Of a stretch of DNA of 64,000 bases, positions 1 through 64,000 are shown piece after piece (within the stretch, counting starts at the first letter, position 1; each line of letters begins with the position of its first letter). Location: assembly GCA_902576125.1 (NCBI GenBank), contig CACGUF010000006.1, positions 1 to 64,000 of the forward strand, written 5' to 3'. Source of the DNA: an uncultured Alphaproteobacteria bacterium (GTDB lineage Bacteria; Pseudomonadota; Alphaproteobacteria; HIMB59; GCA-002718135). The notes beneath the pieces are model-generated. The model was given only the letters and a program-made list of their open reading frames with translations, was not told the origin of the DNA and did not search any database. The position numbers were made by a program, and so were the translations under genes.

Positions 1-482
1 AAGGTGGAACTTTTGTTATGGTTCCTCCACCTAATCCATATAGATGTCCTCCTGGACCATATGAAAGAGTGTCTATGATCGCTCATCAATTTAAACAATC
101 TAATCCTTCAGGAAAAATTGTTATTTTAGATCCTAAACCTAAATTTTCTAAACAAGGTTTATTTGAGGCAGGATGGCAAAAACATTATCCTGGAATGATA
201 GAGTGGATTAGTTCAGAGGATCATGGTGGTCTTAAAAATGTTAATGCTTCTACAATGGAGTTTGAAACAGATTTAGATACATTTAAAGCTGACGCTGCAT
301 GTGTTGTTCCAGCTCAAAGAGCTGGTGCTATTGCAATGGCAGCAGGTGTTAACAATGGTGACTGGTGTCCTATTGTTCCTGCATCAATGCAATCTCAAGC
401 AGATGAAAATATTTATGTTTTAGGTGATGCATCTGTAGCTAAATCAATGCCTAAGTCAGGTTTTTCAGCCAAAATAATCTAA
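1..482 (+). pseudogene. fccB: Sulfide dehydrogenase flavoprotein (FccB/SoxF), fragment
   Basis: The reading frame is open from base 3, so the gene begins upstream of the window. The product is the C-terminal half of flavocytochrome c sulfide dehydrogenase, a periplasmic FAD protein that oxidises sulfide and passes electrons to a cytochrome c partner. Both redox-active cysteines of the family are visible: one in RCPPGPYER and one in GDWCP. The FAD-contacting VLGDAS and SGFSA segments follow. The family normally runs on for roughly 60-80 residues after SGFSAN; here it stops after SGFSAKII. The stop lies exactly where the convergent soxB fragment also ends, so the truncation is not a natural C-terminus. 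Family assignment is firm. Whether the break is biological or an artefact is open. Confidence 0.85.
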
Positions 483-743
483 AAAAACTTTTCCAACAAG
501 ATGAGGAGGAATGCCTTCGTATTTTCCAATACCAAAATTTTCTGATGGAGGCCTAAAAAAAACAGGTTTAAGTTGGCCATGTATATCAGTTATATGCAGT
601 AATGTAATTTGACCTTTTGAGTCAAATTTTAAAAGATCATTTTCAGAAATTTCTTGTTTTGCGGCAACGGCGCTCCAACTCTTGGAACCAATCAACATTG
701 CTGTAATTGTAGCTAATTGAAGAAATTCTCGCCTCGATTGCAT
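465..743 (-). pseudogene. soxB: Thiosulfohydrolase SoxB, N-terminal fragment
   Basis: Only the first 92 codons of SoxB, which is normally about 560 residues. SoxB is the periplasmic dimanganese enzyme that hydrolyses sulfate from the SoxY-bound sulfur chain. A Tat signal (SRREFLQ, residues 3-9) is followed by the 5'-nucleotidase-family start LLHITDIHGQL, which supplies the first metal ligands, and then by the SoxB-specific stretch GIPPHLVGKVFLDYFG. Homology runs right up to the last residue, then a TGA stop falls in sequence belonging to the facing fccB fragment. It lies 30 bp downstream of soxD in the same direction, which fits a soxYZCDB operon. It cannot be functional as it stands. Confidence 0.85.
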
Positions 744-773
744 TATATTACCCTAAATAATTACCTTTAATAA

Positions 774-1427
774 CTATTCGTCTTCTGGGGTTACATCAAT
801 ATCTCTAGCTTTTCCAATAATTTTTGTAGATACTTGACAATTACTCATGCAAGGGTTTCCGTGTGTATTTCTGATGTCTGGTCTTGGGTCAGGTAATAAA
901 AAACCATCTCTATTTGGCATCTCTATTTCACCAATATTTTTATCTGATAAAACAAAATCTTCTTCGATTATATCACCCATATATAGGAGATAGGCTACAA
1001 TTTCATAAGTTTCATCATAAGATAGTGATTGAGCTTCGCCATAGGGCATTGCTCTATAAATATAATCAAAGATTGTAGATGCATAGGGCCAGTAACTTGT
1101 AGCAGTTTTCTCTGGATCATGCGAAGCTAAACTACCTTCACCTCCAACGAGTGGAGGCCACCTATCTGCCCCTTCACCAAAATCACCATGGCATGCTGCA
1201 CATACTTCAGCATATATTTCTTCTCCAGAAAAAGCAGTTCCGCTTCCAATTGGTGCACCCAATCCATCAGGCCTTACATCAATATCCCATCCTGCAACTT
1301 CTTCTGAAGTAGCAATCTGCCCTAAATTGTATTTTCTATCATTAGCTGTAGTTGTATTTGCTAAAAATATTATTAATGAAAAGCTTAGTATGAAACTAAC
1401 CAAGCCTAACATTGTCAACCTTTCCAT
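774..1427 (-). CDS. soxD: Sulfur dehydrogenase cytochrome subunit SoxD (monohaem)
   Basis: Periplasmic c-type cytochrome of the SoxCD sulfur dehydrogenase, accepting electrons from the SoxC molybdenum centre during oxidation of SoxY-bound sulfane sulfur. After a hydrophobic signal segment (about residues 7-25) there is one haem site, CAACH (Cys76, Cys79, His80), with Met127 in RAMPYG the likely axial ligand. At 217 residues and one CxxCH it matches the short monohaem form rather than the two-haem Paracoccus type. The C-terminal part has two extra cysteines (PCMSNC) of unknown role. The first ATG overlaps soxC by 32 bp; Met6 (1412) is an alternative start that still leaves the signal peptide intact. 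Translational coupling to soxC is likely. Confidence 0.85.
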   Translation of the reverse strand: MERLTMLGLVSFILSFSLIIFLANTTTANDRKYNLGQIATSEEVAGWDIDVRPDGLGAPIGSGTAFSGEEIYAEVCAACHGDFGEGADRWPPLVGGEGSLASHDPEKTATSYWPYASTIFDYIYRAMPYGEAQSLSYDETYEIVAYLLYMGDIIEEDFVLSDKNIGEIEMPNRDGFLLPDPRPDIRNTHGNPCMSNCQVSTKIIGKARDIDVTPEDE

Positions 1428-2685
1428 TTTTAGAAACTAGCCAAGTTGCTATTGAGTTATTATGATAAATTGAATTCACACCTCTAATTTTTTGAAGTTC
1501 ACCAATAGTTGGTTGTACATAATTTGTCTCATCAATTGCTCTAGATTGTAATAGTAATTCCTCACCGTTCCATTCAAATGGAAAAGTAAATCTAGTTAAT
1601 GATTTACTTAGAACTGGTGAGTGAAGTTGAGCAGTTTTCCAATTCTTACCTCCATCAATTGAAACATCTACACGTTTAATTTTACCTCTACCGGACCACG
1701 CAAGACCTCTTAATTGATGCAATCCTTTTGCAAGTATTGGTTTTTCAGGACTTGGAGAAGTTATGACCGACTTAGCATCCATAACCCAGGTAAACATTCT
1801 AGCTTTTCCACTTGTTAACAGATCTGTATATTTAGAGGTTTCTTCTCTTGTCATGTAAGGTTTGTCACCAAACTCTAGTCTTCTTATCCATTTTACCCAC
1901 ATATTACCTTCCCAACCAGGAACTACAAGGCGCGCCGGATAACCTTGTTCAGGCCTTAATGCTTCTCCATTCATTGCCCATGCAATGATACAATCATCTA
2001 AAATTTTTTCTATAGGAATAGAACGTGTCATTCCTGATGAATCACTACCCTCAGCTAAAACCCACTTAGCTTTTTCTTTTAAACCTGTCTCTAAAAGAAG
2101 ATCTGATAATTTAACACCTGTGTATTGAACGTTATGAACCATTCCAAATGTATATTGGCAGCCATTCAATTGAGATCCTCTCCATTCCATACCACCATTT
2201 GCAGCACACTCAAGAAAGTAAAATTTATTTGTTTGAGGAAAGCGCTTTAAGTCATCAAGAGTAAATATCATTTCTCGATCTACCAAACCATTGATCATCA
2301 ATCTAAAGTCTTGTGGATTAATAACAGAAACACCTCCATGATGTCTTTCAAAACATAGTCCATTAGGTGTTACAATTCCTTCAAGATCTTGTAATGGGGT
2401 AAAATTTACTGAAGATTCAGCACTTGCTGTAAGCCACTCAACATTCCTTCTTATAACATGTCCCTCAAATTCTGAAGGCATACCGTAGGGATTTACATCA
2501 ACACCGTCACCAAGGTATTGTGTCCACTCCGGAAGGTTTGGTGGTAAGTTTTCAGGATTTACTTCTTCTGATAAAAGGTTTTTTGGAGCCAATGAAAAAG
2601 CTCCAATACTCGAAGCACCAATTAATAAGTCTCTACGATTAAGTTTTTTAAAGTTAGACAAATCATTTTTTTTATTTTTTTTCAC
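1396..2685 (-). CDS. soxC: Sulfur dehydrogenase molybdenum subunit SoxC
   Basis: Sulfite-oxidase-family molybdopterin protein that, with SoxD, performs the six-electron oxidation of SoxY-bound sulfur. The N-terminus has a twin-arginine signal (LNRRDLLIGASS, about 15-26). The oxidoreductase molybdopterin domain contains the molybdenum-ligating cysteine in FLECAANGGMEW (Cys160). A Mo-co dimerisation domain follows at about residues 300-420 (RGLAWSGRGKIKRVDVS). At 429 residues it is a normal length. soxZ ends just 2 bp upstream, and soxD begins inside its 3' end. Having SoxCD implies a full Sox pathway that oxidises thiosulfate to sulfate without storing sulfur globules, provided SoxAX and an intact SoxB are encoded elsewhere. 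Confidence 0.93.
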   Translation of the reverse strand: MKKNKKNDLSNFKKLNRRDLLIGASSIGAFSLAPKNLLSEEVNPENLPPNLPEWTQYLGDGVDVNPYGMPSEFEGHVIRRNVEWLTASAESSVNFTPLQDLEGIVTPNGLCFERHHGGVSVINPQDFRLMINGLVDREMIFTLDDLKRFPQTNKFYFLECAANGGMEWRGSQLNGCQYTFGMVHNVQYTGVKLSDLLLETGLKEKAKWVLAEGSDSSGMTRSIPIEKILDDCIIAWAMNGEALRPEQGYPARLVVPGWEGNMWVKWIRRLEFGDKPYMTREETSKYTDLLTSGKARMFTWVMDAKSVITSPSPEKPILAKGLHQLRGLAWSGRGKIKRVDVSIDGGKNWKTAQLHSPVLSKSLTRFTFPFEWNGEELLLQSRAIDETNYVQPTIGELQKIRGVNSIYHNNSIATWLVSKNGKVDNVRLG

Positions 2686-2687
2686 TA

Positions 2688-3014
2688 TTAAGAAACAATC
2701 ATTTCTTTTGAAATTGAATATATTTCCCCGTTATCGTCTATCCATTCAAAATCAAATTTACCACTTTCTTTGACTTTAAATTGAAAAACAATATATGGGT
2801 TAGTTGATATAGACGGCTCAAGATCCATTTGGAAAACCTCTTTTCCATTAAATTTAGCACTAAAAGAATTAATTATATGTCTTGGTATTGTTTGGCCATC
2901 AACATCTTTCATTCTACCACTATGCATAGGGTGTCTAATTAATGTTTTAATTTCAACAACCTCATCAACAGATACTTCCTTAGGTACTTTTACTCTTGGT
3001 TTAATTGAAGACAT
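2688..3014 (-). CDS. soxZ: Sulfur carrier complex subunit SoxZ
   Basis: SoxZ pairs with SoxY to form the carrier that holds thiosulfate-derived intermediates during oxidation. The 108-residue immunoglobulin-like protein shows the conserved stretch LIRHPMHSGRMKD near residue 27 and NPYIVFQFKV near residue 73. It has no signal peptide of its own, as usual, because it is carried across the membrane by Tat export with SoxY. The gene sits 14 bp after soxY and 2 bp before soxC, all on the minus strand, so the four genes almost certainly share one transcript. Confidence 0.93.
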   Translation of the reverse strand: MSSIKPRVKVPKEVSVDEVVEIKTLIRHPMHSGRMKDVDGQTIPRHIINSFSAKFNGKEVFQMDLEPSISTNPYIVFQFKVKESGKFDFEWIDDNGEIYSISKEMIVS

Positions 3015-3028
3015 AATTACTCCTTATA

Positions 3029-3493
3029 TTATCCGCCACATCCACCAATTGTGACTTTTACTTGCGCATTGGTCATGAAAAATTGACCACTATTATTTTC
3101 AGCTAATAAATAAACATTTTGTGTTTTTGATAATCGTATTCTTGTTGTTGCAGAACATGATCCCATTTCTGGTGTGAAAGAGAATTTCGCAACATTTGGT
3201 GAAGGGTTTCCGTCTGCCAAAATATGAACAGTTTTAATATGATCAGAATCAGTCATAGGGCTATCCATTTCAAAACTAACTTTTACCTGATTACCATTTT
3301 CTGCTATTTCTGGTAAGTCCAACCAAATATCACTTTCAGTTGCTCCCAATCCATTTGTAATTTCATTTATTCTATTTAAAGCTTGGTTAGATTGAGCAAA
3401 TGATATTGAAGGAAAAATTGCTGTCCCTGTAAAACCAGCAATAATTTGCAAAGCATTTCTTCTTGAAATTTTCCTTAATTTTTGTAACTTCAT
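3029..3493 (-). CDS. soxY: Sulfur carrier protein SoxY
   Basis: SoxY carries sulfur covalently on a cysteine at the end of a flexible C-terminal arm. The last five residues here are GGCGG with Cys152, the diagnostic swinging arm. The N-terminus has a Tat signal (KISRRNALQIIAGFTG, about 7-22) ending near SFAQ, so the SoxYZ dimer is exported folded. Length (154 residues) is normal for the family. A ribosome site (GAGGAA) lies 5 bp before the ATG. It leads the soxYZCD run and is separated by 79 AT-rich bases from the SoxS-like gene upstream, which is where a promoter or internal start could lie. Confidence 0.94.
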   Translation of the reverse strand: MKLQKLRKISRRNALQIIAGFTGTAIFPSISFAQSNQALNRINEITNGLGATESDIWLDLPEIAENGNQVKVSFEMDSPMTDSDHIKTVHILADGNPSPNVAKFSFTPEMGSCSATTRIRLSKTQNVYLLAENNSGQFFMTNAQVKVTIGGCGG

Positions 3494-3572
3494 TGATTTC
3501 CTCGTAAGTTATAAAGAATTTGAATATTTAATATATTATGTAATAATAAATTTATTCAAATCAATCAAATAC

Positions 3573-3935
3573 TTATTCACGATCAAGAATTTCATCCACT
3601 TGCCACCAAAACATTTCTGCGCTTGAGTATCCTATAATTCGTCCAATTTCTTCTTTTTCCTTAAAAAAAACAAATGTTGGTGTAATTTTTGTTTCATTAT
3701 TGTCTGAGTCATCTCTTATTGAGTCTTCATCAAGCTCAATTCTTTCCAAAGGGAAACTTTTTGCAATATCAGTTTTAGGGTAAATTTCACCAATTTCTTT
3801 TTCCCAAATTTGACAGTAAATACAATAATCAGCAGTTATCATCAGAAGTTTATTTTCAGCAAAAGATGATTTTAATGATAATAAAAAAATAACTATTAAA
3901 AGCAATATAAAGTTGCACAACTTTTTAAACAGCAT
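3573..3935 (-). CDS. Periplasmic thioredoxin-like protein, SoxS type
   Basis: A 120-residue secreted thioredoxin-fold protein. An N-terminal hydrophobic signal (about residues 9-26, cut near SFAE) is followed by the redox pair CIYC (Cys38, Cys41), then WEKEIGEIYPKTDIAK and the cis-proline segment ITPTFVFF. The spacing of CxxC, W..EIG..YP.T and the downstream acidic stretch is what is seen in SoxS proteins encoded with sox operons. In Paracoccus, SoxS keeps SoxYZ active by thiol-disulfide exchange. Its place immediately before soxY in the same direction supports that role. A SoxW-type thioredoxin is the alternative. The thioredoxin call is firm; SoxS specificity is inferred from motif and context. 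Confidence 0.75.
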   Translation of the reverse strand: MLFKKLCNFILLLIVIFLLSLKSSFAENKLLMITADYCIYCQIWEKEIGEIYPKTDIAKSFPLERIELDEDSIRDDSDNNETKITPTFVFFKEKEEIGRIIGYSSAEMFWWQVDEILDRE

Positions 3936-3970
3936 AAGAAAATCTAATTTATTAGGTTTTTCAAAAAAAA

Positions 3971-4393
3971 TTAAAGCTCTTTTAGTAGCTCTTTAAATAT
4001 TTTTTTTGATTTACCCCCCAGCTTTACTTTTTTAATTTTATCTAAATTGCTTAGGTCATCCCCAACCACAACTAAACCTATCATGCCCATCGCTTTATGA
4101 GGAGTGCAAATATACAAGTATATTCCTGGAATTTCAAATTTATATTCTGCGTCTTTGTTTATTTTTGATTTGAATTTTTCAACTCCTTCAGGCATCTCTA
4201 CAAATTCAACATTATGCCCTTTGTCTACTGATTTCCATATAATGGTATCACCAATATCTATCTTTGCAACTTTTATAGAATAAACCATTTTTTCTTTTTC
4301 AAGTTTATTCAACATGTCTATTTCGATAGTTTCAGCATAGCTATAAAAAGATATTGAGATGTATGAAATAATTATAAAAAGATATTTAAACAT
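3971..4393 (-). CDS. Pseudoazurin-type blue copper protein
   Basis: Small periplasmic cupredoxin that shuttles single electrons. The type 1 copper ligands are all present in pseudoazurin spacing: His60 (KGHNVEF), Cys96 and His99 (CTPHK) and Met104 (AMGM, eight residues after the Cys). A signal peptide covers residues 1-20 (to SYAE). I chose the ATG at 4393 because an AAAGGA ribosome site sits just before it. An upstream ATG at 4456 in the same frame would put 21 unrelated residues before the signal. The tail (residues 110-140) is lysine-rich. It is first in the minus-strand sox run, so it may take electrons from SoxCD or SoxAX toward the terminal oxidase; that role is inferred from position. 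Confidence 0.88.
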   Translation of the reverse strand: MFKYLFIIISYISISFYSYAETIEIDMLNKLEKEKMVYSIKVAKIDIGDTIIWKSVDKGHNVEFVEMPEGVEKFKSKINKDAEYKFEIPGIYLYICTPHKAMGMIGLVVVGDDLSNLDKIKKVKLGGKSKKIFKELLKEL

Positions 4394-4581
4394 TTTGAAT
4401 CCTTTAATTTCCCTATTTTTAATACAACTAAAGATTAAACTAATAATAACATACACATAGGGTTTATTCTACTAACTTTTTAAGTGTTATGATAAAAGAG
4501 ATTTTAGTTTGCAGTACTCATGTGATACTCAAGTTTATTTAGTAATTCTACTAAGTAAAAAAAAGTAAGGAAAACTAAGAA

Positions 4582-4658
4582 GCGCCCGTAGCTCAATTGG
4601 ATAGAGCGCCAGACTACGGATCTGGAGGTTAGGAGTTCGACTCTTCTCGGGCGCGCCA
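4582..4658 (+). tRNA. tRNA-Arg (anticodon ACG)
   Basis: A 77-base tRNA. The acceptor stem GCGCCCG pairs with CGGGCGC, discriminator G is followed by an encoded CCA, and the anticodon stem CCAGA/TCTGG encloses loop CTACGGA, giving anticodon ACG (first base presumably read as inosine, decoding CGN). The D-loop (GCTCAATTGGATAGAGC) and T-arm (GGAGTTCGACTC) are intact. Bases 4607-4658 are repeated almost exactly at 5693-5744, marking this gene as an integration target. Confidence 0.96.
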
Positions 4659-4697
4659 AGTATCAAGCCAAAAAGTTAATTTCAAAAAAATCATAAA

Positions 4698-5629
4698 GTA
4701 AAAAAAGTTGGTCGTTTGTTGACTTTCATATTCAGAAATACCGATTTGCATTCAACATTCCTCTTAGAAGAATTATTTTATTTTTTTATTAAAAACCACA
4801 GGCATTTTGCCTTTCCACTGAATCCAAAGATTAGGTTGTTCAATGCACTCACACATAAAATGAGCGACGTTTGCTCGCGTAGTAGTAAGTCCATTAAAAA
4901 TAGTTTGAGGAGGTGTCGCTACTACTTCATAGTTCGAAATTTCAGCATTAATGAGTCCGTCTGGTCGGACCACTACCCATTCAATAAATTCATTTTCTGA
5001 ACCAATGTTATCTCTCAAAAAAGCAGCGGAGGCTTCATTATCATAATGTGGTGGTATGAGGTTGCGTAACAGAGATAAAATAACTTTTTCGCTCGTGGTT
5101 ACTCTCTCACCAGGATTGCGATTACCTACGGTGTTCATTAATAAAAATTTTGTTTTATCTAGAGAATGAGTAGCCTTAATAGCTACACATAGACGTTTGA
5201 CTGCTTCCAGAACAAGCGTTCTGGGTTTGCCAAATATTCCTTTAAAACTCATTGTGTGACCTAAGCAGGAAGCCACAGCAGCACAACCTTTTACGGCTTC
5301 CAACATTTGTTCGTCACTCAGATCAAGCAAACTTGCTTTTATGATTTTGAGTTTTGGATTTTCTAGAATTTCTTGTGGAAATTTATCCAGTGACCGAACA
5401 ATAATTCGAAGGTTATAGCCGCGGACAAGAAGCTGTTTTACAAGAGGGAAACCAGTATTTCCTGTGGCTCCAACCACTAAAACTGTTTTAGAATTTGAAT
5501 TGGTTTTTTCGGTTGTCATTTACCGGGCATATAGACTAACTTAATTTTCACTTCAACCAATTACCACTAAATTAGTTTCAAAGTTAAAGGTAAAATAAAG
5601 TTGGCCGTTTGATTCCCTTCGCATTCAAA
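4698..5629. repeat. Pair of diverged ~40-bp repeats flanking the SDR gene
   Basis: The segment at 4698-4736 and the one at 5590-5629 share the core GTTGG(T/C)CGTTTG followed by a loosely matching tail ending CATTCA-type sequence, at roughly 70% identity by eye with one small indel. They lie in the same orientation just outside each end of the SDR gene, inside the tRNA-derived repeats. They may be arms of an older, shorter insertion or recombinase-binding sites next to the attachment cores. The similarity was judged by eye and could be partly base-composition driven. Confidence 0.4.
4773..5519 (-). CDS. NAD(P)H-binding protein, atypical SDR family
   Basis: A 248-residue Rossmann-fold protein. 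The nucleotide-binding loop is near the start (VLVVGATGNTGFPL, residues 13-26) with a basic residue pattern after strand 2 (IIVRS) suggesting NADP(H). The classical SDR YxxxK pair is not evident where expected, so it fits the NmrA/atypical-SDR group whose members may be reductases, epimerases or non-catalytic redox sensors. The substrate is unknown. It lies between the intact tRNA-Arg and the tRNA 3' copy, transcribed opposite to the tRNA. Three of its 60-base stretches counted by hand are about 33-43% G+C, against roughly 23% in one stretch of the next gene, so it looks acquired. No integrase accompanies it. Confidence 0.8.
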   Translation of the reverse strand: MTTEKTNSNSKTVLVVGATGNTGFPLVKQLLVRGYNLRIIVRSLDKFPQEILENPKLKIIKASLLDLSDEQMLEAVKGCAAVASCLGHTMSFKGIFGKPRTLVLEAVKRLCVAIKATHSLDKTKFLLMNTVGNRNPGERVTTSEKVILSLLRNLIPPHYDNEASAAFLRDNIGSENEFIEWVVVRPDGLINAEISNYEVVATPPQTIFNGLTTTRANVAHFMCECIEQPNLWIQWKGKMPVVFNKKIK

Positions 5630-5692
5630 AACTGCAATTCTTCATTTTAAATTTCTTGCAATTCCTCACTTTTATTTCTTCCATGGATCTTT

Positions 5693-5744
5693 CGCCAGAC
5701 TACGGATCTGGAGGTTAGGAGTTCGACTCTTTTTGGGTGCGCCA
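5693..5744 (+). repeat. tRNA-Arg 3' fragment (candidate attachment-site duplicate)
   Basis: This 52-bp segment matches bases 26-77 of tRNA-Arg (4607-4658) without gaps at 49 of 52 positions; all three differences are C in the tRNA and T here. It covers the anticodon arm, variable loop, T-arm, 3' acceptor strand and CCA, but no D-arm or 5' acceptor strand precedes it, so it is not a working tRNA. Such a direct repeat is what site-specific integration into a tRNA 3' end leaves behind. The bases from 5520 to here hold the diverged repeat above and otherwise no recognisable feature, and those from 5745 to 5807 show none. Confidence 0.85.
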
Positions 5745-5807
5745 GCAATTTTGCCATATTAAACTCTAGTATTAATGTGTCAAAAAAGTTAATTTGTAAT
5801 AGTAATT

Positions 5808-6866
5808 ATGATTGAAAATATAAAATTATCTGAACTAGAAAATAACAAAGATTTGAACAAATCTTTTTTTACCTCAAAGTTGAATGATATTAATCAAAGT
5901 TGCACTTATTTGACAGGAAATTTTTATTTAGATTCATATAACTATTACCCAATAACTGAAAATTATAAATCATTTGATGAACTTTTTACAAGAATTGATA
6001 AAAATTCAATTGCACATTATCACTCTGATGATTTTTATAATAAACTTCAATATAATTTAAAAAATATAAAAGTCTTTAATGATTGTTGTGTAATTGGCAG
6101 TAATCCAGGTAATAATTATTTTTCAAATTTAATTCATTTTTTACCAAGAATTTTTTTTGAAAATGAAAGTGAAATCAAGATTGCAATTCATAGAAGTCTC
6201 TCAAAAAAATTTCAATCATTTATCAAAATTTTACTAAATTTTAAAAATGTAAAAGTAAAATTTATATCTCTTGATGATGATTTTTATAAATTTGAAAATT
6301 CAAAAATACCACAATTTATAGATACATTTTCTTCAATAAATATATTAAAATCTATTAGAGATATTGTTCCTAAAAATAATGCAGTATTTGATAAAATTTA
6401 TATTAGGAGAGAAGATGCAAATTATAGAACAATTATAAATGAAGCTGATTTAATTGAGAAATTAAAAAAACATGGTTTTAAAATTATTAACACAAGTCAA
6501 TATGAAATTTTAGATCAAATAAGTTTTTTTATTAATGCAAAAATAGTTTTATCAGCTTATGGCTCTGGTATGACAAACATAGTTTTTTGCAATCCAGGAA
6601 CAAAAATTTATGAAATTTCTCCTAATATAAGTAACGAATATGATCAATATTTATCAAGAAGATACGAAAACCTATGTAAAATTTGTAATTTAAATTACAT
6701 TAAATTTTTTGCTGACCCTATCGACATAAAAAAACATAGCGAGTCATCAAAAAAATATATTCATGAAAAAATGCTAAAAGAAAGTAACTTTTATAGAAAT
6801 ATGATTTTAAAATTGAGTGAAGTAGATGAAATAATTAAAATTATTCAGCAACCAACTGATGAATAA
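5808..6866 (+). CDS. Glycosyltransferase family 61 (DUF563) protein
   Basis: A 352-residue protein of the DUF563/GT61 type, whose members add sugars to capsule, LPS or other glycans. Visible landmarks are VIGSNPGNNYFSNLIHFLPRI near residue 90 (the family's Y-H-x-L-P-R region), YIRREDANYR near 200, and AKIVLSAYGSGMTN with NIVFCNPGTKIYEI around 245-275, the family's C-terminal signature. No membrane segment is obvious, so it is probably cytoplasmic. It is strongly A+T rich even for this genome, has only a weak ribosome site, and stands alone next to the tRNA-bounded segment, suggesting surface-glycan cargo. Its last 22 bases overlap the convergent sppA gene. The acceptor is unknown. Confidence 0.82.
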   Translation: MIENIKLSELENNKDLNKSFFTSKLNDINQSCTYLTGNFYLDSYNYYPITENYKSFDELFTRIDKNSIAHYHSDDFYNKLQYNLKNIKVFNDCCVIGSNPGNNYFSNLIHFLPRIFFENESEIKIAIHRSLSKKFQSFIKILLNFKNVKVKFISLDDDFYKFENSKIPQFIDTFSSINILKSIRDIVPKNNAVFDKIYIRREDANYRTIINEADLIEKLKKHGFKIINTSQYEILDQISFFINAKIVLSAYGSGMTNIVFCNPGTKIYEISPNISNEYDQYLSRRYENLCKICNLNYIKFFADPIDIKKHSESSKKYIHEKMLKESNFYRNMILKLSEVDEIIKIIQQPTDE

Positions 6867-7876
6867 GATAATATACTAACAATATTAGTTTTTATTTTAC
6901 TGCAAATATTAATATTATAATTATTTAAAATATTATTTTTCTTATTGTAATTTGAAATAAAATTAAAAAATAAATAATCTTTTTTCTTATGATTTGTAAA
7001 TACCTTAAAGGATTTAAATTTATTTTCTTTAATTATTAAATCAATTAAGTTATCCAAACTAATTTCATCATCAATTAAAAAATTATTTTTGGCTTGAAAG
7101 GAGTTAAAAATTAATCCCCCAATGTCATTTTCAATTGTTTTTTTTTCTAATTTTCTGCTTTTAGAAACTAATTGAATAAAATCTCGGTTAATTTTTTCCA
7201 CCATATTATTTAGGTGATCCAACTCATTATTTGTTGGTTTTCTAAAAGAGTTAAATAAATCTTTTGATTTACCAGCACTAGTTGAGTACACTTCAATTTC
7301 TTTATTAACTTCTATTGTTTGTCCTAATAAACCTTTAGATATTAACTTTGGTTTATTAAAATAAAACCAATCAGGTCCTTTTACACCAATACTTCCAATA
7401 ATAGATCCATAGCTGGCATAAATTTTTTCTCCTGAAAGAGATGACCAATATCCACCTGAGGCTAATATTTCTGATGTATGAAAAATTATTTTTGAACCTG
7501 AGTTTTTTTTAAAAGATATGAAGTTTTTGTATAATTCATTTGATGCACTTACGGTGCCTCCTGGAGAATTTATTGAAACTATCAAAATTTTGGGTTTTAT
7601 TAGTCCAATATCTTCTAATTGTTTTTTAACTCTGGAGGGTGAAATAAAATTAAATCCAACAAGATCAGTAAGTGAGCTATCACTTTCGAGAATTGGACCG
7701 CTGATTTGTAAGATAAAAATTGTATTATCAGAATCTTCATTACCTTTAATTAAATCAAAAACTGATTTATTTTGGTAATTTGAATAACTAGAAATACCAA
7801 TAATTATTAGAACAAATAATAAAAATCCCAAGAAAAACCCTAAAGTCTTAAAAAAAACATTAAAAAAAACACTCAT
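6845..7876 (-). CDS. sppA: Signal peptide peptidase SppA (S49 family)
   Basis: Inner-membrane serine protease that degrades cleaved signal peptides. One N-terminal transmembrane helix (about 9-29) is followed by the ClpP-like domain: SINSPGGTVSAS near 101, ILASGGYW with the likely nucleophile Ser140, and SYGSIIGSIGV near 154. The lysine partner would be in the YSTSAGKSKD stretch around 197-206. At 343 residues it is the short, single-domain bacterial form rather than the 600-residue E. coli duplicate. The C-terminal 60 residues are poorly conserved and asparagine/lysine rich. Convergent with the GT61 gene; the upstream side is the groES control region. Confidence 0.85.
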   Translation of the reverse strand: MSVFFNVFFKTLGFFLGFLLFVLIIIGISSYSNYQNKSVFDLIKGNEDSDNTIFILQISGPILESDSSLTDLVGFNFISPSRVKKQLEDIGLIKPKILIVSINSPGGTVSASNELYKNFISFKKNSGSKIIFHTSEILASGGYWSSLSGEKIYASYGSIIGSIGVKGPDWFYFNKPKLISKGLLGQTIEVNKEIEVYSTSAGKSKDLFNSFRKPTNNELDHLNNMVEKINRDFIQLVSKSRKLEKKTIENDIGGLIFNSFQAKNNFLIDDEISLDNLIDLIIKENKFKSFKVFTNHKKKDYLFFNFISNYNKKNNILNNYNINICSKIKTNIVSILSYSSVGC

Positions 7877-7963
7877 AAATTCTAATTTTATATAGAAAAA
7901 TAGAAAAAAATATTGTTTTTTTTAATATTTGGTCTTGATAAGAATTTTTTAATGCTTAAATGA

Positions 7964-7990
7964 TTAGCACTCTATTAGCAAGAGTGCTAA
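7964..7990. promoter_or_regulatory. CIRCE element (HrcA operator) of groESL
   Basis: A perfect inverted repeat, TTAGCACTC, nine-base spacer, GAGTGCTAA, 41 bp before the groES start. This is the exact consensus of the CIRCE operator bound by the HrcA repressor, so groESL is expected to be derepressed by heat or misfolded protein. A TTGATA hexamer at 7935-7940 could be the -35 box with a weak -10 overlapping 7957-7962. HrcA itself is not in this window. Confidence 0.95.
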
Positions 7991-8031
7991 TAAAAAAACG
8001 TTAATTTTCAATAATTTAAATTGAGGAATAT

Positions 8032-8340
8032 ATGAACTTTAAACCATTACATGACAGAGTGCTCGTAAGAAGAGTAGAATCTGATCAAAAAACTGCAGGT
8101 GGAATAATAATTCCTGATACTGCTCAAGAAAAACCCATGGAAGGCGAGGTATTAGAAGTTGGTTCTGGTGCTAGAGATGAAGTGGGAAAGTTGGTTCCAT
8201 TAGATGTAAAAAAAGGTGATAAAATTCTTTTTGGCAAATGGTCTGGAACTGAAGTAAAAATGAATGGAGAAGATTACTTGATTATGAAAGAGTCTGACAT
8301 CATGGGTATTATCTCTCCAACAAAAAAAAAGAAAAAATAA
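8032..8340 (+). CDS. groES: Co-chaperonin GroES
   Basis: The 102-residue lid of the GroEL folding chamber. The N-terminal [18 protein letters not shown], the mobile-loop region with the TAGGIIIPD signature (about 22-30) and the [17 protein letters not shown] strand are typical. The C-terminus carries an unusual KKKKK tail beyond the normal end, which may be a composition effect of the AT-rich genome. A GAGGAA ribosome site precedes the ATG. It is 23 bp before groEL and under the CIRCE operator. Confidence 0.97.
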
Positions 8341-8345
8341 TTTAA

Positions 8346-10028
<1,683 letters not shown>

Positions 10029-10050
10029 TTTGAAGTTAATTTATTTTTTT

Positions 10051-10075
10051 AAAGCCCCCTTTAGGGGGCTTTTTT
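10051..10075 (+). terminator. Rho-independent terminator after groEL
   Basis: AAAGCCCCC, three-base loop TTA (flanked by a closing T/G step) and GGGGGCTTTTTT form a very stable hairpin with a T run, 22 bp after the groEL stop. The A run on the other side means it may also terminate the convergent gpx transcript. Confidence 0.93.
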
Positions 10076-10077
10076 AT

Positions 10078-10626
10078 TTATAAAACTTTATTAATTTCTC
10101 TCAAAATTTTAGAATGATCTGGTTTTGTCATTGAAGACCATGAAGAAGTTAAAGCTCCCGATCTATCAAATAAATATTTATAAAAATTCCATTTTGGAGT
10201 TTTTCCATAATCTTCTTTTAACCAATTAAATATATCATGAGAACTACTTCCTCTGACGTTTATTGGTGACGAGGTAATAAATCCTACATCATAATTAATT
10301 AAGCATATCTTTTTAATATCTTCGTTTGAAGAATATTCTTGATTAAATGAATTACTTGTTACTGCTAAAATTGTTAAATCAGTATCTTTAAAATTAATAA
10401 AAAGATTTTGAAGATTTGCATATTGAGGGGTGTAACCACACCTAGATGCAGTATTTACCATAAATATTGGCTTACCTCTAAATTTCTCAAGGTTTACATG
10501 GTTACCGTCAATATCTTCAAAAGAAAAATCGTAAATTGTCATATTTTTTGTATTTCCTGTGCTAACATAAAAAAACATTAGTAAAAAAGTAATTAATCTA
10601 ATGATTTTCGTGGTAATATTAATCAT
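10078..10626 (-). CDS. Glutathione peroxidase family protein (exported)
   Basis: Thiol peroxidase of the GPx family, 182 residues. The catalytic cysteine (in place of selenocysteine) is Cys63 in NTASRCGYTPQY. The second family motif appears as TSNSFNQEYSS near residue 100 and the third as WNFYKYLFDRSG near 150. A hydrophobic segment at 8-24 looks like a signal peptide, so the enzyme likely reduces peroxides in the periplasm, probably with thioredoxin rather than glutathione as reductant. Second-helix resolving cysteine usage is unclear. It converges on groEL and diverges from mscS. Confidence 0.88.
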   Translation of the reverse strand: MINITTKIIRLITFLLMFFYVSTGNTKNMTIYDFSFEDIDGNHVNLEKFRGKPIFMVNTASRCGYTPQYANLQNLFINFKDTDLTILAVTSNSFNQEYSSNEDIKKICLINYDVGFITSSPINVRGSSSHDIFNWLKEDYGKTPKWNFYKYLFDRSGALTSSWSSMTKPDHSKILREINKVL

Positions 10627-10646
10627 AATTATTAAATAAATAGAAA

Positions 10647-11774
10647 ATGGAAGCTATCAATAGGTTTAAAGAACTTTTTTTAGAGGTATGGAATGATGGT
10701 GTTTTTGGTCTAAATGCATCAGAGATTATCATAGGAATTATTATCTTTTTGATCTTTTATGTTTTGAGAAGACTCTTTGCCAGATTTATAATAAGTAAAC
10801 TTAATAAACTTGTTAATAGAACGTCTAATAAAATTGATAACACAGTTGTAAATGTTATTGAGGGGCCACTAAAGTTCCTTCCTATAGTTCTTGGTTTTTT
10901 TATAGCAACTTCATATATTAAATTATCTATTGAGGTTCAAAACTTTGTAGATTTATTTAATAGAACTTTAATTACCATATTTATTTTTTGGTTGCTCCAC
11001 CAACTGGTTATCCCATTTTCTTATATTATAAAAAACTTTGAAGATAAAATTTCTAAACCGCTTGTTAATTGGACTTTAAAGGGATTAGAAATAATTATTA
11101 TAGTTCTTGGAATAGTTGCTGTTCTTGAACTTTGGGGAATAAAAGTTGGACCAGTTATAGCTGGATTGGGTTTATTTGGTGTTGCTGTTGCATTGGGTGC
11201 ACAAGATTTGTTCAAAAACTTAATCAGTGGAATAATGATTTTAATGGAAAAAAGATTTACTATTGGTGATGTTATTTTAGTGTCTAATGAAGTTGAAGGT
11301 GTAGTTGAGCAAATTGGTTTTCGTTCTACTTTGGTAAGAAGATTTGACTCTACACCAGTTATGATTCCTAATTATAAATTTGCAGAACAATCAGTTACAA
11401 ATTATTCTAGAAGACATCACAGAAGAATAAGATGGCTAATTGGACTTGAATACAAAACTAGCATTGATCAACTTAAGAAAATTAGAGATGGTATTAGTAA
11501 ACTGATTATTGAGAATAAAGATTTTGCAAAAAATGAAAATAGTAGTTTTTTTGTAAGAATAGATAGTTTTTCTGATAGCTCAATAGATATGTTAGTTCAG
11601 GCATTTACTGTTACAAATGATTGGTCAGAGTTTTTAAAAATAAAGGAAGATTTAGCAGTTTCTATAATCGAAGTTGTTGACTCAAATAAAGCTGGATTTG
11701 CATTTCCTAGTCAATCCTTATATGTAGAGTCTTACCCAAAAGAAAAACCAGAAATATTTAATCCCAAAACTTAA
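10647..11774 (+). CDS. MscS-family mechanosensitive channel
   Basis: A 375-residue membrane channel that opens under membrane tension to release osmolytes. It has an N-terminal hydrophobic helix (about 23-40) and three more membrane segments. The pore-lining helix is rich in Gly/Ala (PVIAGLGLFGVAVALGAQ, about 170-187) and is followed by the beta domain signature MEKRFTIGDVILV and TPVMIPNYKFAEQSV. The soluble C-terminal vestibule covers about residues 250-350. It shares a one-base stop/start overlap (TAATG) with the next gene, so the two are co-translated. It belongs to the YnaI/YbdG-like larger MscS group rather than the minimal MscS. Confidence 0.9.
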   Translation: MEAINRFKELFLEVWNDGVFGLNASEIIIGIIIFLIFYVLRRLFARFIISKLNKLVNRTSNKIDNTVVNVIEGPLKFLPIVLGFFIATSYIKLSIEVQNFVDLFNRTLITIFIFWLLHQLVIPFSYIIKNFEDKISKPLVNWTLKGLEIIIIVLGIVAVLELWGIKVGPVIAGLGLFGVAVALGAQDLFKNLISGIMILMEKRFTIGDVILVSNEVEGVVEQIGFRSTLVRRFDSTPVMIPNYKFAEQSVTNYSRRHHRRIRWLIGLEYKTSIDQLKKIRDGISKLIIENKDFAKNENSSFFVRIDSFSDSSIDMLVQAFTVTNDWSEFLKIKEDLAVSIIEVVDSNKAGFAFPSQSLYVESYPKEKPEIFNPKT

Positions 11775-12784
11775 TGAAACAGTCTTTAGAAACAAACAGA
11801 ATTGTTACAGGCTCTCTATTTATAATAGCTAGTATTGCTGTTGCATTCATATTAAATTTTGCTCAACCTTTTTTGGTCCCTTTAGTAATTGCTATGTTAA
11901 TTCGTATTTTAATCGACCCTATAATTGATTATCAAATTGATTATCTTCATGTGCATAGAATTGTTGCAGTATTTGTAAGTCTTTGTCTAATTGTATTTTT
12001 ATTTATAATAATTGTCCCTTTTATAGGTTCTTCAGTTGTTACTTTTTTACAATCTGCTGATGATTATAATAATAAAGTACTAATATTGATTGATATTGGA
12101 ATTTCTGAACTAAAAACATTTAATATTGAGATAGATAGAGAAACTATAAGAAATTCTCTAAACACTCTTCCATTATTAGATTGGGCCTCCACAATATTAA
12201 GCAACAGCGCAAATTTTATCTCCAAGTTGGTATTAGTAATAATTATGACTTTATTTTTACTATTAGGTAAAAAATCTAATAATACATCTCCAGAATGGAA
12301 TGATATTATTGGGCATGTTAAAAAATATATTTTTACAAAATTTATTACCTCTTCTATAACAGGTGTTGCAGCAGGTTTAATTTATTGGTTTTTAGGTTTG
12401 GAACTGGCATTTATTTTTGGTTCTTTAACTTTTATTCTAAATTTTATTCCAGTAGTAGGTTCAATAATAGCTGTTTTACTACCTATACCAATTGCCATTT
12501 TGCAATTTAGTGATTTGTCCTCAGTGCTTTTGATAATTTTTTTGCCAGCTATAATTCATCAAATTATTGGAAACGTTGTTGAGCCAAAAATATTTGGAGA
12601 TGCTTTTGGATTACATCCTATTACCATTATTTTATCATTAATTTTTTGGGGAATGATATGGGGAATAATAGGAGTTCTTTTAGCAGCACCTTTAACTGCA
12701 ATTATAAGAGTTACCTTTGAAAGGTTTGAATCAACAAAACAAATAGCTAGATTATTAGAGGGAAAAATTCATCTAAAAACATAA
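11774..12784 (+). CDS. AI-2E family transporter (PerM/UPF0118)
   Basis: Polytopic membrane protein of 336 residues with about seven or eight hydrophobic helices. It shows the family's PFLVPLVIAMLIRILIDPI near residue 30 and the C-terminal FIPVVGSIIAVLLPIPIA and EPKIFGDAFGLHP motifs (about 230-275). Family members include TqsA (autoinducer-2 export) and Na+/H+ antiporters, so the substrate cannot be told. Its start overlaps the mscS stop by one base, hinting at a shared role in osmotic or ion homeostasis. It converges on recX with a 1-bp gap. Confidence 0.85.
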   Translation: MKQSLETNRIVTGSLFIIASIAVAFILNFAQPFLVPLVIAMLIRILIDPIIDYQIDYLHVHRIVAVFVSLCLIVFLFIIIVPFIGSSVVTFLQSADDYNNKVLILIDIGISELKTFNIEIDRETIRNSLNTLPLLDWASTILSNSANFISKLVLVIIMTLFLLLGKKSNNTSPEWNDIIGHVKKYIFTKFITSSITGVAAGLIYWFLGLELAFIFGSLTFILNFIPVVGSIIAVLLPIPIAILQFSDLSSVLLIIFLPAIIHQIIGNVVEPKIFGDAFGLHPITIILSLIFWGMIWGIIGVLLAAPLTAIIRVTFERFESTKQIARLLEGKIHLKT

Positions 12785-12785
12785 T

Positions 12786-13259
12786 TTAATTTAATATCTT
12801 TTTTATAATTTCATAGCTAAAACCAGCCCTTGCCATTTTTGAGAGTCTTTTTTCATAATCTTTATTATCATTTAGTAAGTTTTTTTTTCTTGCAAATTTC
12901 ATAGCATTTTCTTTTTCTAAATTTTGATTATTTTTATAAAATAAAGATATTTGTTCATTTGCTAATTTATAGTCAACTCCTTTGTTTACGAGATATTGCT
13001 TTATGTAATTTTTTGATTTTGCCTGATTAATAAGAGAATTTATTTTTGATTCAGCATATATATAGTCATTTATAAGATTTAAATTTTCTAATTTAGTCAG
13101 AATATGGTTTATTTCTTGATATAGTACAAATCTTGATTTTTTATCATCAGTTAATCTTCTGATTTTTTTTTTTAAAATATATTCTAAATTTTTTTTACTT
13201 GAAGAGTATTTGCTCAAATAATAAATAGCATATTTTAATAATTTATCTTTATTATCCAT
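12786..13259 (-). CDS. recX: Regulatory protein RecX
   Basis: Small helical modulator that binds RecA filaments and restrains recombinase activity. The 157-residue protein has the three-helix tandem repeat architecture of RecX: YLSKYSSSKKNLEYILKKK (13-31), a middle repeat around LENLNLINDYIYAES (52-66), and YIKQYLVNKGVDYKLANEQI (about 82-101). recA is not adjacent, as is common. It sits convergent to the transporter gene and divergent from the ABC permease. Confidence 0.82.
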   Translation of the reverse strand: MDNKDKLLKYAIYYLSKYSSSKKNLEYILKKKIRRLTDDKKSRFVLYQEINHILTKLENLNLINDYIYAESKINSLINQAKSKNYIKQYLVNKGVDYKLANEQISLFYKNNQNLEKENAMKFARKKNLLNDNKDYEKRLSKMARAGFSYEIIKKILN

Positions 13260-13306
13260 TATTTATAATTATATCTTAAACTTTTATTATAAAAATATTT
13301 TATATT

Positions 13307-14077
13307 ATGTTTTCTTATAATTATTTGTGTGTTTTTACTTTATTTAAAAAAGAAGTTTTAAGATTTCTTAAGGTTGGTATTCAGACTGTCATTGGTCCTG
13401 CGATCAGCTCGCTTTTATTTTTAGCAGTTTTTTCTTTAGCACTAAGCCGATCTGTAAATCAAATTAACAATATTAATTTGTCAGAGTTTATTGCACCTGG
13501 ATTAATTATGATGACAATGCTGCAAAATTCATTTGCTAATGCAGCTTCGAGTATAGGTCAGTCAAAATTTCAAGGAAACATAGTTGATATTTTAATGGCT
13601 CCTTTATCTGATTTTGAACTTGCAACAGGCTATATTTTAGGTGCTCTTGCAAGAGGTCTGATTTGCGGATTAGTAACATTTATAGGAATACTTTTTTTTG
13701 TTCCACTTTCGGTTCATTCATATTTCGCATTATTTTTTTATAGTATAATGGGTTGTTTTATGATGGGAAGTATGGGAGTTATGGTTGGAATATGGGCTGA
13801 TAAATGGGACCAACAACAAGGAATAACAAATTTTATTGTTTTGCCCTTAACTTTTCTATCAGGAACATTTTATTCAATTTCAAGACTGCCAGAATTTTGG
13901 CAAAATTTTGCATTATTAAATCCTTTTTTTTATAACATTGATGGTTTGCGTTATGCTTTTATTGGTCACTCTGATAGTCAATTATTATCTGGAGGGGCAA
14001 TACTAATGTTTTTAAATATTTGCTTATTTTTTTTGTGCTATTTAATGTTTAAGAAGGGTTACAAATTAAAATCGTAG
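13307..14077 (+). CDS. ABC-2 type transport permease (YadH-like)
   Basis: A 256-residue integral membrane protein with six hydrophobic segments and the ABC-2 signature region around FIAPGLIMMTMLQNSFANA (about 64-82) and VDILMAPLSDFEL (about 95-107). The C-terminal LPLTFLSGTFYSISRLPEFW loop is characteristic. Such permeases need an ATPase partner (YadG type), but none is next to it. It instead leads directly into argD after 2 bp, so it is probably co-transcribed with arginine biosynthesis. Substrate unknown; polysaccharide or drug export are family possibilities. Confidence 0.87.
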   Translation: MFSYNYLCVFTLFKKEVLRFLKVGIQTVIGPAISSLLFLAVFSLALSRSVNQINNINLSEFIAPGLIMMTMLQNSFANAASSIGQSKFQGNIVDILMAPLSDFELATGYILGALARGLICGLVTFIGILFFVPLSVHSYFALFFYSIMGCFMMGSMGVMVGIWADKWDQQQGITNFIVLPLTFLSGTFYSISRLPEFWQNFALLNPFFYNIDGLRYAFIGHSDSQLLSGGAILMFLNICLFFLCYLMFKKGYKLKS

Positions 14078-14079
14078 AT

Positions 14080-15261
14080 ATGGAAATGAAAACTAAAACT
14101 AAAAGTTACATAATGCCTACTTATGGTGAAAGAGACTTAGTTTTTTCTAGAGGGCAAGGTTGCTATTTATATACTCAATCTGGAAAAAAATATTTAGATT
14201 TTGCCGGGGGTATTGCAGTAAATTCACTGGGTCATTGCCATCCTAAATTAGTAACTATTTTAAAACAACAATCTGAAAAACTATGGCATACATCTAATTT
14301 ATATAAAAATAAAAACCAAGAATTATTTGCAAAAGAATTATGTAATAAAACATTCGCTCAAAAGGTTTTTTTTACTAACTCAGGAGCAGAAGCAATAGAA
14401 TGTGGTTTAAAAGTAATAAAAAGTTATTGGAATTTAAAAAATAAAAATAAAAAAAATATTATTACATTTCACGGAGCCTTTCATGGTAGAACTTTTGCTG
14501 CTTTATCAGCTCAAAAAAATAAAAAATATTCTGATGGTTTTACCCCTTTGCTAAGTGGTTTTAAAAACATACCATTTAATGATAAAAAAGCTCTTGAAAA
14601 TTCTATTAACAAAGAGACTGCAGCAATTTTAATTGAACCTATTCAGGGTGAAGGTGGTATTAGACCTGCATCACTTGAATTTCTTAGATATGTAAAAAAA
14701 TTATGCAAAAAAAATGATATTCTTCTTTTTTTAGATGAGGTGCAATGTGGCTTTGGAAGATCTGGAAAATTATATTCTCATGAATGGGCAAAAATTAAAC
14801 CAGATATATTAGCAACTGCAAAAGGAATAGGTTCAGGCTTTCCCTTAGGCGCCTGCTTAGCAAATTCAAAATCAAGTATTGGAATGACCAAGGGAAAACA
14901 TGGATCTACTTATGGTGGTAACCCTCTAGCTGTTGCAGTAGGCAGACAGGTATTGAGAATTATTTCTGATAAAAAATTTTTAAAAAAAGTAGATATTATA
15001 TCAAGATATTTATGGAAAAAATTAAAAAAACTTGAGAGTATTCATGATGAAATCATTGAAGTAAGAGGTGCAGGACTTTTACTGGGTATAAAAACAAAGC
15101 AAAATAATATAATGATATCCAATAGATTGAAAAAAAACAAATTATTAACTGTGCCAGCTGGAGATAATATTATAAGATTAGCACCTCCCTTAATTATTAA
15201 TAAAAAACATGCAGATGAAGCAATTAATATAATTGATCAAACTTTGAAAAAACTAAAATGA
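14080..15261 (+). CDS. argD: Acetylornithine aminotransferase ArgD
   Basis: PLP-dependent class III aminotransferase converting N-acetylglutamate semialdehyde to N-acetylornithine, and possibly serving lysine synthesis through succinyl-diaminopimelate. At 393 residues it is full length. PLP contacts include TNSGAEAIE (about 99-107) and LDEVQCGFGRSG (218-229); the Schiff-base lysine is Lys248 in ATAKGIGSG. Its stop overlaps the argF start by four bases (ATGA), so the two are translationally coupled, the usual alphaproteobacterial argD-argF pairing. Confidence 0.95.
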   Translation: MEMKTKTKSYIMPTYGERDLVFSRGQGCYLYTQSGKKYLDFAGGIAVNSLGHCHPKLVTILKQQSEKLWHTSNLYKNKNQELFAKELCNKTFAQKVFFTNSGAEAIECGLKVIKSYWNLKNKNKKNIITFHGAFHGRTFAALSAQKNKKYSDGFTPLLSGFKNIPFNDKKALENSINKETAAILIEPIQGEGGIRPASLEFLRYVKKLCKKNDILLFLDEVQCGFGRSGKLYSHEWAKIKPDILATAKGIGSGFPLGACLANSKSSIGMTKGKHGSTYGGNPLAVAVGRQVLRIISDKKFLKKVDIISRYLWKKLKKLESIHDEIIEVRGAGLLLGIKTKQNNIMISNRLKKNKLLTVPAGDNIIRLAPPLIINKKHADEAINIIDQTLKKLK

Positions 15262-16142
15262 GACATTTTATTGACATATGTGACTTTGATAAAAAAGAAT
15301 TAAACAAAATAATTCAAAATGCAAAAAGAATAAAAAAAAATCCAAAAAAATATTATCAGATTTGTCAAAGTAAAACTCTTGGAATGATTTTTCAAAAAGA
15401 GTCAACTAGAACAAGGGCAAGTTTTAATATTGGATTTAATAAATTAGGAGGACATTCTATTGAATTAAATGCAGACTCAATTGGTTTTGGAAAAAGAGAA
15501 AGTTATACAGATATCATTAAGACATTATCACAATACATTGATATTTTAATAATAAGAAATGATGATCATAATATCATTAAAAAATTAGGATCATTAAATG
15601 TTTTGCCTATAATAAATGGCCTTTCTGACTTAAGTCATCCTTGTCAAATTTTATCTGATTTTCTTACAATTAACGAAAAACTAGGAGATATAAAAAATCA
15701 AAAAATTTGTTGGATAGGCGATTACAACAATGTTTTAAGATCTCTAATAGAATTACAAAATTTGTACAAATTTAAACTAAATATAGTTATACCCAAAGAA
15801 ATATTAAAAAAAAATGAAACTCAAATTATAAAAAAAAGAAATAAAAATTTGATGATTACTAATCATATTAGTGAGGGTATTAAATTCGCTAATTGTGTTA
15901 TGACTGATACTTGGGTTTCAATGGGTGAAAAATCAACAAAAAAAAAATACTTCAAAAATTATCAAGTCAATAGTGATATAATGAAAAAGGCAAGTAAAAA
16001 TGCAATATTCATGCATTGTCTTCCGGCACACAGAGATGAAGAAGTATCTTCAGAGCTACTTGATAGTAAAAATTCGGTAGTATGGCAGCAGGCCCAAAAT
16101 AGAATGTTTGTACAACAAGCTATAATTTTAGATTTGTTATGA
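15258..16142 (+). CDS. argF: Ornithine carbamoyltransferase ArgF
   Basis: Transfers the carbamoyl group to ornithine, giving citrulline. The carbamoyl-phosphate motif STRTR is at 49-53, the ornithine-side DLSHPCQIL near 122-130 and HCLPAHR at 253-259. The protein is 294 residues, slightly short of the usual 305-335, consistent with genome streamlining. It overlaps argD by four bases at the start and the following lipoprotein gene by four bases at the end. Confidence 0.95.
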   Translation: MRHFIDICDFDKKELNKIIQNAKRIKKNPKKYYQICQSKTLGMIFQKESTRTRASFNIGFNKLGGHSIELNADSIGFGKRESYTDIIKTLSQYIDILIIRNDDHNIIKKLGSLNVLPIINGLSDLSHPCQILSDFLTINEKLGDIKNQKICWIGDYNNVLRSLIELQNLYKFKLNIVIPKEILKKNETQIIKKRNKNLMITNHISEGIKFANCVMTDTWVSMGEKSTKKKYFKNYQVNSDIMKKASKNAIFMHCLPAHRDEEVSSELLDSKNSVVWQQAQNRMFVQQAIILDLL

Positions 16143-16705
16143 AAAAAATAGTAATTTTATTTACCTTTTTATTTTTCTTTTCCTGTCAACCAATAGAAAA
16201 AATAGATAGCATTATATTTGATAACAATCAGTTTTCAAAATTTGATATTTTGTCTAATGAAATTAAAATTAATCAGATATTTGAAAAAAAAATATCCGAT
16301 CCTTTTATTGGACATACCTTGGAAACAAGTACTTCTCAAAGAATAATTAATTGGGTAAATAATAATTTCAACGCAATTGGCAATGAAAATATATTTATTG
16401 TTTCAATCTTAGATGCATCACTAACTCAAACTGAGTTTGAAAATAAGGAAGCAAAAAATTTTGATGAAAAAATTAATTATAAATATGAACTTTTTTATTT
16501 AATTGAATTTAATTTATATGATGAATCAAGAAACTTAATTGCTACAACATTAGTAGAAACATCGAGGTCTACAACCTCAGGATTTTATATATCAATTCAA
16601 GAGAAAGAAAATATAATAAATGATTTAGTTTATCAGAGTTTAAATGACTTGTCTGATGAGTCAAAATTTTTACTTAATAAATATATGGGAAATTATATAT
16701 TGTAG
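16139..16705 (+). CDS. Hypothetical lipoprotein downstream of argF
   Basis: A 188-residue protein with a short signal ending in a lipobox-like FFSC (Cys16), so it is probably an outer- or inner-membrane lipoprotein. The rest is a mixed alpha/beta periplasmic domain with repeated segments such as IINWVNNNF, IVSILDASLTQTEF and ELFYLIEFNLYDESRNLIATTLVETSRST. I do not recognise a named family. Its ATG overlaps the argF stop by four bases, so expression is tied to arginine biosynthesis. It converges on trkH with no gap. Confidence 0.7.
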   Translation: MKKIVILFTFLFFFSCQPIEKIDSIIFDNNQFSKFDILSNEIKINQIFEKKISDPFIGHTLETSTSQRIINWVNNNFNAIGNENIFIVSILDASLTQTEFENKEAKNFDEKINYKYELFYLIEFNLYDESRNLIATTLVETSRSTTSGFYISIQEKENIINDLVYQSLNDLSDESKFLLNKYMGNYIL

Positions 16706-18154
16706 TTATTTTTTCCAGAAGTTTTTAGAAAATAATACAAGAATTGTAAAAATTTCTAATCTTCCAATCAGCATAGTTAATGCTAAAATCCATTTACCGA
16801 TATCATTTATATTGGAATAGTTGCCATTAGGGCCCACAATTTCTCCAATACCTGGGCCAACATTTGAAATTGCAGATGCAGAGGCAGATAATGCAGTTAA
16901 AAAATCTGTTCCTAAAAAACTAAGTATAATAGAAGATAAAATAAATAGTAAAACATAAATAAAGAAAAAACTTATAATAGAAGTATAAGTATTTTCAGTA
17001 ACAGTTTTCTTGTTAAATTTTACTAAAAATACAGCATGTGGCTGCGTTAATTTTTTAATTTGAAGTCTAACACCTCTAAATAATATTTGAAATCTAAAAA
17101 CTTTAATTCCTCCAGTTGTTGAGCCAGCACAACCACCAATAAACATTATCATTAATATAATAATTAATCCAAAACTCCCCCAATTATTATAATTTGAAGA
17201 AGTAAAACCAGTGCCTGTTAAAATAGAAGTAATATTAAAAGTTGTTATCCTTAATGCTTCTAACCAATCAATATTTAAATAGTTCTTTAACCATATAAAA
17301 GTAATTAAAATTATTGAAATTAATAAATAAACAAAAAGTTTGATTTGATCATCTCTAAAAATTGAAATTTTTTGATCATGAATGAACTTTATAAATACTA
17401 CAAATGGTAAACTCCCCAAAATCATAAATATTACTGATATATTTTCTAGAGCATATGAATCAAAATATGCAAAAGATAAATTTTTATTAGAAAAGCCTCC
17501 AGTAGAGATAGTAGTCATAGAATGAATTAAAGAGTCAAAAGCATTCATTCCAAAAAAATAGTATCCAAAAAAGCATAAAATTGTTAAACTCAAATAAAGA
17601 ATAATAATTTCTAAAATAAATTTATTTATTTTTGGCAATGTTTTTTCATATGGATCATCATGTTCCATATGTAAAAGTTGCATTCCTCCAATTTGTAATG
17701 TTGGAAGAATTGCGATTGCTAATACAATAATTCCAATTCCTCCAAACCATTGTAATAATGAACGCCAAATTAATATTCCTTCAGATAATTCATCTAATTT
17801 AAAAATTACAGTAGAACCTGTAGTTGTAATTCCACTAACTGACTCAAAAAAAGCATTTGTAAAATTAAGTCCAGAGCTTGAATAAATAAATGGCAACGAA
17901 CCAAATAAAGCAATCACAAACCAAGATAAAATAGTTAATAAAAATGCTTGTCTAAGATTAATTTTCATTTTTTCTTTTTTAAAACCTACATTAAGAACCA
18001 AACCTATAAAAAAAGTTAAACAACTTATAAAAAAAAATTGCTTCCAGTCTTGATTATTATTTATGTAGTCAAAACACATTGGTATTAACAAAGCGAATGA
18101 TTCAATACATAATAGTAAACCTAGTATGTTAAGTATTGGGCGAAAATCTCGCAT
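16706..18154 (-). CDS. trkH: Trk-type potassium uptake protein TrkH
   Basis: Potassium translocating subunit, 482 residues with about ten membrane helices in four pore repeats. Selectivity-filter loops are visible in order: SGITTTGSTV (about 106), TTISTGGFSN (about 217), ILTGTGFTSSN (about 313) and SAISNVGPGIG (about 427), each with the conserved glycine. The regulatory subunit TrkA is not in this window. It is followed upstream on the same strand by apaG after 14 bp. Confidence 0.93.
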   Translation of the reverse strand: MRDFRPILNILGLLLCIESFALLIPMCFDYINNNQDWKQFFFISCLTFFIGLVLNVGFKKEKMKINLRQAFLLTILSWFVIALFGSLPFIYSSSGLNFTNAFFESVSGITTTGSTVIFKLDELSEGILIWRSLLQWFGGIGIIVLAIAILPTLQIGGMQLLHMEHDDPYEKTLPKINKFILEIIILYLSLTILCFFGYYFFGMNAFDSLIHSMTTISTGGFSNKNLSFAYFDSYALENISVIFMILGSLPFVVFIKFIHDQKISIFRDDQIKLFVYLLISIILITFIWLKNYLNIDWLEALRITTFNITSILTGTGFTSSNYNNWGSFGLIIILMIMFIGGCAGSTTGGIKVFRFQILFRGVRLQIKKLTQPHAVFLVKFNKKTVTENTYTSIISFFFIYVLLFILSSIILSFLGTDFLTALSASASAISNVGPGIGEIVGPNGNYSNINDIGKWILALTMLIGRLEIFTILVLFSKNFWKK

Positions 18155-18168
18155 ATATTTTCTGGGTA

Positions 18169-18561
18169 TTAATTTAAATTATTTTTTATAAATGGACTAT
18201 CAAGTGAAAATTGTGGAATAATAGCTTCAAATTTTTTACCTTTATTTGTTTCCATCTCATAATGACCTCCCATAAATCCAGATGGTGTAGTTAAGGGTGT
18301 ACCACTAGTGTATTCAAATTTTTCACCAGGATTTAATACTGGTTGTTCTCCTACCACACCTTCTCCTCTTACTTCTTGTTCAGATCCATTTGAGTCAATG
18401 ATTTTCCAATATCTATTTATAAGTTGAACTTTTTCATTACTTTGATTATCTATAGTGACTTGATATGCCCATACGAAATGTTGATCTTCAGGCTCGGACT
18501 GATCATTTAAAAAGTAGGGGTTAACAGTAATATTAATTTTATTTGTTTTTTTGGAATACAT
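18169..18561 (-). CDS. apaG: ApaG domain protein
   Basis: A 130-residue fibronectin-III-like protein. The conserved YQVTIDNQSNEKVQLINRYWKI (about 32-53), GEGVVGEQPVLNPGE (about 66-80) and the terminal PLTTPSGFMGGHYEM (about 89-103) are the family hallmarks. ApaG in enterobacteria affects cobalt resistance and magnesium efflux and is encoded with apaH; its molecular role is unresolved. Here it sits between trkH and an OmpA-like gene, all on the minus strand. Confidence 0.92.
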   Translation of the reverse strand: MYSKKTNKINITVNPYFLNDQSEPEDQHFVWAYQVTIDNQSNEKVQLINRYWKIIDSNGSEQEVRGEGVVGEQPVLNPGEKFEYTSGTPLTTPSGFMGGHYEMETNKGKKFEAIIPQFSLDSPFIKNNLN

Positions 18562-18611
18562 AAATTTTTAATTTATGCATTCCCATTATACCAAAATTAA
18601 TTAAATCCAAG

Positions 18612-19511
18612 TTAATTCAATATTTTTATCTCAGCCCTTCTATTTGCTGGGTGCTTAGTATTATCAGGTGTGTTAATTGCTAAATTATCTTCTCCTTGGC
18701 CCAATACGGATATGTTTTTTTCTGATATACCTGTACTTATAAGAATTTCTTTTACAACTTCTGCACGTTTTAGAGAAAGTACTAAGTTATAATCATTACT
18801 ACCTTTTGTATCTGTATGACCAACTATAATAAATCTGCTTAGGTCTTTTTTATTTTTCGCTAAAAATTTTTTTAATGTAATTAAACTAATATCACTAAGA
18901 GAAAAGTCATCAAAATCAAAATAGATAATTTGCATTAATTCTTTTTTTTCATTTTGTGTTACTATAGCAATTTGGCTTTTAATTTCTTTTTTTTGTGATT
19001 TTTCATCCTCTTTCTTTTGTTCTTTCTTTTCTTTTGATAAATTATTGTAAATATTATGCATTGCTATTAAGTGATTATTTTTGCATCTTTCTATATCCCA
19101 AGTTTGCCATTCTTCTTCTTCTTGCTCAGCCCAACAATCTAGAGAGCTAATTGCTTTTGCAAGATTTTTTGGATCATAAATTATTGCTTCTTCATAAATG
19201 GAAATTAAATTATTGTATGCAATTTCAATTTCTTTGATTTTATTTTTAGGTATTTCCCAGTTTTCAATTTTTTCTGGGTAAATATAATCACCATTAAAAG
19301 CTCGTAATGCTTTTTCAGAATACAACTTCGCTGAATTCCAATCATGCATTTCTTCAGCTTCAAAAGAAGCGTTTTCTTGATAATTAAATAAAATATATTC
19401 CTGAAATGTTTTAGGATTATCAGTATTAATTTTTTTTACTTCTTCATAGGCAGCTGAACAACCCATCAAATAAATCGAAGCTAATAGTAAAGATAGTTTA
19501 AAAAAATACAT
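18612..19511 (-). CDS. OmpA-family peptidoglycan-associated lipoprotein
   Basis: A 299-residue protein with signal peptide and lipobox (YLMGCS, Cys18), then a helical, Glu/Lys-rich middle region (about 25-185) and a C-terminal OmpA domain (about 190-299). In that domain IIVGHTDTKGSNDYNL and KRAEVVKEIL followed by ANRRAEIKIL are the peptidoglycan-binding motifs. It should tether the outer membrane to the cell wall. The N-terminal half includes WDIERCKNNH and many acidic residues but no domain I can name. A separate Pal exists at 56380. Confidence 0.85.
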   Translation of the reverse strand: MYFFKLSLLLASIYLMGCSAAYEEVKKINTDNPKTFQEYILFNYQENASFEAEEMHDWNSAKLYSEKALRAFNGDYIYPEKIENWEIPKNKIKEIEIAYNNLISIYEEAIIYDPKNLAKAISSLDCWAEQEEEEWQTWDIERCKNNHLIAMHNIYNNLSKEKKEQKKEDEKSQKKEIKSQIAIVTQNEKKELMQIIYFDFDDFSLSDISLITLKKFLAKNKKDLSRFIIVGHTDTKGSNDYNLVLSLKRAEVVKEILISTGISEKNISVLGQGEDNLAINTPDNTKHPANRRAEIKILN

Positions 19512-19669
19512 ATATTCCTAATACTTATCTAAAATGTCAAAACTTAGGCTTAATTGAGTTTTTTTAATGATCAAGCTCCCCAATTTTTTTAATTTATGAT
19601 GATTTTATGATTGCGTAGGATAAGAAGTTTAGATACCGCATCTTATATATTTTTTATAAGGAGCTAAGC

Positions 19670-21025
19670 ATGATTAAACATGTTACATCGGTGGATCAAT
19701 CAGATAGAAAGGTCCCATATAATTTAAGACAGAGTGGTTCAACACCTGTCAAAATGTTAATCTCTACACGTGTTAGAAAATCTCCATATTGGCATCTTTC
19801 TATGGAAGCTGGATGTTGGAGAGCTACTGTCTACAATCGTGTCTATCATCCAAGGGGTTATGTAAAACCTGAAGATGGTGGAGCAATGGTAGAATATGAA
19901 GCAATAAAGAACCACGTTACAATGTGGAACGTTGCAGTTGAAAGACAAATTCAAGTAAAAGGCCCAGATGCTGAAGCATTTACAGATTACGTTATTACTC
20001 GTGACGCAACAAGAATACCAGTCATGAAAGCAGACGGATCTGTTAGAGCGGCTAGATACGTTATTCTTTGTAATCATATGGGTGGGGTTTTAAATGATCC
20101 AATTCTTTTAAGAGTTGCAAAAGATGAATTCTGGTTCTCATTATCCGATTCTGATATTGGATTATATTTACAGGGAGTCAATCACGACAAAAAATTTGAT
20201 GTTGAAATTGATGAAATTGATGTTTGTCCAGTGCAAATTCAAGGTCCAAAAGCTCATGCATTAATGAAAGATTTAATTGGCGATCAAGTAGACATAGACG
20301 GTATGCCTTTTTATGGTTTGGCTGAAGCAAAAGTTGGAGGAAGAAAATGTGTAATTTCTCAAACAGGTTTTTCTGGAGCAGCAGGTTTTGAAATTTACCT
20401 TTATGATGCTACTCTATATGCAGATGATATGTGGAATGCTGTATTGGATGCAGGAAAAAAGCATAATTTAATGGTAATAGCCCCAGCTCACCACAGAAGA
20501 ATTCAAGCTGGAATTTTGTCTTGGGGTCAGGATATGGATAACCAACATAATCCTTTTCAATGTAATTTAGGATATCAGGTATCTCTTTCTGGCGTAGGAG
20601 AATGGAATAAATCTAGTGACTATATTGGAAAAGAGGCTTTGGAGAAAATGAAAAAAGAAATTACTTCAGGAAATAAACCTTACAAACTTCAGTTAGTAGG
20701 AATGGTATTAGGAGGAAAACCAATTGAGGAATATGCTCCTGATTTTTGGTTAGTTTCTCCTGCTGAAGGAGGGGATCCTTGCGGCTATATTACTTCACCA
20801 TGGTACCATCCAGAACAAAAAAGAAATATTGCCATGGGTTATGTTCCATTTGATGGCACACTTAGCAATAATGGTTTCCCAATTGGAAAAGTTGGCCAAA
20901 AATTCAAAGTTCATCTTCCAGATGAATATGCTGATTCACCAGGTGTTCCTGTAGATGCTGAAGTTGTTTCTATACCATTTACAGAATCTTACAACGCTAA
21001 CACTAGAGAAGTTTCAAAAGCATAA
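19670..21025 (+). CDS. DmdA-like aminomethyltransferase (GcvT superfamily)
   Basis: A 451-residue tetrahydrofolate-dependent methyl (or methylene) acceptor enzyme of the GcvT fold. Segments RVRKSPYW...GCWRATVYNR (about 34-64), VTMWNVAVERQIQVKGPDA (83-101) and VDVCPVQIQGPKA-like strands match the arrangement in DMSP demethylase DmdA more than glycine-cleavage GcvT. It is longer than SAR11 DmdA (about 370), mostly through an extended C-terminal barrel (about 330-451). DMSP demethylation is possible, but substrate specificity cannot be read from sequence. It is preceded by an AAGGAG ribosome site, closed by a hairpin, and shares the locus with a dimethylglycine-type dehydrogenase, suggesting methylated osmolyte demethylation. 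Confidence 0.8.
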   Translation: MIKHVTSVDQSDRKVPYNLRQSGSTPVKMLISTRVRKSPYWHLSMEAGCWRATVYNRVYHPRGYVKPEDGGAMVEYEAIKNHVTMWNVAVERQIQVKGPDAEAFTDYVITRDATRIPVMKADGSVRAARYVILCNHMGGVLNDPILLRVAKDEFWFSLSDSDIGLYLQGVNHDKKFDVEIDEIDVCPVQIQGPKAHALMKDLIGDQVDIDGMPFYGLAEAKVGGRKCVISQTGFSGAAGFEIYLYDATLYADDMWNAVLDAGKKHNLMVIAPAHHRRIQAGILSWGQDMDNQHNPFQCNLGYQVSLSGVGEWNKSSDYIGKEALEKMKKEITSGNKPYKLQLVGMVLGGKPIEEYAPDFWLVSPAEGGDPCGYITSPWYHPEQKRNIAMGYVPFDGTLSNNGFPIGKVGQKFKVHLPDEYADSPGVPVDAEVVSIPFTESYNANTREVSKA

Positions 21026-21044
21026 GATTAATAGTTGAATTTTA

Positions 21045-21070
21045 AAAGCGCTTCTTAAATGAAGCGCTTT
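21045..21070. terminator. Bidirectional terminator between DmdA-like and DsbA-like genes
   Basis: AAAGCGCTTC and GAAGCGCTTT form a perfect 10-bp stem around a six-base loop, with T-rich sequence on the right and A-rich sequence on the left. It lies between two convergent genes (stop at 21025 and stop at 21069) and should end both transcripts. Confidence 0.9.
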
Positions 21071-21689
21071 ATTTTAAAAATCTTTCAAGTTGATTAATAG
21101 GAACATATCCTCCTAAAAATTCTTCATTAAAAAATAAAGATGGTGTTCCTCTGGCACCTGAACCCATGGCTAAGAATGAAGATAATTTTATTATATTTTT
21201 TACTTCATCTTTCCCCATATCAATTTTAAGTTTTGTTCTGTTTATATCTAAATCTGTTATTAATTGATCAAGTTTTTCTTGAGTCAAATTTCCTGACATG
21301 GAAAATAAACCATTATGTAATTCAGTTCCTTTATTTTGAAAATTTGCCGCAATGACCATTTCTGAAACCAATTTAGAATTTTCACTAAGTATTGGATACT
21401 GAAGGAAAATTACACGTGTATCACTTCTCCTGTTAGCAAGATCAATCAATTCAGGCTGAATTTTTTTACAATATCCACAAAAGTAATCCATAAATTCAAT
21501 TACAGTATTTTCAGCATTATCAGGACCAACTTGTATAATTGCATGTTTAGGGAGAGCTTCTATAATTTTAATATGAAATGGCTTTGAGTCATCAAAAAAC
21601 AACTCATTAAGAGTCATATCCTGACTATAAACATTGGTTGAAATAAAAACAAAAATAAACACAGAAAATTTTCTAAGATTATAACGCAT
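21069..21689 (-). CDS. DsbA-family thiol-disulfide protein
   Basis: Periplasmic thioredoxin-fold protein with the DsbA helical insertion, 206 residues. A signal peptide spans residues 6-22 (cut near VYSQ). The redox motif is FCGYCKK (about 69-75). The cis-proline loop appears as ARGTPSLFFNEEFLGGY (about 179-195). This resembles the Com1/BdbD-like DsbA group, which forms or isomerises disulfides in exported proteins. It stands alone between divergent and convergent neighbours. Confidence 0.88.
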   Translation of the reverse strand: MRYNLRKFSVFIFVFISTNVYSQDMTLNELFFDDSKPFHIKIIEALPKHAIIQVGPDNAENTVIEFMDYFCGYCKKIQPELIDLANRRSDTRVIFLQYPILSENSKLVSEMVIAANFQNKGTELHNGLFSMSGNLTQEKLDQLITDLDINRTKLKIDMGKDEVKNIIKLSSFLAMGSGARGTPSLFFNEEFLGGYVPINQLERFLK

Positions 21690-21747
21690 GATTGACCCAA
21701 TCTATTTAATATGATTAAGAAAGTACAGTATTTTTTTGGAGATATTT

Positions 21748-24183
21748 ATGAAAGCAAAATCTAAGGTAGTTGTAGTAGGGGGAGGTGTTGTAGGAGTTAG
21801 TGCTCTTTATCATCTAGCTAAAAAAGGTTGGAGCGATGTTGTGCTAGTAGAAAGAAAGGAACTTACTTCAGGGTCAACATGGCATGCAGCAGGTCTACTA
21901 CCTTTGTTCAATATGAGTTATTCAGTTGGTCAACTTCATAAATATGCAGTTAATTTTTATAAAACACTTCAAGAAGAAACAGGACAAGAGGTAGGTTTTA
22001 GTGTTGTTAGTAATATTCGCCTAGCAACAACTCAAGATCGTATGGACGAATATTATCAATATGCAGCTGTAGCCAAAACTATAGGTGTGAAAGTAAATTT
22101 TTTAACTCCAGATCAGGTTAAAGAAATTTGGCCATTATGTAATATAGAAGGTTTGATAGGAGCGATTCAACATCCTGAAGATGGTTATATACAACCTGCA
22201 GATTTAACTCAGGCACTAGCAAAAGGCGCGAGGGATAACGGTGCTGAAATTTATAGAAATACAAATGTTATTGCTATTAAACAGTTAGAAAATGAAATGT
22301 GGTCTGTTGAAACAGATAAGGGTACTATTGAGTGTGAACATGTAATTTCTTGTAGTGGTAATTTTGCAAGACAAACTGGAAAAATGGTAGGCTTAGATAT
22401 TCCTGTAATACCTGTTGAGCATCAATATATTGTTACTGAGCCTCATCCAGAAATACAAAAAAGAAAAGAGCAAGGTTTACCTGAGATGGGAGTTTTACGT
22501 GACTCAGATAGTTCATGGTATATGCGCGAGGAAAGAGGTGGATTAATTTTAGGACCATATGAAAAGGGAGCACCTGCATGTTATGTAGATGGACCAAGTC
22601 AGAATTCAGAATTTGAATTATTCCAGGAAGATCTTGAAAGATTAGAACCACACATTGAATCAGCCATTCATAGAGTTCCTATTTTTGGAGAAGTAGGTGT
22701 TAAAAAAGTTTATAACGGTGCAATTTGTTATACACCTGATGGCAGTCCAATAGTTGGGCCTGCATGGGGTTTAAAAAACTTTTGGATTAATGAAGGTCAT
22801 AGTTTTGGTATTACTGCTGCAGGTGGTGCGGGTTGGCAATTAGCTGAGTGGATAGTAGATGGTGAACCTACAATTGATATGCTAGGTGTTGATCCAAGAC
22901 GTTTTGGAGATTATGCAACACAATCATTTCTTATAGAAAAAAATGAAGAAGCTTATGCAAATGTATTTACAGTACATTACCCAGATGAGGAGAGAGAAGC
23001 GGGAAGGCCATTAAGACAAGCTCCATGTTATGATCGTTTAAAAAATCTTGGAGCCGTGTTTGGACAAAAATTTGGCTGGGAAAGAGCTAATTGGTTTGCT
23101 CCAAAAGGAGAAGATCAAATAGACCATTGGTCTTTTAGAAGATCAAAATGGTTTAAACATGTAGGTAATGAATGTCAAAATGTTCAAGATAATGTAGGTA
23201 TTTTAGATATGACTGCATTTGCAAAATGTAGAGTATCTGGCCCTGGAGCAAAAGATTTTCTAGATAATTTAGTTGCAAATAAATTACCGCAAAAAAATGG
23301 CAGAGTTAATCTTTGCCATGCTTTAAATACTAGAGGAGGGGTTCATTCTGAGTTTACTATTGCAAAAGAATCAGACGAGTCTTATTATTTAGTTTCTGCA
23401 GGCGCATTTCAGAGACTTGACCATGATTGGATAAAAAAATGGATGTCGAATGATAGATCAGTTTTTTTTGAAAATCTTACTAACAGTATTGGTGTTTTAG
23501 TAATAGCAGGTCCAAAATCAAGAGATTTACTTAGTAAAATTTCTAATGCTGATTTTTCTAATAAATCTTTCCCATGGTTATCTGCTCAAAAAATAGATAT
23601 TGGCTTAGCCCCCTCTATAGCAATGAGAATGAATTTTGTTGGTGAACTTGGTTGGGAGCTTCATCATCCAATAGAATACCAAAATCATATATTTGATAAA
23701 TTAATCGATGCTGGTAAAGAGTTTGGTATCAAACCTTTTGGAATAAGAGCAATGGATAGTTTGAGGATAGAAAAGACATATAAGCTTGTTGGTACAGAAA
23801 TGTCTATAGAATATGCAGCTTATGAATCTGGGCTTGATAGGTTCGTGCATCTAAATAAAGGAAGTTTTATTGGAAGAGATGCACTTGTAAAGTGGCAACA
23901 AAAAGGGTTTAATAATAAAATGGTAACTTTAGAGGTATGCGACATTAATGATGCTGATGCACTTGGTAACAATGCTATTTATAAAGATGGAGAAGTTGTA
24001 GGGCGTGCGACAGGAGGTAACTACGGATTTAGAGTGAAAAAATCGCTTGCAATTGCTATGGTAAAACCTGAATTAAGTAATGTTGGAACAGAGTTACAGA
24101 TGGATATTTTAGATAAGAAACATAAAGTCGTAGTTATTGAGGATAGTCCATATGATCCAATGAATGAAAAAATAAGAGCATAA
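21748..24183 (+). CDS. Dimethylglycine/sarcosine dehydrogenase-type FAD and GcvT protein
   Basis: An 811-residue two-part enzyme that oxidatively demethylates an N-methyl amine and passes the carbon to tetrahydrofolate. The N-terminal DAO-type FAD domain has VVVVGGGVVGVSAL (7-20) and STWHAAGL, where His46 corresponds to the histidine that binds FAD covalently in DMGDH. The C-terminal half (about 425-811) is a folate-binding GcvT region with GELGWELHHP and the KTYKLVG/GRDAL segments. I chose the ATG at 21748, six bases after GGAG; a TTG four codons earlier is possible but less likely. etfBA and ETF-QO directly downstream fit its need for an electron-transfer flavoprotein. Dimethylglycine versus sarcosine is undecided. 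Confidence 0.88.
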   Translation: MKAKSKVVVVGGGVVGVSALYHLAKKGWSDVVLVERKELTSGSTWHAAGLLPLFNMSYSVGQLHKYAVNFYKTLQEETGQEVGFSVVSNIRLATTQDRMDEYYQYAAVAKTIGVKVNFLTPDQVKEIWPLCNIEGLIGAIQHPEDGYIQPADLTQALAKGARDNGAEIYRNTNVIAIKQLENEMWSVETDKGTIECEHVISCSGNFARQTGKMVGLDIPVIPVEHQYIVTEPHPEIQKRKEQGLPEMGVLRDSDSSWYMREERGGLILGPYEKGAPACYVDGPSQNSEFELFQEDLERLEPHIESAIHRVPIFGEVGVKKVYNGAICYTPDGSPIVGPAWGLKNFWINEGHSFGITAAGGAGWQLAEWIVDGEPTIDMLGVDPRRFGDYATQSFLIEKNEEAYANVFTVHYPDEEREAGRPLRQAPCYDRLKNLGAVFGQKFGWERANWFAPKGEDQIDHWSFRRSKWFKHVGNECQNVQDNVGILDMTAFAKCRVSGPGAKDFLDNLVANKLPQKNGRVNLCHALNTRGGVHSEFTIAKESDESYYLVSAGAFQRLDHDWIKKWMSNDRSVFFENLTNSIGVLVIAGPKSRDLLSKISNADFSNKSFPWLSAQKIDIGLAPSIAMRMNFVGELGWELHHPIEYQNHIFDKLIDAGKEFGIKPFGIRAMDSLRIEKTYKLVGTEMSIEYAAYESGLDRFVHLNKGSFIGRDALVKWQQKGFNNKMVTLEVCDINDADALGNNAIYKDGEVVGRATGGNYGFRVKKSLAIAMVKPELSNVGTELQMDILDKKHKVVVIEDSPYDPMNEKIRA

Positions 24184-24186
24184 GAT

Positions 24187-24936
24187 ATGAAAATATTAGT
24201 CACAGTTAAAAGGGTAATAGATTATAATGTTCAAGTTAGAGTTAAAGGTGATGGTTCTGGGGTGGAAAAAGAAAATGTTAAAATGTCTATGAATCCACCT
24301 GATGAAAATGCTGTAGAAGAGGCTCTTCGAATTAAAGAGGCAGGAAAAGCTGATGAGATAATTATTTTGTCTATAGGTGAAGAAAAATGCCAAGAAACTA
24401 TTAGAACTGCTCTAGCTATGGGAGCTGATAGAGGAATTCTCGTTAAGGCATCTGATGAAGTAGAACCTTTAGCAATATCAAAAATAGTTTCAAAAATTGT
24501 TGAGTCAGAACAACCAGGGCTTATCTTGATGGGCAAACAAGCAATTGATGATGACTCAAATCAAACAGCTCAAATGACAAGTGCTCTTTTAGAATGGCCC
24601 CAGGCAACTTTTGCTTCAAAAATTGAAATAGATGGTAATAGCGCAAAGGTAACTAGAGAAATTGATGAGGGATTAGAGAGGATAAAAGTTAATTTACCAT
24701 TCATAGCATCTTGTGATCTTCGTCTTAATGAACCAAGATATGCATCTTTGCCAAATATAATGAAAGCGAAGAAAAAACCAATTGATATAAAATCAGCTGA
24801 AGATCTTGGTGTTGATGTTTCCCCAAGAATTGAAAATATAAAAATATCGGAACCACCAACTAGACAAAAAGGTGTCATGGTTAGTGATGTCGCTGAACTG
24901 GTTCAAAAATTAAAATATGAGGCAAAAGTAATATGA
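24187..24936 (+). CDS. etfB: Electron transfer flavoprotein beta subunit
   Basis: Beta subunit (249 residues) of ETF, which collects electrons from dehydrogenases such as the one encoded 3 bp upstream. It shows the start [18 protein letters not shown], the CD-type INPFDE-equivalent [14 protein letters not shown] (about 36-49), and the family signature region [17 protein letters not shown] near 117, followed by [25 protein letters not shown]. It overlaps etfA by four bases (ATGA). Confidence 0.96.
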
Positions 24937-25886
24937 GTACATTAGTTTTAGCAGAGCATAATAACATTGAGGTCAAATCATCTACATTGAACACAATAAG
25001 TGCGGCGTCTAAATTTGGTGGTGATATAGAAGTTTTAATATTAGGTTCAAATATAGAAAATATCAGTAAAGAAATCGCAAATTATCAGTATGTAACAAAA
25101 GTTCTTTTTCTAGACTCTGAAAAATTTGAACATGCAATAGCAGAAAATATAGAACCTGTAATAGTTTCATTAGCTGACAAATATTCACATATATTAGCTC
25201 CAGCGACTACTTTTGGTAAGAATATAATGCCAAGAGTTGCAGTTAAATTAGATGTAGCTCAAATAAGTGATATTGTTGATATTGAAAGTGAGGATACATT
25301 CATAAGACCAATCTATGCAGGGAATGCTCTTGCAACTATTAAAACAAAAGATCTTAAAAAAGTTATCACTGTTCGTCCAACATCATTTGATGTTGTTGCT
25401 AAAGAAGGTGGCTCGGGAGTTATTGAGTCTGTAAATTTTGACATAACTGAAAGTAAAGTAGAATTTATTGATCGAGAAGAGTCAAAATCTGATAGACCTG
25501 AATTAAGCACTGCTAGAATAGTCGTATCTGGAGGTAGGGGATTGCAAAGTGCAGAAAACTTTAAATTGATTAGCGATATCGCTGATAAATTAAATGCAGC
25601 AATAGGAGCTTCAAGAGCAGCTGTTGACGCAGGTTATGTGAGTAATGATTATCAAGTTGGTCAAACCGGCAAAGTAGTTGTTCCAGATCTTTATATAGCT
25701 GTTGGGATTTCTGGTGCAATTCAACATCTTGCAGGAATGAAAGAAAGTAAAATTATTGTTGCTATAAATAAGGATGAGGAAGCACCTATATTTAATATTG
25801 CGGATTATGGCCTTAATGCAGATTTATTTGAAGCTCTTCCAGCATTATCGTCAGAATTAGATAAATTAAACTCAATAGAAAAATAA
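24933..25886 (+). CDS. etfA: Electron transfer flavoprotein alpha subunit
   Basis: Alpha subunit (317 residues) carrying the FAD of ETF. The C-terminal FAD domain shows [15 protein letters not shown] (about 195-209), [13 protein letters not shown] (about 226-238), and [27 protein letters not shown], the family signature. The N-terminal [15 protein letters not shown] is standard. Co-translated with etfB and 41 bp ahead of the quinone oxidoreductase, giving a complete route from demethylating dehydrogenase to quinone. Confidence 0.97.
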
Positions 25887-25927
25887 TTAATCTATTAAAA
25901 ATTAATAAAAAAACATTATTATAAAGT

Positions 25928-27556
25928 ATGGATATTCAAAGAGAGTCAATGGAATATGATGTGGTTATTGTTGGAGCAGGACCAGCAGGACTATCCACAT
26001 CAATTAAACTTAAACAAATTAATCCTGATTTGAATATTTGTATTTTAGAAAAAGGATCTGAAGTTGGTGCTCATATATTGAGCGGTAATGTTTTTGAAAC
26101 AAGGGCATTGGATGAATTAATTCCTGATTGGAAAGAAAAAAATGCTCCAATAAAAACAAAAGTCAAAAAAGAAAAGTTTTTATTTTTAGGAAAGACATCT
26201 TTCTTAAGTTGGCCTACATGGTTACTACCGGGTGTACAAAAAAATCATAAAAATTATATTATTAGTTTAGCTAATTTTTGCAGGTGGCTTGCTAGTCAAG
26301 CTGAAGAATTAGGTGTAGAGATCTTTCCTGGTTTTGCAGCTTCTAAAATTATTTATGATGAAAAAGATAATATTATTGGTGTTCAAACTGGTGATATGGG
26401 AATCAATAAAGAAGGAAATAAAAAAGATAATTTTGAGCCAGGTTTAAATGTAATGGCAAAAGTTACAGTTTTATCTGAAGGATGCAGAGGGCATTTAGGT
26501 AAAGAAGTAATTAGTAAATTTAAACTAGATAATAATAATTCACCTCAGCAATATGGCATTGGATTCAAAGAAATATGGGAAATTCCCAAAGAACAACATG
26601 ACGAAGGTTTGGTTATGCATACTGCTGGATGGCCATTAGATAATTCAACTTATGGTGGAAGTTTTTGTTATCATGCAGAAAAAAATCAGGTTTTTATTGG
26701 ATATGTAATTGGTTTAGATTATCAAAATCCTTACCTATCCCCCTATGACGAATTTCAAAAATTTAAAACTCATCCTGCTATTTCCAAAATATTAAACAAT
26801 GGTAAAAGAATTTCTTATGGTGCAAGAGCTTTAATTGAAGGAGGTTTTCAGAGCTTACCTACAATGCATATGCCAGGAGCATTATTAATTGGTTGTGATG
26901 CTGGTACACTTAACATGCCAAAGATTAAAGGTTCACATACAGCAATGAAAAGTGGAATAATTGCTGCTGAAGTTATTAATGAATATATAGTTAATAAACT
27001 TCCTTTATCTGAATATGAAAATAAATTTAAAAATTCATGGGTTTATACTGAGTTGTATAAAGCACGAAATGTAAAACCTAGCTTTCAATGGAGTTTAATA
27101 CCTGCAATAATATTTACTGGAATTGATCAAATATTATTCAGAGGTTATTTACCTTTTACTCTTAAACATCCTCATTCAGATCATGAAAGTTTAATACCTG
27201 CTCACAAAGCAAAAAAAATTGAATATCCTAAATATGATGGAAAGCTTACTTTTGATAAAACAAGCTCTGTTTATTTAACAGGAACTAATCATGAGGCAGA
27301 CCAACCTGTGCACTTAAAATTAAAAGATCCTGAATTGCCAATTAAATATACTTTAAACGAATATGATGAGCCAGCTCAAAGATATTGTCCAGCAGGAGTA
27401 TATGAAGTTGATAAAACTGATCAAAATAGTCCAAAATTTGTTATAAATGCTCAAAATTGCATTCATTGTAAAACTTGCGATATTAAAGAGCCATCTCAGA
27501 ATATTACATGGGTAGTTCCTGAAGGTGCCGGTGGACCAAATTATGCTAACATGTAA
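25928..27556 (+). CDS. Electron transfer flavoprotein-ubiquinone oxidoreductase
   Basis: Membrane-associated FAD and [4Fe-4S] enzyme (542 residues) that moves electrons from ETF to ubiquinone. FAD is bound by VVIVGAGPAGLS (about 12-23). The ferredoxin-type cluster ligands are Cys487, Cys511, Cys514 and Cys517 in RYCPAGVYE and NCIHCKTCDIKEP. The C-terminus ends WVVPEGAGGPNYANM as in the family. I kept the first ATG because the RESMEYDVVIVG lead is usual in homologues; Met8 is an alternative with a closer GAGAG. It completes the dmgdh-etfB-etfA-etfQO operon. Confidence 0.96.
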   Translation: MDIQRESMEYDVVIVGAGPAGLSTSIKLKQINPDLNICILEKGSEVGAHILSGNVFETRALDELIPDWKEKNAPIKTKVKKEKFLFLGKTSFLSWPTWLLPGVQKNHKNYIISLANFCRWLASQAEELGVEIFPGFAASKIIYDEKDNIIGVQTGDMGINKEGNKKDNFEPGLNVMAKVTVLSEGCRGHLGKEVISKFKLDNNNSPQQYGIGFKEIWEIPKEQHDEGLVMHTAGWPLDNSTYGGSFCYHAEKNQVFIGYVIGLDYQNPYLSPYDEFQKFKTHPAISKILNNGKRISYGARALIEGGFQSLPTMHMPGALLIGCDAGTLNMPKIKGSHTAMKSGIIAAEVINEYIVNKLPLSEYENKFKNSWVYTELYKARNVKPSFQWSLIPAIIFTGIDQILFRGYLPFTLKHPHSDHESLIPAHKAKKIEYPKYDGKLTFDKTSSVYLTGTNHEADQPVHLKLKDPELPIKYTLNEYDEPAQRYCPAGVYEVDKTDQNSPKFVINAQNCIHCKTCDIKEPSQNITWVVPEGAGGPNYANM

Positions 27557-27559
27557 AAA

Positions 27560-27643
27560 AGGAGCCCGGAGGCTCCTAGAAGGATTTAAATATTAATTGG
27601 GAGGAAAAATAATTAAATCATACTTTAAATTAGTATTTTTTTT
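27560..27643 (+). terminator. Hairpins after the ETF operon
   Basis: Two structures follow the ETF-QO stop. The first, AGGAGCC-CGGA-GGCTCCT (27560-27577), is a strong GC stem but has no T run after it. The second, ATACT-TTAAATT-AGTAT (27620-27636), is weak but followed by eight T residues. Together they could form the operon end. The rest of the 210-base gap to 27767 holds nothing else recognisable. Confidence 0.6.
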
Positions 27644-27766
27644 ATGCATTTCTAGTATATTGATTAAATATTAAATATGCAAATAATGCATACAATTACA
27701 AACACTATTCTTAAACATATGTCTTTTTTATAAAATATTAATAAAATATAAGAAGAATAATTAATA

Positions 27767-28612
27767 ATGAGAATTGAGTCACAAAATAAAATTGCGTTTA
27801 CTTTCGCATCTTCAGAAGTTAATCTTCTCAGCCAACAATTTATTAAAATAGCAGAACTTTTGACAGGAAAAATTAAATTAAAAAAATTATATGACCAGTA
27901 TTTGTTAGAAAATAATCCACCCGAAAATTTTTGGATTGATGCAGTAGAAAAATTACAATTCAACTTAAAAACTAATTATCAATTTGGAAGTTTTATTCCA
28001 AAGAAAGGCCGCTTAATAGTTGTTGCTAACCATGCTTTTGGAGTAGCTGATGGTGTGTCATTATGTTCAGTAATATCAAATATAAGACAGGACTATAAAA
28101 TAATTACCCACAAAGTTTTAAGGCAGGCAGAAGCTGTAAAAGACAAAATAATACCAATTGATTTTTCTTCAAATAGACAAGCTATGATAGCAAATATTGA
28201 AGCAAGAAAACAAGCAGAAAGAGTTTTGTTGAATGATGGAGTTATTATTATTTTTCCTTCAGGACAAATAGCTACAAAAGAAAATTTAAAATTCAAAACT
28301 AAAGCTCATGATGGAGAATGGAAGCAGTTTGTTTCAAAATTAATTATAAAAACAAAAAGTCCTGTTTTACCCTCTTATTTTGAAGGACAAAATAGCCAAC
28401 TCTATCATATTGCTAACAAAATGGGTCAAACATTTCGCTACTCACTTTTAATGTATGAGCTAACAAGAAAAATTGGCGATACAATTAATTTACACTTTGG
28501 CAATGTTATACCTTTTGCAGATTTTGAAAAAGTTGATAGTTTGATTGAAATAACAAAACTTATCAGGCAAAAAACTTATTCTTTAGACCCTAATCCTGTG
28601 TATAATTTTTAA
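27767..28612 (+). CDS. Lysophospholipid acyltransferase family protein
   Basis: A 281-residue PlsC-fold acyltransferase. The catalytic motif is NHAFGVADG (His89, Asp95), the H(x5)D spacing seen in the hemolysin/OlsA-like branch rather than classical PlsC HX4D. A second block is IIIFPSGQIATK (about 162-173), equivalent to the FPEG motif. It probably acylates a lyso-lipid or ornithine-lipid precursor at the inner membrane. OlsB is not adjacent, so the acceptor is open. The next gene is a membrane coiled-coil protein. Confidence 0.8.
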   Translation: MRIESQNKIAFTFASSEVNLLSQQFIKIAELLTGKIKLKKLYDQYLLENNPPENFWIDAVEKLQFNLKTNYQFGSFIPKKGRLIVVANHAFGVADGVSLCSVISNIRQDYKIITHKVLRQAEAVKDKIIPIDFSSNRQAMIANIEARKQAERVLLNDGVIIIFPSGQIATKENLKFKTKAHDGEWKQFVSKLIIKTKSPVLPSYFEGQNSQLYHIANKMGQTFRYSLLMYELTRKIGDTINLHFGNVIPFADFEKVDSLIEITKLIRQKTYSLDPNPVYNF

Positions 28613-28655
28613 TAAATCTTTGACATGTCAATAGAAGTAAATAAATTATAATTTT

Positions 28656-29351
28656 ATGTCTGGCTTCGTTGGTTTACGTGCAAAAAAAAAGAAACGAAAT
28701 ATATACTTTACTATTGGTTTGCTTATTTTTTTTTCCATAATGTATTTTATTTTTCCAACAATTCAAACGAGTACCAAAAATCCTGTTCCTGATGAAAATA
28801 TCATTCCAGATCCAACTAAGGATTTAACGAGTCTAGCTAGTACTATAGAAGAACTTGAACTTACTATTTTTCAAAAGGATCAAAAAATAAAATTTAGAGA
28901 TGGTCAAATTAAAAATCTAGAAGTTAAATTAAATGATACTATATTTCAACTTGATAATACAATGCAAGATTTAAAGGAAATTGAGAATTCATATCAAAAA
29001 ATATTATCAAAAAATACTAAATCAGTCTCTATTAACGAGCTAGAAATTTTACAAGATAAGTTTGTTGAGTTAAATAAGGAGAATGATAAGAATATTTTAA
29101 AAATCAAAAATTTAAATCAAAAAATTAAAGAATTAGATAATAATATTCTTTTAGTTGATAATAATCAAAAAAGTATTTCAAATGAAAATAAAAAATTAAA
29201 AAAAGACAATAAAAGTCTTTTTTCAAAAAATTTAAAACTTAATGAAAATATTAATAAAATTAAGAATAAAATTAATGAAAAAAATATAGAAATAGAGATG
29301 TATTTAAAAGAAATAAAAAAATTAAAAGATAGATCTCATCATGGTGGTTAA
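28656..29351 (+). CDS. Membrane-anchored coiled-coil protein, unknown function
   Basis: A 231-residue protein: a very basic N-terminal tip (RAKKKKRN), one transmembrane helix (about 17-34), a Pro/Asn linker, and then a long Lys/Glu/Asn coiled coil from about 55 to 225 with regular leucine and isoleucine spacing (SLASTIEELELTIFQKDQK, KIKNLNQKIKELDNNI). The tip ends in HHGG. The topology would place the coiled coil in the periplasm. No enzymatic motif is visible. It could be a spacer, cell-division or envelope-scaffold protein, and I do not recognise a named family. Confidence 0.65.
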   Translation: MSGFVGLRAKKKKRNIYFTIGLLIFFSIMYFIFPTIQTSTKNPVPDENIIPDPTKDLTSLASTIEELELTIFQKDQKIKFRDGQIKNLEVKLNDTIFQLDNTMQDLKEIENSYQKILSKNTKSVSINELEILQDKFVELNKENDKNILKIKNLNQKIKELDNNILLVDNNQKSISNENKKLKKDNKSLFSKNLKLNENINKIKNKINEKNIEIEMYLKEIKKLKDRSHHGG

Positions 29352-29353
29352 AT

Positions 29354-29932
29354 TTAATTTATAAATTGATTACAGCCATCTAAAAGTAGTGCTTTTAAAT
29401 AATTTGTATGAGATCTATTAACATGAATATCATAGCTTTGTTTTTCTTTATCTAGATGGTTGCGAATTATTAAAATTGGTATTTTTACAAAGATAGTTTG
29501 TGCAACTTTAGAATTATCTTTTAAAACTTTATCAATGTCTAAAATCATAAATTTTTTCAATAAATCAACACTTTTTTTGCCTTCAATTCTTATTACTGTT
29601 TTGTTTTCTGAAATATCTGTTACGCTCGTTTTTTCTGAATTTAATCGTTCAATAAACTGATTATATATTTTAACAAAAATATCATTTTCTATAAAGGTAA
29701 TTAGCCATTCATTTGGGCTAAGCCAAATTACTTGAAATTTTGAATTTTCAACTTTTGTGTTTGGATCAATGGGCAAAAGAGTTTCAAGAATAGACCCTGC
29801 ATCACTTAAAAAATTTTTATCTTTAGTGTTACCTCTTAGGTTTAGTTTTCCTATAAAAGGAATCTCTTCAATCAAAATACCATTTTTTTCTATTTTTAAT
29901 TCTTTTAAAACTGCTTTTCTTTCTAATTTCAT
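29354..29932 (-). CDS. soxG: Sarcosine oxidase gamma subunit
   Basis: The 192-residue gamma subunit of heterotetrameric sarcosine oxidase, structurally related to the GcvT fold. The pattern WLSPNEWLITF (about 69-79), VTDISENKTVIRIEGKKSVDLLKKF (about 99-123) and the terminal HVNRSHTNYLKALLLDG (about 169-185) match the family. It contributes to the folate/methylene channel of the complex. Its start overlaps the alpha gene's stop by four bases, ending the soxBDAG operon. The symbol here refers to sarcosine oxidase, not sulfur oxidation. Confidence 0.88.
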   Translation of the reverse strand: MKLERKAVLKELKIEKNGILIEEIPFIGKLNLRGNTKDKNFLSDAGSILETLLPIDPNTKVENSKFQVIWLSPNEWLITFIENDIFVKIYNQFIERLNSEKTSVTDISENKTVIRIEGKKSVDLLKKFMILDIDKVLKDNSKVAQTIFVKIPILIIRNHLDKEKQSYDIHVNRSHTNYLKALLLDGCNQFIN

Positions 29933-32922
29933 GCTAGCAATCTTTCATTTTTAGGATCAATAAAAACTGGGTTTGTTATTTCAACCTCGACACTTTTATT
30001 TAACATGGGAACAATAAGTTTTGTGCCTTTTTTAGAGATGCCACTTTTCACTAATGCTAGAGCAATTGAACGGTTTAAATTTGGAGAGTGATAACTTGAA
30101 GTAACATGGCCTACCATTGGCATTGGTAATGATGTTTCAACTTCAACTAATTGAGCACCTTCTTCTAAAACAATAGATGGATCAGTGGTTAAAAGACCTA
30201 CCAATTGTTTTCTATCCTCTCTAATTGTATCACTTCTATATAGAGCTCTTTTTCCTACAAAATCATATTTCTTCTTACTAACTATCCAATCCATATTTAA
30301 ATCAACTGGGGTAACAGAACCATCAGTCTCTTGACCTACAATTATATACCCCTTTTCTGCACGAAGAACATGCATTGCCTCTGTTCCATATGGAGTAATG
30401 TTATATTCTTTTCCAATATCAATACATTTATTCCATAAACTTAGTGCATAACTTGATGGGACATTAATTTCATAACATATTTCTCCTGTGAAGCTAATTC
30501 TCATAACTCTGCATTTAACATTATCTATTTCTAATTTTTTGAAACTCATATGAGGAAAGTTTTCATTAGAGAAATTTTGATTAGGAAATAGAAACTCAAC
30601 AATTTTTCTACTATTTGGTCCATTTAAACTTATAGTGCCATACTGCTCAGTAACTGAAGTTAGATAAACCTCAAGCTCTGGCCATTCTGTTTGAAGCCAA
30701 TCCTCAAGTTTACTCATGACACTTGCAGCATTGCCAGTAGTAGTAGTCATTAAATAATGATACTCGCCAAGACGAGTGGTTACTCCATCATCAATTACCA
30801 TACCATCATCCCCTAACATTATACCATAACGACACTTACCTATTTCTAGCTTTGACCAAGCATTTGTATAAACACGATTTAGGAATTCACTAACGTCTCT
30901 GCCTTTAATATCAATTTTTCCCAATGTAGATGCATCTAAAATTCCAATACTATCTCTCGTTGCCTTCACTTCTCTGTTAACAGCTTCATTCAATGTTTCA
31001 TTATTTTGAGGATAATACCAAGCTCTTTTCCATTGTCCGACATCTTCAAATAGGGCTTTGTTAGTAACATGCCACTCATGCATTGGAGTCGTTCTTTCAA
31101 TATCAAAAAATTCTTTAACATATCTACCTGCCATTGCTCCAAAAGTAACTGGTGTATAAGGCAATCTAAAAGTAGTTGTTCCTAAATTTGAAATATCTTG
31201 ACCAGTAAGTTCACTAACAATGCCAAGAGCATTTACATTACTAGTTTTACCTTGGTCTGTAGCCATTCCATTTGTTGTATATCTTTTAATATGTTCAATT
31301 GACTGGAACCCTTCGGATAACGCTATTTTGATATCTTTTGCAGTAACATCATTTTGAAAATCAACAAACATTTTAGATTTATTAATTTTATCTTTGCCAG
31401 TTACTAACCAAGTATTTTGTTGTTTGCCTATTTTAATTGCTTCAGCTTTATAAACTTCAATTTTCTCAATTTGTTTATTATTTTCGCCTAGGAATTTTTT
31501 TACTGATTCGTAGGTATCCTCTAAAATATTTTTTAAATCGAAAAATCCATTACAAGAACCAACTGATATTGTTTGCTGATGAGCTTGATATGGTACAAAA
31601 CAGGAGTCTTCATTTCTATATTTTAATTTTCCTCTTGATTGCGTAAATAAATGTACTGTAGGAGACCACCCTCCAGATATACATAACAAATCACAAGTTA
31701 AAACTTCTGTATTATTATTTGTAGGATATTTTTCTCTAAATTTTTCTATAGTAACAGAGGTAATTTTTTTTCTTCCAGATGTGTCAGAGATTATATATCC
31801 TGAATAAATTTTCATTCCTAAACTTTTTACTAAAGTAGGTAGATCTCCATCAACTTCACTTCTAACATCAATAATTGCAGAAACTTTAATATTATGGTGA
31901 TGGTAATCTAATGCTGTTTGGTATGCACTATCATTATTTGTAAAAATAATAATTTTTTTTCCTAGCTCAATACCATACCCATTTAGATATTTACTAACAC
32001 TTCCTGCAAGCATTATTCCAGGTCTGTCATTATTATTAAAAGTTAGAGGTCTCTCAATAGATCCTGTAGCTAAGATTACTTTTTTTGCTCTAATCTTCCA
32101 CAAAACTTGTCTAATTGAGTTATCCCTTCTTTTCCCTTTATTAGGATCAATGTCTTGAATTCCTAATAAATAGTTGTAGTGCATATAAGCAAATAATGAG
32201 GTACTTGTGACAATTTTTATATTTTTAGAATTTTGTAATTCGTCTAATATTTTATTTTTCCATTCATTTTGACTTTGCCCATTAATTTTATTGTTATATT
32301 TATTTGTAGATAAAATTGATCCACCGATCTCACTTTCTTGCTCTATCAACAAGACCTTTAAATTTTTAGCGAGAGCAATCTTTGTAGCATATAATCCACT
32401 AACTCCACTACCTACAACAACTACATCACAATGGTAATGATAATGTTCATATTTATGAGGATCTTCTTTTTTTGGAGAAACTCCTAAGCCGGCTGCATGA
32501 CGAATAAAGTGCTCATATGTTTTCCAAAATTTTGGTGGCCACATAAAAGTTTTATAATAAAATCCTGCAGGAAAAAAGGGTGCTAGTAAATCATTTATTG
32601 CACCTAAATCAAAATTAACACTCGGCCATCTATTTTGAGATTTTGCTATAAGCCCATCATACAAAATTACTTCAGTCGCTCTTCTATTTGGCTCTGTGTA
32701 TTCACCGTTTTCTAATTGAATAATACCGTTTGGCTCTTCACAGCCAGCTGATATAAATCCTCTTGGTCTATGGTATTTAAAACTTCTTCCAATTAGATGT
32801 ATTCCGTTTGATAATAATGCAGAGGCAAGAGTATCACCCTCGTATCCTAAGTATTTTACACCATCGAAGATAAAATTAATCTGTTTTTTTTGATTAATAT
32901 TTTTATTGTTGTTTAGACGCAT
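29929..32922 (-). CDS. soxA: Sarcosine oxidase alpha subunit
   Basis: A 997-residue subunit holding the NAD site and the folate-dependent domain. An N-terminal 2Fe-2S-like fold region (about 15-90, with KYHRPRGFISAG) is followed by the dinucleotide-binding domain VVVVGSGVSGLYATK (about 168-182) and a second strand set GSIERPLTFNNNDRPGIMLAG. A C-terminal GcvT domain (about 600-990) starts MHEWHVTNKALFEDVGQWKRAW and has TGEICYEINVP. It oxidises sarcosine to glycine, yielding 5,10-methylene-THF when folate is present. Second-to-last gene of soxBDAG, 5 bp after delta. Confidence 0.96.
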   Translation of the reverse strand: MRLNNNKNINQKKQINFIFDGVKYLGYEGDTLASALLSNGIHLIGRSFKYHRPRGFISAGCEEPNGIIQLENGEYTEPNRRATEVILYDGLIAKSQNRWPSVNFDLGAINDLLAPFFPAGFYYKTFMWPPKFWKTYEHFIRHAAGLGVSPKKEDPHKYEHYHYHCDVVVVGSGVSGLYATKIALAKNLKVLLIEQESEIGGSILSTNKYNNKINGQSQNEWKNKILDELQNSKNIKIVTSTSLFAYMHYNYLLGIQDIDPNKGKRRDNSIRQVLWKIRAKKVILATGSIERPLTFNNNDRPGIMLAGSVSKYLNGYGIELGKKIIIFTNNDSAYQTALDYHHHNIKVSAIIDVRSEVDGDLPTLVKSLGMKIYSGYIISDTSGRKKITSVTIEKFREKYPTNNNTEVLTCDLLCISGGWSPTVHLFTQSRGKLKYRNEDSCFVPYQAHQQTISVGSCNGFFDLKNILEDTYESVKKFLGENNKQIEKIEVYKAEAIKIGKQQNTWLVTGKDKINKSKMFVDFQNDVTAKDIKIALSEGFQSIEHIKRYTTNGMATDQGKTSNVNALGIVSELTGQDISNLGTTTFRLPYTPVTFGAMAGRYVKEFFDIERTTPMHEWHVTNKALFEDVGQWKRAWYYPQNNETLNEAVNREVKATRDSIGILDASTLGKIDIKGRDVSEFLNRVYTNAWSKLEIGKCRYGIMLGDDGMVIDDGVTTRLGEYHYLMTTTTGNAASVMSKLEDWLQTEWPELEVYLTSVTEQYGTISLNGPNSRKIVEFLFPNQNFSNENFPHMSFKKLEIDNVKCRVMRISFTGEICYEINVPSSYALSLWNKCIDIGKEYNITPYGTEAMHVLRAEKGYIIVGQETDGSVTPVDLNMDWIVSKKKYDFVGKRALYRSDTIREDRKQLVGLLTTDPSIVLEEGAQLVEVETSLPMPMVGHVTSSYHSPNLNRSIALALVKSGISKKGTKLIVPMLNKSVEVEITNPVFIDPKNERLLA

Positions 32923-32927
32923 AATAT

Positions 32928-33275
32928 CTATTTTTTTGATGTAGAAAAATTACCAGATCCAATTTGAGGTTCTCCACATGGAGTAATTGGATCATTTGAA
33001 TCAATTTTTGGTGGTTTTGTTCCTATTGGATAGATTGCAAGAATTTCATCTGTTGCAGTATTTCTTGCAACATTAAACCACTGCCTACAACCAAAGGAGT
33101 GATTCCATCTTTCGTACTGAAGACCTTTGATATTTTGTCTTAAAAATAAATAATCAGCCCACTGGTCATCAGATAATTCAGGAGGATTTTTTGGCCTTAC
33201 TATATGTGCTTCACCACCACAAGAAAATTCTTCTTGTTCTCTTTCACCACAATAAGGACAATTAATAAGTAACAT
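32928..33275 (-). CDS. soxD: Sarcosine oxidase delta subunit
   Basis: Small 115-residue subunit with a zinc site. Ligands are in NCPYCGERE near the start (Cys6, Cys9) with a further cysteine in EFSCGGEAHIVRP. The typical WNHSFGCRQWFNVARNT follows (about 57-73). It bridges alpha and beta. The gene sits 3 bp after the beta gene and 5 bp before alpha. The same symbol is used for the sulfur pathway cytochrome at 774-1427; these are unrelated. Confidence 0.93.
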   Translation of the reverse strand: MLLINCPYCGEREQEEFSCGGEAHIVRPKNPPELSDDQWADYLFLRQNIKGLQYERWNHSFGCRQWFNVARNTATDEILAIYPIGTKPPKIDSNDPITPCGEPQIGSGNFSTSKK

Positions 33276-33278
33276 TTT

Positions 33279-34541
33279 TTAATGCGCTACAGCTGCAGCA
33301 CCATGCTCATCTACAAGCTCTCCACTTGAAAACCTATTAATACTAAACGGTGCATTAAGTTTATGTGGTTGATCATTTGCAATTGTGTGCGCAAATACCC
33401 ATCCGGAACCAGGCGTAGCTTTAAAGCCACCAGTACCCCATCCACAATTAAAGTAAAGGCCGTTAATATGAGTTTTACTTATTATCGGACTAGCATCTGG
33501 ACATATATCAACTATTCCACCCCAATGACGCAACATTTTCATACGTGAAAAAATAGGAAATAATTCAACAATTGCCATTATTGTATCTTCTACAATATTA
33601 AAACCACCTCTTTGTGTGTATGAATTGTAACCATCTGTTCCTGCACCAATAACTAATTCGCCTTTGTCTGATTGAGAAACATAAGCATGAATTGTATTTG
33701 ACATAACAACAGTATCAATTACAGGTTTTACAGGCTCAGATACTAATGCTTGTAATGGTCTACTTTCAAGAGGAAGCTTAATGCCAGCCATTTTAGCAAT
33801 TACACTACTATGACCTGCTGATACCACTCCTATTTTTTTAGAATTAATTGTACCTTTAGTAGTTTCTATTCCTGTGACGTTACCATTATTTACATTTATA
33901 GCTGTTACCTCACAGTTTTGAATAATATCAACGCCCATTGCATCTGCTCCTCTTGCATAACCCCAAGCTACAGCATCATGTCTTGCAGTTCCTGCACGAC
34001 GTTGAAGAGTTGCACCTAAAACAGGGTATCGGATATTTTGTGAAGTGTTTATTACTGGACAAAACTTTTTAACTTGTTCAGTATTTAACCAATCACAGTC
34101 AATATCATTTAGCCTATTTGCATTCCATCGCCTTTTTAATTCCCTTACGTCATGTAGATTGTGAGCAACATTCATTACACCTCTTTGAGAAAACATAACA
34201 TTATAATTTAGTTCTTGAGACATTCCTTCCCATAATTTTAAAGCATGTTCGTAAAGAGCAGCACTTTGATCCCATAAATAATTTGAGCGAATAATAGTTG
34301 TATTTCTTCCTGTGTTACCACCACCAATCCAACCTTTTTCAACAACTGCTATGTTTCTTACTCCATGGTTTTTAGCTAAATAATATGCAGTTGTAAGTCC
34401 GTGCCCACCACCACCAACGATAATAGCATCATAATTTTTTTTTATTTCTGGATTTCTCCATGCTGGTTGCCAATTTTCATGGTAACTTAATGCATTTCTA
34501 ACTAGAGAAAATACAGAATACTTCTTTGGTTTTTTTATCAT
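33279..34541 (-). CDS. soxB: Sarcosine oxidase beta subunit
   Basis: A 420-residue DAO-family flavoprotein subunit where sarcosine is dehydrogenated. FAD binds through [18 protein letters not shown] (about 40-57), followed by [21 protein letters not shown] (about 75-95) near the covalent FMN region. The C-terminal [14 protein letters not shown] (about 369-382) closes the active site. It heads soxBDAG, 27 bp after fhs on the same strand, so formate-THF ligase and sarcosine oxidase are probably co-expressed. Unrelated to the sulfur-pathway SoxB fragment. Confidence 0.95.
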
Positions 34542-34568
34542 TTAAAATTGAAGTACTTAATATCAGTT

Positions 34569-36227
34569 TTAAAACAGACCTTCAATTTCTCCTTTATCAT
34601 TTAGCCTGATCGAATCTGCCGCAGGTACGCTAGGTAATCCCGGCATCGTCATAATCTCTCCACAGATAACTACAATAAATTCAGCGCCACTTGATAAACG
34701 TATCTCTCTAATTGGTATTGAATGGTTGGCTGGAGCACCTTTCTTGTTAGGATCAGTTGAAAAACTATATTGAGTTTTTGCAATACAAATTGGAAATTTA
34801 CCATATCCAGCTTTTTCAAATTGTTCCATCTGATCTAAAATCTTTTTATCAGCTATAACATCATCAGCTCTATAAATTTCTTTTGCAATCTTTCTAACTT
34901 TATCAATAAGAGGTAAATTATCTTCGTAAATATATTTAAAACTATTTTCCTTTTCAGCCAATTCTACAACTTTCTGAGCAAGATCTATTGTTCCATTTCC
35001 CCCTTTAGCCCAATGTTTACATGTGATTGCTTGAATATTTAATTTTTTACACTCTTCTTTAAGCGCCTCTACTTCTTTATCTGTATCTGCTACAAAATGA
35101 TTTACAGCCACAACAACTGGAAGTCCAAATTTTTGAATATTTTCTATGTGACGTTTTAAATTAGAAGTTCCATCAATAACAGCTTTAATATTTTCTGATT
35201 GTAGATTTTTTTTATCAACACCACCATGCATTTTTAGTGCACGAATTGTTGCAACTAAAACTACAGCACTTGGAACTAGATTCCCTTTTCTACATTTAAT
35301 ATCTAAAAACTTTTCTGCACCAAGATCTGCTCCAAATCCAGCTTCTGTAACTACGTAATCACTTAAATCTAAACTTGTTTTGGTTGCTATAATACTATTG
35401 CAACCGTGAGCAATATTAGCAAATGGCCCCCCATGAATTATAGCCGGATTATTTTCAAGTGTTTGGACCAGGTTTGGCATTAATGCCTCTTTAAGTAAGA
35501 CAGTCATAGGTCCATGTGCGTTTAAATCTTTTGCAAAAATTGGTTTTTTATCTCTTGTATATGCAACTGTTATATTTCCAAGTCTTCTTTCTAAATCCTC
35601 TAAATCACTTGCAAGGCAAAATATAGCCATTACCTCTGAAGCAACAGTAATATTAAAACCATCTGTTCGTGGATAACCATTAGCAATACCTCCAAGATTA
35701 GCAGTTATTTCTCTTAATGCTCTATCATTTAAATCAACACATCTTTTCCAACTGACTCTGCGAATATCTATTTGAAGTTTATTTCCCCAATATATGTGAT
35801 TATCAATTAATGATGCTAGAAGATTGTTTGCAGAAGTAATTGCATGAAAGTCACCAGTGAAATGCAAATTAATATTTTCCATTGGTACTACTTGTGCATA
35901 GCCTCCACCTGCTGCCCCACCTTTCATACCAAAACTCGGACCAAGACTTGGTTCTCGAAGACAAACAATACTCTGTTTACCAATCTTACAAAGTCCGTCG
36001 CTAAGTCCAACAGATGTTGTCGTTTTACCTTCTCCTGCCGGAGTAGGGGTTATTGCTGTTACTAGAATTAATTTTGATTTATCTTTTTTTCCTCTTATTT
36101 TATTAAAATCAATTTTTGCTGTATGATGACCAAATGGATGTAAATCATTTTCCTCTAGATTTAATTTTGATGCAATTTCTCTAATATTTTTTTTATTTGC
36201 TTTACGTGCAATCTCAATGTCGGACAT
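34569..36227 (-). CDS. fhs: Formate-tetrahydrofolate ligase
   Basis: ATP-dependent ligase (552 residues) interconverting formate plus THF with 10-formyl-THF. The P-loop is [16 protein letters not shown] (about 60-75). The conserved [22 protein letters not shown]-type folate region is near 103, with a downstream [16 protein letters not shown] (about 298). Run in reverse it releases formate and ATP from C1 units produced by demethylation. A GGGAG ribosome site precedes the ATG. It directly precedes soxB (beta) in the operon. Confidence 0.97.
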
Positions 36228-36328
36228 AGACTCCCTTAATTTTTAAGAATTTATAGAGGATGTTTTTTCATATAAGTATATTTATTTCAGAATTCGAAAT
36301 AAAAATTGTTGATATATCCTATTATATT

Positions 36329-37213
36329 TTATTGAAAATTTTGGCCATCAAAGCTCAAATTAGGTTTATTTACAGCTTTTAACCATTCGCTTGTTTTTTT
36401 AATTCCTCCAAAAGCATAGAAGTGTATTTTTCTCAATTTGGTACTTGGATTATTAATTTTATAGCTAGCTAGATCATAAATAAGTTTATCAGGACTTTTT
36501 GTTGTTGCAAGTTTTGTAATATTTAAAGCTTGTTTTGATAAAAATCTTATTGAATTCCCAATTCCACAAGATGTAGCATAGCTTAGCAAAGTTTTTAATG
36601 TTGCGGGACCTGGAATTCCAGCATGTATTTCTAATTTATTATTTAATTTATCTAGATTTCTTTCCCATTTCTCTAAAGAATTTGACTCAAAGAAAAACTG
36701 AGTAGCTAAGTACATTTTAAAATCTACATTTTTAGAAAAATCATTTTTTTGAATTATTGCCTTATCTAAATCAGCTTGTTTAACATCAGGATTTCCTTCA
36801 GGATGTCCTGCAAGACCAACTTCTCTAAATTTATATTTAGACAACAAATCTGTTTCAAGAACTTCGATTGAACTCGAAATTTCTCCTTTTTGTTTCCCTC
36901 CACCACCTATTACTAGAATTTTTGTACAACCACATTCTTCAGACAGCTTTTTAATATATTCTTCTAACATTTTATAATTTTCAATTGTTCTTGCGGGCAA
37001 GTGGGGGATTACTTGATACCCTTCTTCAGAAAGTTTTTTTGATGTAATAATTACTTTATTCATATCTTCATCAGGTAGGAATGTTACGTAAATATTATTA
37101 TCCTTCGAAATAAGATCAGAAAATTGACCGTATTTTGCATATACATTAGGTGTTGTTTCTATTGAACTATTAGATAAAAAATCTAGAGCAGTCTTTATAG
37201 TGTCATTTGTCAT
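36329..37213 (-). CDS. Methylenetetrahydrofolate reductase-like protein
   Basis: A 294-residue TIM-barrel flavoprotein of the MetF family. Recognisable parts are TFLPDEDMNKVIITSKKL (about 44-61), the FAD-proximal LVIGGGGKQKGEISSS (about 98-113), and GLAGHPEGNPDVKQADLDKAI plus ATQFFFES (about 133-177). The latter corresponds to the ITQFFFD active-site strand, and the PEG/HPE region to the folate site. It is diverged from E. coli MetF and close to the SAR11-style form encoded with C1 genes. It could feed methyl-THF to methionine synthesis or work in the oxidative direction. It lies 101 bp upstream of fhs on the same strand. Confidence 0.8.
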   Translation of the reverse strand: MTNDTIKTALDFLSNSSIETTPNVYAKYGQFSDLISKDNNIYVTFLPDEDMNKVIITSKKLSEEGYQVIPHLPARTIENYKMLEEYIKKLSEECGCTKILVIGGGGKQKGEISSSIEVLETDLLSKYKFREVGLAGHPEGNPDVKQADLDKAIIQKNDFSKNVDFKMYLATQFFFESNSLEKWERNLDKLNNKLEIHAGIPGPATLKTLLSYATSCGIGNSIRFLSKQALNITKLATTKSPDKLIYDLASYKINNPSTKLRKIHFYAFGGIKKTSEWLKAVNKPNLSFDGQNFQ

Positions 37214-37249
37214 AGAAATATTAGTATTGTTATTATATTAAGTGCATAA

Positions 37250-38182
37250 ATGATAAATTCAAAATTTACTATCCTTACTTTCTATCAATTTAAAGAAATT
37301 AAAGATATTTTATTTTTAAAAAAAAGATTTTCTGATTTTTGTAAATTTAACAAAATAAAAGGTACAATTATCTTAGCTGAAGAGGGTGTAAATGGCACTA
37401 TTGCGTCGATCCCAGAGAGTATAAAAAATTTTGAGATAGAATTAAAAAAATTAGAATTTGAAAACTTCAATCCGAAATATTCTTATTTTAAGTTTATGCC
37501 TTTTTTTAGATTAAAAATTAGATTGAAAAAAGAAATAGTTACCTTAAGATCTCAAATATCAGATCCAGAAAATATTACTGGTAAAAAAATAAAACCTGAA
37601 AAATGGAATAATCTCATTAATGATAAAGATACTATTTTAATTGATGTAAGAAATGATTTTGAAGTTGAAATGGGTACGTTTCGAGGATCAATTAATCCCA
37701 AAACAAAAAGTTTTACAGAGTTTAAAAGCTTTTTAAAAGGCAACTTGAATGAAGATAAAAATAAAAAAATTGCCATGTTTTGTACCGGTGGTATCAGGTG
37801 TGAAAAAATTTCCTCCTACATGATAAAAAAAGGCTTTAAAAATGTAAATCAGTTACATGGTGGAATATTAAATTATTTAGAGAAAATTCCTAATAAAGAC
37901 TCTTTATGGGATGGTGAGTGTTTTGTTTTTGATAATAGAGTTTCGGTTCAAAATGAGTTAAAGGATGGGACATTTGAGCTCTGTCACGCGTGTAGATATC
38001 CCTTATCGAAAACACAAATAAAATCTAAAAAATATTTGAAGGGAGTTTCATGCCCAAAATGTTATGGCAAAATTAGTGAAGCAAAGAAAAAGAGTTTAAT
38101 TGATAGAAATAAACAAATCCAAATTGCAAAAAGAAAAGGATTGTATAGTCCTTTTATTAAACAAACAGTAAACGATTTATAA
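37250..38182 (+). CDS. trhO: tRNA uridine(34) hydroxylase, rhodanese-domain protein TrhO
   Basis: A 310-residue protein of the YceA/TrhO family that hydroxylates U34 in some tRNAs using oxygen. It has an acylphosphatase-like N-terminal part with EEGVNGTIA (about 44-52), a rhodanese domain with the active loop CTGGIRC (Cys178) and the downstream GGILNYLEKIP, then a C-terminal Zn-ribbon-like segment (CHACRYPLS ... CPKCYG, about 243-266). All landmarks are present. It diverges from the MetF-like gene with only 36 bp between starts. Confidence 0.93.
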   Translation: MINSKFTILTFYQFKEIKDILFLKKRFSDFCKFNKIKGTIILAEEGVNGTIASIPESIKNFEIELKKLEFENFNPKYSYFKFMPFFRLKIRLKKEIVTLRSQISDPENITGKKIKPEKWNNLINDKDTILIDVRNDFEVEMGTFRGSINPKTKSFTEFKSFLKGNLNEDKNKKIAMFCTGGIRCEKISSYMIKKGFKNVNQLHGGILNYLEKIPNKDSLWDGECFVFDNRVSVQNELKDGTFELCHACRYPLSKTQIKSKKYLKGVSCPKCYGKISEAKKKSLIDRNKQIQIAKRKGLYSPFIKQTVNDL

Positions 38183-38223
38183 AAAACGCTTTATTTCAAT
38201 TATTTTTAATATATAGGACCTTC

Positions 38224-38418
38224 ATGGCAAAGAAAACTTCATATGCTTTAAAACAACTAGTTCCTGAAGAAAATCCAAAAACAGGTACTAAATATATTGT
38301 TAGAAAGCCAACAAAAGGCATGAAAGTTGCTGAAAAGTTAAGGCTAAAAAAATATGATCCAGTTCTAAAAAAACATGTTTGGTTTGTTGAAAAGAAAATG
38401 CCTCCACATAGTAAATAA
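38224..38418 (+). CDS. rpmG: Ribosomal protein bL33 (divergent)
   Basis: A 64-residue basic protein. The start MAKKTSYALKQLV, a central TGTKYIVRK beta strand, and KLRLKKYDPVLKKHVWFVEKK line up with bL33's TGxxYxxxK and KLELKKYDPxxxKHV pattern. It is about ten residues longer than standard alphaproteobacterial bL33 through an insertion after the first strand and an extra MPPHSK tail. It has no zinc cysteines. An AGGACC-like ribosome site sits before the ATG. Alternative identity is unlikely given the motif, but the divergence lowers certainty. Confidence 0.82.
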   Translation: MAKKTSYALKQLVPEENPKTGTKYIVRKPTKGMKVAEKLRLKKYDPVLKKHVWFVEKKMPPHSK

Positions 38419-38459
38419 ATTTACTTTATTTTTAAAATTTATCACCTACCTCCATATCT

Positions 38460-39884
38460 ATGACAGATAAAATTGGTATTCATTGGTTTAGATTAGATTT
38501 AAGATTAAATGATAACCCAGCTATTGAGAATTTATCAAAAGATGTCGACTCTATATTACCAATATATATTTATGATGAAAGCCAGTTTATGGGTCAAGCA
38601 TCAAAATGTTGGTTAGAAAATTCACTGCAAAGTTTGAATACCAAACTAAATAATCTTAACAGTCAATTATATATATTCAGAGGAAACCCAAAAAAAATCA
38701 TAAATAAAATTATTCAAAATAAAAAAATCACTCACTTTTATTGGAATAGGCTTTACGATAAAGATTCAATTAATAGGGATAAAGATCTTAAATCTTTTTT
38801 ATTACAAAATTCTATATCATGCCAATCTTTTAATGGTTATCTTCTGACTGAACCATGGAATATACAAAATAAATCTGGAAATTTTTTCAAAGTCTTCACT
38901 CCTTTTTGGAAAACAAATTATGAGTTATTAAAAAATACTAAATTAGATTTAAGTGCTAATAAAAAATATAATTTTTATAATCAAAATATTAACTTCAATT
39001 TAAATTTTCAAGAATTAAATTTAAATACTCCAAAAAAAATTTGGATGAAAAAAATACTTTCTTATTGGAAAGTGGGAGAGGATGAAGCTAAAAATAAACT
39101 TAAAAACTTTATAAAATTTAAACTAAAAAATTATAGTTCTGGAAGAGATAGACCAGATACTGAATTAACATCCAGACTTTCTCCTCATTTACATTTTGGA
39201 GAAATATCACCCAAAAGAATATTTTCTGAAGTAATAAAGTCTAACATTAATGAAGATAATAAAAGAAAATACCTATCAGAAATTGGTTGGAGAGACTTTT
39301 CTTATAATCTTCTCTATAATTATCCTAAAATGACTAAAGAGCCCATACAAACAAAGTTTAACAAATTCCCATGGTTGAGAGATAATAAATCTTTAAAGAG
39401 TTGGAAATTAGGAAAAACAGGAATTCCTATAATTGATGCAGGCATGAAAGAGCTTTATGAAACAGGCTGGATGCATAATAGAGTTAGAATGATAGCCGGT
39501 TCATTTTTGACAAAAAATCTTTTGATTCACTGGAAAGAGGGAGAAAAATGGTTTTTTGATTGTTTAGTAGATGCTGACATAGGCTCTAACACAGCTGGTT
39601 GGCAATGGATTGCAGGGAGTGGAGCAGATGCTAGTCCATATTTCAGAATTTTTAATCCAATTTTACAAGGAAAAAAATTTGATCCAAATGGTGAATATGT
39701 CAGAAAATTTATTCCTTCTTTAAAAAAAATTCCTGATAAATTTGTTCATTCTCCTTGGGAGATGAGTTCTCAAGAACAAGAAAAATATAATTTCTTTATA
39801 GGGAAAGATTATTTATTACCAATATTAGATTTAAGTGAAACAAGAAAAAGAGCACTTGCAGCCTTTAAAAGTATAAGTGAATAA
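38460..39884 (+). CDS. phrB: Deoxyribodipyrimidine photo-lyase
   Basis: Light-driven DNA repair flavoprotein, 474 residues, splitting cyclobutane pyrimidine dimers. The antenna domain starts GIHWFRLDLRLNDNPAI (about 6-22). FAD-binding motifs are in the C-terminal half: TGIPIIDAGMKELYETGWMHNR and GSNTAGWQWIAGSGADASPYF. It overlaps the next gene by eight bases. It heads a run with lipid-modification genes that is a recurring light-stress neighbourhood in Proteobacteria. Confidence 0.96.
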   Translation: MTDKIGIHWFRLDLRLNDNPAIENLSKDVDSILPIYIYDESQFMGQASKCWLENSLQSLNTKLNNLNSQLYIFRGNPKKIINKIIQNKKITHFYWNRLYDKDSINRDKDLKSFLLQNSISCQSFNGYLLTEPWNIQNKSGNFFKVFTPFWKTNYELLKNTKLDLSANKKYNFYNQNINFNLNFQELNLNTPKKIWMKKILSYWKVGEDEAKNKLKNFIKFKLKNYSSGRDRPDTELTSRLSPHLHFGEISPKRIFSEVIKSNINEDNKRKYLSEIGWRDFSYNLLYNYPKMTKEPIQTKFNKFPWLRDNKSLKSWKLGKTGIPIIDAGMKELYETGWMHNRVRMIAGSFLTKNLLIHWKEGEKWFFDCLVDADIGSNTAGWQWIAGSGADASPYFRIFNPILQGKKFDPNGEYVRKFIPSLKKIPDKFVHSPWEMSSQEQEKYNFFIGKDYLLPILDLSETRKRALAAFKSISE

Positions 39885-41175
39885 AGAGTTGCAAAAAAAA
39901 ATTGCTGTAATTGGGTCTGGTATTTCAGGCATAAGTTCAGCTTTTATTTTATCATCTAAGTATAAAGTCCACTTATTTGAAAAAAATGATTATTTGGGTG
40001 GTCATACAAGAACTATAAATGTTCATGATGATAATAATTTAGCAATTGATACAGGTTTTATAGTTTATAATAATAAAAATTACCCTGACCTTATAAAATT
40101 TTTTAATCATTTAGATATTTTAACTTCAAATTCTGACATGTCATTTGCAGTATCGGATAGTTTTACTAAAATTGAATATGGTGGTAAAAATCTCAAATCT
40201 CTTTTTGCACAATACAATAATATTATTAATTTCAATTTTATAAAAATGACTTATGAGATTTATAGATTTTATAAATTATGTAAAAAAATAAAAGTAAATA
40301 ATTTTAAGAATGAACTAACTTTATGTGAATTTTTAGATGAAAATAATTTTTCATCTTACGTAAGAGATCTGCATATTTATCCTCTGGTTTCATCAATATG
40401 GTCAACAAATCAATCCGATATTCTTAATTTTCCTTTTAGATTATTTTTAAATTTTTTTACTAATCATGATTTATTTAATTTTAAAAATAGACCTCAGTGG
40501 AAATTTGTAAATGGTGGGAGTAATACTTATATTAAAAAAATATTAAATCTTAATAAATTTGAGTATTCACTCAATAGTGAAATTACAGATATAAAAAGAG
40601 AAGAAAATCAAATTAAAATCATTAATAACAACCAAGAATCTACTTTTGACTTTTTAGTATTAGCTACTCATGCTGATCAGGCTTTAAAAATACTTAGTGA
40701 TCCTTCTTCAGATGAAATAAACATTTTATCAAAATTTAAATATACCAAAAATAAGGCTTACTTACATTCTGATGAGAGGTTGATGCCAAGAAATAAAAAA
40801 ACTTGGTCTAGTTGGAATTTTTTAAAAAATAAAAATAGTAGTCATCATTTTACACTGTCTTATTGGATGAATAATCTACAAAAATTAAAAACTAAAAAAA
40901 ATTATTTTGTTACTCTTAATCCTATTGAAGTTCCAAATTATATTCATAATGAAACTATTTTTTCACATCCAAAATTTGACTTTGCATCACATGAAGCTCA
41001 AAAGAGTTTAAAAAAAATTCAAGGTACTAAAAAAACTTTTTTTTGTGGTTCTTATCATGGATATGGTTTTCATGAAGATGGTATTCAATCTGCCGCATAT
41101 ATTGCCAAGATGTTAGAAGTTGATATACCTTGGAAAAGGGATAATAGCTTCTATAATAGACTACAATATATTTAA
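39877..41175 (+). CDS. FAD-dependent amine oxidase-type oxidoreductase
   Basis: A 432-residue NAD(P)/FAD-binding protein of the amine oxidase/desaturase-like family. The N-terminus has IAVIGSGISGISSAFIL (about 9-25) and YLGGHTRTI (about 39-47). The C-terminus has the FAD-contacting CGSYHGYGFHEDGIQSA (about 394-410). The start is GTG, overlapping phrB by eight bases, since no nearer ATG precedes the FAD motif. It is the family always seen with the DUF1365 and Cfa-like genes that follow. Homologues in Rhodobacter have been linked to furan fatty acid formation; direct assignment is inferred. Confidence 0.85.
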   Translation: MNKELQKKIAVIGSGISGISSAFILSSKYKVHLFEKNDYLGGHTRTINVHDDNNLAIDTGFIVYNNKNYPDLIKFFNHLDILTSNSDMSFAVSDSFTKIEYGGKNLKSLFAQYNNIINFNFIKMTYEIYRFYKLCKKIKVNNFKNELTLCEFLDENNFSSYVRDLHIYPLVSSIWSTNQSDILNFPFRLFLNFFTNHDLFNFKNRPQWKFVNGGSNTYIKKILNLNKFEYSLNSEITDIKREENQIKIINNNQESTFDFLVLATHADQALKILSDPSSDEINILSKFKYTKNKAYLHSDERLMPRNKKTWSSWNFLKNKNSSHHFTLSYWMNNLQKLKTKKNYFVTLNPIEVPNYIHNETIFSHPKFDFASHEAQKSLKKIQGTKKTFFCGSYHGYGFHEDGIQSAAYIAKMLEVDIPWKRDNSFYNRLQYI

Positions 41176-41177
41176 TT

Positions 41178-41951
41178 ATGAATTCAAAAATTTTATTATC
41201 TTCAATAGTCCATAAACGCTTTGGAAAAATAAATCATTTATTTAAATACAAAGTTCCAAGTATTTTTTTAGATTTAGATGAATTGGATAAAGTAAAAAAT
41301 AATTCCTATATATTCTCAATAAATTCTTTTAATATTTTATCATTTAATGAAAAAGATCACGGTTATCGTGATAATAGAAAAATTAGAGACTATATAATTG
41401 ATCATCTAAAAAAATATAATATTCAATATAAAAAACTTAAAATAAAGATCCTGTGTTTTCCTAGAATATTGGGCTATGTTTTTAATCCATTATCAGTAAT
41501 ATACTGTTATGATTGTGATCAATTAATATCTATTTTTTATGAGGTAAAAAATACATCAAATGAACAACATACATATGTGTTTGTAAAAGGTTCAAATTTA
41601 GAAATGAATACATTAAAGCATGAGTGCAATAAAAATTTTTATGTTTCTCCTTTCATAGGAATGAAAGGAAAATATTTATTTACAAACAAATTAGATCAAG
41701 AGAAAATTAATTTGATAATAGATCTTTATGATACTAATAATAAAAAAGTATTAATGGCATCACAAGCTGGAAAGTTTGATGAATTTAAGGCTATAAAATT
41801 ATTAAAATATAATATTATTAATCCTCTCTTTGGATTTAAAGTTATGGTAGCTATTTTATTTGAAGCTTTAAGAATTGTTTTTAAGGGCGGAAGATATTAT
41901 GCTAGAAAGAAAAAACCAATTGATACTATCTCTTTTGAAGGAAATTTTTAA
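41178..41951 (+). CDS. DUF1365 domain protein
   Basis: A 257-residue protein of the DUF1365 family. Conserved pieces are VHKRFGKINHLFKYKVPSIFLDLDEL (about 12-37), FGYVFNPLSVIYCYD-like LGYVFNPLSVIYC (about 96-108), VSPFIGMKGKY (about 154-164) and a C-terminal GGRYYARKKK. No catalytic role is established for the family. Its constant company with Cfa-like methyltransferases suggests a part in fatty acyl chain modification. It shares one base with the next start. Confidence 0.9.
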   Translation: MNSKILLSSIVHKRFGKINHLFKYKVPSIFLDLDELDKVKNNSYIFSINSFNILSFNEKDHGYRDNRKIRDYIIDHLKKYNIQYKKLKIKILCFPRILGYVFNPLSVIYCYDCDQLISIFYEVKNTSNEQHTYVFVKGSNLEMNTLKHECNKNFYVSPFIGMKGKYLFTNKLDQEKINLIIDLYDTNNKKVLMASQAGKFDEFKAIKLLKYNIINPLFGFKVMVAILFEALRIVFKGGRYYARKKKPIDTISFEGNF

Positions 41952-43144
41952 TGAGTTATGTAAATGATAAATTTAAACAGTCTTTTGAAATTGTAGCGCA
42001 AAAATTTTTGTCAAAAATTCGTTACGGTGAATTAATTGTCACGTTCCCATCAGGCATTACTAAATCTTTTAAAGGTAAAAAAGGTCATGAAAAAGCTGAC
42101 TTAAAATTAAATAACTATAAATTTATCTCAAAAATTTTAAAAAAAAAATCGATTGGTTTTGCTGAGTCGTATATGGATGGTGATTTTAGCTCCTCTGATT
42201 TAACTAAATTACTTTTAATTTCTTTTAAAAATGAAAAATTTTTTCTACAAAATTTAAAATCAAATATTTTTTTCAATATCTATTCTAAATTTAAACATTT
42301 TCTCAATGAGAATACAAAAAAACAAAGTAAAAAAAATATAGAATACCATTATGATTTAGGAAATAGTTTTTATGACAAATGGTTAGATCGAAGTATGACC
42401 TATTCTTCAGCTTATTTTGAAAAAGACAATCAAAATTTATTTGATGCACAAATAAGCAAATATAAACATATTGCTCATTCACTTAATTTAAATGAAAATT
42501 CAACAGTTCTCGAAATTGGTTGCGGTTGGGGGGGATTTTCATCATATATTGCAAAAAATTTTAAATCTAAAATAGATGCAATTACAATCTCGAAAGAACA
42601 ATTTGAGTATGCATCAAATAGAATTCAAAAAGAAGGTTTAGGAGAAAAAGTATCGATTAAATACAGTGATTACAGAGATATTGAACATAAGTATTCAAAT
42701 ATAGCATCAATAGAAATGTTTGAAGCTGTTGGAAAAAAATATTGGGAAAAATATTTTAGTGTTTTAAAAAATTCTTTGGTTAATTCTGGCAAAGCAGCTT
42801 TACAAATAATAACTATTGATGATCAAAGAGCAATTAATTATCAACGTCAACCTGATTTTATACAGCAATATATATTTCCAGGTGGTATGTTACCTACTAA
42901 AAAAGAACTTGAAGAAATCAATTACAAAGTTGGCCTTGATTTTAAAGAGATAAAAAATTTTGGTTTATCATATGCAAAAACACTAAATCTTTGGAATCAG
43001 CAATTTCAAAATTCATGGGATGATTTAGCTCAATTAGGATTTAATAAAAGATTTAAAAGAATGTGGGAATTTTATTTATCTTATTGTGAGACAGGCTTTA
43101 TTTCTAAGTCTACTGATGTTTCTCATTTTCTAATTAATAGATGA
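41951..43144 (+). CDS. Cyclopropane-fatty-acyl-phospholipid synthase family methyltransferase
   Basis: SAM-dependent methyltransferase, 397 residues, acting on unsaturated chains in membrane phospholipid. Motifs are EYHYDLGNSFYDKWLDRSMTYSSAYF (about 131-156), the SAM loop VLEIGCGWGGFSSYIA (about 181-196), EMFEAVGKKYW (about 256) and QQYIFPGGMLPT (about 308). It may make cyclopropane, or in this gene company methylated or furan-type fatty acids. It overlaps DUF1365 by one base and DUF2878 by four. Confidence 0.93.
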   Translation: MSYVNDKFKQSFEIVAQKFLSKIRYGELIVTFPSGITKSFKGKKGHEKADLKLNNYKFISKILKKKSIGFAESYMDGDFSSSDLTKLLLISFKNEKFFLQNLKSNIFFNIYSKFKHFLNENTKKQSKKNIEYHYDLGNSFYDKWLDRSMTYSSAYFEKDNQNLFDAQISKYKHIAHSLNLNENSTVLEIGCGWGGFSSYIAKNFKSKIDAITISKEQFEYASNRIQKEGLGEKVSIKYSDYRDIEHKYSNIASIEMFEAVGKKYWEKYFSVLKNSLVNSGKAALQIITIDDQRAINYQRQPDFIQQYIFPGGMLPTKKELEEINYKVGLDFKEIKNFGLSYAKTLNLWNQQFQNSWDDLAQLGFNKRFKRMWEFYLSYCETGFISKSTDVSHFLINR

Positions 43145-43659
43145 GTAAAATAAAATTATTTTTAATACTTAGTGGCTATCAGCTAACTTGGTTGATGTGT
43201 GTTTTTGGTGAAGTTTTATATAAAAGTTTTTTACCTGGTCTACTTTGTGGAATAATTTTTGTATTGTTGGTTTTTGCAAATTCAAAAAATAAAAAAAGAT
43301 TTTTTTATATTGTTTTATTAATTTCAATTATTGGATATTTATTTGATTCAATTATTGTAAATTTTAAAATTTATAATTTTAATACTTCTTTATATGTTGG
43401 GGTGTTACCTATTTGGATGATAATTCTTTGGCCAAGTTTTGCAACGTTATTTGATGAAATTTTAGTTTTTTTATCAAAGTACAAGGCAATTGCTTTATTG
43501 CTCAGTGGTAGTTTAGGGCCTCTTACATATTATTCAGGAAAGCCTTTAGGTTTAATTGATATAAATAATTTTACCTTATTCTTTATTAGCATGATAGCTT
43601 TCTGGATTTTTCTTATGCTGTTCTATTTAAATTTTTTATTGCGACTAAAATTTAATTAG
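43141..43659 (+). CDS. DUF2878 family membrane protein
   Basis: A 172-residue membrane protein with about five hydrophobic helices. The conserved stretch LPIWMIILWPSFATLFDE (about 89-106) and SLGPLTYYSGKPLG (about 123-136) identify the DUF2878 family. It has no known activity but is a regular member of the photolyase/Cfa neighbourhood. It overlaps the Cfa-like gene by four bases and, at its 3' end, overlaps convergent trcR by eight. Confidence 0.88.
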   Translation: MSKIKLFLILSGYQLTWLMCVFGEVLYKSFLPGLLCGIIFVLLVFANSKNKKRFFYIVLLISIIGYLFDSIIVNFKIYNFNTSLYVGVLPIWMIILWPSFATLFDEILVFLSKYKAIALLLSGSLGPLTYYSGKPLGLIDINNFTLFFISMIAFWIFLMLFYLNFLLRLKFN

Positions 43660-44227
43660 GATTTTCTTCAGTCAAGGTTTTTGCCTTAGCTTCTTCTCTA
43701 TCTTTTTTATTTTTGGCACGGTTAAGAGCTTTTTCAAGATCTTGATATGTGCAAAGTCCAGTATCCATTGGACTCTTAGCTTCAAGAACTGCTTCTCTAT
43801 AAGTACCATTACGAATGGCTTCAACTGTATTTTTAGTTGATCCAGTAAGTTTTGCAATTTGTGAGCTACTTAGTTCATCAGGATATCTTTTTATTAGCCA
43901 TAAAATAGCATATGGCTTTTCTTGTCTTAGTGATAGCGGTGTATATTTTGAATCTTTTTTTCTTGGTGGCAGAGCATCTATTACATCTGAGGAAATTAGA
44001 TTTAGACTGGCTGCTTGATCATTTTCACATCTTATTATTTCTTCTTTTGTTAGCTGTTTATTATCTATTGGATCATAACCTCTCATACCAACTGCCACTT
44101 CACCATCCGCTATGCCTTGTACTTCTAATTCATGCAAGCCACAGAACTCAGATATTTGTTTAAAACTAAGTGATGTATTGTCTATCAGCCATATGGCTGT
44201 CGCCTTTGGCATAAGTGGTAATTTCAT
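43652..44227 (-). CDS. trcR: Cell cycle transcriptional regulator TrcR (DUF1013)
   Basis: A 191-residue alphaproteobacterial regulator. The start MKLPLMPKATAIWLIDNTSLSFKQISEFCGLHELEVQGIADGE is almost invariant in the family, and a helix-turn-helix is predicted within about 18-40. A second HTH-like segment is ELSSSQIAKLTGSTKNTVEAIRNGTY (about 117-142). The family is linked to cell-cycle gene control and RNA polymerase association. The gene diverges from the DUF1192 gene. Confidence 0.92.
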   Translation of the reverse strand: MKLPLMPKATAIWLIDNTSLSFKQISEFCGLHELEVQGIADGEVAVGMRGYDPIDNKQLTKEEIIRCENDQAASLNLISSDVIDALPPRKKDSKYTPLSLRQEKPYAILWLIKRYPDELSSSQIAKLTGSTKNTVEAIRNGTYREAVLEAKSPMDTGLCTYQDLEKALNRAKNKKDREEAKAKTLTEENPN

Positions 44228-44297
44228 ATTTTATCCTTTTATAAAAAAAAACTCTTATAAATATATTCCTTTCAATTTAATATAAAAATAATTGCAT

Positions 44298-44480
44298 ATG
44301 ACAGATTTTATAGAAATAAATGATAAAGAAAAGACCATAAAAAGCCTTAATTTAGAAGATTTAAGTTTAGAAAATTTAAAGCAATATATTAATGAGCTTA
44401 AGGAGGAGATTGAAAGAGTGAAGGCGGAGATTAGTCTGAAAAAAAAATCAATAAATGAAGCAGAAAAATATTTTAAATAA
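44298..44480 (+). CDS. DUF1192-like short helical protein
   Basis: A 60-residue acidic/basic helical protein: LNLEDLSLENLKQYINELKEEIERVKAEISLKKKSINEAEKYF is a single coiled-coil segment with the L-x-x-L pattern of DUF1192, a small alphaproteobacterial family of unknown role. The ATG at 44298 is preferred to a TTG two codons upstream. It is commonly found next to rpmE or trcR in this class. Confidence 0.75.
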   Translation: MTDFIEINDKEKTIKSLNLEDLSLENLKQYINELKEEIERVKAEISLKKKSINEAEKYFK

Positions 44481-44708
44481 CTATTTACTTATTTTGATAC
44501 CTTTAAAGCGTTTTTGAAATCTTGCTACTTGACCCTCTGATTCATTTAAGTTAGCTTTTCCACCAGTCCAAGCAGGATGAGATTTAGGATCTATTTCTAA
44601 CTTTAATGTATCATTTTCTTTACCCCATGTAGATTTTGTTTTAAAAGTTGAACCATCTGTCATGACAACATTTATCTCATGGTAATCAGGATGTATATTT
44701 TTCTTCAT
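44481..44708 (-). CDS. rpmE: Ribosomal protein bL31
   Basis: A 75-residue protein of the large subunit. [29 protein letters not shown] (1-29) and [28 protein letters not shown] (43-70) are diagnostic. It has no CxxC zinc motif, so it is the zinc-independent form. It abuts the DUF1192 gene tail to tail. Confidence 0.96.
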
Positions 44709-44735
44709 TTTATAGGCCTTATAGTTAAATATTCT

Positions 44736-45512
44736 TTAAAGTAAAGTTAGATTTTCTATCAGTTTATTATGAATTAATGTGTTAGATACTGCTATATCTC
44801 TAGATTTTGTAGTCCATTTATTTCCATCAGGTTCCGATACTTTCCCTCCTGCTTCTTTTACAAGTAAAACACCTGAGCATATATCCCATAAATTAAGGTC
44901 TCTCTCCCAAAAACCATCTATTTTACCTGAGGAAACATATGCCAAGTCTAAAGCGGCAGATCCTAATCTTCTAACTCCTGCAGTTTTTTTTGAAATATTG
45001 TCTAATTCTGAATAAAATTTTTGGTAAATCCTATCTCCAAAAGGAATGCCTGTACCTATAACACAATTAGTTAATTGATGTCTTTTAGAAACTCTTAACC
45101 TTTTATTATTACACCATGAACCTTTTCCTAATGATGACCAATAAAATTCGTTTAAAATTGGATTATAAACTATACCATCAGTTATTTCATTGTTTACCAT
45201 TTTGGCAATAACGATAGCTACATGTGGAATACCGTGAATAAAATTTGTTGTTCCATCAATTGGATCTATTATAATTGTTTCACCTTCACCTTCTATATAA
45301 CCTGACTCTTCTGTTAAATAGTTAACATTTGGATAATAATATTTTAATGTTTCTAATATAGATGTTTCAACTTTTAAATCAGCACTCGTTACAAAATCAC
45401 CAACATTTTTTGATTGTATTTGCAAATTTTCTATTTCACCAAAATCACGTGCTAATATTCTGCCAGCTTTTCTTGCTGCTTTTTCAAAAATATTAATTGT
45501 TGCTGGTAGCAT
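44736..45512 (-). CDS. suhB: Inositol-1-monophosphatase family protein SuhB
   Basis: Mg2+-dependent phosphatase, 258 residues. Metal ligands are in EESGYIEGEG (about 70-79) and the IDPIDGTTNFIHGIPH motif (about 83-98), with the C-terminal WDICSGVLLVKEAGG (about 212-226). In bacteria SuhB is also involved in ribosomal RNA antitermination. Its start overlaps the efp stop by one base in the efp-suhB order typical of Alphaproteobacteria. Confidence 0.94.
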   Translation of the reverse strand: MLPATINIFEKAARKAGRILARDFGEIENLQIQSKNVGDFVTSADLKVETSILETLKYYYPNVNYLTEESGYIEGEGETIIIDPIDGTTNFIHGIPHVAIVIAKMVNNEITDGIVYNPILNEFYWSSLGKGSWCNNKRLRVSKRHQLTNCVIGTGIPFGDRIYQKFYSELDNISKKTAGVRRLGSAALDLAYVSSGKIDGFWERDLNLWDICSGVLLVKEAGGKVSEPDGNKWTTKSRDIAVSNTLIHNKLIENLTLL

Positions 45513-46081
45513 TATTTTTTTACTTTTTCTACATAACTTGCATCTTCAGTACTGATTACTACAAAGTCATTATTAGATATAAATGGCGGCACAGAAGTCT
45601 TAATTCCTCCTGTTAAAATTGCAGGCTTATATGATGACGCTGCAGTTTGACCTTTTACTACTGCCTCAGTTTCCTCAACTTTCAAAGTTATATTATCAGG
45701 AAGTTCTAAACCAACAACTGTATCCTCATAAAATTGAAGGTTAATATTATCATTTTCAATTAAAAACTTAGATTGATTTTCAGATATAATATCTTTACCA
45801 ATTTCAATTTGTTCATATGTTGAGTTATCCATGAATACAAATTTATTACTTTCAAAGTATAGATATTGACACATTTTTTCATCAAGAATTGCTCTTTCTA
45901 CACTCTCAGATGATCTAAATCTTTCATTCATTTTAGTACCTTCACGAATTTCTTTCATTTCAACCTGCAAGTAAGCACCACCTTTACCTGGCTGAGTATG
46001 TTGAGTCTTTAAAACTCTCCATAATCTAGAATTAATTTCTAAGATATTTCCAACTTTAATTTGATTACCATCAATTTTCAT
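45512..46081 (-). CDS. efp: Elongation factor P
   Basis: A 189-residue tRNA-mimicking factor that rescues ribosomes stalled at polyproline. The N-terminal KOW-like domain has the modification-site loop TQPGKGGAYLQ (Lys33 region), followed by two OB domains ending with TASSYKPAILTGGIKTSVPPFI (about 145-166). No EpmA/EpmB is seen here. It overlaps the preceding unknown gene by 11 bp and suhB by one base. Confidence 0.96.
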   Translation of the reverse strand: MKIDGNQIKVGNILEINSRLWRVLKTQHTQPGKGGAYLQVEMKEIREGTKMNERFRSSESVERAILDEKMCQYLYFESNKFVFMDNSTYEQIEIGKDIISENQSKFLIENDNINLQFYEDTVVGLELPDNITLKVEETEAVVKGQTAASSYKPAILTGGIKTSVPPFISNNDFVVISTEDASYVEKVKK

Positions 46082-46493
46082 TTTTTTCCTTAAAGTACAT
46101 TTTATTAATTTTTGTATTTATTCTTTTTATATTCCTGCAGTCTACTATATTAAAAGTAGGATTTAATAAAACTCTATTTTTATTTGCTATGTATTTAAAC
46201 TTTTTTAGAATAATTGAATTTCCTCTGACTTTTATGTACTCAATTTTTTTAGTTGCCATTACAATACTTAAACTAATATCAAAGCCACAATCTACAAAAA
46301 GCTTAAAACTTGATTTTCCAAATTTAGAGATCAACTTTTTTTGAAATGTTAATACAAATTCAGATCCAAAACCTCTAAGAATATAGTATTTAAAATGGAG
46401 AATGGGTTTGATTTTGTATTTTTTAGTTTCTAGAATAATATTTTCAGCTTGTAAAAGCGAGTTAATAGTAAAAGCTACAATTTTTTTGCTCAC
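46071..46493 (-). CDS. Unknown protein between gap and efp
   Basis: A 140-residue basic protein with no recognised family. Visible pieces are KPILHFKYYILRGFGSEFVLTFQKK, a SFKLFVDCGFDISLSIVMATKKIEYIKVRG core (about 67-96) and FNIVDCRNIKR (about 115-125). The VDCG followed by an alternating hydrophobic helix and strand suggests a small alpha/beta Rossmann-like fold. It lies exactly between gap and efp, a position where alphaproteobacteria often keep pgk, fba and thiE, and overlaps efp by 11 bp. Function unknown. Confidence 0.6.
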   Translation of the reverse strand: MSKKIVAFTINSLLQAENIILETKKYKIKPILHFKYYILRGFGSEFVLTFQKKLISKFGKSSFKLFVDCGFDISLSIVMATKKIEYIKVRGNSIILKKFKYIANKNRVLLNPTFNIVDCRNIKRINTKINKMYFKEKNEN

Positions 46494-47498
46494 CTACAAA
46501 AATTTTTTAAAATCAAGCATTGTATCAATCATTCTATTAGAGAATCCCCATTCATTATCATACCAAGATAATACTCTACAAAATCTTCCGTTGAGTACTT
46601 GGGTTTGAGTTAAGTCAAACACAGAACTACTAGAGTTATGATTAAAATCTATTGAAACCAAAGGTAATTTATTAGTTGTTAAAATATTTTTTAATGCTTT
46701 AGTTTTACTAGCACTAATCACCAAATTGTTAATTTGTTTAACAGAAGTTTTCTTCTTTGAGGTAAATGTAAAATCAATAAGAGAAACATTAGGTGTTGGA
46801 ACTCTAATCGCTGTGCCATCTAGCTTTCCTTTCATTTTTGGGAGAACTAAACTTAGAGCTTTAGCTGCGCCAGTTGATGTTGGAATCATTGATATAGCTG
46901 CACCTCTTGCTCTTCTAAAATCACTATGTGTTTGATCAACAGTTCTCTGATCTCCAGTGTAACTATGTATTGTGGTCATAAAACCATTTTCAATCCCAAC
47001 CCCTTTATCAAGCACCATTGCAACTGGTGCCAAGCAGTTGGTAGTACAAGATCCATTAGAAATAACGTTGTGTTTACTTTTTAAAATTTGATTATTAACA
47101 CCCTGTACAATTGTAGCATCAACATTTGAGCCTGGTGCTGAAATAATTACTTTTTTTGCTCCTGCATGAATATGCCCCCCTGCTTTTTCTTTACTAGAGA
47201 AAACTCCACTACATTCTAAGACAACATCAATTTTAAGTTTTTTCCAAGGAAGATTATTTGGATCTTTTTCACTAAAAAATTGAATTTTTTTATTTTTATA
47301 TTTTAATCCATCTTTAAATTTTTTGATGTCAACATGAAGTTTTCCATGAATACTATCAAACTGCATTAAATGTAAACTTGAGTCAAGACTCCCAAGTTCA
47401 TTTATTGCTATAATTTCTACATCTTTTAAATTTTTTTCAAGAAATGCTCTTAAAACTAATTTTCCAATTCTTCCAAAACCATTAATAGCAACTCTCAT
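46494..47498 (-). CDS. gap: Glyceraldehyde-3-phosphate dehydrogenase
   Basis: Glycolytic/gluconeogenic NAD(P)-dependent dehydrogenase, 334 residues. NAD binds via RVAINGFGRIGKLVLRAF (2-19); the catalytic nucleophile is Cys151 in NGSCTTNCLAP. The C-terminal SWYDNEWGFSNRM (about 314-326) is standard. It is 18 bp after tkt in the same direction, matching the tkt-gap order of the class. Confidence 0.96.
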   Translation of the reverse strand: MRVAINGFGRIGKLVLRAFLEKNLKDVEIIAINELGSLDSSLHLMQFDSIHGKLHVDIKKFKDGLKYKNKKIQFFSEKDPNNLPWKKLKIDVVLECSGVFSSKEKAGGHIHAGAKKVIISAPGSNVDATIVQGVNNQILKSKHNVISNGSCTTNCLAPVAMVLDKGVGIENGFMTTIHSYTGDQRTVDQTHSDFRRARGAAISMIPTSTGAAKALSLVLPKMKGKLDGTAIRVPTPNVSLIDFTFTSKKKTSVKQINNLVISASKTKALKNILTTNKLPLVSIDFNHNSSSSVFDLTQTQVLNGRFCRVLSWYDNEWGFSNRMIDTMLDFKKFL

Positions 47499-47516
47499 TA
47501 TAATCTCTCTTTCTTT

Positions 47517-49541
47517 TTAAGCTAGTTTTTGTTTTATTTTTTCATATATATCTTCTGCTGTTATACCAAAATGTTTATAAACATCTTTGTAAGGACCACT
47601 TGCACCAAAAGATTTCATACCAATAAAATTTTCTTCGTCTATAAACTTTTCCCACCCATTAATTACTCCAGCCTCAACAGCAAAATTAGGTTTAATACCA
47701 ATTATTTCCTTTTTATATTTTGCATTTTGCATTTCGAAAAGTTCTATTGATGGAAAGGATACAACTCTTAAATTAATATTTATTTCTTGTAATTTATTTG
47801 AAGCTAGAAGAGCAATTTCAACCTCCGAACCAGATGCAAAAATTGAAGCATCATATTTTGAATAATTTTTTACTACATATGCGCCTTTCATAACTAAATT
47901 TTCTTTATAAGAATCCCTTTTTATAGTTGGGAGACCTTGTCTTGTTAAAGCCAATATAGTTGGGCCCTTAGATTCTAGAGCTATTTCCCATGCTTCAATA
48001 GTTTCGATAATATCACATGGTCTTATTATATTTAGATCTGGTATAGCTCTTAAAGCAGCTAAATGTTCAACCGGTTGGTGTGTTGGGCCATCTTCGCCGA
48101 GACCTATAGAGTCATGTGTCATAACATAAACAACTGGCAGTTTCATTAAAGCAGCCAATCTAATTGATGGTCTGCAGTAATCAGAAAAAACTAAAAAAGT
48201 ACCCCCATAAGCTCTAATACCTCCGTGTAAAGCTAGGCCGTTCATTATTCCAGCCATAGCATGCTCTCTAATACCGTAATAGATATAACTACCTTTATAG
48301 TTTTCAGCGCTAAAGATATTCATATCTTTTGTTTTAGTATTATTAGATCCAGTTAAATCAGAAGATCCTCCTATGAAATTTTTTATGTGCTTATTTAGTA
48401 TTTCAAGTGAACTTTCACTTGCTTTTCTTGTAGCATATTTAGTTTCGTCATTTCCATAAGTTGATTTGAAATTCATTATTTCAGTTTTTATATTAGAGTC
48501 TAAATCTGAATTAAAAAATTTATTGTAGTTATTTGAATTTGTAAATTCTTTATTTTTATTTATCCAATTGTTTTTTATTTTAATATTTTTTTTTGCAAAG
48601 CCTCTCCATTCCAATAATAGATCATCAGGAATATAAAATTCTTCATGAGACCAATTTAATTGTTTTCTAGTAAGCTCCACTTCATCTTTCCCCAAAGGTG
48701 ATCCGTGGGATGAAGAACTGCCTTCCTTATTTGGCGAACCAAAACCTATTTTAGTTTTACAACAAATAATTGTTGGTTTGTCAGAATTTTTTGCATTAAA
48801 TATTGCATCATTAATTTCTTCATAATTGTGACCATCAACTTTTAATACATTCCAATTATAAGCCTCAAATCTATCTTGTATATTATCATTACTACTTAAT
48901 GATATAGGTCCATCTATTGAAATTGAATTATCATCAAAAAAAACTATTAGCTTATTTAGCTTTAAATGACCTGCTAAGCTGCAAGCTTCATGACTTAAAC
49001 CTTCCATTAAACAACCATCTCCAGCAAAAACATAAGTATAATGATCAATTAAGTCTTTTCCTAATGTTAAAGAAAGTTTGCTCTCAGCTATTGCAAATCC
49101 AACAGCATTTGCTAAGCCTTGAGACAATGGACCAGTTGTAGTTTCAATACCTTCTAGCTCACCATATTCTGGATGACCGGCAGTAGAAGATCCAATTTGT
49201 CTGAAGTTTTTAATATCATCTAAACTAATATCTTTGTACCCAGTTAAATATAAACATGCATAAAGAAGCATTGAGCCATGTCCATTTGATAAGATAAATC
49301 TGTCTCTATCAATCCATTTTGGATCGCTTGGATCAAATTTTAGATGATTTTTAAATAAAATTGTTGCAATATCAGCCATACCCATAGGCATTCCAGGATG
49401 TCCAGAATTAGCTTTCTGAACGGCATCAATTGACAAAAAACGTATACAATTAGCTAATTGATATAGTTTTTGAGATATTATATTATTTGTTTTCAATTTT
49501 CCTCGGTAATTAAACTCTTTTATACTAATATTTATATTCAA
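47517..49541 (-). CDS. tkt: Transketolase
   Basis: Thiamine-diphosphate enzyme of the pentose phosphate pathway, 674 residues. Key pieces are KANSGHPGMPMG (about 43-54), the TPP motif GDGCLMEGLSHEA (about 173-185) and the C-terminal HDSIGLGEDGPTHQPVEHLAALR (about 475-497). It starts the tkt-gap-x-efp-suhB operon and diverges from the small coiled-coil gene before zapA. Confidence 0.97.
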   Translation of the reverse strand: MNINISIKEFNYRGKLKTNNIISQKLYQLANCIRFLSIDAVQKANSGHPGMPMGMADIATILFKNHLKFDPSDPKWIDRDRFILSNGHGSMLLYACLYLTGYKDISLDDIKNFRQIGSSTAGHPEYGELEGIETTTGPLSQGLANAVGFAIAESKLSLTLGKDLIDHYTYVFAGDGCLMEGLSHEACSLAGHLKLNKLIVFFDDNSISIDGPISLSSNDNIQDRFEAYNWNVLKVDGHNYEEINDAIFNAKNSDKPTIICCKTKIGFGSPNKEGSSSSHGSPLGKDEVELTRKQLNWSHEEFYIPDDLLLEWRGFAKKNIKIKNNWINKNKEFTNSNNYNKFFNSDLDSNIKTEIMNFKSTYGNDETKYATRKASESSLEILNKHIKNFIGGSSDLTGSNNTKTKDMNIFSAENYKGSYIYYGIREHAMAGIMNGLALHGGIRAYGGTFLVFSDYCRPSIRLAALMKLPVVYVMTHDSIGLGEDGPTHQPVEHLAALRAIPDLNIIRPCDIIETIEAWEIALESKGPTILALTRQGLPTIKRDSYKENLVMKGAYVVKNYSKYDASIFASGSEVEIALLASNKLQEININLRVVSFPSIELFEMQNAKYKKEIIGIKPNFAVEAGVINGWEKFIDEENFIGMKSFGASGPYKDVYKHFGITAEDIYEKIKQKLA

Positions 49542-49580
49542 TAAAGTGACATTTTAAAAAAATCTAATTATAAAAAAATT

Positions 49581-49775
49581 ATGAAAATTAATGAAAAAAT
49601 ATCTCTATTAAAAAAAACTATTCAAGAAATTAAAAATATTTCTCAGAATTTAGATGGTGAAAATATTAATCAAAAAAAAATTGATGATTTAAATAATGAG
49701 CTTTCAAGGTTAAAAAATGGAATTGATGAAAGTGTTAAAGAATTGGAAGAAATTATAGAGGAAGAAAATGCCTGA
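49581..49775 (+). CDS. Small coiled-coil protein before zapA
   Basis: A 64-residue helical protein rich in Lys, Glu, Asn and Ile with heptad-like spacing (ISLLKKTIQEIKNISQNL, IDDLNNELSRLKNGIDESVKELEE). It overlaps zapA by eight bases and occupies the position where alphaproteobacteria encode a DUF4164-type coiled-coil protein ahead of zapA. The specific family cannot be confirmed by eye. A role with ZapA at the division site is inferred from coupling alone. Confidence 0.6.
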   Translation: MKINEKISLLKKTIQEIKNISQNLDGENINQKKIDDLNNELSRLKNGIDESVKELEEIIEEENA

Positions 49776-50169
49776 TCTTGAAGTGATTATTTTTAATCAA
49801 AAATTAAAATTATCATACCAAGAAAATGAAAAACAAAGAATATTAAAAGCAGTAGAAACATTAAATAAAAAATGGCAAAGCTTTTCAAATTTACATGGTA
49901 AAGTAAGTGATTTTAAAATTGCCATACTTATTAGTTTAGAGCTTCAAGACCTAATAGCTGACACAAATAATTTAAAAGAGAATAGTATAGAGTCTTTAAA
50001 AAAAGAAATTGAATTTAAAGAAAAAAAATCTAAAGAAAATATTGAAAATATAAAAAAACTTAAGATAGAATTAAATGATAAGAATGAAGAATTAAATAAA
50101 TTGGAGTCTATTTTAGATGATTTTCATAATGAACTTATTCAAATTAAAAATAACATCTCAAAAAAATAA
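49768..50169 (+). CDS. zapA: Cell division protein ZapA
   Basis: A 133-residue FtsZ-associated protein that bundles FtsZ filaments. The N-terminal beta/alpha part VIIFNQKLKLSYQENEKQRILKAVETLNKKW (about 7-37) and LISLELQDLIADTN (about 58-71) match ZapA. The C-terminal coiled coil (about 75-130) mediates dimerisation. It is followed directly by the 5-formyl-THF cyclo-ligase gene with a one-base overlap, the order known from many Proteobacteria but without the 6S RNA gene in between. Confidence 0.82.
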   Translation: MPDLEVIIFNQKLKLSYQENEKQRILKAVETLNKKWQSFSNLHGKVSDFKIAILISLELQDLIADTNNLKENSIESLKKEIEFKEKKSKENIENIKKLKIELNDKNEELNKLESILDDFHNELIQIKNNISKK

Positions 50170-50750
50170 TGAATGAACTTATTTCTCGCAAAATACAATT
50201 GAGAAAAACTTTAACTCATCAGAGAGATCTAATTAAAAAAAATTCTAAAGTTGAATTCAATGAGGATGTTTTTAATAAATTAAAAAATTTTATTGATTTT
50301 AAAGAGATTGAAAATGTGGCAAGTTTTATTTCTATTCGATCTGAAATTTCAACAGATGATTTAAATAAAAAAATTCTAGAATTAAATAAAAGATTATTAT
50401 TTCCTGTCATTAAAAAAAATTTAGATGAACTTGTCTTTAAAAAATCTAATCTGGATAATAAATTTAAAATAGGAAAATTTAATATACCTGAGCCAGAGAG
50501 TGATGGTGAGGCATTAATCCCTCAATTATTTTTCGTACCATGTTTAGGTTTTGATTTGAATGGATTTAGATTAGGGTACGGAGGAGGTTTTTATGATAAA
50601 ACTTTTGCAAAATTAAAAAACTTAAATTTAAAATTTTATGCAGTAGGCTTTGCTTTTGATGACCAAAAGCAAGTTAAAATACCCATTGAGAGCTTTGATT
50701 TTAAATTAGATTTTGTTTTAACTGAAAAACAATTATACAAGTTTATATGA
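50169..50750 (+). CDS. 5-formyltetrahydrofolate cyclo-ligase
   Basis: ATP-dependent enzyme (193 residues) returning 5-formyl-THF to 5,10-methenyl-THF. The N-terminal substrate region KIQLRKTLTHQRDLI is near residue 7, and the ATP/product motif FRLGYGGGFYDKTFAKL is near 136-152. With the strong C1 metabolism upstream in this window, it would keep the folate pool in the active forms. It overlaps the next gene by four bases. Confidence 0.92.
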   Translation: MNELISRKIQLRKTLTHQRDLIKKNSKVEFNEDVFNKLKNFIDFKEIENVASFISIRSEISTDDLNKKILELNKRLLFPVIKKNLDELVFKKSNLDNKFKIGKFNIPEPESDGEALIPQLFFVPCLGFDLNGFRLGYGGGFYDKTFAKLKNLNLKFYAVGFAFDDQKQVKIPIESFDFKLDFVLTEKQLYKFI

Positions 50751-51535
50751 AACTAATTTTTATTGGCGATATTGTAGGTAAATTAGCTAGAGAAACTTTT
50801 ATAAAAAAAATAAAAGATATTAAGACTCAATATGAACCTGATATATTTATAGTTAATGCTGAAAATGCAGCTGCTGGTTATGGACTTACAAAAAAAATTG
50901 CAATTCAATTAATTGACTCTGGTGTAGATGTTTTAACTTTAGGCAATCATGCTTGGGATCAAAAAGAGATGTTATCTTATATTGAAGAATGTCCTAATAT
51001 TATTAGGGCTATAAATTATCCAAGTGACGTACCCGGAAAAGGACATTATGAACTAATACTTCCTAATGAAAAAAAAATTATCATTATGCAAGTAATGTTA
51101 AGATTATTCATGGGTTTATTTTTAGATGATCCTTTTAGTGTTACTAAAAAATTTCTGCAAAAAACGAAACTAGGAGTTACCTGTAATGCTATCATTGTTG
51201 ATATGCATGGTGAGGCAACATCAGAAAAAAATGCTTTTGGTCATTATTTTGATGGCCAGGTATCAGCAATTCTTGGAACGCATACACATATTCCTACTGC
51301 GGATGCAAAGATTCTTGATGGGGGCACAGCTTATCAAACAGATGTTGGAATGACTGGAGATTACAACTCTGTAATAGGAATGGATAAGGAAAATCCGATT
51401 CATGGATTTATAAAAGGCTATAGATCTGAAGGAAGATTTTTTCCAGCTAGTGGAAAAATAACTATATGTGGAACATTTATTGAAATTGATGATAGCACTG
51501 GATTATCATCAAAAATACTACCTTTTCAAATATAA
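50747..51535 (+). CDS. YmdB/TIGR00282 family metallophosphoesterase
   Basis: A 262-residue binuclear metallophosphoesterase with 2',3'-cyclic nucleotide phosphodiesterase activity in characterised members. Metal ligands are in FIGDIVGKLARE (about 4-15), NAENAAAGYGLT (about 38-49), LGNHAWDQKEM (about 65-75) and GTHTHIPTADAKIL (about 173-186). All expected residues are present. Encoded before yebC, as in most alphaproteobacteria. Confidence 0.92.
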   Translation: MKLIFIGDIVGKLARETFIKKIKDIKTQYEPDIFIVNAENAAAGYGLTKKIAIQLIDSGVDVLTLGNHAWDQKEMLSYIEECPNIIRAINYPSDVPGKGHYELILPNEKKIIIMQVMLRLFMGLFLDDPFSVTKKFLQKTKLGVTCNAIIVDMHGEATSEKNAFGHYFDGQVSAILGTHTHIPTADAKILDGGTAYQTDVGMTGDYNSVIGMDKENPIHGFIKGYRSEGRFFPASGKITICGTFIEIDDSTGLSSKILPFQI

Positions 51536-51612
51536 AAAATTACACATATATGCCACAATATTCTTTTATTTAATTACTTTACTGACATCGAACAAAATAT
51601 TTATAAAGAATT

Positions 51613-52362
51613 ATGGCAGGTCATTCAAAATTTAAAAACATCATGCACCGTAAAGGCGCTCAAGATAAAAAACGAGCTAAAATTTTTTCAAGATTAGGAA
51701 GGGAAATTTCAGTAGCCGTTAAAGAAGGAGGCCCAGATACGGAAACCAATATACGATTGAGATCTGCAGTTGGTTCTGCAAAGTCTTTAAACATGCCTAA
51801 AGAAAATATTGAAAGAGCAATAAAAAAAGGTGAGGGCAATGATCCCGATAGTAATTATGAAGAAGTTAGATATGAGGGTTATGGACCAGACGGTGTTGCT
51901 ATTATTGTTGAAGCACTAACTAATAATAAAAATAGAACAGCGGCAGAAGTAAGATCTACATTTAGTAAATATGGAGGTAATCTTGGTGAGACAGGCAGTG
52001 TTAGTTTTGGTTTTAAAAGATTAGGAAGTATAACTTTAAATAAAAATAGTATTAATGAAGAAGAACTTTTTGATTTTATTGTAGAAAATGGATCCGAAGA
52101 TTATGAGCTTAATGAGGATGAGTATAATATTTATTGCGATCAAAAAATTCTTCATCAACTTAATCAAAAAATAATAGATAAATTTGGTCCAACAAATTTT
52201 GCTGGACTAATTTGGAAAAGTGAAAATGAAATTTCTATATCAAAAGACAAAGCTGAAACACTATTTAAGTTATTAAATATATTAGAAGAAAATGAAGATG
52301 TGCAAGTAGTATCTTCAAATTTTGATGTAAGTGATGATGTGTTATCATCTTTGGCAGTTTAG
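51613..52362 (+). CDS. YebC/PmpR family transcriptional regulator
   Basis: A 249-residue protein of the YebC family; members act as regulators or, in newer work, help translation of proline stretches. MAGHSKFKNIMHRKGAQDKKRAKIFSRLGREI (1-32) and YEGYGPDGVAIIVEALTNNKNRTAAEVR (about 86-113) are diagnostic. In this class it normally precedes ruvCAB; here the next gene is a small nuclease 13 bp on. Confidence 0.95.
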   Translation: MAGHSKFKNIMHRKGAQDKKRAKIFSRLGREISVAVKEGGPDTETNIRLRSAVGSAKSLNMPKENIERAIKKGEGNDPDSNYEEVRYEGYGPDGVAIIVEALTNNKNRTAAEVRSTFSKYGGNLGETGSVSFGFKRLGSITLNKNSINEEELFDFIVENGSEDYELNEDEYNIYCDQKILHQLNQKIIDKFGPTNFAGLIWKSENEISISKDKAETLFKLLNILEENEDVQVVSSNFDVSDDVLSSLAV

Positions 52363-52375
52363 CGAAAGGAGCATT

Positions 52376-52699
52376 ATGCCTGATAAAGCTTGGAAAAAAA
52401 GAGAGAGAGACGTTGCAAATTATTTTAATGGTAAAAGGACACCTTTAAGTGGTGGAAATGGAAAAGTAACACGTGCAGATGTTATTCATGATAAGCTTTT
52501 TATTGAATGCAAATTAAGGGCAAAACACACCGCAGTTTCACTTTGGGATGATACAGCAAAACTAGCTAAAGATGAGGGAAAAACACCAGTTATTGCATTG
52601 TGTGAAAAAAATAGACCTGGTTTTTGGATTATGGTTCACAGTGATGATCTAGAAAAAATAAAAGATGATGATATAGAAAAAATAAAGGATCAAGAATAA
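52376..52699 (+). CDS. Small PDDEXK nuclease, Hjc-like resolvase candidate
   Basis: A 107-residue protein. The first in-frame ATG with a strong AAAGGAG ribosome site is at 52376; an earlier start inside yebC is possible but poorly supported. The layout E10, SGG (25-27), D35, E44-x-K46 fits the PDDEXK fold of archaeal Hjc-type Holliday junction resolvases and some phage nucleases. A short EKIKDDD/EKIKDQE repeat forms the C-terminus. It sits between yebC and tolQ, exactly where ruvC-ruvA-ruvB are usually found, and shares one base with tolQ. A resolvase role is inferred; restriction or phage defence nuclease remains possible. Confidence 0.65.
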   Translation: MPDKAWKKRERDVANYFNGKRTPLSGGNGKVTRADVIHDKLFIECKLRAKHTAVSLWDDTAKLAKDEGKTPVIALCEKNRPGFWIMVHSDDLEKIKDDDIEKIKDQE

Positions 52700-53415
52700 T
52701 GGAAGAAGTTAATACAATTAATGTTGCATCAGAGAATGTAGATTTTTCTATGTTCGCATTATTTATGAGTGCTGATCTTGTTGTAAAATCAGTTATTATT
52801 ATATTAATTATAGCTTCAATTTATTCATGGAGTATAATCGTTTCAAAGCTTTTAAGGTTGCGTCAACTTAAGCAAATGGAAAAAGAATTTGATGAAATTT
52901 TTTGGTCAGGCAATTCTTTTGAAGATTTATATGAAACTCTAAATTTTAATAAACTTGATCCTAAATCAAAAATATTTTGTGCTGCTATATCAGAATGGAA
53001 AAAAAGTAAATCGGCTCATGAGGGTGAGATAAGTGCAAATATTGAATCACTTAAAGATAGAATGCAACGATCTATGGTTGTAACATTTAATAAAGAAAGT
53101 GAAATAGTCGAGAAAAATCTAACATTTTTAGCAACTTCTGGTTCTACTGCGCCATTTATAGGCTTGTTTGGAACAGTATGGGGAATTATGAATAGTTTTA
53201 AATCAATAGCTGTTGCACAGAATACTAATTTATCTGTTGTTGCACCTGGGATTGCAGAAGCATTATTTGCAACTGCTTTAGGTCTTTTTGTAGCTATACC
53301 AGCAGTTGTTGCATATAATAAAATTTCAAGTGATTTATCAAAATACTTTCTTTCCCTAGAAACTTTTATGGACGAGTTTACAACAATTTTTTTCAGACAA
53401 TTAGAGAAAAAATAA
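52699..53415 (+). CDS. tolQ: Tol-Pal proton channel subunit TolQ
   Basis: A 238-residue inner-membrane protein with three helices: one near 28-47, and a pair at about 145-165 and 185-205, including TSGSTAPFIGLFGTVWGIMNSF and GIAEALFATALGLFVAIPAVV. Together with TolR it forms the proton-powered motor that energises TolA. It shares one base with the nuclease gene and starts the tolQRAB-pal-ybgF operon. Confidence 0.96.
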   Translation: MEEVNTINVASENVDFSMFALFMSADLVVKSVIIILIIASIYSWSIIVSKLLRLRQLKQMEKEFDEIFWSGNSFEDLYETLNFNKLDPKSKIFCAAISEWKKSKSAHEGEISANIESLKDRMQRSMVVTFNKESEIVEKNLTFLATSGSTAPFIGLFGTVWGIMNSFKSIAVAQNTNLSVVAPGIAEALFATALGLFVAIPAVVAYNKISSDLSKYFLSLETFMDEFTTIFFRQLEKK

Positions 53416-53416
53416 A

Positions 53417-53848
53417 TTGATAAATTTAAATAATAATTCAACTAGAAAACGTAAACGATATTCACAAATGAGTGAAATTAATGTTACCCCATTTGTTGAT
53501 GTTATGCTTGTTTTATTGATTGTTTTTATGGTCACAGCACCTTTACTTACTGTAGGTATTCCAGTAGATCTTCCAAAAGTTAAGGCATCAGCTTTAACTG
53601 ACCAAAAAGATCCATTAGAAATTACAGTTAAAATTGGTGGCGAAATATTTTTGGGTGAATCTAAAGTTGAAGTAGAAAATTTAATCCCACGGTTAAATGC
53701 AATAACTGAATTAAACAAAGAAGCGAGAATATATGTTAGAGGTGACAGGGTGGTTGCATATGGGAGGATAATGGAAATTATGTCATTAGTAAATTCAGCA
53801 GGTTATATTAAAGTGGCTTTAGTTACTCAAAATCCTAAAGAAAATTAA
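53417..53848 (+). CDS. tolR: Tol-Pal subunit TolR
   Basis: A 143-residue ExbD/TolR protein with one transmembrane helix. The core MSEINVTPFVDVMLVLLIVFMVTAPLL (about 18-44) carries the conserved proton-path Asp in PFVDVML. The start is a TTG giving the basic lead NNNSTRKRKRYSQ, which is normal in the family; the ATG 51 bases later would remove it. It follows tolQ by 1 bp. Confidence 0.93.
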   Translation: MINLNNNSTRKRKRYSQMSEINVTPFVDVMLVLLIVFMVTAPLLTVGIPVDLPKVKASALTDQKDPLEITVKIGGEIFLGESKVEVENLIPRLNAITELNKEARIYVRGDRVVAYGRIMEIMSLVNSAGYIKVALVTQNPKEN

Positions 53849-53853
53849 ATTCC

Positions 53854-54921
53854 ATGCAGGCTTTATATATCAAGGCTTTTAATTATTTGGAAAATTATAA
53901 ACCAGCGCATTTAGGTATCTACTTTTCTCTACTGCTTCATTTATCTATTTTATTATTTGCAATTGGTCTTCCTGATTTTTTTAAACCTAAAAAAATACCA
54001 ATGCCACAAGTAATACCAATTGAAATTTTAAATATTACAGATGTTACATCATTAACATCTAAAAAAGAAAATATTGATATTGATAATAAGGAGTCAAAAA
54101 CAATAAAACAAAAAAAATTTAGTTCTGCTGATAATACAGAAATTCAAAAAATAGATTTAAGAGAAAAACCAAAAAAAATAGTTAATACAAATAATAACAC
54201 AACAGATGATAATTTAATTTTAAAAAAACCCGAGTCAAAAAATATTTCTTTAAAAAAAAAGGAAATTAATCAACTTTCTGAAGAAAAAGAAATAAAATTA
54301 GATAATGTTGAATCAATTGATTTAAAAAAAATAAAACCCAAGTTAAAGCCAAAAGCAGTGGAAGAAGTAGAAACAAAAAGTGACTTAAAAATTGAAAATA
54401 AATTAAAACCAGAAATTAATAAAGATGAAAAAAAAATATTAGATAAACCTAAACCTATTGAAAAACCAGAACCAGATTTTAATCTTGCAACTATGTTAAA
54501 AGATTTGAGAAATGAAGATATTTCAAATACTATAGATAATGAAGAAGAAAACAAAGATAAGTTAGAAGAGGAAAATGAAGAGAACTCTAAAGCAAATTTA
54601 GAGGTTTCAATTTCTGAAATGGATCTTGTTTTACAGCAGCTGAGAGGTTGCTTTAATCCAAGAGCAGGAACCCAAATAGTTGGAGATGAAATGGTAAAAA
54701 TTAGCGCTAAAATTGATAGACAGGCCAATGTTAGAAAAGATACTGTACAAATTATTGACACAAATATAAGTAATAGTAATCCTTATTATGAAGCAATTAC
54801 AGAGAGTGCGGTGGCTACCTTATATAACCCACTTTGTTCTAAGCTTAAATTGCCTCTTGATAAATATGAGTCGTGGAAAGATTTAAAGATTACAATTGAT
54901 TACAGCTGGATTAAAAATTAA
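53854..54921 (+). CDS. tolA: Tol-Pal protein TolA
   Basis: A 355-residue envelope-spanning protein. The N-terminal helix ([21 protein letters not shown], about 19-39) has the S-H-L motif used to contact TolQR. A very long charged, Lys/Glu/Pro-rich domain (about 75-245) spans the periplasm. The globular C-terminus (about 250-355: [13 protein letters not shown] ... [18 protein letters not shown]) is the Pal/TolB-binding part. Ordinary gene order supports the assignment despite low sequence conservation. Confidence 0.88.
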
Positions 54922-54932
54922 TTATATATAAA

Positions 54933-56273
54933 ATGAAATACTTACTCACAATATTATTTACTTTTATTGCACTAAAGACTTATAGTCTGGAGTTAACATT
55001 AAGTCAGGGAACTGTAAAACCAACACCTATAGCTGTTACTAATTTATTTTCTAATGATTCTTCTTTAGAAAAAGTTGGTAAAAATATTTCATCAGTAATT
55101 TCTGATAACTTAGAAAGATCAGGTTTATTTATTCCAATTGATCAAAAAGCTTTTATTCAGTCTTCTAAATCTTTATCTAAACAACCTAGATTTGAAGACT
55201 GGAAAGTAATTAAAGCACAACATTTAATTTCAGGGCAAATAAAAAAACAAAATAATAAAATTATTGTTAGTTTTAAACTTTACGATGTATATCAACAAAA
55301 ATTATTAGAAACAAAATTTAAGACAGGGGCACTAACTGGGTCAGAAAATAGTTGGAGAAGAATTGCGCATATAATTTCCGATGCAGTTTTTCAAAAAATT
55401 ACTGGTGAAGGAGGGTATTTTGATTCAAGAATAGTATATGTTGCTGAAACAGGACCTAAAGACAATAGGATTAAACGACTAGCAGTGATGGATCAAGATG
55501 GTTCAAATCACAAATTTTTAACCCCAAGTGATTACATGGTTCTTACTCCGCGTTTTTCTCCATCATTTTCACCTGGAAAAAATCAAGATATAACTTACAT
55601 GTCTTATATCAATCCTAATAAACCTCGGGTCTATATATTAAATATAGAAACAGGTTCTCAAGAAATTATCGGTGAATTTGAAGGTATGTATTTTGCCCCA
55701 AGATTTTCTCCTGATGGAAAAAAATTAATATTATCTTATACTGATCCAGATGTTGGAAATTCAGAAATATATTTAATGGATATTGAGACAAGAATCGAAA
55801 AAAGAATTACAAATAATTCTGGAATTGATGTTTCTGGCAGTTTTTCCCCTAATGGAAAGCAAATTGTATTTAATTCAGATAGAACAGGGAGAAGACATTT
55901 ATACATTATTGATAGCGATGGGAAAAATCTAAAAAGAATAAGTAGAGAAAGGGGAAGTTATTATACTCCAGTATGGTCTCCAAGGGGTGATATGATAGCT
56001 TTTACAAAACAAGAGGGTGGTCAATTCTACATAGGAGTCATGGAAATTGATGGCTCAAATGAAAGAATGATAGCTAGGTCATTCCATGTAGAAGGCCCTA
56101 CCTGGTCTCCAAACGGTAGATATTTGATGTATTTTAAGGAGGAGCGCTCTTCATCAGATGGGGCTGGAGGGGGATCAAATTTATACACAATAGATTTAAC
56201 TGGTTATAATGAGAGAAAAATTATTACTCCTTTGGGAGGATCTGACCCTGCTTGGTCACCTTTAATGCATTAA
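54933..56273 (+). CDS. tolB: Tol-Pal periplasmic beta-propeller TolB
   Basis: A 446-residue exported protein. A signal peptide (about 1-18) and N-terminal alpha/beta domain are followed by a six-bladed WD40-like beta-propeller with repeated [48 protein letters not shown] and [17 protein letters not shown] blades. It binds Pal and links the motor to the outer membrane. It follows tolA by 11 bp. Confidence 0.96.
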
Positions 56274-56379
56274 TTTTATTAGAAAATAATGATTTTTAAA
56301 AAAAAAATATATGAATTAATTAAAAAAATGTTAATGAATGCATAGATTTTTAAGATATTACAATCGGGAGAGTTTTTAT

Positions 56380-56913
56380 ATGATTATAAAATTACTAGCA
56401 AGCGCACTTTTAGTATTTTTTTTAGCAGCTTGTTCAACAACTCCAAAAGATACTGCAGACTCCTCAGGATCTGGATCAACGTCTTCTTCATCAGATGTAG
56501 CTTCAGGTGACTCAAGTTCCAGCGATTCAACTTCAGGAGATTCAGCTTCTATAGAACCAGGTTCACAAGAAGATTTAATTGTTAATGTTGGTGATAGAGT
56601 TTTCTTTAATTACGATAGTGCAGAATTAGACTCAGATGCTCAGGAACTTCTTCAAGATCAAGTAGCTTGGCTAAAACAATACTCAAATGTTTCAATTATA
56701 ATTGAAGGTCACTGCGATGAGAGAGGTACAAGAGAATACAACTTAGCATTAGGAGAAAAAAGAGCTCAATCAGTAAAAAACTACCTTATAAACTTAGGTA
56801 TTTCATCTGATAGAGTTTCAACTATATCCTACGGTAAAGAAAGACCAGCAGTTGTAGGTTCAAACGATGGTGCTTGGGCACAAAATAGAAGATCTGTAAC
56901 AATAGTAAACTAA
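56380..56913 (+). CDS. pal: Peptidoglycan-associated lipoprotein Pal
   Basis: Outer-membrane lipoprotein binding peptidoglycan. The signal ends in a lipobox LAAC (Cys18), then a serine/aspartate/glycine-rich linker (about 22-62), then the OmpA-like domain with VFFNYDSAELDSDAQELL, IIEGHCDERGTREYNLALGEKRA and WAQNRRSV. I placed the start at the ATG at 56380, nine bases after GGGAG; an upstream ATG at 56338 would add 14 residues ahead of the signal. Followed by a strong terminator. Confidence 0.95.
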   Translation: MIIKLLASALLVFFLAACSTTPKDTADSSGSGSTSSSSDVASGDSSSSDSTSGDSASIEPGSQEDLIVNVGDRVFFNYDSAELDSDAQELLQDQVAWLKQYSNVSIIIEGHCDERGTREYNLALGEKRAQSVKNYLINLGISSDRVSTISYGKERPAVVGSNDGAWAQNRRSVTIVN

Positions 56914-56929
56914 TTAATTTTCCCATAAT

Positions 56930-56958
56930 GGCGCTATAATTTTATAGCGCCTTATTTT
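56930..56958 (+). terminator. Rho-independent terminator after pal
   Basis: GGCGCTATAA, a two-base centre and TTATAGCGCC form a ten-base-pair stem followed by TTATTTTT, 17 bases after the pal stop. It probably ends the tol-pal transcript; the downstream ybgF is then under its own or read-through expression. Confidence 0.92.
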
Positions 56959-56989
56959 TGTCTAAATAAAAAATAAAACAGTTTATGTA

Positions 56990-57913
56990 ATGAGATATAT
57001 TCCAGCTTTTACTTTTGTTATTTTTTTTAATTTATGCTTTCACTCTTTACAAGCTGAAGAGTCACTTACAATAAAACAGGAACTTGAGCGAATAAAGCAA
57101 GAAGTAAGTGATTTAAATATGGCTGTATTTAATAAGTCATTTGATAAAAAAAATCTAAATATCAATGAAAATAAAAATGATACAGAAAGATTTACTTCAA
57201 TTGATATTAGAATTTATGATTTAGAAAAAGATATAAAAAACCTCACTCTTCAATTTGAGGAAATTATGTTCAAATTTGATGATTTTTCTAATTACTTAGC
57301 AAAAATTGAAAATGAGATTAATTTGAACTTAGAAGAAATCAAAAATAACACAAAAATTCAAAATAGTTTGTTAAATACAAATGAAGAAAAAGTATTAACA
57401 GATGTAAAAGAAGAAAATACACTTGGAAAATTAGTTTTAACTGAGGACGCTACAGATAACATAATTAATGAAGAAACAATCCTAGAAAAAGAGGCGATAG
57501 ATCAAGATCAAGAAAAAAATAGTTCTACTCCAGAAGAACAGTTACAATTTGCATTAGATTTAATGATGAAAAAAAACTATAAAAAATCAAAGATTAATCT
57601 TGAAAAATTTATTGAAAATTTTCCTGAAAATCAACTTTCTGGATCAGCACATTTTTGGTTAGGAAAGATTTATTTATTTGAATCAAATTATAGAAAAGCT
57701 GCAATTGTTTTTGGAGAAGGTGTGCAAAAATTTCCAAAAAGTATAAAGGCTCCTGAAATGTATTACGAATTATCAAAATCTCTAAAAGAAATGAATAAAT
57801 TATCTGAGGCATGCAAAACTTTAGAAATATTAAACCAAAATTATAAAGGAAATAAATTCTCTAAAGATCCTGAAAAATTAAGAGATAAGTTACAATGCAA
57901 AGTTGAAAATTAA
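56990..57913 (+). CDS. Tol-Pal system protein YbgF/CpoB
   Basis: A 307-residue periplasmic protein. A signal peptide (FTFVIFFNLCFHSLQAEE, about 5-22) is followed by a coiled coil (about 25-125) and three TPR repeats at the C-terminus (EEQLQFALDLMMKKNYKKSKINLEKFIENFPENQLSGSAHFWLGK, from about 180). CpoB coordinates Tol with cell-wall synthesis in division. The gene overlaps tilS by one base. Confidence 0.9.
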   Translation: MRYIPAFTFVIFFNLCFHSLQAEESLTIKQELERIKQEVSDLNMAVFNKSFDKKNLNINENKNDTERFTSIDIRIYDLEKDIKNLTLQFEEIMFKFDDFSNYLAKIENEINLNLEEIKNNTKIQNSLLNTNEEKVLTDVKEENTLGKLVLTEDATDNIINEETILEKEAIDQDQEKNSSTPEEQLQFALDLMMKKNYKKSKINLEKFIENFPENQLSGSAHFWLGKIYLFESNYRKAAIVFGEGVQKFPKSIKAPEMYYELSKSLKEMNKLSEACKTLEILNQNYKGNKFSKDPEKLRDKLQCKVEN

Positions 57914-58872
57914 TGTTATTAAATGAGAAGAATTTATTTTCTTATTTGAATAATTTAAAAAATTTTGAAAAAAATCCTCATGTGGCTGTTGGTGTATCTG
58001 GAGGTCCTGATAGTATTGCTCTTGTTTATTTAATTAATAAATGGACAAAGTATAAAAAAGGAAATTTATCAGCATTAATATTTGATCACAGAATTAGAAG
58101 TAACTCAAATCAAGAATCTTTATATGTTAGAGATATTTTAAAAGATTTAAAAATAAGATCTATAATTATAAAATCAAAACAAAATAAACCAATAAAAAAA
58201 AATATGGCTCTAGCAAGAAAAAATAGATTTGATGGTCTGATTAATTTTTGTAAATCGAATAATATTATACATCTTTTTTTAGGACATCATTTTGATGATA
58301 ACATAGAGACTTATTTAATTAGAAAATTAAATGGTAGTAATTTCGAAGGCCTAGGATCAATGGAAAAAATTACTTATTTTGAAAAAATACAAATTTTTAG
58401 ACCTTTTCTTGATTTAAGTAAAAACTCAATAATAAAATTTAATAAAAAAAATAAATTATTGTTTTTAAATGATCCATCAAATGAAGATTTAAATTATACA
58501 AGGGCCAAAGTAAGAAATTTTTTAAAACATAGAATATACAAAGAGCAGATTAAATATGATTTTAAAAAAATAAAAGAAGATATACCTTTTTACAAAAATA
58601 TGATTTGGCATTCTTTGATTGACACTTTAATTAAAGTTGAATTAAAAAAAATAAAAATTAGTAGAAAAAAACTTTTAAATTTTGATGATTTGATAATTGA
58701 AAAAATCATTTTGCTTATTTTGAAATTTTTTTCAGATCAAAAATATAAATCAAGAAGTTCTAAAATTAACATTTTTATAGGTGAAATGAAAAAATCGACT
58801 TTTAAGACCTTTGATTTAAGTGGTATTTTAATTAAAAAAAATGATGAATTTCTGAGTTTTTTTCAAAAATAG
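57913..58872 (+). CDS. tilS: tRNA(Ile)-lysidine synthetase TilS
   Basis: A 319-residue ATP-pyrophosphatase that modifies the C34 of tRNA-Ile(CAU) to lysidine. The PP-loop is GVSGGPDSIAL (about 27-37), with GHHFDDNIETYLIRKLNGS (about 123-141) and the PFLDLSKNSII region (about 168). It is shorter than the E. coli enzyme, lacking the large C-terminal domains, as in streamlined genomes. ftsH follows after 49 bp. Confidence 0.92.
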   Translation: MLLNEKNLFSYLNNLKNFEKNPHVAVGVSGGPDSIALVYLINKWTKYKKGNLSALIFDHRIRSNSNQESLYVRDILKDLKIRSIIIKSKQNKPIKKNMALARKNRFDGLINFCKSNNIIHLFLGHHFDDNIETYLIRKLNGSNFEGLGSMEKITYFEKIQIFRPFLDLSKNSIIKFNKKNKLLFLNDPSNEDLNYTRAKVRNFLKHRIYKEQIKYDFKKIKEDIPFYKNMIWHSLIDTLIKVELKKIKISRKKLLNFDDLIIEKIILLILKFFSDQKYKSRSSKINIFIGEMKKSTFKTFDLSGILIKKNDEFLSFFQK

Positions 58873-58921
58873 CCCAAAAACTATTGTGTTTTCACTTTTA
58901 ATTCCTATTTAATATTAACAA

Positions 58922-60823
58922 ATGAAAAATTTTAGCAAAAACATCATATTATGGGTAATTATAGGTATCTTATTGATTGCACTATTTAATTTATTTCAAA
59001 GCAGTTCTTCAAACAATCAGTCTAAAGAAATATCGTTTTCTGACTTTCTTATAGCAGCAGACAATGGAAATATTTCTGAAGTAAAAATAGTTGGAAATAA
59101 TGTTTCGGGCTTTTTTGATGACGGAAGATCATTCTCGACGTATTCTCCCAATTACCCCGACTTAGTGGATAAACTTAATCAAGCTGGAGTCAAAATAATA
59201 GCTGAACCATCAGAGAGATCTATGCATCCTATATTAAGTGTTTTACTTTCATGGTTTCCAATGCTCCTACTAATAGGTGTTTGGATCTTTTTTATGAGGC
59301 AGATGCAGTCTGGTGGTGGCAAAGCTATGGGTTTTGGAAAATCTAAAGCTAAACTTTTAAATGAAGCAATTGGGAAAATAACATTTGATGATGTTGCTGG
59401 TATTGATGAGGCTAAACAAGAACTTGAAGAAGTAGTTGAATTTCTCAAAGACCCAAAAAAGTTCTCAAGACTTGGAGGAAAAATACCAACCGGAGCTCTA
59501 TTAGTAGGCCCTCCAGGGACAGGGAAAACTCTTTTGGCTAGAGCCATTGCAGGAGAAGCTAATGTTCCGTTTTTTTCAATTTCAGGCTCTGATTTTGTAG
59601 AAATGTTTGTTGGTGTTGGCGCAAGTAGAGTTAGAGATATGTTTGAGCAAGGCAAAAAAAATGCACCATGTATAATATTTATTGATGAAATAGATGCGGT
59701 GGGTAGACATAGAGGAGCTGGTTTAGGTGGTGGAAATGATGAGAGAGAACAAACATTAAATCAATTACTAGTTGAAATGGATGGTTTTGAAGCAAATGCA
59801 GGCGTGATTATTGTTGCTGCAACTAATAGGCCTGATGTGCTCGATCCAGCACTTTTAAGACCAGGTAGATTTGATAGACAAATTACAGTCTCTAATCCTG
59901 ATATTATAGGAAGAGATAAGATATTAAAAGTCCACATTAAGAAAATAAAAGTTTCACCTAAATTTGACTCTAAAATTATTGCTCGAGGGACTCCAGGTTT
60001 TTCAGGTGCTGATTTGGCAAACTTAGTTAATGAGGCAGCTTTATTAGCTGCAAGGAAAAATAAAAGAATGGTAACAATAGATGATTTTGAAAATGCCAAA
60101 GATAAAGTTATGATGGGGTCTGAAAGAAGATCAATGGTCATGTCTGAAGATGAAAAAAAATTAACTGCTTATCATGAGGCTGGTCATGCAGTTGCAACAC
60201 TGCATTCACCTGCGTCTGATCCTATTCACAAAGCTACTATTATTCCAAGAGGAAGAGCATTAGGTATGGTTATGAGACTACCTGAAAGAGATCAGTTATC
60301 TATGAGAATTGATCAAATGAAAGCACATTTGGTTATTGCAACTGGTGGAAGAATTGCTGAAGAAATGATTTTTGGTAAAGACAAAGTCACAAATGGAGCT
60401 GCAAGTGATATACAAATGGTAACTAATTTAGCTAGAAAAATGATTACTGAATGGGGAATGAGCGAAAAACTAGGTAATTTAAGATATAATAATGATAGTG
60501 AAGAAGTTTTTTTAGGTCACTCTGTAGCACAATCAAAAAATCTTTCAGATTCAACTGCAAGAATAATCGATGACGAAGTCAGGCTTTTAGCTGATGAGGC
60601 AGATAAGAAATGCAGAAAAATTCTTCAAGACAATATTGAAGAGCTGCATATAGTCGCTAAAGGTTTATTAGAATATGAAACCTTGAGCGGTGAAGAAATA
60701 AAAGATTTAATTAAAGGTATTAAACCATCTCGAGATGATTTTGATGATAATACAACTATAACACCTACACCTAAAACTTCAGTTCCAAAATCTGGTGGAA
60801 CAACAGCACCTCAACCGAATTAA
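58922..60823 (+). CDS. ftsH: ATP-dependent zinc metalloprotease FtsH
   Basis: A membrane-bound AAA+ protease, 633 residues. Two transmembrane helices (about 7-24 and 101-120) flank a short periplasmic domain. The AAA+ module has Walker [12 protein letters not shown] (about 197-207), Walker [13 protein letters not shown] (about 250-261) and the SRH region. The protease has the zinc motif HEAGHA (about 420-425). It degrades membrane proteins and regulators such as LpxC. Standard order with glmM downstream. Confidence 0.97.
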
Positions 60824-60871
60824 ATAAATCATACCTCTTTATTTTATTAAATATATTCAATAAAAGGGTGT

Positions 60872-62216
60872 ATGGGGAAAATATTTGGTACTGATGGTAT
60901 AAGATGTTTGGTAAATGAAGAGCCCCTAACTGCAGAAACAACACTAAAAATTTCTAAAACAGTTGGTTATTTATTAAAATCTGAAAAAAAAATAAATTCA
61001 AGAGTTATAATATGCAAAGATACAAGATTATCTGGCTATCTATATGAACCTCTAATTACAGCTGGTTTTATTTCAATGGGTATGGAGGTTATACTTGTTG
61101 GACCATTACCCACTCCAGCAGTACCTCATTTGATGAGAACTTTAAGAGCTGATATTGGAGTAATGATCACAGCTTCTCATAATACATATCAATATAATGG
61201 TTTAAAATTTTTCAACTCAGATGGATATAAAATAAGTTCAAAATTAGAAAAAAAGGTTGAAGATATAATTTTAAATAAAAAAAAATATTCTAAAATTATT
61301 AATAGTACTTCTAACACAGGAAAAGCTATTAGATTAGAAGATGCCTCAGGTAGATATTCTGAATTTTTAAAAAGTACATTAGATAAGAAAATAAAATTAA
61401 AAAAATTAAAAATAGTTTTAGATTGTGGCAATGGAGCAACCTATGAGATAGCTCCTAATATTTTTTGGGAATTAGGTCATGAAGTAATAAGCATCAACAA
61501 CAAGCCAAATGGTAAAAATATTAATTTAAACTGTGGCGCTGTGAACATAAATGAATTATCAAAAAAGGTAATTCAGGAAAAAGCAGATATAGGTTTCGCA
61601 TTTGATGGTGATGGGGATAGACTAATAATTGTTGATGAAAAAGGTAATGAAATTGATGGTGATAAAATTATAGCATTATTTGCAAAATATTTAGTAAATA
61701 TAAAAAAAGCAAAATCAAAGTATCCTATTATTACAACTGTGATGTCAAATATTGGGTTAGAAAAATATCTTTTAAGTAATTTTAAAATTAAATTAAAGCG
61801 TTCACATGTTGGGGATATTAACGTAATAAAAGAAATGCAAAAATATAATTCTATTTTAGGAGGTGAGCAATCAGGGCATATAATTTTATCTGAATATTCT
61901 AAAACAGGGGATGGTATTTTAGCAGCATTAAAGGTAATAGAAATAATATCGAGAGAACAAAAATCAGCTAGTTTGATTTTTAATTTATATAATAATTTTC
62001 CTCAAATTAAAGTTAATATACCATACAAAAAAATATCAAATAAATGTCTTAAATATATAAAAAATATTAATACTAAAAATATTAAAAATAAAAATACAAG
62101 ACTATTAATCAGATTATCAGGGACAGAGCCTTTAATTAGATTATTAGTTGAGGGAAATGATTTGAAATCAGTTCAAGATCAAGCACATACTATAGAAAAA
62201 GAAATTTGGAATAAAA

Positions 62217-62227
<11 letters not shown>
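60872..62227 (+). CDS. glmM: Phosphoglucosamine mutase GlmM
   Basis: Converts glucosamine-6-phosphate to glucosamine-1-phosphate for UDP-GlcNAc and cell wall. A 451-residue alpha-D-phosphohexomutase. The phosphoserine is Ser102 in ITASHNTYQYNG, the Mg2+ loop is DGDGDRLI (about 244), and the sugar-binding GEQSGHIIL and terminal RLSGTEPLIRLLVEG are present. Length is standard. It overlaps hisZ by 11 bases. Confidence 0.97.

Positions 62228-64000
<1,773 letters not shown>

Follow-up and report, generated by a model that had tools for sequence, protein, structure and literature searches.

Chimeras that arise during whole-genome amplification of the multiple displacement (MDA) type join separate stretches of template at a few complementary bases, and their structure has been described in several data sets. 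In the join analysis of Lasken and Stockwell (2007), the complementarity at the joins is given as 2–21 nt, and of 475 chimeras from single-cell E. coli MDA 406 are inverted and 69 direct, with 11 of the 69 direct ones joining segments less than 10 kb apart (PMC1855051). Among joins of less than 10 kb, the same tabulation finds complementarity in 93.5% of the inverted and 90.9% of the direct chimeras (PMC1855051). Overlap lengths, measured on inverted chimeras, are stated to peak at 6 nt (PMC4595205), and the counts listed for the data set MDA1 are 585,997 direct versus 6,363,739 inverted chimeras, the direct kind making up about 8% of both (PMC6515389). For the GORG-Tropics single-cell workflow, tests with benchmark cultures gave 1.5 misassemblies per 100 kb (PMC11247762). 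The direct chimera is thus the rarer kind, yet misassemblies as such are expected at this rate.

The DNA analysed here, the window, comprises the first 64,000 bases of contig C6 of assembly G000 (GCA_902576125.1, contig CACGUF010000006.1), from an uncultured alphaproteobacterium of the HIMB59 lineage, and its base 1 is the first base of the contig. The assembly consists of 37 contigs and 1,255,047 bases, is 72% complete and presumably represents an amplified single cell. The left-hand end of the window carries a sox–fcc gene cassette, for which relatives were collected in two ways. A DNA search of 61 genomes matched the region in G019, G034 and G031, in each as two blocks on the same strand and 1.7 kb apart, corresponding to window bases 1–472 and 468 to about 1400; the sole further match outside the window's own genome is about 31 bp long, in G009. 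A degenerate SoxB pattern, searched in named genomes, retrieved nine contigs from nine isolates (AG-447-A02, AG-447-O15, AG-447-I04, AG-447-L18, AG-447-P14, AG-447-J18, AG-426-I04, AG-404-D18 and AG-457-I08), among which G019, G034 and G031 are already counted, and had no match in the viral contigs. The first three of these isolates were analysed on longer loci (L010, L011 and L012, respectively). All nine bear names of the AG-xxx form, which denotes single amplified genomes (SAGs) where it is used in PMC12416821, and the record titles of four of the nine start with 'MAG:'.

In AG-457-I08, AG-447-A02 and the seven other relatives the cassette is intact and has the common order fccB > < soxB < soxD < soxC, with soxZ and soxY behind soxC wherever the locus reaches, as in the window. 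DNA identity between these cassettes and that of the window is about 92–97%. In AG-457-I08 the tRNA-Arg lies on the same side as in the window, but with extra genes in between. What sets the window apart is a stretch of 1.73 kb, which the cassettes of the relatives retain and the window lacks. The features at this end of the window are as follows.

1–472, plus strand: fragment of fccB (flavocytochrome c sulfide dehydrogenase flavoprotein), PF21706, 94–97% identity to the nine relatives
465–743, minus strand: fragment of soxB, first ~90 of 561 residues, positions 1–88 of 556 of TIGR04486, 92–96% DNA identity to the nine relatives
468–472, no strand: join with 5-bp microhomology GCCAA (2 bp if the cell's allele was GCAAA), where the blocks 1–472 and 468 onward overlap in relatives
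774–1427, minus strand: soxD (cytochrome c subunit of sulfane dehydrogenase), open, PF13442/PF00034, conserved in relatives
1396–2685, minus strand: soxC, intact, TIGR04555 622.6 bits (cut-off 420)
2688–3014, minus strand: soxZ, intact, TIGR04490 106.5 bits (cut-off 76)
3029–3493, minus strand: soxY, intact, TIGR04488 131 bits (cut-off 125)
3573–3935, minus strand: thioredoxin-like protein of the cassette, PF13098 29.9 bits (cut-off 27)
3971–4456, minus strand: pseudoazurin-like copper protein, PF00127, TIGR02375 107.5 bits, just under the cut-off of 109.85
4582–4658, plus strand: tRNA-Arg(ACG), adjoining the cassette

The name soxD rests on position beside soxC and on sequence, as does that of fccA in the relatives, whose product has no Pfam match. 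Cassette homology with G019 and G034 ends at 4456, which marks the right-hand end. Further to the right the contig is collinear with G061:C1 over 7101–66271, in one block, and with G019:C7 over 5693–47630, whereas the stretch with the tRNA, between 4456 and about 5700, is variable; the only inverted repeats inside the contig are 18–33 bp long. A shorter loss is seen within the cassette of AG-447-O15 (L011 ~9963–10118), where the thioredoxin-like gene aligns over only 52 of 120 residues and the stretch matching window bases 3618–3783 is missing, well inside a 240-kb contig.

Both genes at the left-hand end are incomplete. The FccB-type open frame (3–482, plus strand) is the middle of the protein, approximately residues 176–331 of 421 in the coordinates of L010; its score for the central domain FCSD_central (PF21706), 137.5 bits, is above the cut-off of 27, although the N-terminal part lies beyond the contig end and the C-terminal ~90 amino acids are removed by the join. 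The SoxB frame scores 86 bits against a full-length TIGR04486 cut-off of 550, the stop codon that ends it arises at the join, and no second TIGR04486 match is found in the assembly. Homology switches at 468–472, with 1–472 and 468 onward aligning separately to three relatives; the initial annotation was thus right that fccB and soxB lose their 3′ ends at one microhomology. It had also taken the facing orientation of the two truncated genes as the mark of an inverted template-switch join or of an inversion or deletion. In all nine relatives, however, fccB is open for 421–422 residues and soxB for 561, and the two are adjacent and already convergent, an order that the join did not produce. Measured against the nine, 1,729–1,732 bp between the two genes are absent from the window, both flanks of which keep the native orientation and order on one strand. 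As the genes face each other in every relative and the flanks keep their orientation, the join is a same-strand deletion of 1.73 kb relative to the relatives and not an inversion. The truncated pair, whose presence in related genomes the initial annotation had named as a refutation of its reading, occurs in none of the nine.

The sequence shared at the join is shorter than the six bases, GCCAAA at 468–473, first proposed: a microhomology is present, comprising the five bases GCCAA, and FccB continues as GCCAAC in the four relatives with this allele. The length depends on the allele that the cell carried on the FccB side, which is GCCAA in four of the nine relatives, with five bases shared with the SoxB side, and GCAAA in the other five, with two (lengths were computed on five of the nine loci, L062, L063, L058, L010 and L061). 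Among random pairs of points in fccB and soxB of L063, at least five shared bases are found in 0.7% and at least two in 18%, so that microhomology guided the join if the allele of the cell was GCCAA, whereas with GCAAA the join is unremarkable.

The two remnants are well preserved. Compared with each of the nine relatives, the fccB remnant has 8–20 synonymous and 1–13 nonsynonymous changes and the soxB remnant 9–18 synonymous and about 2–5 nonsynonymous ones, pN/pS is 0.02–0.26, and the remnants contain no internal stop codons before the join. Changes private to the window, counted per codon against L010, amount to five synonymous and three nonsynonymous (eight of the nine relatives were used, with L057 left out and L010 entered twice); at least five synonymous changes out of eight have P 0.015 under neutrality, and the changes are too few for dating the event. 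By these substitution patterns, purifying selection acted on the two genes during most of their time in this lineage, as would be expected with an artefact or a recent deletion but not with a long-standing pair of pseudogenes. Decay of the latter kind was looked for among the private changes and is not seen.

In our judgement, which is not a computed value, the join is probably an artefact of the whole-genome amplification (MDA type) of this cell's DNA, in direct orientation. The initial annotation had proposed an inverted template switch, typical of amplified single cells, or an inversion or deletion; an amplification artefact is still the likeliest origin, whereas the inversion is contradicted by the native orientation of both segments in all nine relatives. 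In the model that we favour, a displaced 3′ end copied from fccB would anneal at GCCAA (or GC) in soxB, on the same strand at a distance of 1.73 kb, and its extension would give a direct-orientation chimera with the intervening DNA deleted. With this side of the region otherwise unrecovered, the chimeric molecule alone would be left to assemble and would form the last 472 bp of the contig. The annealing step and the origin of the genome from an amplified single cell are the parts of the model that we infer. The structure expected from it is that of the direct chimeras of Lasken and Stockwell, in which two segments of one strand, less than 10 kb apart, are likewise joined through a few complementary bases and the DNA between them is lost (as characterised in PMC1855051). 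The window join lies on one strand throughout, with 5 or 2 complementary bases depending on the allele, within the range of 2–21 nt. It is located at the edge of recovered sequence and is seen in an assembled contig and not in raw reads, and the direct class is rare among MDA chimeras (PMC1855051). Inverted chimeras in that collection also show microhomology and distances of less than 10 kb, but their second segment is inverted, which that of the window is not (PMC1855051).

This reading draws on the position at the contig end, the absence of any other trace of the region, chimera-like ends elsewhere in the assembly, the absence of the join from nine relatives and the lack of decay. The join is located 472 bp from the contig end, and a random point comes this close to any of the 74 contig ends in 2.8% of cases. 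A search of the rest of the assembly recovers no copy of the missing 1.73 kb, of the start of fccB, of fccA or of the M24-peptidase gene upstream; the sole other match to the missing or upstream DNA is 29 bp on C8. Apart from this one short match, neither soxB nor the missing DNA is found a second time in the assembly.

The other contig ends serve as an internal control. We compared 68 contig-end stretches, 64 of them true ends among the 74 (for C22, C23, C24 and C30 the stretch taken on the right is not the true end, and C35–C37 were left out), with partial references from five relatives, namely G062:C1, G066:C5 and G019:C7 as a whole and parts of G061:C1, G034:C1 and G019:C2. For 17 of the 68 stretches, including the one studied here, a match to a reference begins no more than 150 bp from the end, and two of the 16 other testable ends have an inverted join near the end. 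On the right of C14 (L157), the join lies ~433 bp from the end and fuses, in frame, an enoyl-ACP-reductase-like protein to a pyridoxamine-oxidase-like one; in G061 and G062 the gene for the latter is on the opposite strand. On the left of C20 (L130), the join lies ~607–643 bp from the end and affects a pair of ATP-synthase b-type genes, one of which has been flipped relative to its neighbour; the flip is seen against G019 and G066, and G062 agrees. The break in the enoyl reductase need not be lethal, since G062 has a second reductase, 54% identical. A living cell with both the C14 and the C20 join is unlikely, so chimeras from amplification are probably present at contig ends of this assembly. 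When the break near the left-hand end of C8 is included, three of four local joins are found no more than 650 bp from an end (P 0.015), and two of three when the join studied here is left out (P 0.07), with the breaks of C5/C7 and C10 outside this calculation. A probable terminal chimera is also present in the public record of AG-457-I08, in which the last 853 bp of G066:C5 (58191–59043; L098) have the opposite orientation to the window, G061 and G019, while its sox genes are intact and on the same side of the tRNA-Arg.

Three further breaks near contig ends were left out of the chimera count. The one at ~2,781 bp from the left-hand end of C8 has the same orientation and a distance of 4.2 kb in both G034 and G019, and the right-hand break of C5 and the left-hand break of C7 are 242 kb apart in G062 and mirrored on both contigs; we read these as real differences in gene content or order. 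At the left-hand end of C10 there are two weak matches (65–67%), neither of which begins at the end itself; in G062 they are oppositely oriented and separated by about 4 kb.

Several observations count against the amplification artefact: direct chimeras are the rare class, the other terminal joins seen here are inverted and the one under study is direct, the microhomology is only 2 bp if the cell had the allele of five of the nine relatives, real short deletions do occur in the cassette, as in AG-447-O15, the private changes are too few for dating, and four of the relatives have 'MAG:' titles. The main rival is a real and young chromosomal deletion of 1.73 kb, by short-homology recombination or replication slippage, with loss of the FccB C-terminus and most of SoxB; again by judgement and not by computation, we consider it unlikely. 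The orientation and order are those of a simple deletion, possibly with a 5-bp direct repeat at its ends, the direct orientation is rare among MDA chimeras, and a truncating deletion in the thioredoxin-like gene of AG-447-O15 offers a precedent. The cassette also seems dispensable, as soxC exceeds its cut-off in only four of the 61 (mostly incomplete) genomes. Such a deletion would have to be recent, because the frames of both remnants and of the other cassette genes are still open and conserved, and it is shared by none of the nine relatives; the 2.8% chance of its distance from the contig end and the chimera-like terminal joins elsewhere in the same assembly weigh against it as well. That an inverted template switch or an inversion made the join is barely credible, for the two truncated genes do face each other but do so equally in nine of nine relatives, and the collinear orientation of both flanks, which match the same strand in native order, rules out an inversion. 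An assembler joining two unconnected contigs at a short repeat is just as improbable despite the location at a contig end, as assembler k-mers are far longer than the 2–5 shared bases, and there is no run of N at the junction; the library must have contained a molecule with this join.

If the join is taken at face value, gene-content tables would score this cell as SoxB-negative and SoxCD/YZ-positive, possibly giving rise to a story of partial sulfur oxidation. In assemblies of this kind, a comparison with relatives should precede any biological reading of a breakpoint that falls within about 1 kb of a contig end. The initial annotation had added that a true rearrangement would disable thiosulfate oxidation at SoxB, which needs care. 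Among the ten cassette-bearing genomes (G000, G019, G031, G034 and G061–G066, the four with stated completeness being 68–84% complete), SoxA is detected in none, with two SoxA-positive genomes matching as a control, and SoxX is detected in none, with a control that matches only below the cut-off. SoxAX is the enzyme that loads thiosulfate onto SoxY. Given that neither soxA nor soxX is detected in these incomplete genomes, the cassette, even when intact, may not function as the usual thiosulfate pathway.

The cassette is far closer between species than its surroundings are. Over its 6–7 frames pS is 0.17–0.22 (the fccB fragment being counted in two overlapping frames), versus 0.53–0.61 for the other matched frames of the contig, of which there are 36 in G019, 53 in G061 and seven in G066. 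Its chromosomal sites differ. It lies to the left of tRNA-Arg(ACG) in the window and in AG-457-I08, the same tRNA is located at the fccA end of the cassette in G031, and in AG-447-P14 a second kind, tRNA-Arg(CCT), is found just outside the fccA end (L059 3511–3587), while in G019, G034, AG-447-L18 and AG-447-J18 the cassette stands behind sarcosine-oxidase-alpha-like and M24-peptidase-like genes. Judged by the low pS and the different sites, the sox–fcc cassette has been transferred laterally among species, including at least three from the genus of the window. In the literature on AEGEAN-169/HIMB59, on SAGs and on GCA-002718135, subscription papers aside, we found no report of an exchanged sox–fcc cassette that lacks SoxAX, and a word search of the searchable portions of PMC10308909, PMC12416821 and PMC10734472 found no mention of the cassette. 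In our view, this exchanged cassette without detectable soxAX is the more interesting biology of the locus. Were the join real, which we doubt, an ocean cell would just have lost SoxB and a functional FccB from such a cassette with soxCDYZ intact; a mobile energy-gaining cassette would have been caught at the first step of its loss, which would imply a use for SoxCD–SoxYZ without SoxB.

The tRNA-Arg(ACG) beside the cassette has a partial duplicate. A copy of its 3′ part lies 1.09 kb downstream, at 5684–5744 (89% over 61 bp), a duplication that resembles those of attachment sites; a NAD(P)H-binding/epimerase-like frame (4773–5519) is located between the two, and several more copies of the tRNA 3′ end are found in G005 and AG-457-I08.
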